A stretch of 64,000 bases of DNA from Prevotella sp. (GTDB lineage Bacteria > Bacteroidota > Bacteroidia > Bacteroidales > Bacteroidaceae). Both the position numbers and the translations under genes were made by a program. The notes beneath the pieces are model-generated. The model had not been told where the DNA came from. It ran no database searches and was given only the letters and a program-made list of their open reading frames with translations. Each line of letters opens with the position of its first letter. Position 1 is the stretch's first letter. The stretch spans positions 1 to 64,000 of the forward strand of contig JALFSW010000087.1 in NCBI GenBank assembly GCA_022779305.1. The letters run 5' to 3'. This document shows positions 1 through 64,000 of this stretch, piece by piece.

Positions 1-59
1 TTTTGCAAAAAGCTAAATTTAAGAATTATATATTTAACCTATAAACAAAAAATAAAGAC

Positions 60-1946
60 ATGAGAAAATTTTATAACCTTCTATTGCTTTTATTGGTAAT
101 GTGCATCACCACTAATGCGCAAGACCAAATAGAGATGGAGAAGAATGCGTTACCAGTATTGAAAGCTCAAACGAAAGTAGCACAAGGCTTTGGTTATGGC
201 AATCGTTTCACTGAAAGTATCTATGGTTTAGGCTATAATCAAGCAGGTGTAGTCTCGGGACTCATTGAAGTTTCGGGTATAAAAAATGCCAGACTGACTT
301 TTGTTGATGCAATGATGCCAGCAATGGAAGCCGATAAAAATGGTGCTATTGTTGTGCTTGATAAGAATATGAAAGTGGTTCACATCGAGCAACATAGCTT
401 CGATATTCGTTTAAATCACTTGGTATTGAACACCCCCTATACTTTTATGACCAATGAAACTTATTATGTGGGTTATCTTGTTCACGCTACAGCAGCAGCT
501 GCCTATCCAGTAGGTTTTGATAAAGATGTGAATATTCCGCAGGCAAGTTACATGAGTTATCACACTTCGATGCCTACCAAAGGAACCAGCATGAAAGAAA
601 AGGTGATTAACACAGCAGCAAAGTATAAATATGGTGCAATCTTGATTTTCCTCGGTTTAGAAAATTCTCCAAAGACCGACAATGCTGCCTATTTGCTTGA
701 TGTGTCTGGAACTTTCAATTCGCCAAGCAAAAAAACGGCAGAGGCAAAGGCATCAGTACGCAACATTGGTGCAAAGGCAATGACGACAACGGAAATGAAA
801 TATACCATTGCCGGAAATGCAACAACAGCTACCGTAACTACGAACATTAAATCGGGAGCAGATTCTGAAGTTGCTTTCAAAGTTAATATGCCTACAAAGG
901 GGAAGGGAGAAATTGCTTTTAACGTTTCTAAAGTAAACGGAACTGATAATTTCATGAGCAATGTTACCGTAACGAAAGCCTATCAGATAGGTGGTGGTGG
1001 CATGTCTACAACAAAACGCAGCGTACTCATCGAACGTTTCAGCACAGAGCAATGCCCCAACTGTCCTTCAGCAGATCCAACCTTGGAAACTTTCATAAAC
1101 ACTTTCCGTAACGCAGGATTAGAAGTCAATGTTGTGGTGCATCACGCTGGCTATTATACTGATGGCTATACACTTGAAGAGTCAAGAACACTTGTTGGTT
1201 ATCTTGGTGTAAAAGGTGCTCCTTACTTTGTAGTCGATCGTTTACCTTTAGGACAGAATGGTGTTTGCGCGTTTTTCCCACAGTCATATATGGCAGCAAA
1301 TATTAAATCTGCGCTCTTAAAAAATAAAGAGTTGGGAAAAGTAGACAACATCCAAGCTGGCTTTAAGAATAATGGTCTGACAGTGAAGTTAGTTGGTACG
1401 GTAGCAGATGAATTTAAAGAAGACCTCTATATCACGGCGATTTTGACAGAAGACAATCTCTCGAGTAACACGCAGCGTGGTGCAAGTTATGGTTACATCC
1501 ATGAAGCAGTTCCACGTGTTTTCCTTTCATCAGGACGAGGCGATAAGGCTACCATTAATGATGGACAATTTGAAATCAGTTTCCCTACAAAAACGATTAA
1601 TTCAAAATGGAAGAAGAACAATATGAAAATAGTTCTCTTTGGACATCGTTTGCTTAATTCCTATACACAATACGATTATGACCAACACGAAATTCTATTC
1701 TCAACCACTTATAATTGGAGCATAACAAATGGTGTCGAAGACATTCGTGCAGAAGAAATAAATCCTGAAGTAACAAGTAAAGAAGGCCGCATCCAAGTAA
1801 ATGGCACATACAAGCGTGTAGAAATCTATAACACGAGTGGTGCATTGATAGCTACATCGGTTGATGAACCATTGACTCCAGGGCTTTACATTGTAAAGGT
1901 GAAAACAAACGAAGGAAGCTATGCATCGAAAGTGATGATTCAGTAA
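60..1946 (+). CDS. Omp28-related secreted protein with C-terminal T9SS-type sorting domain
   Basis: ORF with signal peptide, RFSTEQCPNCPSADP thioredoxin-like CxxC motif, and C-terminal VEIYNTSGALIATS...GLYIVKVKTNEGSYASKVMIQ typical of type A CTD; paralog of the next ORF. Confidence 0.8.
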   Translation: MRKFYNLLLLLLVMCITTNAQDQIEMEKNALPVLKAQTKVAQGFGYGNRFTESIYGLGYNQAGVVSGLIEVSGIKNARLTFVDAMMPAMEADKNGAIVVLDKNMKVVHIEQHSFDIRLNHLVLNTPYTFMTNETYYVGYLVHATAAAAYPVGFDKDVNIPQASYMSYHTSMPTKGTSMKEKVINTAAKYKYGAILIFLGLENSPKTDNAAYLLDVSGTFNSPSKKTAEAKASVRNIGAKAMTTTEMKYTIAGNATTATVTTNIKSGADSEVAFKVNMPTKGKGEIAFNVSKVNGTDNFMSNVTVTKAYQIGGGGMSTTKRSVLIERFSTEQCPNCPSADPTLETFINTFRNAGLEVNVVVHHAGYYTDGYTLEESRTLVGYLGVKGAPYFVVDRLPLGQNGVCAFFPQSYMAANIKSALLKNKELGKVDNIQAGFKNNGLTVKLVGTVADEFKEDLYITAILTEDNLSSNTQRGASYGYIHEAVPRVFLSSGRGDKATINDGQFEISFPTKTINSKWKKNNMKIVLFGHRLLNSYTQYDYDQHEILFSTTYNWSITNGVEDIRAEEINPEVTSKEGRIQVNGTYKRVEIYNTSGALIATSVDEPLTPGLYIVKVKTNEGSYASKVMIQ

Positions 1947-1998
1947 ACATAAGAGATTTTTTAGCGAAAAATTAGCTATCTTGATAGCTAATGATGTT

Positions 1999-2047
1999 AA
2001 AAACAAGAGAAAAGCAGAAAAAAATAGCTTCTCTCTTGTTTTTTTAT
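1999..2047 (+). terminator. Rho-independent terminator
   Basis: AACAAGAGA...TCTCTTGTT stem followed by a T-run. Confidence 0.6.
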
Positions 2048-2057
2048 GATTTATTTA

Positions 2058-2065
2058 TAACTTTG
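2058..2065 (+). promoter_or_regulatory. Bacteroidetes-type -7 element (TAACTTTG)
   Basis: TAnnTTTG motif 55 bp upstream of the 2121 ORF. Confidence 0.5.
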
Positions 2066-2120
2066 TAGAAAATTAGATATTTGATGTTATGTAACAACCT
2101 ATTTAATAATTATTATCAGT

Positions 2121-4007
2121 ATGAAAAAAATTAATTACTTTCTTTTATTATTGCTGAGCCTATGTCTTTCGGCAACAGCACAAGGACAATTGGAAATGAG
2201 AAAAATCAAAGCTGCCGCACCTGAGGATGGTAGCGAGGTTGCACAAGGCTTTGGCTATGCTGACCGCAATGCAGTTGGCGTGCAGGGCGTGGGTAATGGC
2301 AATGCGGGTGTGCTAAGCGGATTTATCCAAATTTCGGGTGTAAAAGATGGCAAATTGAACTTCGTTGATGTCGTTATGCCTGATATGACGAAAGATACCA
2401 AAGCAGCCGTAGCAGTGCTCAACAGTGCAGGCAAGGTGATTTTCTATGAAACAAAGACACTCGAAACGGGTCTTAACCACTTGATATTGAACAATCCCTA
2501 CACCTTTACAACAAACGAGCTACACTACGTAGGCTATTTTGTTAATGCCACAACAAAGTATCCTCATGTCATAGGCTATGATGGAAGCATAAACATTGCT
2601 CAAGCCAGCATTTTAGGATTACACAGTTCTACACCTGTACTCAACTCAAATGTGATGCAAGAAATATTCGATACCTCAAAGCAATATTCTTTCGGTTCAC
2701 TTTTGATTTTTGCAGGAATAGAGAATGCGCCTAAGTTGGAAAATATGGCTTATCTTCTCGGCATTACTACCTCTTTGAACGTTCAGCCTACTGAAAACAT
2801 TACACCTGAAATATTGGTGCGCAACCTCGGTACAAAAGCAATTAAGAATTTGAAACTCGATGTTGCCATAGATGGTGCATCGAAAAATGTAGAAGCAACC
2901 GCAGACCTCGCAGCAGGACAAACTGGTAATGTAGCCTTTGCGCTCACATTGCCTCAAAAAGGTAAAGGAGAAGTAGCTGTAAAAGTGCTTGAAGTGAATG
3001 GTATTGCAAATGATTTCGCAAACATTGCTGCAACAAAGCCTTATCTTGTGTTACACGAAGGTGGTGCAACAAAGAAAAAAACGGTAATGATCGAACGCTT
3101 CACCACTGAAAGATGTCCTAACTGCCCACGTGTTGATCCTGTTTTCGAGAAATTTGTTAAAGCCTTTGAAGATGCAGGGTTGAAGGTGAACGTCATCATG
3201 CACCACGCTGGTTATTACACCGATGATTTCACTATTACACCATCATCAGCACTCTTGCCCTATCTTGGCGTAACCTTTGCACCTGGCTTTGTCATCGATC
3301 GTATGGCGTTAGGAGAGAAAGGTGTATGTGCTTTCCTTCCTCAATATGCAATGACAGAACCACTGAAAGAACTTCTTCTGAACCAACTTGAATATGGAAC
3401 TATCGAAAACGTAGAAGCGGCCTATAATGATAACAAGGTTGTGGTGAAGGTCAGCGGTACAGTTGCCGATGATTTCAATGAAGATCTCTATATCACAGCC
3501 GCTGTAACAGAGGACAATCTCAAGGCGGTTAGTCAGGCTGGTGCAACAGGTACATACATTCATCACGCCGTTCCACGCACCTTCCTTTCAGACGCAAAGG
3601 GCAATAAAGCCACAGTGAAAGATGGTCGTTTTGAAATCGAATTCCCTGCAAAAGAAATCAAGAGTGAATGGAAGAAAGGGGATATGAAGTTTGTCTTCAT
3701 GGCACATAGAGTACTCAATGCAAGCACGAAGACCAATTACGAACAACATCAAGTGCTCTTCTCGGGCACAGCTCCTTGGGAAATAACCAACGGAATTAAT
3801 GAAGTGGGTGTGTCAGAAGATGCTCCACGCATCACTAGCGACAATCATCGCATTGTTGTTGATGGAGCATTTAACAGCGTAGAAATCTATGGAATTGATG
3901 GAAAGCTTGTTGCAACATCGTTGAATGAATCATTGGCAGATGGTCTTTATGTAGTGAAGGTAAAGACAAACAATGCTAAACACACTGCAAAAGTAATGGT
4001 GAAATAA
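2121..4007 (+). CDS. Omp28-related secreted protein with C-terminal T9SS-type sorting domain (tandem paralog)
   Basis: Same length (628 aa) and collinear with ORF 60..1946; RFTTERCPNCPRVDP motif; CTD VEIYGIDGKLVATS...GLYVVKVKTNNAKHTAKVMVK. Confidence 0.8.
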   Translation: MKKINYFLLLLLSLCLSATAQGQLEMRKIKAAAPEDGSEVAQGFGYADRNAVGVQGVGNGNAGVLSGFIQISGVKDGKLNFVDVVMPDMTKDTKAAVAVLNSAGKVIFYETKTLETGLNHLILNNPYTFTTNELHYVGYFVNATTKYPHVIGYDGSINIAQASILGLHSSTPVLNSNVMQEIFDTSKQYSFGSLLIFAGIENAPKLENMAYLLGITTSLNVQPTENITPEILVRNLGTKAIKNLKLDVAIDGASKNVEATADLAAGQTGNVAFALTLPQKGKGEVAVKVLEVNGIANDFANIAATKPYLVLHEGGATKKKTVMIERFTTERCPNCPRVDPVFEKFVKAFEDAGLKVNVIMHHAGYYTDDFTITPSSALLPYLGVTFAPGFVIDRMALGEKGVCAFLPQYAMTEPLKELLLNQLEYGTIENVEAAYNDNKVVVKVSGTVADDFNEDLYITAAVTEDNLKAVSQAGATGTYIHHAVPRTFLSDAKGNKATVKDGRFEIEFPAKEIKSEWKKGDMKFVFMAHRVLNASTKTNYEQHQVLFSGTAPWEITNGINEVGVSEDAPRITSDNHRIVVDGAFNSVEIYGIDGKLVATSLNESLADGLYVVKVKTNNAKHTAKVMVK

Positions 4008-4034
4008 ACTTATTTCGTAATTTCTTTATACCCA

Positions 4035-4080
4035 AAGCCACATCCTTGCAATGCTGCAAAGGTGTGGCTTCTTTCTTTTT
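4035..4080 (+). terminator. Rho-independent terminator
   Basis: AAGCCACATCCTTGCA/TGCAAAGGTGTGGCTT hairpin plus T-rich tail. Confidence 0.65.
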
Positions 4081-4131
4081 GAGCAAAAATTGCTGTGTGT
4101 TTTAACCCAAATCAGTCATTATTACAGCTGA

Positions 4132-5310
4132 TTATTGTTCAGGATATTGTTCGTAGATCTTTAAATCAAACACGTTTGCATAAGCATAAACATGTTCTAA
4201 CACTTCAGAAAGCGTGCGTTCATAAGCGACCCATTCCTTATTGAGCACAAAGAAATAAAGCTCTATGGGCACCCCAGATTGTGTTGCTTCCATTTGTCGC
4301 ACCATAAGGGTCATCTTCTGATTAATATCGTTGCGCTTTCTGAGATACGCTTCGATGTAAGTACGAAACAGTCCGCTATTGATTTTTTCGCCTTTGAGTT
4401 CTTCTTGTTTAAAAAATCCGCGTTCAACAAGTCGTTCCTTTAATGCATCCGTAGCCACACAGATGCCCCGTACATCTAAGTAAACCAATCGTTTGGCTCT
4501 TCTTCCTTCGCTTTTTTGCATTCCCTTCCAGTTCTGAAACGTGCTATTTACCAACGTTAGTGGCGTTACGGTGGTGATGGTATTATCGAATTGTTTCACT
4601 TTTACAGTCGTTAGCGTAATGTCTGTAACTGTTCCATCGACAGGCGTACCAGGAACAGTGATCCAGTCGCCCACATGCACCATCTCATTGCTTGTCAGCC
4701 GAATACCAGCAACCAATCCTTCAATCGTATCTTTAAAAACAAGCATCAGTATGGCAGACGTAGCACCGAGACCAGCAAACAACGTCATTGGATTTTTATT
4801 TATCAAAGTGGCAATCACCACCACCACAGCGATGAACAGAATAACAATTTTCAGAACGCCACAGAAAGACTTCAAATACTGTTTCTTAGTCTTTCCGATG
4901 TCGGTTTGAATGTACTGAAAACGTCCCACAATACCAATTGCTAAACGTGTAACGTTCACAGTGATATAAACAGAAGTCAGCCGGCTTAAAATTTCTTCCA
5001 CATTAGCATACCGATTGAACACTATTGGCAAACAAGCCGAAATGACCAATGCAGGAATGATATTGCAGGCAATGTTTAATACTTGTTTGTCAAGGATAAC
5101 ATCATCCCACATTACCTTCGTTTTTCTTGTAAGAAACAAAACCAAAGGAATGAGCAATCGTTTGGCAGCATAGCCCGATAGCCATGCAACAATAATGCAC
5201 AAAAGCACCAAAATAGCGTGTCGGTTCAGTGAATTTTCTCCACCCGCAAGTCCCCAAGTGATTAAAAGACTTTCTATTTTAAGAATAATATCAATCATAT
5301 ATACCTTCAT
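4132..5310 (-). CDS. Mechanosensitive ion channel family protein (MscS-like)
   Basis: TM helices followed by GLGATSAILMLVFKDTIEGLVAGIRLTSNEMVHVGDWITVPG, typical of MscS. Confidence 0.88.
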   Translation of the reverse strand: MKVYMIDIILKIESLLITWGLAGGENSLNRHAILVLLCIIVAWLSGYAAKRLLIPLVLFLTRKTKVMWDDVILDKQVLNIACNIIPALVISACLPIVFNRYANVEEILSRLTSVYITVNVTRLAIGIVGRFQYIQTDIGKTKKQYLKSFCGVLKIVILFIAVVVVIATLINKNPMTLFAGLGATSAILMLVFKDTIEGLVAGIRLTSNEMVHVGDWITVPGTPVDGTVTDITLTTVKVKQFDNTITTVTPLTLVNSTFQNWKGMQKSEGRRAKRLVYLDVRGICVATDALKERLVERGFFKQEELKGEKINSGLFRTYIEAYLRKRNDINQKMTLMVRQMEATQSGVPIELYFFVLNKEWVAYERTLSEVLEHVYAYANVFDLKIYEQYPEQ

Positions 5311-5361
5311 TTACGTTTACTTTATCATTATGTTTAACTGCAAAAAGCGATAGTTGTCAAT

Positions 5362-6672
5362 CTATTGACTTAAAATTATGCAGATTTTATTTTGTAAATT
5401 ACGCATCGACACATTGCTCATACCTCCATTTATGATGATGGCAAAGCATAACCTGTGACCATTCAATGCCGTGAGATAGCCTGCAAGCGAACTTACTCCT
5501 ATCAAGGTTCCCGTCTTTGCACGCACGTTTCCCACTGCCTTCGTTCCCCGCATCCGGTTGCGCAAAGTACCGTCAACACCAGCAATGGGCATCGAAGCAA
5601 GCAAAGTAGGATAGATTTGTTCGTTTTGAAAGGCATAACGCAGTAGGCTCACTTCTAATTCAGCACTCGCATAATTGTAAAGCGACAAGCCCGACCCATC
5701 TGCAATACGATAATTCTGTGGCGATAAGCCTACTTTTTTTATCAATGCCTTCACATGTTCGGCATTCTGTTTGGCAGTTGTCCATCTTCCGTTGGCTCTG
5801 CCATTGAGCTGATAAAACACCGCCTCGGCATAAAGGTTATCACTCTGTTTCATCATAGGCTGCATCACCTGTGCAATGCTTCTTTGCACACATGCCACTG
5901 GCGTGGCATCTTTTGGCAACACTTTTTCGCCCATTTCGCCTTGTAACGTGATACCCGCAGCTTGTAAACGTCGCAAAAAACGCCCCATAAAATCATTGCG
6001 CTTGTTCAGCAACAAAGGCGAAAGCGTGGGGTTATCGTCGTCCCAACACCAACCACTGCCCCATTTTTCTTTTTCTTTGAGTGAAAGATCGGCATAGATG
6101 TTACCCACGATGCGCTGAATGCCTAACGCTTTCAGACTATCTACGAACACCGCAAGGTCGGCTTCCTTTAGCATTGGATCCATTCCACCTACTATATATA
6201 GGTCGCCCATGAACGTTTGGATTGAATCCGTCAGTTCCCCACGGCGATAAAGCTGCGTTTGAAATTGATAATCGTTTCCCAAACGGTCTAAAGCCGCAAT
6301 GGCAGTGATACACTTCATGGTAGACGCAGGGCGCAATTGCATCTTCTCGTGATAAGCATACAGCGGTTGGTCGTCCGTCAGATCCCATGCTAAGAAACCT
6401 ATTTGCGCCGTTTCTGTGAGTCGACTATTTTGTAACACATCTGTTAAAGCACCTCTGATGTTTTCTTGCCATGACAACTTCGGGTTGCTTTCAAAGACAA
6501 CTATCGTATCTTCTGTTTCCTCTTCCGCCTGCACATTCTGCACCGTGGTGGCAGGCTGCAAATCCTCGTTGAGTATGCGTGCCACCTCAACACTGTCCAA
6601 CCGCACCTGTGCAAAACCCAATGGCGAGAAAAATGCAATGAACAACGCTATGTTCAAAATTCGTTTAATCAT
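5362..6672 (-). CDS. dacB: D-alanyl-D-alanine carboxypeptidase/endopeptidase (PBP4, S13 family)
   Basis: RPASTMKCITAIAAL (SxxK), SDN (KQSDNLYAEA) and KTGT (RAKTGTLIGVSSLAGY) motifs. Confidence 0.9.
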   Translation of the reverse strand: MIKRILNIALFIAFFSPLGFAQVRLDSVEVARILNEDLQPATTVQNVQAEEETEDTIVVFESNPKLSWQENIRGALTDVLQNSRLTETAQIGFLAWDLTDDQPLYAYHEKMQLRPASTMKCITAIAALDRLGNDYQFQTQLYRRGELTDSIQTFMGDLYIVGGMDPMLKEADLAVFVDSLKALGIQRIVGNIYADLSLKEKEKWGSGWCWDDDNPTLSPLLLNKRNDFMGRFLRRLQAAGITLQGEMGEKVLPKDATPVACVQRSIAQVMQPMMKQSDNLYAEAVFYQLNGRANGRWTTAKQNAEHVKALIKKVGLSPQNYRIADGSGLSLYNYASAELEVSLLRYAFQNEQIYPTLLASMPIAGVDGTLRNRMRGTKAVGNVRAKTGTLIGVSSLAGYLTALNGHRLCFAIIINGGMSNVSMRNLQNKICIILSQ

Positions 6673-7081
6673 TTTTTTTGCTGATTGTTTTTATGAATAA
6701 ATCCTGATTTTCTGGTTGTACGCTCAACACCCGTCCCGTCTTCAATTCTATCAAGACATAATTACCCAACCGAAAGGCGAGCGGCAGGATACGCACATCT
6801 CTAATATCGGCTAAAGCAATTGTCTGTTGCTTGGCAAAACGCCCTCTTTTGATAATTAATTTATGATCGGTTGTGGTGACATACGTGGTGTGTAATGCCC
6901 TTTCCAAGGCAAGAATAACCAACAAAACGAAGCCCACGCCGAGTAGTACTAAGACGCTGTTTTGTCGGTTCCAAAGTCCGTATAATGCACCCAAAGCAAA
7001 GAGCGCAATCGCACTCCATTCCATAAACATGATGCGGTGATTGTATGTTCTATTCATTTCTATGTCTGATAAGCAATGCAA
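6665..7081 (-). CDS. PH domain-containing membrane protein
   Basis: Two N-terminal TM helices, then TTYVTTTDHKLIIKRGRFAKQQTIALADIRDVRI, bPH-like. Confidence 0.6.
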   Translation of the reverse strand: MHCLSDIEMNRTYNHRIMFMEWSAIALFALGALYGLWNRQNSVLVLLGVGFVLLVILALERALHTTYVTTTDHKLIIKRGRFAKQQTIALADIRDVRILPLAFRLGNYVLIELKTGRVLSVQPENQDLFIKTISKKND

Positions 7082-7239
7082 AGATACGAAAAAAAAGATA
7101 CTTAAAAGCCAAATCGGTCATTAGAGACCGAATTGTGTTAAAACCCTAAAAAAACCACATAAAACGCAATTACTTTCATTTTGTAAATTCCACAAAGCTA
7201 ATTTTATGGCTTTTTTTTTAGGTTCTTCAGTTTTTTATA

Positions 7240-7247
7240 TATCTTTG
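7240..7247 (+). promoter_or_regulatory. -7 element (TATCTTTG)
   Basis: TAnnTTTG motif 29 bp upstream of ATG 7276. Confidence 0.6.
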
Positions 7248-7275
7248 CAGCATAAACCTAACAAAAAGAAATCTT

Positions 7276-7581
7276 ATGGAAATAACACTAACTACCAACA
7301 ATCCAAACGGACTTGTACAGGCTTTCGACGAAGGTGCGCAAGCAGGCGAATTAACCTTTCAGATTAAAGAAAAAGTAATTGTCATTGACCACACACAAAC
7401 CTTTAAAGGGTTTGAAAGGCGCGGCATCGCAGAACAAATGACACTCGCTGCCATTGATTATGCGAAGACAAACCACAAAAAAATCATTCCCGAGTGTTCG
7501 TATGCCTACACCTATCTAATGCGACATCGTGAATATGCCTGCGTCCTTGATGAGCGTGTTATCGATGAAAAAAGATATTAA
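7276..7581 (+). CDS. GNAT-like N-acetyltransferase (YjdJ type)
   Basis: FKGFERRGIAEQMTLAAIDYAKTNHKKIIPECSYAYTYL acetyl-CoA-binding-like core. Confidence 0.75.
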   Translation: MEITLTTNNPNGLVQAFDEGAQAGELTFQIKEKVIVIDHTQTFKGFERRGIAEQMTLAAIDYAKTNHKKIIPECSYAYTYLMRHREYACVLDERVIDEKRY

Positions 7582-7605
7582 TCTCTAAAAGACAAAAAGC
7601 AACAA

Positions 7606-9009
7606 ATGAAAAGAAACATTTTAATGACTTGCGGCTTGTTGAGCCTTGCGCTTGCCCTGCACGCACAGCATAAATCTGGTGGAATTGATGCCCAAATGAT
7701 GAAGAAAATCGTTGCCGAACAAGCATCAAAAAATAACCCCGCTATTACGAACGCATTGGCATCAAATTCAATTGATAATTTGGCAAAGAATGCCCGAAAT
7801 GCAGGTGCGATTGATTCGTATTTCAGTGTGGAAACACCGAAGCAGAACATACAAGACCAAAAAAGCTCTGGACGTTGTTGGCTGTTCACGGGATTGAACG
7901 TTTTGCGTGCCAATTATGCTCGCAAGCATAACGACAGTATCCGCATCGAACTATCACACGTCTATCTCAGCATGCACGACCAGCTTGAAAAAGCCAATCT
8001 CATGCTGCAAGGCATCATCGACAATGCCCAAAAACCAATGGAAGATCCCATCGTTCAGTTCTTCTTTAAAAATCCGATAGGAGATGGCGGAACTTTCTGT
8101 GGTGTGTCGGATTTGGTGGATAAGTACGGATTGGTGCCCATGGAGGTGATGCCCGAAACCTATTCGGCAGAGAACACATCACGCATGGCACGCATCATCA
8201 CTTCAAAGCTGCGCGAATATGGTTTGGAATTGCGCCGCATGGTGGCTGCCAAAAAATCGGCTACTGCCATCAAAGAGCGCAAAACCAAGATGTTGGCAGA
8301 CATTTACCACATTCTTGTGATGTCTTTGGGCGAACCCGTGAAGACTTTCCAATATGCTTTCAAAGACAAAAACGGCAAGCAAATTGGTGCACCTAAGACC
8401 TACACTCCACAAGAGTTTGCAAAAGAAATCGTGGGCGGAAATCTCACAGGCTCTTTCATCATGGTGATGAACGACCCACGCAGAGATTACTATAAAACCT
8501 ACGAAGTGGAATACGACCGTCACACCTACGACGGACAGAACTGGAAGTATCTCAACTTGCCGATGGAAGACATTGCAAAAATGACCATCGCCTCTTTGAA
8601 AGACGGCACAAAGATGTACACCAGCTATGATGTAGGCAAGCAATTAGACCGTACACGTGGTTATCTCGATTTAGAAAACTATGACTACGGAACGCTCTTT
8701 GGCATTGATTTCCCAATGAACAAAGCCGACAGAATTGCTACCTTCGACAGTGGTTCAACCCACGCAATGACACTAACGGCAGTTGATTTGGACGAAAACG
8801 GACAGCCCAAGAAATGGAAAGTAGAAAACAGCTGGGGCGCAACAAATGGTCATCAAGGCTGTTTGATTATGACCAACCGCTGGTTTAACGAATACAGCTT
8901 CCGTTTCGTAATCGATAAGAAATATGTTCCTGCTGACATTCTGAAGGCTGAACAACAAAAGCCTATAATGGTGACACCAGACGATCCACTCTTCCAAGAA
9001 GACAAATAA
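7606..9009 (+). CDS. pepC: Aminopeptidase C / bleomycin hydrolase (C1 peptidase)
   Basis: QKSSGRCWLFTGLNVLR catalytic Cys; HAMTLTAVDLDENG His; KVENSWGATNGHQG Asn. Confidence 0.9.
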   Translation: MKRNILMTCGLLSLALALHAQHKSGGIDAQMMKKIVAEQASKNNPAITNALASNSIDNLAKNARNAGAIDSYFSVETPKQNIQDQKSSGRCWLFTGLNVLRANYARKHNDSIRIELSHVYLSMHDQLEKANLMLQGIIDNAQKPMEDPIVQFFFKNPIGDGGTFCGVSDLVDKYGLVPMEVMPETYSAENTSRMARIITSKLREYGLELRRMVAAKKSATAIKERKTKMLADIYHILVMSLGEPVKTFQYAFKDKNGKQIGAPKTYTPQEFAKEIVGGNLTGSFIMVMNDPRRDYYKTYEVEYDRHTYDGQNWKYLNLPMEDIAKMTIASLKDGTKMYTSYDVGKQLDRTRGYLDLENYDYGTLFGIDFPMNKADRIATFDSGSTHAMTLTAVDLDENGQPKKWKVENSWGATNGHQGCLIMTNRWFNEYSFRFVIDKKYVPADILKAEQQKPIMVTPDDPLFQEDK

Positions 9010-9021
9010 TCCTCTTCTCAC

Positions 9022-9064
9022 AAGGCGAGATGTTTCTTTCCGAAGAAGCATCTCGCCCTTTTTA
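9022..9064 (+). terminator. Rho-independent terminator
   Basis: GGCGAGATG...CATCTCGCC hairpin plus T-run after the pepC stop. Confidence 0.75.
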
Positions 9065-9078
9065 TTTTCTTATTTTTA

Positions 9079-9110
9079 AACCCAAAGCGATCTAATGACC
9101 GATTTGGGTT
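9079..9110. repeat. Ends-only copy of MITE-like family B
   Basis: AACCCAAAGCGATCTAATGACCGATTTGGGTT: fused terminal repeats without internal sequence. Confidence 0.6.
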
Positions 9111-9148
9111 TAAACAATTGAAAATCAAGCGATTTAGAAGTAGCTTGC

Positions 9149-9229
9149 AATTGAGCTTCACTTGCATCCCAACTGAGCCTCAGTTACCGGCAAAATGAGC
9201 CTTACTTGATTTATAACTGAGCTTCACTT
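9149..9229. repeat. 22-bp-period array of a 15-bp dyad (family C), 4 units
   Basis: Units start at 9149, 9171, 9193, 9215: AATTGAGCTTCACTT, AACTGAGCCTCAGTT, AAATGAGCCTTACTT, AACTGAGCTTCACTT. Confidence 0.8.
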
Positions 9230-9316
9230 GCAATCTTCGTCTTGCACGTGAACGTTTTTTCATTGCTCATTTGGCTTAAAAAAGCACAATAATTTGGCAA
9301 AGCAAACATTTTAATG

Positions 9317-9324
9317 TATCTTTG
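9317..9324 (+). promoter_or_regulatory. -7 element (TATCTTTG)
   Basis: TAnnTTTG motif upstream of the 9330/9361 start. Confidence 0.55.
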
Positions 9325-9329
9325 TACCT

Positions 9330-9950
9330 ATGATCCCACAAGATGAAAAGAACATAAAAATGAGCGAAAACATCATCATTGTTGATGGCGATTACATTGA
9401 CGGGGTGGCGTTCGACCTCATTGTGAACTTTGAACGAATGCTCGATAGGAAAATTCATGCTGCCGATTTGAGTCAATGGATAGTGAACATTGCTTTAGAC
9501 GGACGAATGCGCGAAGGCAAACACGAAACGCAGGTGGTTTTTCTGCATGACAAAAGTCAGGCAACGCTTCGCTATTTTCAACCCGCTCACTATGCCAAAG
9601 AACTCAATCAGCAAGCATTCAACGATCCTTATTTGGGAGAATTTATCATCAACACGATTGCAACAGGGAGTGCATTTGCTGAAAAAGAAACGGTCATCAG
9701 CGATCTACTTCAAACCATACTCGCACACAAGGAAGTGCGCCGAATAATGGTGGTTCCCAATGCCGACGACAAGGCTACATGGAACCAACTCAAACACCTA
9801 TTTGACACGCCAGACGCTGATGAGAAGAGTATCACACTCTTCGCCATGCAACCGATGGAAGGTGGCAATTTCAAGCAACAAATATTGGGCTATTCACTCC
9901 TTAATGCAATGGGAATTACGGCAGAAGAAATTAATAACAAAATAAAATAA
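9330..9950 (+). CDS. Conserved hypothetical protein (possibly DUF6621-like)
   Basis: Long ORF; the internal Met at 9361 (MSENIIIVDGDYIDGVAFDLIVNFERML) is the likelier start given the promoter at 9317. Confidence 0.6.
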   Translation: MIPQDEKNIKMSENIIIVDGDYIDGVAFDLIVNFERMLDRKIHAADLSQWIVNIALDGRMREGKHETQVVFLHDKSQATLRYFQPAHYAKELNQQAFNDPYLGEFIINTIATGSAFAEKETVISDLLQTILAHKEVRRIMVVPNADDKATWNQLKHLFDTPDADEKSITLFAMQPMEGGNFKQQILGYSLLNAMGITAEEINNKIK

Positions 9951-9962
9951 AGAAACATCACA

Positions 9963-11201
9963 ATGGGAAGAGTTTTAATGATTGGCGCAGGTGGCGTGGC
10001 TACCGTGGCAGCCTTTAAAATCGTTCAGAACCAAGACATATTTACAGAGTTTATGATTGCCAGTCGCAGAAAAGAAAAATGCGATGAACTCGTAGCGGCA
10101 ATCCACAAGAAGGGCTACAAAGCCGACATCAAAACAGCACAGGTGGATGCAGACGATGTGGAACAGCTCAAGACGCTCTTCAATGATTTTAAACCCGAAT
10201 TGGTCATCAATCTTGCCTTGCCTTATCAAGATCTCACCATCATGGAGGCGTGTTTGGCATGTGGTTGTAACTATCTCGACACGGCAAACTACGAGCCTAA
10301 AGACGAAGCACATTTTGAATACAGTTGGCAGTGGGCTTATAAAGAGAAATTTGAAAAGGCTGGTTTGACCGCTATTCTCGGATGTGGCTTCGACCCTGGT
10401 GTTACGCAAGCATTTACAGCATACGCTGCAAAGCATTATTTTGATGAAATCCACTATCTTGACATCGTTGATTGTAACGCAGGAAATCATCACAAAGCCT
10501 TTGCAACCAACTTCAATCCAGAAATCAATATCCGAGAAATCACCCAAAAAGGACTTTATTACGAAGACGGGAAATGGGTGGAAACAGAACCATTGGCAAT
10601 TCATCAGGATTTGAACTATCCTAACATTGGGGCACGCGACTCTTACCTCTTGCACCACGAAGAATTAGAATCGCTCGTAAAGAATTATCCTACCATCAAG
10701 CGCGCACGCTTCTGGATGACGTTCGGAAAACAATACTTGACCTATTTGGATTGCATTCAAAATTTGGGTATGAGCCGTATTGACGAGATAGAATACGAAG
10801 CACCATTGGCTGATGGATCTGGAAAGACAACAAAGGTGAAAATCGTTCCTTTGCAATTCCTCAAAGCGGTATTGCCTAATCCACAAGATTTGGGTGAAAA
10901 CTATGATGGCGAAACATCTATCGGATGTCGCATCCGTGGCGTGAAAGATGGGAAAGAGCAAACCTACTATGTTTACAATAACTGCAAACATCAAGATGCC
11001 TACGAAGAAACAGGTATGCAAGGCGTTAGCTACACAACAGGCGTACCAGCTATGTTGGGAGCAATGATGTTCTTCAAAGGCTTATGGCGCAAACCAGGTG
11101 TATGGAATGTGGAAGACTTCAATCCCGATCCTTTCATGGAAGAACTCAACAAACACGGCTTGCCTTGGCATGAAGAGTTTGGAGGCGATTTGGAGCTCTA
11201 A
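9963..11201 (+). CDS. Saccharopine dehydrogenase family protein / carboxynorspermidine synthase
   Basis: N-terminal Rossmann VLMIGAGGVATVAAFK; CNYLDTANYEP; ILGCGFDPGVTQAFTAYA. Confidence 0.85.
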   Translation: MGRVLMIGAGGVATVAAFKIVQNQDIFTEFMIASRRKEKCDELVAAIHKKGYKADIKTAQVDADDVEQLKTLFNDFKPELVINLALPYQDLTIMEACLACGCNYLDTANYEPKDEAHFEYSWQWAYKEKFEKAGLTAILGCGFDPGVTQAFTAYAAKHYFDEIHYLDIVDCNAGNHHKAFATNFNPEINIREITQKGLYYEDGKWVETEPLAIHQDLNYPNIGARDSYLLHHEELESLVKNYPTIKRARFWMTFGKQYLTYLDCIQNLGMSRIDEIEYEAPLADGSGKTTKVKIVPLQFLKAVLPNPQDLGENYDGETSIGCRIRGVKDGKEQTYYVYNNCKHQDAYEETGMQGVSYTTGVPAMLGAMMFFKGLWRKPGVWNVEDFNPDPFMEELNKHGLPWHEEFGGDLEL

Positions 11202-11245
11202 TCGACATTTTTCACCTTTTAGATTAAACTTGTAGAACAAAAGAA

Positions 11246-12280
11246 ATGGCAAAAGAAAAGAAAGAAGAAATCTCTGCAGCTGAAGGGAAACTTAAAGCCC
11301 TGCAAGCCGCAATGGCAAAGATAGAAAAAGACTTCGGAAAAGGAGCTATCATGCGCATGGGCGATGAGCAAATAGAAAACGTAGAGGTGATACCAACAGG
11401 TAGTATTCAGCTCGACGAAGCATTGGGTATTGGTGGTTATCCACGTGGAAGAATTGTGGAAATCTATGGACAAGAAAGTTCGGGTAAGACAACGCTCACA
11501 CTTCACGCTATTGCCGAAGCTCAAAAACAAGGCGGTATCGCAGCATTCATTGACGCAGAACATGCTTTCGACCGTTTTTATGCAAAAGCATTGGGCGTGG
11601 ATGTAGACAACTTGTGGATCTCGCAACCTGATAATGGTGAACAAGCATTGAACATTGCTGACCAGCTGATCAGTTCTTCGGCTATTGATCTTGTTGTCAT
11701 AGACTCGGTTGCAGCTCTGACGCCTAAGAAAGAAATCGATGGTAATATGGGTGAAAGCAATGTTGGTTTGCAGGCACGTCTCATGAGCCAAGCACTCAGA
11801 AAACTAACGGGTATGATAGCGAAGACAAACACGTGTTGCATCTTCATCAACCAAGTGCGTGAGAAGATTGGGCAGATGTTTGGTCCATCTGAAACGACCA
11901 CTGGTGGTAATGCCCTAAAGTTCTATAGTTCTGTACGTTTGGAGATTAAGAAAAGAAGTCAGCTAAAAGACGGGGAGAATGTCTATGGAAATGAGACTTC
12001 TGTGAAAGTGGCTAAGAATAAGTTGGCACCTCCTTTCCGCAAAGTGAATTTTGAAATCATCTTCGGTGAGGGTATTTCTCGAATAGGCGAAATCCTTGAT
12101 TTGGGTACAGAGTTTGATATTATCAACAAGAGCGGTAGCTGGTATAGTTACAATGGCACGAAACTCGGACAAGGACGCGATGCTGCAAAACTTGCCATCA
12201 AAGACAACCCAGAGCTTGAAGAAGAACTCATTTCACTCATCAAAGCTGCAATGCAAGCGAAGAAAGAGGAAGGTAAATAA
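11246..12280 (+). CDS. recA: Recombinase RecA
   Basis: [23 protein letters not shown] Walker [34 protein letters not shown]. Confidence 0.98.
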
Positions 12281-12285
12281 TACTA

Positions 12286-12328
12286 TTTAGGCAGGTCTTA
12301 AGAATTCTTAGACCTGCCTATTTTCTTT
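12286..12328. terminator. Bidirectional terminator between convergent recA and asd
   Basis: TAGGCAGGTCTTAAGAATTCTTAGACCTGCCTA hairpin with T-run. Confidence 0.75.
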
Positions 12329-12339
12329 TCTTCTTATTT

Positions 12340-13353
12340 TTATTTCAGTTCGCCAACTTTCAAGAGATATTCGGCAATCTGCACAGCATTGAGTGCTGCC
12401 CCTTTGCGTATTTGATCGCCCGTGAGCCAAAGGGTGAGTCCGTTCTCATCGGCAAGGTCTTTGCGCACCCGCCCCACATAGACATCATCGCATCCCGCAC
12501 TTTCTAAAGGCATTGGGTAAACATAGTTTTGTGGGTCATCAACGAGCGTAACACCTTCTGCCGTGCTCAATGCGTTGCGCACTTCTTCCACAGTGAGTGG
12601 GCGTTCGGTTTCCAACCACACCGATTCAGAATGGCTACGAAGCGTAGAAACACGTACGCAAGTAGCACTGGTGCGCACATCCGAGTGCATGATTTTCTGG
12701 GTTTCGTGGAACATCTTCATCTCCTCTTTCGTGTAATCGGTTTCTGTCATCTTATCGATTTGAGGAATAACGTTGTATGCCAGTTGATGAGCAAACTTCT
12801 CAATGGTCTTCACCTCACCCGTTTTCACAAGTTCTTCGTATTGCTGTTTGAGTTCAGCCATCGCCGCCGCACCCGCACCTGACGCACTCTGATAGCTACT
12901 CACGCGGATGCGTTTGATGTGGCTCAGTTTTTCGATTGGGTTGAGGACTGTTACCATCATTATCGTTGTGCAGTTGGGGTTGGCAATGATGCCACGTGGG
13001 CGCACCAAAGCGTCTTCGGGATTGATCTCTGGCACAACGAGGGGTACATCGCTGTCCATCCTGAATTGGCTTGAGTTGTCGATCATTACAGCTCCGTGTT
13101 GAGTGATGGTGTGGGCAAACTCGGCAGAAATACTGCCTCCTGCGCTCACGAATGCAACATCAACGCCTTTGAAATCGTCATTGTGCTGAAGTAATTTTAC
13201 TTCATATTTCTTGCCCTTGAAATCATATCGTTTGCCCGCTGAGCGTTCAGAACCAAAGAGGAGAAGCTCATCAATGGGAAAATTGCGTTCTGCGAGAATG
13301 CGAAGAAACTCTTGTCCAACAGCTCCGCTGGCACCAACAATTGCTACTTTCAT
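12340..13353 (-). CDS. asd: Aspartate-semialdehyde dehydrogenase
   Basis: [46 protein letters not shown]. Confidence 0.95.
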
Positions 13354-13375
13354 ATGTCTTGTTTTATTAATCTTA

Positions 13376-13462
13376 AACCCAAATTGGTCAATAGCCCATT
13401 AGGGTTTTCTTTTTATTTTCTTTTATCCATTTCCCTTTGGTCTCTAATGACTGAATTGGGTT
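13376..13462. repeat. Internally deleted copy of MITE-like family B
   Basis: Begins AACCCAAATTGGTCAATAG and ends TTGGTCTCTAATGACTGAATTGGGTT; only ~87 bp; abuts the next copy. Confidence 0.7.
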
Positions 13463-13463
13463 G

Positions 13464-13658
13464 AACCCAAATCGGTCATTAGACCGTAGAGTGTTCTCTT
13501 TATTTTCTTTATTTACTCCCAATTGCTTGCATCCACTTGCCGGCATCTTGTTCAGCATTTTCTCTTGAAGTAGCCCGCTACATCTGCGATAAAATTCTGA
13601 ACAACCTGCACTGACAATTAGATACAACCCCTTTGGTCTCTAATGACCGAATTGGGTT
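13464..13658. repeat. MITE-like family B element, full-length copy (195 bp)
   Basis: Terminal inverted repeats AACCCAAATCGGTCATTAGACC / GGTCTCTAATGACCGAATTGGGTT; core CTTGAAGTAGCCCGCTACATCTGCGATAAAATTCTGAAC. Confidence 0.8.
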
Positions 13659-13726
13659 AAAATCTTTTTGCGTTGCAAATTTACAAAAAACAATCAACTA
13701 TCGGTTCGTGGGCGATAACTTTTTGC

Positions 13727-13734
13727 TATCTTTG
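13727..13734 (+). promoter_or_regulatory. -7 element (TATCTTTG)
   Basis: TAnnTTTG motif 32 bp upstream of ATG 13766, supporting that start. Confidence 0.6.
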
Positions 13735-13765
13735 CACTGATTATTTATTGCATCATTCTTTGACA

Positions 13766-15886
13766 ATGTTCGACTTAACGCATTATCTCCCCATCACCGA
13801 CCCGACTTTGATCTTCTTCGTGGTCTTGCTAATGATACTTTTCTCCCCTATCATTATGGGACGACTACGCATTCCGCACATCATCGGTATGGTTTTGGCG
13901 GGTGTATTGGTGGGCGAATATGGTTTGAACATTCTCAAACGTGATGCCTCTTTTGAGCTTTTCGGAAGTGTGGGACTTTATTATATCATGTTTCTGGCAG
14001 GGTTGGAAATGGATATGGAAGGACTAAAGAAAAACAAAGGGCGCATTTCTGCTTTCGGCTTGCTGACGTTTGCTGTTCCTTTTATTTTGACCTATTTCAT
14101 GTCGCTCTATCTTCTGAACTATTCGGAAATGTCAGCGTTGCTCTTGGGTTGCATCATGTCATCCAACACGCTCATTGCCTATCCGATAGTGGGGCGTTAC
14201 GGACTTACGCAGCACCCCTGTGTAACGCTCAGTGTCGGAGGAACAATGTTTTCGCTCTTGCTTTCGCTCATTGGGATGGCAATGATTGTGAATTCGTTTG
14301 GCGGTGGAAGCGGAGGTGCATTTTGGATATGGTTCATTCTGAAGTTTGCGCTCTATATTTCAGGGATGATATGGTTTATTCCCCGCCTCGCACGGTGGTT
14401 CCTTCGTCGTTATTCAGATGCAGTTATGCAGTTTATCTTTGTGCTATCGGTGCTTTTCTTTTCGGCTGCACTGTCGGATGCGATAGGACTTGAAGGCATT
14501 TTTGGCGCTTTTTTTTCAGGATTGATTTTAAATCGCTTCATCCCCAAAGTTTCTCCACTGATGAATCGGATAGAGTTCACAGGGAACGCATTGTTCATTC
14601 CTTATTTTCTGATTGGGGTGGGGATGCTCATCAACGTTAGATTACTGTTTAGCGGAACAGAAATACTTTGGGTGATAGGGTGCATCGTTGGCTTCGGAAC
14701 CATTGGAAAAGGGTTGGCTGCCTATCTCATAGGTACTGTGTTTAAATTGTCGAAAAGCATGACAAACATGGTCTTTGGGCTTACGAGTGCACACGCTGCA
14801 GGTGCCATCGCAATGGTAATGGTGGGTTTAAAACTCGAAGTTACCCCGGGGGTATATCTCTTTGACGATCAGGCATTAAATGGAATCGTAATCATGATAC
14901 TCATTACGTGTATCTTTTCAACCATACTCACCGAACAGGCAGCACAAAGCATTCGCCTAACAAAGAAAGAAGAACCCGAAATGGTGAAAACAGACAATGA
15001 TGAAAAGATACTCATTCCCGTGAAATATCCAGAATATGCAGATCACTTGCTTGCTTTGGCAACGATGATGCGCAATACAAAAATGAAGCGTCCGTTGGTT
15101 GCGCTGAACGTAGTGTATGATGATATCAATGCCGCTGTAAATCAGGAGGAAGGTAGGAAACTGCTTGAAACACTGCAACAACAAGCCAGTGCGGTGGATG
15201 TTCCGATGGAAACGCAGGTGCGCATAGCTGCTAATATAGCCAACGGAATAAAACATGCCTTTAAAGAATTTCAAGCCTCGGAAATTATCATGGGTTTGCA
15301 TGGACGACAGGAGATAGAAAAAGGATTTTGGGGAGAATTTACACAGAGTCTTTACAACGGACTGAGCCGGCAGATTATCATTGCACGTGTTGTTCAACCA
15401 CTCAACACCATCCGCCGCATACAAGTTGCTGTGCCTTCAAGGGCAGAATTTGAACCTGGTTTTTATCGCTGGTTGGAACGGCTATCGAGGGTTGCTGCCA
15501 ATTTAGAGTGCAGGATTGTGTTTCATGGTAGGCAAGAGTCGCTTCAACTCATTAGTGCATACGTTCACAATCGTCATCCACATGTGCGCTCAGAATATCA
15601 GAATATGGAGCATTGGAACGAACTGCCACGCCTTGCCACAGAAGTGAAAGAAGACCATCTCTTCGTGATTGTAACGGCAAGAAAAGGGACTATATCCTAC
15701 AAATCAGCTATGGAAAGATTGCCAGACGAGGTCAGACGCTTCTTTAAGGGAAAGACCATCATGATGATTTTCCCTGATCAGTATGGAGATCGTATGGATG
15801 GTATGACCTTTGCGCAGTCGCAACACACAGAAGAGAACAGTGCTTACGATTTGTTCCGAAAATGGATAAGAAACAAAACAAACTAA
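13766..15886 (+). CDS. Cation:proton antiporter (Kef/NhaP-type, CPA2)
   Basis: [53 protein letters not shown]; the tracked ORF extends upstream to 13673 via TTG, but the promoter lies inside that extension. Confidence 0.85.
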
Positions 15887-15890
15887 GAAA

Positions 15891-16589
15891 ATGATTGATA
15901 TAAAAGGAATTACAAAGAGTTTTGGCGCATTACAAGTTCTAAAAGGAATCGATTTGACCATTGGTAAGGGTGAAATCGTGAGTATTGTAGGACCTTCTGG
16001 GGCTGGCAAAACAACACTTCTACAAATCATCGGAACTTTAGACCACCCCGACACAGGTTCGGTGGTCATCAATGGGATTGAGACCAGCAAGCTGTCAGCA
16101 AATAAATTGAGTCATTTTCGCAATCAAAACATTGGGTTTGTGTTTCAGTTTCATCAGCTTTTACCAGAATTTACAGCCCTCGAGAATATTATGATACCTG
16201 CCCAAATAGCGGGAATGGGGCGAAAAGAAACCAACAGCCGAGCTGCGGAACTACTCGACTTCATGGGTTTGAGTAATCGAGCGAATCATAAACCTGCTGA
16301 ACTTTCGGGAGGAGAAAAGCAAAGAGTAGCTGTAGCGAGGGCTCTAATGAATGCGCCTGCGGTCATTTTGGCAGACGAACCTTCTGGAAGTCTTGACTCA
16401 AAGAACAAGGAAGAGTTACATCGGTTGTTCTTTGACTTGCGAGCGCAGTTCGGACAGACCTTTGTCATCGTAACGCATGATGAAGAGTTGGCGTCTATTA
16501 CGGATCGGACAATACATTTAAAAGATGGATTAGTGATAAAAACGACTGCGCAGAAAGATATAATCGTTGCACAGGAAAATAATATATAA
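15891..16589 (+). CDS. lolD: Lipoprotein-releasing ABC transporter ATP-binding protein (LolD-like)
   Basis: [23 protein letters not shown] Walker [33 protein letters not shown]. Confidence 0.88.
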
Positions 16590-16611
16590 AGAAAAAGCAT
16601 AGGATAAGTAT

Positions 16612-17484
16612 ATGAAAAAGATAGTCATTGGAGCCTATAACGATTTAACCGTTTTGAAAGTGGCGTTGCGTGAGGGCAATAAAGAACCTTTTGGATTGTA
16701 TCTTGATGGAGGCAGGGCTGGCGAGATACTGATGCCTGCTAAGTATGTGCCTGAGGGGACATCGGTGGGCGATGAATTGCATGTTTTTGTTTATCTTGAC
16801 CAAGACGAGCGTCCCATTGCCACCACAGAGCGTCCGCTGGCACAACTAGGCGACTTTGCATTTTTAGAATGTTCGTGGGTTAATGAATATGGTGCTTTCT
16901 TGCATTGGGGTGTTACGAAAGATCTTTTCTGTCCATTCAGAGAACAGAAAAAACGTATGCAGAAGGGCGAAAGTTATATAGTTCATGTTCATTTGGACGA
17001 TGAAAGCTATCGTCTTGTGGCATCGGCAAAGGTCGATCGTTATTTTGATACATCGTTTCCGCCCTATAAACAGGGTGAGGAAGTAGATCTTTTGATTTGG
17101 CAAAAGACTGATTTAGGGTTTAAAGTCATTATAGATAACCGCTATCCGGGGCTTATCTATGAAGATCAAGTATTTAAATATATCCACACTGGCGACCGAA
17201 TGAAGGGTTATATATCGAATGTTCGCCATGATGGAAAGATTGATTGCACACTCCAACCCACTGGACAACGCTACACAGAAGATTTTGCGGAGGTGCTTTT
17301 GCAGTATTTGAAAGACCACAATGGGGTATGCGACCTCGGCGATAAGAGTGAAGCCGAAGACATCAAACGCCGTTTTCAGGTATCGAAAAAGGTGTATAAG
17401 CGTGCCATTGGCGATTTATATAAACGTCGTCTCATCACAGTTGAACCTTTGAAGATATGCCTTATCAATCCGAATGAAAAATAG
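16612..17484 (+). CDS. S1-like RNA-binding protein (CvfB family)
   Basis: Repeated S1-like modules (GAFLHWGVTKDLFCPFREQKKRMQKGESYIVHVHLD; GYISNVRHDGKIDCTLQP) and C-terminal winged helix. Confidence 0.8.
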   Translation: MKKIVIGAYNDLTVLKVALREGNKEPFGLYLDGGRAGEILMPAKYVPEGTSVGDELHVFVYLDQDERPIATTERPLAQLGDFAFLECSWVNEYGAFLHWGVTKDLFCPFREQKKRMQKGESYIVHVHLDDESYRLVASAKVDRYFDTSFPPYKQGEEVDLLIWQKTDLGFKVIIDNRYPGLIYEDQVFKYIHTGDRMKGYISNVRHDGKIDCTLQPTGQRYTEDFAEVLLQYLKDHNGVCDLGDKSEAEDIKRRFQVSKKVYKRAIGDLYKRRLITVEPLKICLINPNEK

Positions 17485-17507
17485 ATGTTTTGCAAGCAAG
17501 CAATAAC

Positions 17508-17555
17508 AAAACAAAAGCTCCGATGCAAGCGCAATGCTGCATTGGAGCTTTTGTT
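17508..17555. terminator. Bidirectional terminator
   Basis: AAACAAAAGCTCCGATGCA...TGCATTGGAGCTTTTGTTT between convergent genes. Confidence 0.75.
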
Positions 17556-17595
17556 TGATTACTATTTTTCAGTGAACCCTCAAATGAGATTTACC

Positions 17596-19014
17596 TTAAA
17601 ATTCTGCATTCTTTGGTGTGCGTGCAAAAGGAATTACATCACGAATGTTTTGCATACCCGTTACGAAGAGGATGAGGCGTTCAAAACCCAATCCAAAACC
17701 TCCATGAGGACATGTTCCATACTTACGTGTGTCAAGATACCAGTCATAAACCTCTTCCTTCATGCCACGTTCTCTGATTTCTTCTAACAGTTTTTCGTAG
17801 CTTTCTTCACGCACCGAGCCACCAATAATTTCTCCGATGCGTGGGAAAAGAACATCTGTTCCTTGCATTGTCTTTCCGTCTGCATTCTTTTTCATATAGA
17901 ACGACTTAATTTCCTTAGGATAGTCGGTCATGATGACAGGACGTTTGAAATGCTCTTCCACAAGATAGCGTTCGTGTTCGCTACTGAGATCCATTCCCCA
18001 TTCACTCACAGGGAACTCAAATTTGGTTCCGTTGGCTGCCGCATTCTTCAATATTTCAAAACCTTCTGTATAGGTAAGGCGCACAAAATCGGCTTTCAAG
18101 ATACCTTCCAAACGCTCAATGAGTCCTTTGTCGATCATCTGATTGAGGAATTCTAAATCATCCTTGCAATGTTCTAAAGCCCAGCGAACGCAGTATTTTA
18201 TGAAATCTTCCTCCAAATCCATCAACTCTTGTTGATCGATGAAAGCTACTTCGGGTTCCACCATCCAAAACTCAGCCAAGTGGCGAGGTGTGTTTGAATT
18301 TTCTGCTCTAAATGTTGGACCGAAAGTGTAGATTGCACCTAATGATGTTGCACCCAATTCGCCTTCCAACTGTCCAGAAACAGTGAGATGGGTTTTCTTT
18401 CCGAAGAAGTCGTTTGTGAAATCGGCTTCTCCTGCCTTCGCCACGCGATCCAAGTCAAGCGTTGTTACTTGGAACATGTTACCAGCTCCTTCAGCATCAC
18501 TTCCTGTTATGATAGGCGTGTGGAAATAGTAATATCCGTGTTCGTGGAAATATTGATGAATGGCCATTGCCATGTGGTGGCGAATGCGGAATACTGCACC
18601 GAAGGTATTTGTGCGCAATCTCATGTGACCATACTTGCGCATATATTCGAAGCTTTGACCTTTCTTTTGCATCGGATAATCTGTAGGACAAAGTCCGTAG
18701 ATTTCAATTGATTTGCATTGAATTTCCGATGATTGACCTTTTCCTTGGCTTTCAACAAGCGTTCCTACTACACTGATACATGCACCAGTTGTAATCGTTT
18801 TCAGGAGTTCTGGATCTACAGCGGCAGCATCCACTACTACCTGTATGTTTTTGATAGTAGAGCCATCATTGAGCGCTATAAAGTCTACAGCCTTACTACT
18901 TCTGTGCGAACGCACCCAGCCTCTGACATTTATATCTGCACCAAAGTCAGTGCGTGCCAGTGCATCAACGACTTTTGTTCTTTTCATTAATTTATTTGTT
19001 TTATGAACTTGCAT
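17596..19014 (-). CDS. asnS: Asparaginyl-tRNA synthetase
   Basis: [79 protein letters not shown]. Start may be Met at 18987 (MKRTKV). Confidence 0.95.
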
Positions 19015-19191
19015 CTCAGCTTTCTCTGTAAATATTATCCGTCAGAACACATTCATTTGCCCTGTAATGAGCAAACATCGGTTTTCTGGTTGAGGGATAT
19101 TTACACAATATTTCTCCAGTAGACATCCTTCAAATGATATCTACTGAAGAGTTTTTTAAGGCTGCGTTGTGATGCAAATTACTGTTTTCAT

Positions 19192-20694
19192 TTATTCAAA
19201 AGCACCCATACGGAGCATATCTACTTCTTGTTCGGTGAGGAAACGCCAATCACCACGGCGCAAGTTCTTCTTCGTAAGACCTGCAAACTGTACACGATCG
19301 AGTTTCATAACACGGTAACCAAGACTTTCAAAGATGCGGCGAACGATACGATTCTTACCACTATGGATTTCTATGCCTACCTGACTTTGATCCTTCTCAT
19401 CAGCATATTCGATGGCATCGGCTTTGATTTCACCATCTTCCAATTGAATACCATCTGAGATTTGTTGCAAGGTTTGCGCTTCAACTGGTTTATCGAGGTA
19501 AACATGATAAACCTTCTTCTTCAAGAACTTAGGATGGGTTAGTTTACTTGCCAAGTCACCATCATTGGTGAGCAACAACACTCCCGTTGTGTTCTTATCC
19601 AATCGTCCCACAGGATAGATGCGTTCGGGGCAAATGCCTTTTACGAGATCCATCACCGTTTTGCGTTGTTGTGGGTCATCGCTTGTGGTTACATAATCTT
19701 TTGGTTTATTGAGCAACACATAAACTTTCTTTTCTAAAGTAACCAATTGATCCTTGAATTTCACTTCGTCTGAACGCAAAATCTTTGTTCCCAATTCTGT
19801 TACGACAGCACCATTGACCGTTACAACGCCTGTTTGGATAAATTCATCGGCCTCTCTGCGCGAGCATACACCAGCATTGGCAAGATACTTGTTCAAACGC
19901 AATGGCTCATTTGGATCGATATGTTCTTCCTTGTATTCAATGCGTTTTTTCAATGAATACTTTGCATTTGGATCATAGCCCTGATTAGCTGGACGGCGAT
20001 TACCACCTTGGTTGAAATTTGGGCGATTATTCTGATAGCCTCCGCGTTGGTTTGGGTAACCATTGTTTTGGAAACCACGATTATTCTGATAACCACGATT
20101 CTGATAAGGGTTGCGGCTGTTCTGATAGCCACGATTTTGGTAACCATTGTTTGGTTGATAGCCAGCATTCTCACCCACATTGTTGTAGCGAGGGCGATAA
20201 GCATTTTGTTGAGGGCGATTTTGGAAATTGTTCTCCCCATTATTGTTGTTGTAACGTGGACGATAGCCCTCTTGTTGTTGGCGTGGCTGATAGCCTCCTC
20301 GGTTCTGATAACTTGGTTGGCGCATTTGGTAGCCACCTTCTTCGTTGTTGTTATTGTAACGAGGACGATAGTTGTTTTGTTGCTGACGTGGTTGATAGTT
20401 AGCTTGTCGTGGTTGATAGCCGTTGTTGTAATTATTTGTACGTGGGCGATAACCCGTTTGGCGGTCGTTTGGCGTTGCGTTGTTTTGCAAGCCAGCACCA
20501 AATCCTTCTGGCCGGAAACCACCATCATTGCTACTTCCATAGGCACGTGGAGTTTGTATGCGTGGGCGTTGTGCTCTGCCACCAACGCTCGAATACTCTC
20601 GCTGATAACCACTTTGTCCTGTTGCGGAATAACCCTCTCGGTTCACTTCGCTTTGGCTCATTAAACCTTCCTTGTTTTCTAATTCTTCTGACAT
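19192..20694 (-). CDS. Pseudouridine synthase (RluB/RsuA type) with long N/Q/R/Y-rich N-terminal region
   Basis: S4 domain LRLNKYLANAGVCSRREADEFIQTG; YPVGRLDKNTTGVLLLTNDGDLASKLTHP; low-complexity first ~240 residues. Confidence 0.88.
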   Translation of the reverse strand: MSEELENKEGLMSQSEVNREGYSATGQSGYQREYSSVGGRAQRPRIQTPRAYGSSNDGGFRPEGFGAGLQNNATPNDRQTGYRPRTNNYNNGYQPRQANYQPRQQQNNYRPRYNNNNEEGGYQMRQPSYQNRGGYQPRQQQEGYRPRYNNNNGENNFQNRPQQNAYRPRYNNVGENAGYQPNNGYQNRGYQNSRNPYQNRGYQNNRGFQNNGYPNQRGGYQNNRPNFNQGGNRRPANQGYDPNAKYSLKKRIEYKEEHIDPNEPLRLNKYLANAGVCSRREADEFIQTGVVTVNGAVVTELGTKILRSDEVKFKDQLVTLEKKVYVLLNKPKDYVTTSDDPQQRKTVMDLVKGICPERIYPVGRLDKNTTGVLLLTNDGDLASKLTHPKFLKKKVYHVYLDKPVEAQTLQQISDGIQLEDGEIKADAIEYADEKDQSQVGIEIHSGKNRIVRRIFESLGYRVMKLDRVQFAGLTKKNLRRGDWRFLTEQEVDMLRMGAFE

Positions 20695-20821
20695 AATTCT
20701 ATTTTTTTTAACTTGTTAGTATTCAGCCTCACGGCCGACGTGTTTTTAATTAATAATATGGTTTTGTGATATTTTTATTTTATTGTTTCACTTTATTATA
20801 TATCGTTAGTTCGCCACTTTT

Positions 20822-22168
20822 TTAAACACCCGTATAGTTTTGTGGCGTAATGTTGCGCAGCTCTTCTTTCACTGCCTCGCTCACGTTGAGCGTCTCGATG
20901 AACGCCTTAATGGTCTCAGCCGTCATCTTTTCGTTTGTCCTCGTGAGTGCTTTCAATGCTTCGTAGGGGTTGGGATAGGCTTCGCGGCGCAGTATGGTTT
21001 GTATGGCTTCAGCCACAACAGCCCACGTATTTTCCAAATCTTCGTTCAGTCGTTCTGCATTGAGAATGAGCTTGCGAAGTCCTTTTAATGTACTCTGAAT
21101 GGCGATGAGCCCATGTGCAAAAGGAACACCCACGTTTCGCAGCACTGTTGAGTCGGTAAGGTCGCGCTGCAAACGACTGACAGGAAGCTTTTGTGCCAAA
21201 AATTGCAACACTGCGTTTGCCATTCCCAAGTTGCCTTCGCTATTTTCAAAGTCTATGGGGTTCACTTTATGGGGCATTGCACTCGACCCAACTTCGCCCG
21301 CTTTGATTTTCTGTTTGAAATAGTCCATTGAGATATAAGCCCAAAAATCGCGATCCAAGTCAATGATAATTGTGTGAATGCGGCGCATTGCATCAAAAAT
21401 GCTTCCCAAATGGTCGTAATTGCTGATCTGGGTTGTGAATTGTTCACGTTCTAATCCCAATTTCTGGCTCACGAATTGATTGCCGAATGCTTTCCATTCA
21501 AGGGTTGGATAGGCAACGTGGTGTGCATTGAAATTACCTGTAGCACCTCCGAATTTTGCTGTGATTTTTGCATTTTTCAGGCTCTCTAATTGCTCTTCCA
21601 AACGATAAGCGAATACTTTCACTTCCTTGCCTAATCGTGTAGGAGATGCAGGTTGTCCATGAGTTTTTGCCAACATGGGAACGTCTTTCCACTCTTCGGC
21701 ATAGACATTCAGTTGTGCAATGAGTTCTTCAACTTGCGGACAATACACATCTCGGAGTGCATCAAGAATGGATAATGGCACACTCGTGTTGTTGATGTCC
21801 TGCGAAGTCAATCCAAAATGGATAAACTCTTTGTAGGCATCCAAGCCACCTATTCTGTCAAAGGCTTCTTTGATGAAGTATTCCACGGCTTTGACATCAT
21901 GGTTGGTTACTTTTTCAATGTCTTTCACGCGTTGCGCTTCTTCTTCTCCCATGTTTTCGTAAATCTTTCGCAAGGTTGGAAAAAGATGATGATCAAAGTT
22001 TGCCAATTGTGGCAAAGGGAGTTCGCATAAGGCAATGAAATATTCTATTTCAACTCTCACACGATATTTTATCAGCGCAAATTCTGAAAAATAACTCGAT
22101 AGACCCTCGGTTTTGCTTCTATAGCGGCCATCAACTGGCGACAAAGCTGTTAGTACATTAAGTATCAT
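20822..22168 (-). CDS. purB: Adenylosuccinate lyase
   Basis: MILNVLTALSPVDGRYRSKTEGLSSYFSE; GEVGSSAMPHKVNPIDFENSEGN signature; the tracked ORF to 22267 uses TTG inside a repeat. Confidence 0.95.
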   Translation of the reverse strand: MILNVLTALSPVDGRYRSKTEGLSSYFSEFALIKYRVRVEIEYFIALCELPLPQLANFDHHLFPTLRKIYENMGEEEAQRVKDIEKVTNHDVKAVEYFIKEAFDRIGGLDAYKEFIHFGLTSQDINNTSVPLSILDALRDVYCPQVEELIAQLNVYAEEWKDVPMLAKTHGQPASPTRLGKEVKVFAYRLEEQLESLKNAKITAKFGGATGNFNAHHVAYPTLEWKAFGNQFVSQKLGLEREQFTTQISNYDHLGSIFDAMRRIHTIIIDLDRDFWAYISMDYFKQKIKAGEVGSSAMPHKVNPIDFENSEGNLGMANAVLQFLAQKLPVSRLQRDLTDSTVLRNVGVPFAHGLIAIQSTLKGLRKLILNAERLNEDLENTWAVVAEAIQTILRREAYPNPYEALKALTRTNEKMTAETIKAFIETLNVSEAVKEELRNITPQNYTGV

Positions 22169-22172
22169 AACT

Positions 22173-22354
22173 CGTTCAATTTCATTTAGTCGTTTTTTTC
22201 GCCATGGCAATGTAAAAACTTCGTGCCTCGTTTTCCGCTGCTCATTTGGCTTAACAAAAACGTTCAACTTCGTTTAGTCGTTTTTTCGCCATGGCAATGT
22301 AAAAACTTCGTGCCTCGTTTTTCCGCTGCTCATTTGGCTTGACAAAAACGTTCA
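22173..22354 (-). repeat. Tandem pair of 88-bp leader elements (family A)
   Basis: CGTTCA at 22173, 22261 and 22349 gives an exact 88-bp period; two near-identical units in the purB 5' leader. Confidence 0.88.
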
Positions 22355-22366
22355 TATATGGTTTTG

Positions 22367-22374
22367 CAAAAATA
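22367..22374 (-). promoter_or_regulatory. -7 element (TATTTTTG on minus strand) for purB
   Basis: TAnnTTTG on the minus strand just upstream of the repeat pair. Confidence 0.45.
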
Positions 22375-22513
22375 AGAATTTTAATTTGAAATACCGCAAA
22401 TAAAACAAAGAATATTTCAAAAACAATTTAAAAAAAGTTTGCTTGTTACAAAAAAATCCTCACAGCAAAGACTATGAGAATTTTAACTTTTATAATCTAA
22501 TATTATGAAAACG

Positions 22514-22588
22514 TGGGCGTTGACGGATTCGAACCGCCGACCCTCTGCTTGTAAGGCAGATGCTCTAAACCAGCTGAGCTAAACGCCC
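22514..22588 (-). tRNA. tRNA-Val (anticodon TAC)
   Basis: GGGCGTTTAGCTCAGCTGGTTTAGAGCATCTGCCTTACAAGCAGAGGGTCGGCGGTTCGAATCCGTCAACGCCCA; cloverleaf consistent; CCA not encoded. Confidence 0.95.
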
Positions 22589-22675
22589 GATGTTGTTGAT
22601 TTGATGGTGATGTTTTTTAATGATAGGCTTTTCAAAACTCACCCTCCCCTCTTTTTGCTGTATTGGTTTCTTTCG

Positions 22676-22750
22676 TGGGCGTTGACGGATTCGAACCGCC
22701 GACCCTCTGCTTGTAAGGCAGATGCTCTAAACCAGCTGAGCTAAACGCCC
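22676..22750 (-). tRNA. tRNA-Val (anticodon TAC), second identical copy
   Basis: Identical 75-nt sequence to 22514..22588. Confidence 0.95.
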
Positions 22751-23029
22751 GAAAACCTTTAAGCGAGTGCAAAGTTACAGATAAAAAATGAATCTTCCAA
22801 ATTTTCGGTCATATTTCATCAAAAAAAATGTTTTCATGAGACAGAGCAAAATGCTGTGTTGGCTTTTCTATGGGTGTTTTGAGGCAAAAGAACATGTGTT
22901 TTTGAGCTTCTTTCATAGTTGCTTTTCACATATACAACGATCAAAAAATAGATGTTTTTTAAAGCTGAACTTAACGTTTTACAACTCACTGAAAAACAAC
23001 CGCTTAAAAAGAACTTGTTGCTATCTTTC

Positions 23030-23088
23030 AACTAAGGCTCACTTACAACGCAACTGAGGCTCACTTGTCTTGCAAATGAGCCTCAGTT
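23030..23088. repeat. 22-bp-period dyad array (family C), 3 units
   Basis: Units at 23030, 23052, 23074: AACTAAGGCTCACTT, AACTGAGGCTCACTT, AAATGAGCCTCAGTT; possible decayed unit at 23096. Confidence 0.8.
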
Positions 23089-23133
23089 GAAAAGCAAGTA
23101 TACTTTCTCTTGCAAATCTATAAAATGAAAACA

Positions 23134-24111
23134 TTATATCAATCGTTTGAAACGGAGAATCCACCAAGTAACCCCCGACACGCAGACGGAAATGATCAAG
23201 GCAATGACAAATCCCCAAGAGTTGGTTTCCATACCATTGACAAGGTTCATACCAAACAATGACGCAATGAGTGTGGGAAACATCATGATGATCGACACAG
23301 AAGTGAGTGTACGCATCACGGTGTTCATGTTGTTGTTGATGATGCTCGAATAGGTATCCATCGTTGATTCAAGGATGTCAGAATAAATGCTTGCCGTTTC
23401 TCTTGCCTGACTCATCTCGATGTTTACGTCCTCTATAAGATCGGCATCCAATTCATCAACTTGTAGTTTGAATTTCAATTTTGCCAAGAGATTTTCATTT
23501 CCACGAATAGAGGTAACAAAATAGGTGAGCGAGTCTTGCAGGCGACTAAGCCCTATCAAACTCTCGTTATTAACTTCTTTATCAAGATTGCGTTTGGCTT
23601 TTTCTATCAAGTTGCTAATTTGCTTAAGGCGTTTCAAATACCAAACAGAAGAACTGAGAAAAAGCCGAAAAATCATGTCTACATAGTCGGTGAAACCCTC
23701 ATTTCGCTTTTGTTGATAAGAAACAAAATCGAGCATCATATTGGTTTCAAAGTTGCAAACCGTTATCGTTACATCGCGTTTATGGATGATACCCAGCGGA
23801 ACGGTGGTATAAGGTGTTCGTGAACGTATTTCTTTCACATAAGGAATGCGCAGAATGATGAGCATCCAACCATCGTCATACTCATAACGGGCACGCTCAT
23901 CAGTGTCACTAATATCGGAAAGGAAGTAATCGGGAATGTTATAGGTTTCTTCAAGTTCTTGTTGCTCTTGCTCGGTGGGGCAAGTAACCTGAATCCAACA
24001 ATTGGGTTGCCACTCTTTAATGGGGTTCAAATTTCCGTTAATGTTCCAGTATGTCTTCATTTGCCAATCTTTTAAATTGAATAAACTTAGGGGGATTGGC
24101 AAATAACACAT
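23134..24111 (-). CDS. corA: CorA-family magnesium transporter
   Basis: C-terminal TM region with MFPTLIASLFGMNLVNGMETN; likely start MKTYWNING near 24060. Confidence 0.88.
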   Translation of the reverse strand: MCYLPIPLSLFNLKDWQMKTYWNINGNLNPIKEWQPNCWIQVTCPTEQEQQELEETYNIPDYFLSDISDTDERARYEYDDGWMLIILRIPYVKEIRSRTPYTTVPLGIIHKRDVTITVCNFETNMMLDFVSYQQKRNEGFTDYVDMIFRLFLSSSVWYLKRLKQISNLIEKAKRNLDKEVNNESLIGLSRLQDSLTYFVTSIRGNENLLAKLKFKLQVDELDADLIEDVNIEMSQARETASIYSDILESTMDTYSSIINNNMNTVMRTLTSVSIIMMFPTLIASLFGMNLVNGMETNSWGFVIALIISVCVSGVTWWILRFKRLI

Positions 24112-24423
24112 CTGCCATCCTCACGAAATAAAGTTGAATCTATCCGAAAGATAATCGTCCATTGTTTTAAAAACCTTAGTTTTGCGGCTGCAAAATTAGA
24201 TAAAATAATTGGTTTCAGCAAGTAAACAAGTGTTTTTTTGAACCTTATTAGCGTTTGTACACCTTATTATATATAGTTTCTGAAAAATCTTCCCATACAA
24301 CTTTCGCGCTTTCCCAAGCCGCCAATAAGGGCAAAAACCTACACAGGAATACTTCTTTTTGCTTTTTTTCTTGCATTGGTGCATTTTTCTTGCAATATCT
24401 GCACATTATAGAAAAAATATACT

Positions 24424-24431
24424 TATATTTG
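24424..24431 (+). promoter_or_regulatory. -7 element (TATATTTG) for tnaA
   Basis: TAnnTTTG motif ~165 bp upstream of ATG 24596. Confidence 0.5.
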
Positions 24432-24467
24432 CAATATACAATCTGGAGCTAACCCAAACAAACTTGG

Positions 24468-24556
24468 AACGTTTTTGTCAAGCCAAATGAGCAACGGAAA
24501 AACGAGGAACGAAGTTTTTACATTGCCATACAAAAACGGTTAAACAAAATTTGAAA
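24468..24556 (+). repeat. Family A leader element upstream of tnaA
   Basis: AACGTTTTTGTCAAGCCAAATGAGCAACGGAAAAACGAGGAACGAAGTTTTTACATTGCCATACAAAAACGGTTAAACAAAATTTG matches the purB leader units. Confidence 0.85.
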
Positions 24557-24595
24557 AGAACAACGCAACAATATATCTAAACCAAAATTACTATT

Positions 24596-25972
24596 ATGGA
24601 AATACCATTTGCAGAATCTTGGAAAATCAAGATGATCGAGCCGATTAAAAAAAGTACAAGAGAAGAAAGAGCGCAATGGCTCAAAGAAGCGCACTACAAT
24701 GTTTTTCAATTAAAATCTGAACAAGTATATATCGACCTGCTCACCGATAGCGGTACGGGCGCAATGTCCGATCGTCAATGGGCTGAAATGATGTTGGGCG
24801 ATGAAAGCTATGCTGGCGCAACCTCATTCTATAAGTTCGAAGCGACTGTTCAAAACATTCTCGGACAAAAATACGTCATCCCTACACACCAAGGACGTGC
24901 AGCTGAGAATGTGCTTTTTTCACTCTTGGTGAAAGAAGGGCATGTTATCCCTGGCAACGCACACTTCGATACAACGAAAGGACACATTGAAAGTAGAAAG
25001 GCGCATGCCATAGACGTAACCATTGATGATGCAAAAGACACACAAAAAGAAGTTCCTTTCAAGGGAAATGTGTGTTTGGTGAAACTCGAAAAGGTTTTGA
25101 AAGAAAATCAAGGCAATGTGCCTTTCATGGTACTGACCGTTACGAATAACACCGTTGGCGGACAACCCGTGAGCATGAAGAACATCAAAGAAACATGTGC
25201 ACTCTGCCATAAATACAACGTTCCTGTGGTGATGGACTCTGCACGCTTTGCAGAAAACGCCTACTTTATTAAGACCAGAGAAGAGGGTTATGCTGACAAG
25301 AGCATCAAAGAAATCGTCAGAGAGATGTATGCCGATGTAGACGGCGCAACCATGTCAGCAAAGAAAGATGGTCTTGTGAACATGGGTGGGTTCATCGCAA
25401 CCAACAACGAAGAATGGTATGAGGGGGCAAAGATGTTCTGTATTCCTATCGAAGGCTATGTTACTTATGGAGGTATGAGCGGACGCGACCTGAACGCCTT
25501 GGCACAGGGACTCAACGAAAACACAGAGTTCGACATGTTGGAAACACGCATCCATCAAGTAAAACATTTGGCAGACAAGTTGGATGAATACGGCATACCT
25601 TATCAACGTCCTGCGGGTGGTCATGCGATTTTCGTGGATGCAAGTAAAATCCTGACCAATGTACCTAAAGAAGAGTTCCCTGCACAAACATTGACTTGCG
25701 AACTTTATTTAGAGGCTGGCATCCGTGGTGTGGAAGTGGGCTATATGCTTGCCGACCGCGACCCAGAAACAAGAGAGAACCGCTTCAATGGACTTGACCT
25801 CCTGCGCTTGGCTATTCCACGTCGCACCTATACAGACAACCACATGGACGTAGTGGCAGCTGCACTGAAGAACGTTTTCGACCGAAGAGAAGAAATCAGA
25901 CGTGGTGTTGCCATTGAATGGGAAGCTCCGCTAATGCGCCACTTCACCGTGAAACTGAAACGCTTAGGCTAA
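24596..25972 (+). CDS. tnaA: Tryptophanase (beta-eliminating lyase)
   Basis: YIDLLTDSGTGAMSDRQWAEMMLGDESYAG; PTHQGRAAEN; VVMDSARFAENAYFIK; MSAKKDGLVNMGG PLP lysine. Tyrosine phenol-lyase not formally excluded. Confidence 0.85.
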   Translation: MEIPFAESWKIKMIEPIKKSTREERAQWLKEAHYNVFQLKSEQVYIDLLTDSGTGAMSDRQWAEMMLGDESYAGATSFYKFEATVQNILGQKYVIPTHQGRAAENVLFSLLVKEGHVIPGNAHFDTTKGHIESRKAHAIDVTIDDAKDTQKEVPFKGNVCLVKLEKVLKENQGNVPFMVLTVTNNTVGGQPVSMKNIKETCALCHKYNVPVVMDSARFAENAYFIKTREEGYADKSIKEIVREMYADVDGATMSAKKDGLVNMGGFIATNNEEWYEGAKMFCIPIEGYVTYGGMSGRDLNALAQGLNENTEFDMLETRIHQVKHLADKLDEYGIPYQRPAGGHAIFVDASKILTNVPKEEFPAQTLTCELYLEAGIRGVEVGYMLADRDPETRENRFNGLDLLRLAIPRRTYTDNHMDVVAAALKNVFDRREEIRRGVAIEWEAPLMRHFTVKLKRLG

Positions 25973-25995
25973 AAAATCATCGTAGAAACGATAAA

Positions 25996-26040
25996 TGGCA
26001 AGAGGATGCATAATATATTATGCGTCCTTTTGCCACTTTG
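25996..26040 (+). terminator. Rho-independent-like hairpin after tnaA
   Basis: TGGCAAGAGGATGCATAATATATTATGCGTCCTTTTGCCA. Confidence 0.6.
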
Positions 26041-26080
26041 GATTTTAACTTGAAGATGTTGCTGATAAAGAAAACACGCT

Positions 26081-27061
26081 ATGAAAATACAAGATTTTTT
26101 TTACTTGCAGAAATCTGATAGAAAGGTGATTCTCTTTTTATTGGGGATTGCCATTGCTTGTTTCTTGTTCGTTTATTTCATTGGCGGAAAAGAAATGATT
26201 ACTGTTCAATCACCGAAAGAGAACAATGCTGCAACGGCTGAAGAACCTACGTCGTCTGAAAACAAAAACAATGCAACCTACGCTATCGATAATACGACAA
26301 CCGCTGAACTTTTCCCATTCGACCCCAATACTGCCGACAGCACAGAATTGCACCGCTTGGGTTTAGCACCTTATCAAATCAAAAACATCTATAAGTACAG
26401 AGCCAAAGGGGGAATATACCGTGCACCAGAAGATTTTGCACGCCTCTACGGACTCACACGCAAACAATACAGAGCCTTAGCCCCCTACATCGTCATTGGC
26501 GACGATTACTTACCAGCCTCAACGCTGCCACAAGTGAAAAACTATCACGAGCAGAAATTGGCAGAACGAAAAAAAGCCAAAGATGCCTACGAACGCTACA
26601 AAGCATCGGACACTTATCAGCCCTACAAAGAATATGACAGAGATACGATAAAATTCCCTATTAAAATAAAGGTAGGCGAACATATCAATCTCGCAAATGC
26701 CGATACAACAATGCTCAAGAAAGTGCCAGGAATTGGGTCGGGATTAGCAAAAGCCATCGTGGCTTATGGTAAACGATTGGGTGGCTATGTGGAAGTGGGA
26801 CAACTGAAAGAGATTGAACAATTCCCTGAAGAATCTTTGATTTATTTTGAAGTGAAAAATCCACAACCCAAGAAACTCAACATCAATCAATTGCCGGTGA
26901 ACCAACTCCGCACACATCCCTACATAAACTTCTATATGGCTCGCGAAATACAAGAATATCGCCGTCTCAAAGGCAACCTATCAAGTCTTTCGCAATTGCG
27001 ATTTTCAAAAGATTTCACACCCGAAGTAATCCGCAGACTAACGCCCTACGTAACTTTCTGA
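26081..27061 (+). CDS. Helix-hairpin-helix (ComEA-like) protein
   Basis: FDPNTADSTELHRLGLAPYQIKNIYKYRAKGG and NLANADTTMLKKVPGIGSGLAKAIVAYGKRLGGY; N-terminal TM helix. Confidence 0.82.
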   Translation: MKIQDFFYLQKSDRKVILFLLGIAIACFLFVYFIGGKEMITVQSPKENNAATAEEPTSSENKNNATYAIDNTTTAELFPFDPNTADSTELHRLGLAPYQIKNIYKYRAKGGIYRAPEDFARLYGLTRKQYRALAPYIVIGDDYLPASTLPQVKNYHEQKLAERKKAKDAYERYKASDTYQPYKEYDRDTIKFPIKIKVGEHINLANADTTMLKKVPGIGSGLAKAIVAYGKRLGGYVEVGQLKEIEQFPEESLIYFEVKNPQPKKLNINQLPVNQLRTHPYINFYMAREIQEYRRLKGNLSSLSQLRFSKDFTPEVIRRLTPYVTF

Positions 27062-27136
27062 AGCTATATCTTAATTATAGAAAAAGAAAATCTATCAATG
27101 AAACGGCATATTCTTCTTTTTCACCGAAGAATTTAT

Positions 27137-27144
27137 TATCTTTG
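27137..27144 (+). promoter_or_regulatory. -7 element (TATCTTTG)
   Basis: TAnnTTTG motif upstream of dnaG. Confidence 0.5.
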
Positions 27145-27251
27145 CAAGAGAGAATTTCTATCATTCAGCACATCCACTGGTATGTTTGTCCTTTGCCAAG
27201 ATTATTATTTCCACCAATCACAAAGGCTTCATAACCACAAATCATAAGACA

Positions 27252-29198
27252 ATGATCGACAGACCGACAGTAGACAAAATATTAGATGCAGCAAACATCG
27301 TAGATGTTATTTCCGAATTTGTTTCGCTCCGAAAGTCAGGCACAAGTTTCAAAGGCTTATGCCCATTCCACGATGACCGCACACCATCGTTCTCGGTTAG
27401 TCCTGTCAAAGGGGTTTATAAATGTTTTTCATGTGGAGAAGCGGGCAATGTAGTGAACTTCATCATGAAGCACGAACAAGTAACCTATCCCGAAGCATTA
27501 AAATGGATTGCAAAAAAATACAACATAGAGGTAAAGGAACGCGAACTCAGCGAAGAAGAAAAACAAGCAGAAAGCGAGCGCGAATCAATGTTTCTTGTAA
27601 ATGAGTGGACAGCCAAGTATTTCCAAAACATTTTGAAAAACCATCCAGACGGACGGGCAATAGGACTTCAATATTTCAGAAGCAGAGGGGTCAGAGATGA
27701 TATCATAGAGAAATTCCAGTTGGGCTATTGTCTGCCAGACCGTCAGGCTTTGAGCACAGAAGTCCTCAAAGCGGGTTACAAGAAAGCGTTTTTGTTGAAA
27801 ACAGGATTGTGTTACGAACGTGAGAATGGTGAACTTATCGACCGTTTCCATGGTCGTGTCGTTTTTCCGTGGATAGGCGTGAGTGGAAAAGTAACGGGCT
27901 TTGGTGGCAGATTGTTAGACAGTAGAACAAAAGGCGTAAGCCAAAAGTATGTCAATTCACCAGATAGCGAAATCTATCACAAAGACAAAGAACTCTATGG
28001 CATATTCCAAGCCAAGAAAGCCATAGCCAAGTTAGACCTTGTTTATATGGTGGAGGGCTACACGGATGTTATAGCTATGCACCAATGTGGCATAGAAAAC
28101 GTGGTTGCGAATAGCGGAACCGCCCTTTCACTGTACCAAATAAAAATCTTGCGCAGGTTCACGTCGAACATTGTTTTGCTTTACGATGGCGATGACGCAG
28201 GAAAACACGCTGCCTTGCGTGGTACGGACATGTTGCTTGCAGAGGGCATGAACGTGAAGGTGTTGCTCCTTCCCGAAGGAAAAGACCCCGACGAAATGGC
28301 ACGTCAGTTTTCAGCAGAAGACTTCCGTCGCTATATCGAAGCTGAACAGACCGACTTTATTGTCTTTAAAATTAACCTTTTGTTGCAAGGCGTAACCGAC
28401 CCTGTGAAGCGTTCTGGAGCGGTGAGTTCGATAACGCAAAGCATTGCCGTCATCAAAGACCCCATTCTGCGCGACACCTATCTTCGAGAGTGTGCACACC
28501 GTACGAAAGTAAAGGAGTCGACACTCATCGCACAGATGAACAAATACATCTATAAAGAACGAGAACAGCAACAAAAAGAACAACAACACAGTCCTACTGC
28601 TACACCAGAACAAACTGAAAGCACACAAGTGATGCCCAGCCGTTCGTTCACTACGTCTGGAACAACATCCAAAGTGGAAACATTCCTCGTTCAGTGTATC
28701 ATCAGAGATGGCGAAAAAACGCTCTTTGAAAACATAAAGAACGAAGAAACAGGTGAGGACATCCGTTTAAACGTGGCACAATACATAGCCTACGACCTCG
28801 GGTTAGACAATCTTAGCTTTGCCAATCCACTATCCATACAAATCCTTAGTGAAGCCATCGCACACAGCGAAGATCCTGATTTCAAAGCAGAAGACTATTT
28901 CACACACCATTCCGACCAACACATCGCAAGGATTGCAGCACAATTGAGCATCGATCCTTATCAACTTTCGGAAAGCGTGCAGCACAAGGAACGCCAGAGC
29001 GAATTGAAGGAGCGGGTGATTCACCTCATTCTCGACTTCCGAAAGGAATACATCGAACAACATCTTAAAGCACTTCAAGATGCGTTGCAAACCGAAAAAG
29101 AAATGGAAAAGATAATGGACATCATGGCTGAAATAAAAAAAACGCAAGAAATGCGAAACATTCTTGCAAAGAAATTAGGCACCGACATCTTTGGCTAA
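27252..29198 (+). CDS. dnaG: DNA primase
   Basis: CPFHDDRTPSFSVSPVKGVYKCFSCGEAGNVVNFIM zinc finger; VEGYTDVIAMHQCGIENVVANSGTAL TOPRIM. Start chosen at MIDRPTVDKI. Confidence 0.96.
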   Translation: MIDRPTVDKILDAANIVDVISEFVSLRKSGTSFKGLCPFHDDRTPSFSVSPVKGVYKCFSCGEAGNVVNFIMKHEQVTYPEALKWIAKKYNIEVKERELSEEEKQAESERESMFLVNEWTAKYFQNILKNHPDGRAIGLQYFRSRGVRDDIIEKFQLGYCLPDRQALSTEVLKAGYKKAFLLKTGLCYERENGELIDRFHGRVVFPWIGVSGKVTGFGGRLLDSRTKGVSQKYVNSPDSEIYHKDKELYGIFQAKKAIAKLDLVYMVEGYTDVIAMHQCGIENVVANSGTALSLYQIKILRRFTSNIVLLYDGDDAGKHAALRGTDMLLAEGMNVKVLLLPEGKDPDEMARQFSAEDFRRYIEAEQTDFIVFKINLLLQGVTDPVKRSGAVSSITQSIAVIKDPILRDTYLRECAHRTKVKESTLIAQMNKYIYKEREQQQKEQQHSPTATPEQTESTQVMPSRSFTTSGTTSKVETFLVQCIIRDGEKTLFENIKNEETGEDIRLNVAQYIAYDLGLDNLSFANPLSIQILSEAIAHSEDPDFKAEDYFTHHSDQHIARIAAQLSIDPYQLSESVQHKERQSELKERVIHLILDFRKEYIEQHLKALQDALQTEKEMEKIMDIMAEIKKTQEMRNILAKKLGTDIFG

Positions 29199-29271
29199 AT
29201 GCTTCATGGGCTGTGCAAGCAAAGTTCAGTAAACCCACAAATACAAGCATAAAACAAACTCTACAAGACTA

Positions 29272-30693
29272 ATGATCTACGTCCATTGGATAGTTTTAGT
29301 GGTCTATTTGCTTTTCGCCATCGCTGCATTGATCACTATTTTGCTGGAAAACCGACAACCAGCAAAGACCGTTGCGTGGGTTTTGGTCTTACTTTTTCTG
29401 CCTCCCGTGGGCATCATTCTCTACTTTTTCTTCGGTCAGCAAAGAAGAAAGAAAAGGCATAAATGGCAGCAATCGCTCGATTATTTCACACACTCGTCAT
29501 TATCAGCTGCGGTAAAATTGCGCAACATCAACCTCCCCGACAAGCAAAAAGAACTCATTCGGCTTTTCATCAACCAAAGTAAGGCGCTTCCGTTTAAAAC
29601 AAACGAAGTAGAAATATTCACTTCTGGCTATGAGTTTTTCCCCGTTTTACTTGCCGAAATAGCAAAAGCCCAACACCACATACACCTCATTTCCTACATC
29701 ATTGAAGACGACTCATTGGGCAATCTCATTGCCGATGCCTTGATAGAAAAAGCGCATCAGGGCATAGAAGTGCGTTTAATTTATGACGATGTGGGTTCAT
29801 GGAAGGTGAACAACAAATTCTTTGAGCGGATGCGGATGGAGGGAATAGAAGTACATCCTTTTATGCCTGTTCGTTTCCCGCTCTTCACACGCAAGGTGAA
29901 CTATCGCAACCACAGAAAACTCTGTGTTATAGATGGTTGTGTAGGTTTCATAGGTGGGATGAATATTGCCCTCCGCTACGTGAAAGGAAGCAACAAACAA
30001 GCATGGCGCGACACACATCTAATGCTCCGTGGGGCTGGTACACACGGCATTCAGCGAGCGTTCGTGATGGATTGGTTCTTCGTGGACCAAACGCTCATAT
30101 CTGGTCAAAAGTATTATCCCATAACGCCCTATTCTGAGGGAAGTTTCCTAACGCAGATCGTGACAAGCAATCCAACAAGTTTTTCACCTGAAATAGAACA
30201 AGGCTACATAAAAATCTTACTCAATGCGAAACGCTATGTCTACATGCAAACGCCTTATTTCATCCCGACTGAGCCCATCCTTTTTGCCATGCGAACGGCA
30301 GCCATTGCGGGAGTAGACGTGCGACTGATGTTGCCCTTACATGCCGACAAAAAAATAGTACAATGGGCGTCGCGCTCGTTTGTAATGGAAGCGGCCCGAG
30401 CGGGCATCAAAATCTTGCTCCACAAGAATGCTTTTCTGCATTCCAAGCTCCTCGTAGCCGATGATTGCATTGCAACGATTGGCTCAACCAATGTTGATTT
30501 TCGCAGTTTTGAGAATAATTTTGAAGCAAACGTCTTTCTCTATGACACCGAAACAGCTAGAAAAGTGAAAGCAATATTCCTTGAAGACGAGCATGCTTGC
30601 CTGTCTTTATCAAAGGTGAAAGACATCACACATCCTTCTTTCTTTCAAAGGTTATGTGAATCAATTGTACGTTTGTTGAGTCCGCTTTTATAA
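29272..30693 (+). CDS. cls: Cardiolipin synthase
   Basis: Two HKD motifs: NYRNHRKLCVIDGCVGFIGGMNI and FLHSKLLVADDCIATIGSTNVDFRSF. Confidence 0.93.
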   Translation: MIYVHWIVLVVYLLFAIAALITILLENRQPAKTVAWVLVLLFLPPVGIILYFFFGQQRRKKRHKWQQSLDYFTHSSLSAAVKLRNINLPDKQKELIRLFINQSKALPFKTNEVEIFTSGYEFFPVLLAEIAKAQHHIHLISYIIEDDSLGNLIADALIEKAHQGIEVRLIYDDVGSWKVNNKFFERMRMEGIEVHPFMPVRFPLFTRKVNYRNHRKLCVIDGCVGFIGGMNIALRYVKGSNKQAWRDTHLMLRGAGTHGIQRAFVMDWFFVDQTLISGQKYYPITPYSEGSFLTQIVTSNPTSFSPEIEQGYIKILLNAKRYVYMQTPYFIPTEPILFAMRTAAIAGVDVRLMLPLHADKKIVQWASRSFVMEAARAGIKILLHKNAFLHSKLLVADDCIATIGSTNVDFRSFENNFEANVFLYDTETARKVKAIFLEDEHACLSLSKVKDITHPSFFQRLCESIVRLLSPLL

Positions 30694-30840
30694 AATGAAA
30701 TTGAACACATTATTTTTGCTTCCTCACTGACACGTATCATTACACATTCAGTTGAACATCATCGTATGCATAAAAAGCGGCAAAGAAATCTTTCGACTAA
30801 TTTTTCAGATTGAGACGTCACATTTTCCGAATACACTTCT

Positions 30841-31404
30841 TTAAAGCACTTCATTAATTTCTTTCAGAGCTAAAGAACGAAAGATACTGAAATTTACGCT
30901 CCCATAAGTTCGATGCTCCACAAAGCAAGGATGCGAATCAAACCGATGTTGCTTTCCGTGTTCAAAAACAAAGACACCTTCAGGTTTCAATAAGTCCTTC
31001 TCAAAAACTAAATCAGGTATTTGGGGCAATGCTTCGAGTTGATAAGGTGGGTCGGCAAAAATAAAATCAAATTTTGAATGTGCTTTCTTCAAGAATCGAA
31101 AAACATCACCACGAATGAGCAAATGGTTCTCTGCTTTGATTTTCTTTACACATTCGGCTATGAAATTGGCATGCTCTCTGTCTTTCTCAACACTCACCAC
31201 CTCACGACAACCTCTTGACAGTAATTCGAGCGTAATACTACCCGTGCCAGAAAACAAATCGAGTGCAGTGCTTTCTTCAAAATCTATGTAGCCATTGAGC
31301 ACATTAAAGATATTCTCCTTTGCAAAATCGGTAGTCGGACGTGCTTTGAATGTGCGGGGAATATCGAAGTGCCTACCTTTATATATACCTGTTATGATAC
31401 GCAT
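30841..31404 (-). CDS. rsmD: 16S rRNA (guanine966-N2)-methyltransferase
   Basis: MRIITGIYKGRHFDIP; ALDLFSGTGSITLELLSRG; FDFIFADPPYQ. Confidence 0.92.
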   Translation of the reverse strand: MRIITGIYKGRHFDIPRTFKARPTTDFAKENIFNVLNGYIDFEESTALDLFSGTGSITLELLSRGCREVVSVEKDREHANFIAECVKKIKAENHLLIRGDVFRFLKKAHSKFDFIFADPPYQLEALPQIPDLVFEKDLLKPEGVFVFEHGKQHRFDSHPCFVEHRTYGSVNFSIFRSLALKEINEVL

Positions 31405-31460
31405 GTTTAATTCTTCTATAGTTTTTTCCTTGCTGATTTTCGTTTTATTCTCTCCCTGCC

Positions 31461-32273
31461 TTAGTCTCTATATAGTGTTTTCAAGTCATAGGGAATGTCT
31501 GTTCTCCGTCCAATCGCCATGTTTGAGAAATCGATTTCCGGATGAACAACGTAGCAACGGCGCAAGAATTTTAACAAGTCGTCTTTCAGCTCTTTTTCGT
31601 TTGGAATTTCGCCAACCAAGTGAAGTTCATCGCTTTCGGACTGCATGCCCAATTGTTTCCAAACATACAAAATATAGTAGAGTATGTTTTGGGTTTCCCT
31701 TGCCTCATAGACATTGTTAAAACGAAAACGTTTCTGATGGAAAGCAAAGATAGTCATCTCCTTTTCATGAAAGTAGACATAGAGTTTTCGCCTTGCACCC
31801 ATGAACGAACGATGATAAAGATGCCTCCAAACAGGAAGCATAAGCGGCTGAATGCGCACCTCGGCAAAGTTGTCGTTTGCCACCATCTTTAAATCCTTAT
31901 TCACCGAAAAAACTGCGGCTGCATTCAGTTCGGGCAAAATGACGGTGTCGATGTCATCACTTTTTTTCCATTTAAAGGTGTGCTTATAAAGTGTTTCAAG
32001 GTCTTGTTCCTGACATTCGTCCACGGGAACAAGCATCACAGGGCTATCCACAGCTATGAGCACTGCCTTGTACCTCGTTTGCAACAAAGGAGATGTCCGT
32101 AGCGCATTGCGCAAATTGGCAGCAATCGAAATACCACTGTTATATTCATACTTCTCCACTTTTATCCCACCCTCCGATAGATGATTTTCTACGGAGAACA
32201 TCAAACTATTCTTGCCCACTCGCATTGTGAGTCGGCGTTCATTTCCCGATATGCTTCTGTCTGTTGATTCCAT
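31461..32273 (-). CDS. DUF3822 family protein (ActinASKHA-like fold)
   Basis: Length, context next to rsmD and composition consistent with Bacteroidetes DUF3822. Confidence 0.7.
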   Translation of the reverse strand: MESTDRSISGNERRLTMRVGKNSLMFSVENHLSEGGIKVEKYEYNSGISIAANLRNALRTSPLLQTRYKAVLIAVDSPVMLVPVDECQEQDLETLYKHTFKWKKSDDIDTVILPELNAAAVFSVNKDLKMVANDNFAEVRIQPLMLPVWRHLYHRSFMGARRKLYVYFHEKEMTIFAFHQKRFRFNNVYEARETQNILYYILYVWKQLGMQSESDELHLVGEIPNEKELKDDLLKFLRRCYVVHPEIDFSNMAIGRRTDIPYDLKTLYRD

Positions 32274-32425
32274 CTTTTTCAGTCTGCTGCAAACTTACAT
32301 ATTTTTTTCCGATTACGTTCCTTTTCGCCTTGATAAATGTCATCTATTCGCTTGCTTTCGACATTTTTACAGTTCAATGATGGTCTCTGTCTGCAAAAGT
32401 TTTTACCTTTGCATCACAAATATTA

Positions 32426-32622
32426 AACCCAATTCGGTCATTAGAGACCAAACGGATTACGTCTGATGGGCTATGCAGATTCTTCATCGTTTTCTCGCAG
32501 ATGTAGCGGGCTTATTTCAAGCGAAAACGATGAATAAGCTGCCGAAAAGCAGATGTAAGCAGTTGGGAAGTTAATAAATAAAATAAAAAAGACCCCTAAC
32601 GGTCTAATGACCGATTTGGGTT
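32426..32622. repeat. MITE-like family B element, full-length copy (197 bp)
   Basis: AACCCAATTCGGTCATTAGAGACC...GGTCTAATGACCGATTTGGGTT; internal CATCGTTTTC...GAAAACGATG hairpin. Confidence 0.8.
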
Positions 32623-32640
32623 TAACTCTGATCAAGAAAA

Positions 32641-33051
32641 ATGGCCATACAGTTCTTCATCATTTTCGGCTGCTTAGCACTGGGCGAACTCATCGTCTGG
32701 GCAACAGGCATCAAGTTTCCATCAAGCATCATTGGAATGTTGCTGCTCACTTTGTTTTTAAAACTCGGATGGATAAAGCTCGGATGGATAAAACAACTCT
32801 CCGACATGCTCATCGCCAACTTGGGTTTCTTTTTCGTTCCGCCAGGCGTCGCATTGATGTTATACATTGATCTTATCAAAGCCGAATTTCTCCCTATTGC
32901 ACTGGCAACACTCGTGAGCACCATCCTTGTGCTTATTGTCACTGGACAGATGCACCAGTTTGTCATTGCTTGCGAACGAAAAATCAACAAACAGCTTCTT
33001 CTCAGACGAAAAAACAAGAAACAACGCAACCAAAATGGAAATTCTCTCTAA
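32641..33051 (+). CDS. lrgA: CidA/LrgA family protein
   Basis: FPSSIIGMLLLTLFLKLGWIK; LGFFFVPPGVALM. Confidence 0.88.
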   Translation: MAIQFFIIFGCLALGELIVWATGIKFPSSIIGMLLLTLFLKLGWIKLGWIKQLSDMLIANLGFFFVPPGVALMLYIDLIKAEFLPIALATLVSTILVLIVTGQMHQFVIACERKINKQLLLRRKNKKQRNQNGNSL

Positions 33052-33733
33052 CCAATACGTCATACTTGCACTCACCTTTGCCGTCTTCTTCGTGGCACGC
33101 TGGTGCCAGAAAAAAACAAAATGGGTGATTCTCAACCCCATACTCATTGCCATCCTCATCATCATTGGCTACCTGAAAATCACAGGTGTCTCCTTTGAAA
33201 CCTATCGTGAAGGAGCCGACCTGATTGAGTTCTGGCTCAAACCTGCTGTTGTTGCATTGGGTGTTCCACTCTATCTTCAGCTTGATGCCATCAAAAAACT
33301 TTGGTTTCCCATCCTTGTTTCGCAGCTCGTTGGTTGCTTGGTGGGCATCGTAAGTGTAGTTCTAATTGCAAAATTCTTTGGTGCATCGGAAGTTGTTGTG
33401 CTTTCGCTAGCAAGCAAATCCGTAACCACCCCGATTGCCATGGAGGTTACACAGAGCGTTGGTGGCATTCCATCGCTCACAGCTGCTGTAGTGGTCATCA
33501 CGGGTATATTGGGTGCACTCATGGGATTTAAGACACTCGCATTGGGCAAAGTTTCTAGTCCGATTGCAAAAGGACTCTCCTTAGGAGCGGCTTCCCACGC
33601 CGTCGGAGCATCCACAGCAATGACATATAGTAGCAAATGCGGTGCCTACGCTAGTTTAGGTATTACGCTCAATGGCATCTTCACAGCCTTACTCACGCCC
33701 TCAATGATTCACATCATTGACACCTTTTTTTAA
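33035..33733 (+). CDS. lrgB: LrgB family protein
   Basis: KSVTTPIAMEVTQSVGGIPSLTAAVVVITGILGA; GAASHAVGASTAM; overlaps lrgA by 17 bp; start MEILSNQYV. Confidence 0.92.
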   Translation: MEILSNQYVILALTFAVFFVARWCQKKTKWVILNPILIAILIIIGYLKITGVSFETYREGADLIEFWLKPAVVALGVPLYLQLDAIKKLWFPILVSQLVGCLVGIVSVVLIAKFFGASEVVVLSLASKSVTTPIAMEVTQSVGGIPSLTAAVVVITGILGALMGFKTLALGKVSSPIAKGLSLGAASHAVGASTAMTYSSKCGAYASLGITLNGIFTALLTPSMIHIIDTFF

Positions 33734-33765
33734 TCGTTCTCTCAAATAAAACCCATAATTATTCC

Positions 33766-33796
33766 ACCTCGATTAAAAAATCGAGGTTTTCTTTTG
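33766..33796 (+). terminator. Rho-independent terminator
   Basis: ACCTCGATTAAAAAATCGAGGT hairpin then T-rich. Confidence 0.7.
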
Positions 33797-33815
33797 CTAA
33801 ATTCACTAAAAATTA

Positions 33816-33823
33816 TAACTTTG
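33816..33823 (+). promoter_or_regulatory. -7 element (TAACTTTG)
   Basis: TAnnTTTG motif 53 bp upstream of ATG 33877. Confidence 0.5.
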
Positions 33824-33876
33824 CTACAACTAAAAAAGCGCATATAGAATATTAATCATTTTAAACCATCATAATT

Positions 33877-34350
33877 ATGAAGAAATCATTATTCATCATG
33901 CTCCTCACATTGGCAGCCCATTTTTTCTGCATCGGGAAAGCGGCTGCAGAAAGTTTGGTTTTAAAACTTAAAACAAACGAAGAGGTTATCTTTGAACTTG
34001 CAGGCTCACCAAAAGTGAACTACGAAGGAACTATCCTCAAAATCAAGGGTAACGGAAAAGAGTTTTCCACCGAATTAAGCAACGTTGTGAACTACACCTT
34101 TACCGGAAATTCGGCTGACATCAATCCCACAACCACGCAAAGTGGCTATGCGGTTGAAAACGATGTAGTGAAACTCGCCAATCTCAAAGCAAACGAGGTG
34201 GTCTTGGTAACCTCTATTGACGGAAAAATCATCCACCGAACAAAAGCCGACAGCACTGGTTCAAGCATCATCGATCTCAAAGACTTTTCAAAAGGTATCT
34301 ATATCTTCAAGACCAATAATCTTTCGTTTAAACTCTCAATCGGCAGATAA
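33877..34350 (+). CDS. Secreted hypothetical protein with C-terminal sorting-domain-like tail
   Basis: Signal peptide; GYAVENDVVKLANLKANEVVLVTSIDGKIIHRTKADS...GIYIFKTNNLSFKLSIGR resembles T9SS type A CTD. Confidence 0.6.
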   Translation: MKKSLFIMLLTLAAHFFCIGKAAAESLVLKLKTNEEVIFELAGSPKVNYEGTILKIKGNGKEFSTELSNVVNYTFTGNSADINPTTTQSGYAVENDVVKLANLKANEVVLVTSIDGKIIHRTKADSTGSSIIDLKDFSKGIYIFKTNNLSFKLSIGR

Positions 34351-34388
34351 TCAATAAAAAACTCATATTATCATTAATCATAGAATTT

Positions 34389-35813
34389 ATGAAAAGATTT
34401 TTTACACTTATCACATTGTTTGTCAGCACAGTCGCAATGTGGGGACAAACCTACGACATGACCATTAAACTCAATGATGGACGCATTCTTAAATTCCCTA
34501 CGACAGATGTTGCAGAAGTAACGTTCGACATTTCTGGAACGAACGCCAAGAATTGGGCTATGCCTAATCTGAATTTTGGGAAAGAAGCGGAATACGTCAT
34601 TGGCAGTGCAGAACCCAACGAAACAACACGCACTGCGGAAGTAACAGTAGCTGCTGAAGCACGCAATCTTACTTATACATACTTCTTCGACGCAGACTAC
34701 AATTACAAGTATGCAAAACTCGTATTCAGTTCAGACGATGAACGCCTTGCATATGAAAGCTACCTCACAGAAGAAGGTTTCACAAAAGAAACTGCCAGCA
34801 GTACAACAGACTACATCTATCGCAACACCGCTAAAAAACTCGTGGCTTTCATTCATAACACATATGCCGAAGGTGAGGCAACAACAATGGGCGAAAAATA
34901 CGTAATCATTGGTGCTGAAGACGAAACCATCGCTTCATGGACACGCACCACATCGCTCAAAGGAACAGCCGCTATCTATGTTCCGTTCTTCGGGAAAGGA
35001 GCAAGCAAGGAAATGATGTGGCACTTTGAAAATCGGTCGGGGAATACACTCGTGGCAAACGATGCTGCCAATGCGCGCGGTGTCTACCGTTTTAACACCA
35101 CAGATTCACGTTGGAAAATGACCCGCTATTGGTTCGATGCGAAGACTAAGAATTTCTTGGAAGAAGTTGCAATCTATTGTGATGCCAGCAACCGTCCTAC
35201 GCCTGCAGAAGTTGCAGAATATCTTGCCTCACAAGGTTTCGCACAAACGGGCTTGAAAGATGGCAGCAGCGATGTAATCTATTACAATAGTCAGCTCAAG
35301 ATTGCCGCTTTTGTAACCATGAGCATACCCGAAAATGCTGGTTCGGATTTCATGCCAAGCATCCAGTTTAGCCACGTGAACCTTGATGCACAACTTCCTC
35401 CAGAAAAGGTTATTCTTCCTTGGCCTGTTACCGAATACAACAAACTGACCATCGCAGAAGCCATCGATGCTTATAAACAAAAACCTTACTTCAAAAACTA
35501 CAAAGATTTGGGTGGTGGGTTACATCAAATCGACACCAGTTCGCCCGACTTCCCTGTTATCCTCTTGCTTGAAGAAGGTGGCAAATATCTTGCTGCGTTG
35601 GTTGGTTCGCCTAATGTTTTGACGCTCAGTTCGCCTCATCTGCCTGCAATCTTCACAGAAAACGGCTACGAAAAATACACTGACGATAAATTAGCATTCG
35701 ACACCTATGTGAACTGGACAGAAGACAAAGAAATTCAAGTCTGCACATCCGATCTCTTTGATATGGGCATTTTCTTCATCGTCTTTGAACCTAACGAGCG
35801 CAAAAAGAACTAA
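34389..35813 (+). CDS. Secreted hypothetical protein
   Basis: Signal peptide; N-terminal YDMTIKLNDGRILKFPTTDVAEVTFD segment; no recognised catalytic domain. Confidence 0.6.
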   Translation: MKRFFTLITLFVSTVAMWGQTYDMTIKLNDGRILKFPTTDVAEVTFDISGTNAKNWAMPNLNFGKEAEYVIGSAEPNETTRTAEVTVAAEARNLTYTYFFDADYNYKYAKLVFSSDDERLAYESYLTEEGFTKETASSTTDYIYRNTAKKLVAFIHNTYAEGEATTMGEKYVIIGAEDETIASWTRTTSLKGTAAIYVPFFGKGASKEMMWHFENRSGNTLVANDAANARGVYRFNTTDSRWKMTRYWFDAKTKNFLEEVAIYCDASNRPTPAEVAEYLASQGFAQTGLKDGSSDVIYYNSQLKIAAFVTMSIPENAGSDFMPSIQFSHVNLDAQLPPEKVILPWPVTEYNKLTIAEAIDAYKQKPYFKNYKDLGGGLHQIDTSSPDFPVILLLEEGGKYLAALVGSPNVLTLSSPHLPAIFTENGYEKYTDDKLAFDTYVNWTEDKEIQVCTSDLFDMGIFFIVFEPNERKKN

Positions 35814-35867
35814 CTTCTTTTCAGCCTGTTAGAGACATTTTATCCAAATACAGTATAGTTCGATTAT

Positions 35868-35926
35868 AACTAAGCCTCAGTTGCGCTGCAACTGAGGCTT
35901 TATTGCATCCCAAATGAGGCTCACTT
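35868..35926. repeat. 22-bp-period dyad array (family C), 3 units
   Basis: Units at 35868, 35890, 35912: AACTAAGCCTCAGTT, AACTGAGGCTTTATT, AAATGAGGCTCACTT. Confidence 0.78.
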
Positions 35927-35985
35927 AATATTACCTTAAAATAACGTGAGGTCAATGAAATAATGTAGACGGGCGCATTGTAAGG

Positions 35986-36114
35986 CATCGTTGACAGACG
36001 GGCGACCACAAGGGGAGTCCCTACAAGAAATCATTTTTTGGATAAGAGATGGAAAACGGAAAATCTCCAATGCAGGGGCGTCCCTTGTGATCGCCCATCT
36101 GCCAACGATACTCC
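35986..36114. repeat. Fold-back (long inverted repeat) element, family D
   Basis: ATCGTTGACAGACGGGCGACCACAAGGGGAGTCCCTACA pairs with TGCAGGGGCGTCCCTTGTGATCGCCCATCTGCCAACGAT. Confidence 0.75.
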
Positions 36115-36360
36115 TGCAAAACTCCCTTAAAAAACTCTTTATCAGCGCAACTTATTGATAATCAATTTTGCAGTTTTAAGATGAATCAAATTTTACAGAG
36201 GTCTCAATTCGTTGAACCCACGTTAATAAACAAGACCTTCGATGATAACAAGTGGAAAAACAAATGAATGACGAAGGAGTTTTCCAACTCGTTCCTTTGT
36301 GAATAAGAAACAAAAATAGAAGATTATCTATACTAAAAAAATGAGATAAAATAATATAAA

Positions 36361-36396
36361 AGCGTGTCTACCTCGAAAGATAAACACGCCTTTTTA
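36361..36396. terminator. Terminator-like hairpin downstream of ompA-like gene
   Basis: AGCGTGTCTA...TAAACACGCC hairpin with flanking A/T runs. Confidence 0.6.
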
Positions 36397-36443
36397 TATT
36401 TACTTATTAATTGAAAACTTATTCTGTCTTATCGGACAAAAGA

Positions 36444-37607
36444 TTAGTCTGTGATTTGAACAGTTGCACGACGATCGAATGAGATTGGTGAGAGGATTTC
36501 TACACCACCTTTACCAACTGTTGTGATGTTGCCTTCTGGGATACCCATTTCAACGAGCTTACCAGCAACCACACGTGCACGTTCTTCAGACAACCATTGG
36601 TTGCGTTCTGCAGTACCAGTTGCACTGTCGGCATAACCAGTTACAAGGAGCTTGCGATCGTTTTCTTTTGCGAATTTAGCAATTGCACGAACGTTTACCA
36701 AGTCTTTTTCAGATGCAATGTTTGTCTTATCAATGTTGAAGAACACTGAAATTGGAGTTGCAATAAGTTCTTTAACAGTTTCAGGAACAGTTTCCACTAC
36801 TTTTGGATTAGCAAGCTCATTGCGAAGACGTGCATTTTCTGCTTCTGCATCACGAAGACGTGAATTCAAACCATCAAGTGCTGCTTGGTGTTGTGCATTG
36901 ATCGCATCAACATCTGGAGTTTTGTTCCAAGTAGACTTGCCAAGACCGATGTTAAGACCGAGTTCTACGTAGAGGTTGTTATCATGTGAATCCCAACCAC
37001 GGTTTCCATAGTATTGATCGAAACCATCGATGTCGCCTTCATAGCGGTTGTAGCCAGCTTCAGCATAAACACGGAACTTGTTGCTCAAACGCCAAGAAGA
37101 TTGGATACCTGCGCTAAGTCCCATAGAATAGAAGTTGCTGCTCATTGAACGACCAACGCCACCACCAACAAATGGGATTACATTCCAAACACGGTTTTCA
37201 TTATAACCAAAAAGAATGTTGCTCACGTTGAACATGATATGTTCTTGGAGAAGCCAATACTTATTGCCATTGTTAGCTTGATCTTTATGGTCAGCATCTG
37301 TCACACCAACACGTTTACCCCAAATACCTTGGAACTTTGTACGAATACCGAGACCTGGAGTGAACCATTTTCCTACTGCAACACCGAAACCAGGGTTGTT
37401 ACGGAAATCTTTAATCGGGCTTGAACTAAGGTTTGTACCGTGTTCTTGTCCAGAATACCAAGCATTCCATTGTGCACCTACTTGAACAAACCAGTTGCTC
37501 CAAAATGAATTTGTTGCGACACTGTACTTCTCAGTAGGTACATCGCTTTGACCAAAACTTGCTGCAGAAACGCCAGCAAAGGCCAATACCATTAATAATT
37601 TTTTCAT
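36444..37607 (-). CDS. OmpA family outer membrane protein
   Basis: N-terminal beta-barrel, coiled coil, and C-terminal FNIDKTNIASEKDLVNVRAIAKF...LLVTGYADSATGTAERNQWLSEERA. Confidence 0.92.
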   Translation of the reverse strand: MKKLLMVLAFAGVSAASFGQSDVPTEKYSVATNSFWSNWFVQVGAQWNAWYSGQEHGTNLSSSPIKDFRNNPGFGVAVGKWFTPGLGIRTKFQGIWGKRVGVTDADHKDQANNGNKYWLLQEHIMFNVSNILFGYNENRVWNVIPFVGGGVGRSMSSNFYSMGLSAGIQSSWRLSNKFRVYAEAGYNRYEGDIDGFDQYYGNRGWDSHDNNLYVELGLNIGLGKSTWNKTPDVDAINAQHQAALDGLNSRLRDAEAENARLRNELANPKVVETVPETVKELIATPISVFFNIDKTNIASEKDLVNVRAIAKFAKENDRKLLVTGYADSATGTAERNQWLSEERARVVAGKLVEMGIPEGNITTVGKGGVEILSPISFDRRATVQITD

Positions 37608-37879
37608 ACTTTTATTTATTAAACAATCAAATTTTTTCTATTACTCAGTAATTAGTAAGTTTGGCTTAAGCATTCGTTATTGGCTTAACTCAACTACTTT
37701 CACATCTTCCTTATTTTTGACTTATACCTAATATTGAGACAGCTCTTTAGCTATTTACTCTTCTTAGCATCAAAATAACGCTGCAAAGTTAGACATTTTT
37801 TTTTATATAAAACTCTTTTTTGAAAAAAAATGAGCTTTATGCGCAAAATATTGTATCGAAAATGAAATATTACCATCTT

Positions 37880-58484: not shown

Positions 58485-60689
58485 ATGAGAAAATTTAACA
58501 TCCAACTCATTTTAGTAGCACTCTTGTGTTCAGTGCAGTCAGCATTTGCCGAAGAGTGGAGCTACAATTTTGAGAATTTCAACACAGCCATTAATTCTGC
58601 GGGCGCAAGAACAGCTATCAGTGCAACGCTCAATGGCTTGGAATGGCGTATGTATGGTGTTACGAGTAAAAAAGAAAACCAAGGCGACTATGCTATCGGA
58701 GATGGTTCGATGCGTATCTATGGCATAGTCAACAAAGCAAAAGAAATGACCCACTTCACACTCGCTACAAAGCGTGATATTGGTACGTTTAAATTTATGT
58801 TTGGTGCAAACGAACAATGGGTGAACCATCAAGTAGAATGGATTGTGCAATGGTCTACAAATGGCGAAAGCTGGACCACCGTTGGCGACCCATTCAGAGC
58901 GAGTAATTTTGCTATCGAAGTGGAAAGAGTCATCAACCAACCTTCTGCATTTGTACGTATCGTGAGAGCCGACTATACTACTTATGATTTCAAATCGGGA
59001 ACTTCTTATGGCTTCCTTGCACACATTGATAACATGAGCATCAGTGACATCACCGCAGGACCAAGCGTAACGCTTTCAGCCTCGGCAGGTGTATTGGACT
59101 TTGGCGAAATGGCTTTGGGTGCAACAGCAGAGAAAACCTTCACAGTCAATTATGCCGGTGGTGAGGGTGAGCCAGAAATCACACTTGATGGTCAAGATAA
59201 AGATGCTTTCATGTTCACACAGCAAACAGATGCAACAGCAGGAACACAAACCATTTCAGTTTCTTGTAAGGCATATCGCCGTGGCACACACACAGCATTC
59301 CTTAACATTCACTATGGTGGTTTGGAAACCAATGTAAATCTCACGGCTGTGGGTAAACGTGCAGACGATAACCAAAAGTTCAGCGGTGGTGAAGGAACAG
59401 AAACAAATCCTTACCTCATTTCAAGCGATTTAGATCTCTTAGAACTCTCTGATGATGTTGAAATGAAGCTCAACACCTATAAAGGAAAGTTCTTCAAGAT
59501 GACGAATAACATTTCAATGAAAGATGCTACAAACTTCCGCAGCATTGGTAACAACTTCGGTCGTACGGCGGATGACGAAAATTACATTCGTCCTTTCTCT
59601 GGAACATTCGATGGTGCAGGCTTCACCATCTCTGATTTAAAGATTATTCGCATTGACAATCTGTTTGTAGGACTCTTCGGAATCATCAATGATGCAACCA
59701 TCAAGAACCTCACCATCTCTAAGAGTAAATTAAACGCAAAGGCTGGCGTTGCAGCAGTTGCAGGTTTGATGTTGAACGCATCCGTAATTGAAAACTGCCA
59801 CACAACTGCCGATGTTGAAATAATCTGCGACAACTTCTATGCAGCAGGTATCTGTGGAGGTGCTTTGAATGGCAAAGGTGGACGCATCTCTGATTGTACC
59901 AATTCGGCAACGGTTACCGGAAATACGGGCATGACGGCTGGTGTTATCGGTTATTCTGGACAAGAAGGTTTTCTCATTGAACGTTGTGGAAACTACGGAA
60001 CCATCACCGACAAGATCTCTTTCGTGGGCGGTATCATTGCAGGAACAGAAAACACAATTCACATCAACGACTGTTTCAATGCAGGAGAAATCAATATGCT
60101 GAACTCACAATCTGCAAACAACACTCGTGGTGGAGGTATTTTGGGTAGCGCAGAAAAAGTAGACAAGGGTATGATCTACATCAACAACTGCTACAATGTG
60201 GGGCGATTCAATACGCTTGCGCAATCGCTTCACCCTATCTTCGACTGCACAGTGTTCTGGGAACCCGGAAACTATACATTGAAGAACAACTATTACTCAC
60301 AGGAAATCAATAACTATCAATATGATTCAGAGTACGTTCCAGAAGAACACAAAGTGATTGCGGTTTCTGTTGCAGAAATGAAAACAGATGCGTTCATAAA
60401 GAAACTCAATGTTTGGCACAACACATGGATTTTTAAAGATGGTGTGAACAATGGTTTCCCTGTGCCAGAAGGTGAGGTTGCAAGTGCTATCAACACAACC
60501 AACGCAACTGCAAAACCAGTCGTTTCGATTGTTAATGGTAAGTTAGTGGTAAGTGGCAACTGCACAGACATCGTTGTTTATGACGTGAATGGTAAGCGTG
60601 TCAATGCTGATGCGTTGTTCACCAAAGGATTGTATATCGTAAAAATGACAGTTGATGGCAAAACTTTTGCAACAAAAGTGATGCGCTAA
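58485..60689 (+). CDS. Secreted GLUG-like repeat protein with T9SS-type sorting domain
   Basis: Signal peptide; FSGTFDGAGFTISDLKI...GLFGIINDATIKNLTI, AGICGGALNGKGGRISDCTN; CTD IVVYDVNGKRVNADALFTKGLYIVKMTVDGKTFATKVMR. Confidence 0.78.
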   Translation: MRKFNIQLILVALLCSVQSAFAEEWSYNFENFNTAINSAGARTAISATLNGLEWRMYGVTSKKENQGDYAIGDGSMRIYGIVNKAKEMTHFTLATKRDIGTFKFMFGANEQWVNHQVEWIVQWSTNGESWTTVGDPFRASNFAIEVERVINQPSAFVRIVRADYTTYDFKSGTSYGFLAHIDNMSISDITAGPSVTLSASAGVLDFGEMALGATAEKTFTVNYAGGEGEPEITLDGQDKDAFMFTQQTDATAGTQTISVSCKAYRRGTHTAFLNIHYGGLETNVNLTAVGKRADDNQKFSGGEGTETNPYLISSDLDLLELSDDVEMKLNTYKGKFFKMTNNISMKDATNFRSIGNNFGRTADDENYIRPFSGTFDGAGFTISDLKIIRIDNLFVGLFGIINDATIKNLTISKSKLNAKAGVAAVAGLMLNASVIENCHTTADVEIICDNFYAAGICGGALNGKGGRISDCTNSATVTGNTGMTAGVIGYSGQEGFLIERCGNYGTITDKISFVGGIIAGTENTIHINDCFNAGEINMLNSQSANNTRGGGILGSAEKVDKGMIYINNCYNVGRFNTLAQSLHPIFDCTVFWEPGNYTLKNNYYSQEINNYQYDSEYVPEEHKVIAVSVAEMKTDAFIKKLNVWHNTWIFKDGVNNGFPVPEGEVASAINTTNATAKPVVSIVNGKLVVSGNCTDIVVYDVNGKRVNADALFTKGLYIVKMTVDGKTFATKVMR

Positions 60690-60755
60690 TCAGCAATATT
60701 TTCCAACAAGTTATTTTCAACTCAAAGCCACATAGTGCTTTGAATGACAATTAAT

Positions 60756-60800
60756 AAGTGGTGTGCCAAGATTTAAATCCTATGGTACACCACTTTTTTT
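60756..60800 (+). terminator. Rho-independent terminator
   Basis: AAGTGGTGTGCCA...TGGTACACCACTTTTTTT. Confidence 0.75.
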
Positions 60801-60924
60801 ATTACAGAAGAATGAGAAAATCATATTTCATTGCCTTTTACTCCCGACCTCAACAAAAATCCTAATAAAAAAGAAAAAGTAGTTTTTTCTGCATTATATA
60901 TTATGTAGTTCTCCAAAAAATGAG

Positions 60925-60932
60925 TATCTTTG
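60925..60932 (+). promoter_or_regulatory. -7 element (TATCTTTG)
   Basis: TAnnTTTG motif upstream of tig. Confidence 0.55.
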
Positions 60933-61021
60933 CGCCTTAAAGTGTCTAAACCTTTTTGCATTGGCAAACCATAGGCACATCAATCTTGATAGATAATAAA
61001 TAAAAATATAAGACTTCAAAG

Positions 61022-62392
61022 ATGAAAATTTCATTTGAAAATCCAGACAAAATCAATGGTCTTTTGACCCTCACAGTAGAAGAAGCCGATTACCAAAATG
61101 AGGTAGAAAACACCCTCAAGGATTATCGCAAGCGTGCTAATATCCCAGGATTCCGTCCAGGACAAGCACCCATGGGAATGATCAAACGACAGATGGGTAC
61201 TCAAGTAAAGATGGATGCCATCAATAAAATATTGGGCGAACAGCTCCAAAACTATATTGCTGAGAACAAAATTCATATGCTCGGACAACCCATGGCAGCT
61301 GAATCTCAAGAAGCAGTTGAACTTGAAAAACCTGCCCCCTACGTGTTTAAGTTCGACATTGCGATAGCACCAGAGTTCGACATTGAACTAACAAAGAAAG
61401 ACAAGGTTGATTACTATGAAATAGCCATCGATGATGCGCTTATAGACAAGCAAGTAGAAATGTTTGCTAGCCGCGCTGGACACTACGAAAAGGCTGAAAA
61501 CTTTGAACCAGAAAAGCGCGACATGCTTAAAGGCGACTTGCGAGAGCTTGACGAAAATGGCAACACGCTTGAAGGCGGTGTAACGGTTGAAGCTGCTGTG
61601 ATGATGCCACAATTCATCAAGGTGGATGAACAAAAGCAACTTTTCGATGGTGCGAAACTTGGCGACATCATCACTTTCAATCCTCGCAAAGCCTACCCAG
61701 AAAACGATGCAGAAGTTTCTTCACTCTTGAAAATCAATCGTGATGAAGTAGCTCAACACACAGGCGACTTCTCTTATCAAATCACAGAAATCTCTCGCTT
61801 TGTTAATGCAGAAAACAACAAAGAGCTTTGGGACAATGTTTATGGTCAAGAAGCCGACATCAAAGACGAAAAAGAATTCCGTGAAAAGATTTCTGAAGGC
61901 TTGAAAGGACAATTGGAAGGCGACTCTAACTACAAGTTCATTCAAGACTTGCGTGCCTACACAGAAAAGAAAGTGGGCGAATTGCAGTTCCCCGATGCGC
62001 TTTTGAAACGTATTATGCTTGCCAACAATCAAGATAAGGGGCAAGAATTTGTTGATAAGAACTATGAGCAAAGCATCAAGGAACTCACATGGCACCTCAT
62101 CAAAGAAAAGATTGCAGTTGCAAACGAAATCAAGATTGAAGATGCAGATGTGAGAGAAAGTGCTATCTTCATGGCACGTATTCAATTTGCACAATACGGC
62201 ATGAACAATGTTCCTGAAGAATACCTCAACAATTATGCAGACGAAATGTTGAAGAAACGTGAGAACATTGATAGCTTTGTGGAGGCTGCACTCGATCGCA
62301 AACTCGCTGCAAAAGTGAAGGAAATTGTGAAACTGAATACCAAAAAGGTAACACTCGACGAGTTTAATAAGCTCATTGAGCAAGCACAATAA
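61022..62392 (+). CDS. tig: Trigger factor
   Basis: DYRKRANIPGFRPGQAPMGMIKRQMGTQVKMDAINKIL ribosome-binding domain signature. Confidence 0.93.
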   Translation: MKISFENPDKINGLLTLTVEEADYQNEVENTLKDYRKRANIPGFRPGQAPMGMIKRQMGTQVKMDAINKILGEQLQNYIAENKIHMLGQPMAAESQEAVELEKPAPYVFKFDIAIAPEFDIELTKKDKVDYYEIAIDDALIDKQVEMFASRAGHYEKAENFEPEKRDMLKGDLRELDENGNTLEGGVTVEAAVMMPQFIKVDEQKQLFDGAKLGDIITFNPRKAYPENDAEVSSLLKINRDEVAQHTGDFSYQITEISRFVNAENNKELWDNVYGQEADIKDEKEFREKISEGLKGQLEGDSNYKFIQDLRAYTEKKVGELQFPDALLKRIMLANNQDKGQEFVDKNYEQSIKELTWHLIKEKIAVANEIKIEDADVRESAIFMARIQFAQYGMNNVPEEYLNNYADEMLKKRENIDSFVEAALDRKLAAKVKEIVKLNTKKVTLDEFNKLIEQAQ

Positions 62393-62416
62393 GGTTTGAA
62401 TTAACAAAAAAAACAG

Positions 62417-62452
62417 AAAGTGGATAGGCTTTTCAGCTTATCCACTTTTTAT
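62417..62452 (+). terminator. Rho-independent terminator
   Basis: AAAGTGGATAGGCTTTTCAGCTTATCCACTTTTT. Confidence 0.75.
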
Positions 62453-62574
62453 TTGCATTCACATTGATTCAACCATGTTCTTAGTCATAGAACTACTCTT
62501 GTATAATTACCCGAAAAATAAACGAAAAAACAACTAAACGAAGTTGATCATTTTTTAGAACCACTCTCACCTTA

Positions 62575-62771
62575 AACCCAATTCGGTCATTAGAGACCAA
62601 ACTGATTGCAGCTGATGGTCTGTGCAGGTTGTTTAGCGTTTTATCGCAGATGTAGCGGGCTACTTCAAGAGAAAACGATAAAGAAGATGCCGACAAGCAG
62701 ATGCAAACGGTTGGGAAGTGAATAAATAAGACAAAAAGAAAACCCAAGCGGTCTAATGACCGATTTGGGTT
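62575..62771. repeat. MITE-like family B element, full-length copy (197 bp)
   Basis: AACCCAATTCGGTCATTAGAGACC...GGTCTAATGACCGATTTGGGTT; core GTTTAGCGTTTTATCGCAGATGTAGCGGGCTACTTCAAGAGAAAACGATAAAG. Confidence 0.8.
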
Positions 62772-62827
62772 AAAAGAACTAAACGTGCAATAAAAAAGCA
62801 TGTTTTGCCGTTATCAGATTAATTGTT

Positions 62828-63991
62828 ATGCAATGGACAGACAGAATCCGTAAGGTAAAAATATTTTTGGTAATTGCCGCTGTGGTCATAGCTGTGGCGT
62901 CATTGGTGATTTCTCATTATCTCACCAACGACCTTGCTACACAAGAACGAACAAGAATGGAGGTCTGGGCAGAAGCGATGCGCTCACTCAATCAAGCCGA
63001 CGAAACAACCGACCTTGCACTGGTTCTGAAGGTCTTGAATGAAAACAACACCATCCCTGTGATTGTTTTAGATAATAACGGACAGGTAACAGAGTTTCGC
63101 AACGTTGAAATAGCCGAAAAAAACAAAAAAGACAGCTTGGCGTATGTGTCTGAAATGGCCAATCGTTTGAAAGCATCTGGACACAGCTTACGCATAGATT
63201 TTGCCGACCAAACGAACGATTTCATAGATGTTTGCTATGACGAATCGCTCATTTTGAAACGTTTAGCGATTTATCCCTATGTGCAGTTGGGCGTGGTGAT
63301 GCTATTTGTAGTGGTTGCTATTTTTGCATTGCTCACCTCCAAACGTGCCGAACAAAACAAAGTGTGGGTGGGGCTTAGCAAGGAAACAGCCCACCAGTTG
63401 GGCACTCCCATCTCTTCACTCATGGCATGGGCTGCAGTGCTGAAAGAAACCTATCCCGATGACGCCTTATTGCCAGAAATGAGTAAGGACATAGAACGAT
63501 TACAATTGATAGCCGATCGCTTTTCAAAGATTGGATCGTTGCCCGAGCCCGTTCCCTCGAGTTTGAATGATGTGCTTAGCAACGTTGTGGATTATATGAA
63601 TCGGCGCACCTCAAAGAAAATCATTATAACCAAAAAATTTCCGTCGAACCCTATTATCATTTCTATGAATGCAGCGCTCTTTGAGTGGGTCATTGAAAAT
63701 CTTTGTAAGAATGCCGTTGATGCGATGGCTGGAGAGGGTGGAAAGATCCATTTACGACTCTATGAAAGCGATGCAAAAGCATTTATAGAAGTGAGCGACA
63801 CGGGGAAAGGTATTCGCAAAAAAGATCTCCGAAATGTTTTCCGACCAGGATTTACGACCAAAAGCCGAGGCTGGGGATTGGGGCTTAGTCTTGCCAAGCG
63901 CATCGTAGAAGAATACCACAAAGGGCGTATTTATATAAAAAATTCAGAGGTGGGAAAAGGTACGACTTTTAAAATAGAATTGAAGAAATAA
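62828..63991 (+). CDS. Sensor histidine kinase
   Basis: Two TM helices; LSKETAHQLGTPISSLMAWAAVL H-box; NLCKNAVDAM N-box; GWGLGLSLAKRIVEEYHKG. Confidence 0.92.
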   Translation: MQWTDRIRKVKIFLVIAAVVIAVASLVISHYLTNDLATQERTRMEVWAEAMRSLNQADETTDLALVLKVLNENNTIPVIVLDNNGQVTEFRNVEIAEKNKKDSLAYVSEMANRLKASGHSLRIDFADQTNDFIDVCYDESLILKRLAIYPYVQLGVVMLFVVVAIFALLTSKRAEQNKVWVGLSKETAHQLGTPISSLMAWAAVLKETYPDDALLPEMSKDIERLQLIADRFSKIGSLPEPVPSSLNDVLSNVVDYMNRRTSKKIIITKKFPSNPIIISMNAALFEWVIENLCKNAVDAMAGEGGKIHLRLYESDAKAFIEVSDTGKGIRKKDLRNVFRPGFTTKSRGWGLGLSLAKRIVEEYHKGRIYIKNSEVGKGTTFKIELKK

Positions 63992-64000
63992 TCCTGTTTC

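Follow-up and report, generated by a model that had tools for sequence, protein, structure and literature searches.

The stretch of Prevotella sp. DNA analyzed here (64,000 nucleotides, referred to as the window) contains a 193-bp MITE on the plus strand at 32428–32620, flanked by the divergent DUF3822 and lrgA genes and situated 20 bp upstream of lrgA. The element runs from CCC to GGG and is bounded by 17-bp terminal inverted repeats (CCCAAWTCGGTCATTAG), the left one CCCAATTCGGTCATTAG at 32428–32444 (plus strand) and the right one CCCAAATCGGTCATTAG at 32604–32620 (minus strand). The target-site duplication of this copy is imperfect, with TTAAA at 32423–32427 on the left and TTTAA at 32621–32625 on the right. 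The interior holds a covarying hairpin (plus strand, 32478–32540; covariance model R1, 56.2 bits, E = 2.8e-12), which is topped by a conserved apical module, CGCAGATGTAGCGGGCTTATTTCAAGC (plus strand, 32496–32522). The module consists of a 7-bp stem, a 4-nt loop, and a purine-rich internal loop, and it carries one extra base in this copy.

Three other full copies are present in the window. The copy at 62577–62769 (plus strand, hairpin 62627–62688) has the exact duplication TTAAA and lies between a trigger-factor-like gene and a histidine-kinase gene; the copy at 39755–39946 (minus strand, hairpin 39835–39896) has the exact duplication TTTAA and is situated upstream of a mutL-like gene. The last, at 13466–13656 (minus strand, hairpin 13545–13606), abuts a short internally deleted form of about 85 bp that does not contain the hairpin (13373–13465, minus strand). 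When the covariance model was run on the window, exactly these four copies were matched, with E values from 6e-8 to 4e-17. All four are full-length members of a family of 191–195 bp, a length that is the same in nearly all species examined. The target-site duplication of the family is 5 bp long and TTWAA-like (TTTAA, TTAAA, ATTAT, TTAAT, ATAAA), and it is exact for most copies, across several species. The family thus has the makeup of a MITE: a short multicopy element with terminal inverted repeats, a target-site duplication, and ends that match an autonomous element. At less than 200 bp, and with an interior unrelated to that insertion sequence (IS), it has no transposase gene.

The window also contains features of other kinds. 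A 15-nt motif resembling AACTGAGGCTCACTT recurs with a 22-bp period in intergenic arrays at 9127–9229, 23030–23110, 35868–35926, and 47199–47279, which are unrelated to the MITE. A repeat of about 87 bp (ATTTAGTCGTTTTTTCGCCATGGCAATGTAAAAACT...GCTCATTTGGCTTAACAAAAACG) is found at 22173–22354, 40241–40334, and also 9256–9291, in tandem at one site and single elsewhere. Two identical tRNA genes lie 162 bp apart on the minus strand (22514–22588 and 22676–22750), and an engA RNA (RF02972) at 53811–53913 on the minus strand exceeds its gathering score.

The source genome (2.23 Mb in 90 contigs) contains at least 41 full copies of the MITE, a lower bound from a count in which 40 candidates were scored. 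Its end sequence is matched 313 times, against none with a reversed control. Dozens of copies per genome occur in Prevotella-type gut and oral bacteria, where the interiors have diverged between species to about 69% identity or less at nearly constant length. Of 200 genomes sampled from the genus, 81 have the ends and 28 are matched by the hairpin model. Named carriers among the matches listed are Prevotella koreensis, P. corporis, P. falsenii, Leyella lascolaii, Hoylesella marshii, and Alloprevotella sp. oral taxon 473. A covariance-model scan of other Bacteroidota, most of the sampled genomes being from outside the family, matched 0 of 295, which indicates only that the element appears restricted to relatives. 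Searches of phages, plasmids, and IMG/VR for the element gave no match.

Two relatives (G078 and G212) carry an intact IS of 1465 and 1471 bp with the same 17-bp ends as the MITE, flanked by duplications TTTAA and TTTAT. It codes for a 443-residue transposase of the IS1380 family (NF033539, E = 1.6e-72; PF13701, E = 4.3e-42). In the source genome, two contigs break inside such an IS; its ends are intact and the protein identity is 83–85%. Although the ends and the 5-bp duplication are common to the IS and the MITE, the MITE interior is not derived from the IS: BLAST similarity is confined to the ends, and the autonomous IS1380 copies are without the apical module. An origin of the 193-bp family as a deletion derivative was therefore rejected. 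Because the ends alone are common to both, the most likely arrangement, judging from these comparisons, is that the IS1380-family IS mobilizes the MITE in trans. Dispersed near-identical copies and their duplications are indirect signs of this mobility. The sequence data are clear as to the defined ends, the duplications, the high copy number, the genus-wide spread, and the identity of the ends to those of IS1380. A PF13701 search for further IS1380 partners found other members, all without these ends. Genomes G077 and G085 hold many near-identical MITE copies and no detected related transposase, which may have been lost or collapsed in assembly, or the mobilizer may be a different one.

Further forms with the same ends were observed. 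Forms of 54–66 bp and 180 bp are IS-derived, as are, unlike the 193-bp family, the short forms L074, L094, and L105. A sister family of 162 and 240 bp (L111, L141, L146, L163, L167) has the apex CAATGGGGTTCCATTG, which may be either homologous or a replacement. REP/RAYT elements are palindromes of 20–40 bp that bear a GTAG or similar tag and are associated with a RAYT transposase; membership of this class was rejected for an element of 193 bp with terminal repeats, target duplications, and a DDE transposase partner.

The sequence-only reading had described a hairpin with a conserved core and flanking arms that change together between the four window copies. The arms quoted for all four are present in the sequence. 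Only two copies, however, those at 13.5 and 62.6 kb, match the core exactly; the one at 39.8 kb departs from it at three positions, and the one at 32.4 kb has an additional base and reads GGGCTTATTTCAAG. Numbered from the innermost outer pair, compensatory columns among the window copies are pair 7 (G-C/A-T), pair 9 (T-A/G-C), and pair 11 (C-G/T-A), and mismatched cells are A.G in the 13.5, C.A in the 39.8, and G.A in the 62.6 kb copy. Covariation within the source genome is weak, with about five double compensatory steps among 47 distinct copies, 23 of which have G.A at pair 9. The case from the window alone is thin and would have been insufficient.

The co-variation is far stronger across species. 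In a gap-free alignment of the central 62 nt of 35 divergent sequences from Prevotella species, compensatory change is seen in 16 of the 17 outer-helix pairs, and 87.9% of the cells are paired. Both sides have changed in 153 cells in register, against 44–55 when the partner is slid. The covariation score is 0.501, compared with 0.120–0.157 in slid registers, and none of 500 shuffles reaches 0.501. Reconstruction on a tree gives 29–32 compensatory events in register versus 0–6 in slid registers, and RNAalifold, unaided, recovers the identical 24 pairs. An R-scape-like G-test over all column pairs with a parsimony-simulated null, which is conservative, yielded no significant pair; apart from this one test, covariation supports the fold as it would for a structured RNA. 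With other species included, covariation is thus far above background when judged against slid registers but not in the R-scape-like test, and the slid-register contrast supports the earlier suggestion of selection on a folded RNA or DNA. On this alignment evidence, the internal hairpin is real, and its arms are kept by compensatory substitution across species. The whole element folds as an end-to-end stem enclosing a long imperfect hairpin, with energy z scores of about −7 to −16.

The inner part of the hairpin behaves differently from the arms. Four of the seven pairs in the inner stem are invariant, and the stem-loop GUAG-CGGG-CUAC is almost so, suggesting that the tip may be recognized by sequence as well as by shape. 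Within the element, evolution is slowest in the 26-nt tip, with 2.7-fold fewer terminal-branch substitutions in the apex than in the remaining interior (p = 1e-6); in the source genome, the ends and the tip are both the slowest-evolving parts. Against Rfam, at gathering and loose thresholds, the element matched only sub-threshold miRNA-type hairpin models. Several other identities were considered and dropped: a coding peptide (one frame of the apex gives xVAGYx, but neither the arms nor the frames are conserved), an attC site (target duplications are present instead), and a transcription terminator as the main function (the T-run is not kept between species).

Three observations bear on whether the fold is selected as RNA or as DNA. 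Among relatives, changes from Watson-Crick pairs to G.T outnumber those to A.C by 52 to 18 on one strand (p = 6e-5), versus ratios of about 1:1 to 1.6:1 in slid registers. With the source-genome copies added, the counts are 52–55 versus 30–33, and inside the source genome alone the asymmetry is absent (14:11). In nearly all of the hairpin-bearing elements tested, the fold of the module strand, which carries TAGCGRGCTA, is more stable than that of the complementary strand. Of the elements located between co-directional genes, 47 are placed in sense and 18 in antisense (p = 4e-4; 44:17 in another count), a bias that remains without the source genome (35:14). Because the G.T excess, the more stable fold, and the sense placement concern the same strand, the selected form is probably RNA of one strand rather than DNA. 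That this is a read-through RNA is well supported, if indirectly. The 32.4 kb copy counts against the read-through view, as it lies between divergent genes and not in a 3' untranslated region.

An exact scan of genome contigs for the apex had Lachnospiraceae among the matches listed, including the isolate Lachnospiraceae bacterium A4. Here the apex CGCAGGCGTAGCGGGCTACGTCAAGA tops a single-hairpin MITE of 155 bp with ends GGAACTGTT... and 3-bp TTA/TAA duplications. The A4 IS copies with such ends code for ISAzo13-family transposases (E = 1e-158 and 1e-170). In A4 the apex occurs 23 times, exactly or nearly so, whereas among other genomes of its order 1 of 294 matches, with one mismatch. Both groups also have a second type of apex (GCATAGCGGGCTATGT.ACTG), found in L124 and L148 from Prevotella relatives and in L288 from A4. 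A4 contains further MITE families (L285, L286, L288, L289) with variant ISAzo13-like ends and TAGCGGGCTA-type apices. The IS1380 and ISAzo13 families found here have neither ends nor transposase in common. Together with the 26-nt identity, the different ends and transposase families point to lateral acquisition of the apex by the two MITE families rather than inheritance from a common MITE ancestor. Its presence inside an unrelated element of another phylum makes the tip a probable portable RNA part, presumably with a function.

The fold could instead act as DNA, as a cruciform or single-stranded structure during replication or transposition whose tip binds a transposase or a host DNA protein. 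The module is found only in mobile elements, and the MITEs that carry it belong to two DDE transposase families; as DNA the tip is nearly a palindrome, and its slow evolution in the source genome is matched by that of the ends. A cruciform, however, is symmetric between strands, whereas the excess of G.T over A.C is confined to one strand, which is also the one with the more stable fold. A transposase-binding tip also sits poorly with two IS families that differ in both ends and transposase, and with autonomous IS1380 copies that do without the module and match the MITE by BLAST at their ends only. We therefore regard the DNA reading as unlikely.

Rather less likely still is that the hairpin has no function and that template switching between the arms at replication (quasi-palindrome correction) produces mutational covariation. 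Six of 173 elements (L024, L128, L142, L153, L177, L184) are without the outer mismatched loop, and several of these have the long, perfectly complementary arms that correction would give. In L128, L142, L177, and L184, where perfect long arms accompany loss of the outer G-A mismatch loop, this is likely a signature of such correction. But the same 32 compensatory steps are counted with or without the six elements, and on 21 of 25 branches the steps are isolated changes of a single pair. Correction should also erase internal loops, whereas the CGMAG/CRAG and outer G-A loops remain in most copies, and it offers no reason to expect an invariant tip or a sense bias. The placement and the sense bias could reflect nothing more than avoidance of harm, antisense insertions into operons being purged since the minus strand of the right end, AGACCGTTAGGGGTCT followed by a T run (32605–32590), resembles an intrinsic terminator. 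The bias persists outside the source genome, where the T-run is often missing, and harm avoidance leaves the covariation unexplained; we consider this explanation quite improbable.

The reading that we favor, and to which we give slightly better than an even chance, is a MITE mobilized in trans that, when transcribed by read-through, would present a portable hairpin to a candidate host factor. The IS1380-family IS would supply transposase in trans to the 193-bp non-autonomous element, and read-through from the upstream gene would yield RNA of the module strand. The apex, with its 7-bp stem, CGGG loop, and flanking CGMAG/CRAG internal loop, would be the recognition site, a role that we infer for it, and would be bound by a widespread host RNA-binding factor or ribonuclease. 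By this means, inserted copies may have the transcript around them processed, protected, or insulated while costing the host little. Such a benefit would explain why element lineages retain the module and why it recurs in Lachnospiraceae MITEs. A broader and more tentative proposal, which falls somewhat short of an even chance, is that non-autonomous transposons of two unrelated IS families, IS1380 in Prevotella-type bacteria and ISAzo13 in Lachnospiraceae, have acquired the 26-nt apex as a portable RNA module, and that it gives any MITE carrying it an advantage through a conserved host factor making insertions cheap or useful.

MITEs with stable RNA folds are known, and the folds have mostly been ascribed to terminal repeats and considered incidental. 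In contrast, the hairpin described here is independent of the ends and preserved through compensatory change, its tip is more constrained than the transposon ends, and that tip is common to two unrelated MITE families in two phyla. The question of whether small mobile elements carry RNA components that aid their spread or tolerance can thus be tested, each genome of these common gut and oral bacteria providing dozens of natural replicates. In the literature searched, no Prevotella, IS1380, or ISAzo13 MITE of this kind was described.

The bcr1-type repeats of the Bacillus cereus group are mobile, about 155 bp long, and have a conserved RNA-like fold with compensatory changes; they differ from the Prevotella MITE in sequence and hosts. 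QMITE2 of Coxiella burnetii, a MITE found mainly in 3' untranslated regions with a stable predicted transcript fold (PMC10969869), has different ends and a different size. The ERIC/RU-1 elements of enterobacteria are 127-bp intergenic sequences with a long imperfect hairpin that are co-transcribed with their neighbors and affect mRNA stability depending on orientation (PMC2229807, PMC10969869). No sequence, ends, or target duplication in common with the Prevotella MITE was seen, and a tip common to a second, unrelated MITE family is not described for them in these two papers. The Correia/NEMIS elements of Neisseria are small MITEs with long terminal repeats that form an RNA hairpin in mRNAs and are processed by RNase III (PMC2229807, PMC10969869). 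In these elements the hairpin is formed by the terminal repeats, whereas the Prevotella MITE, with different ends and in a different phylum, keeps a hairpin in its interior that is distinct from those ends and conserved in sequence at its tip. By analogy, the best reading is that the Prevotella MITE would act on mRNA much as Correia or ERIC elements do, through a hairpin that is separate from its ends.
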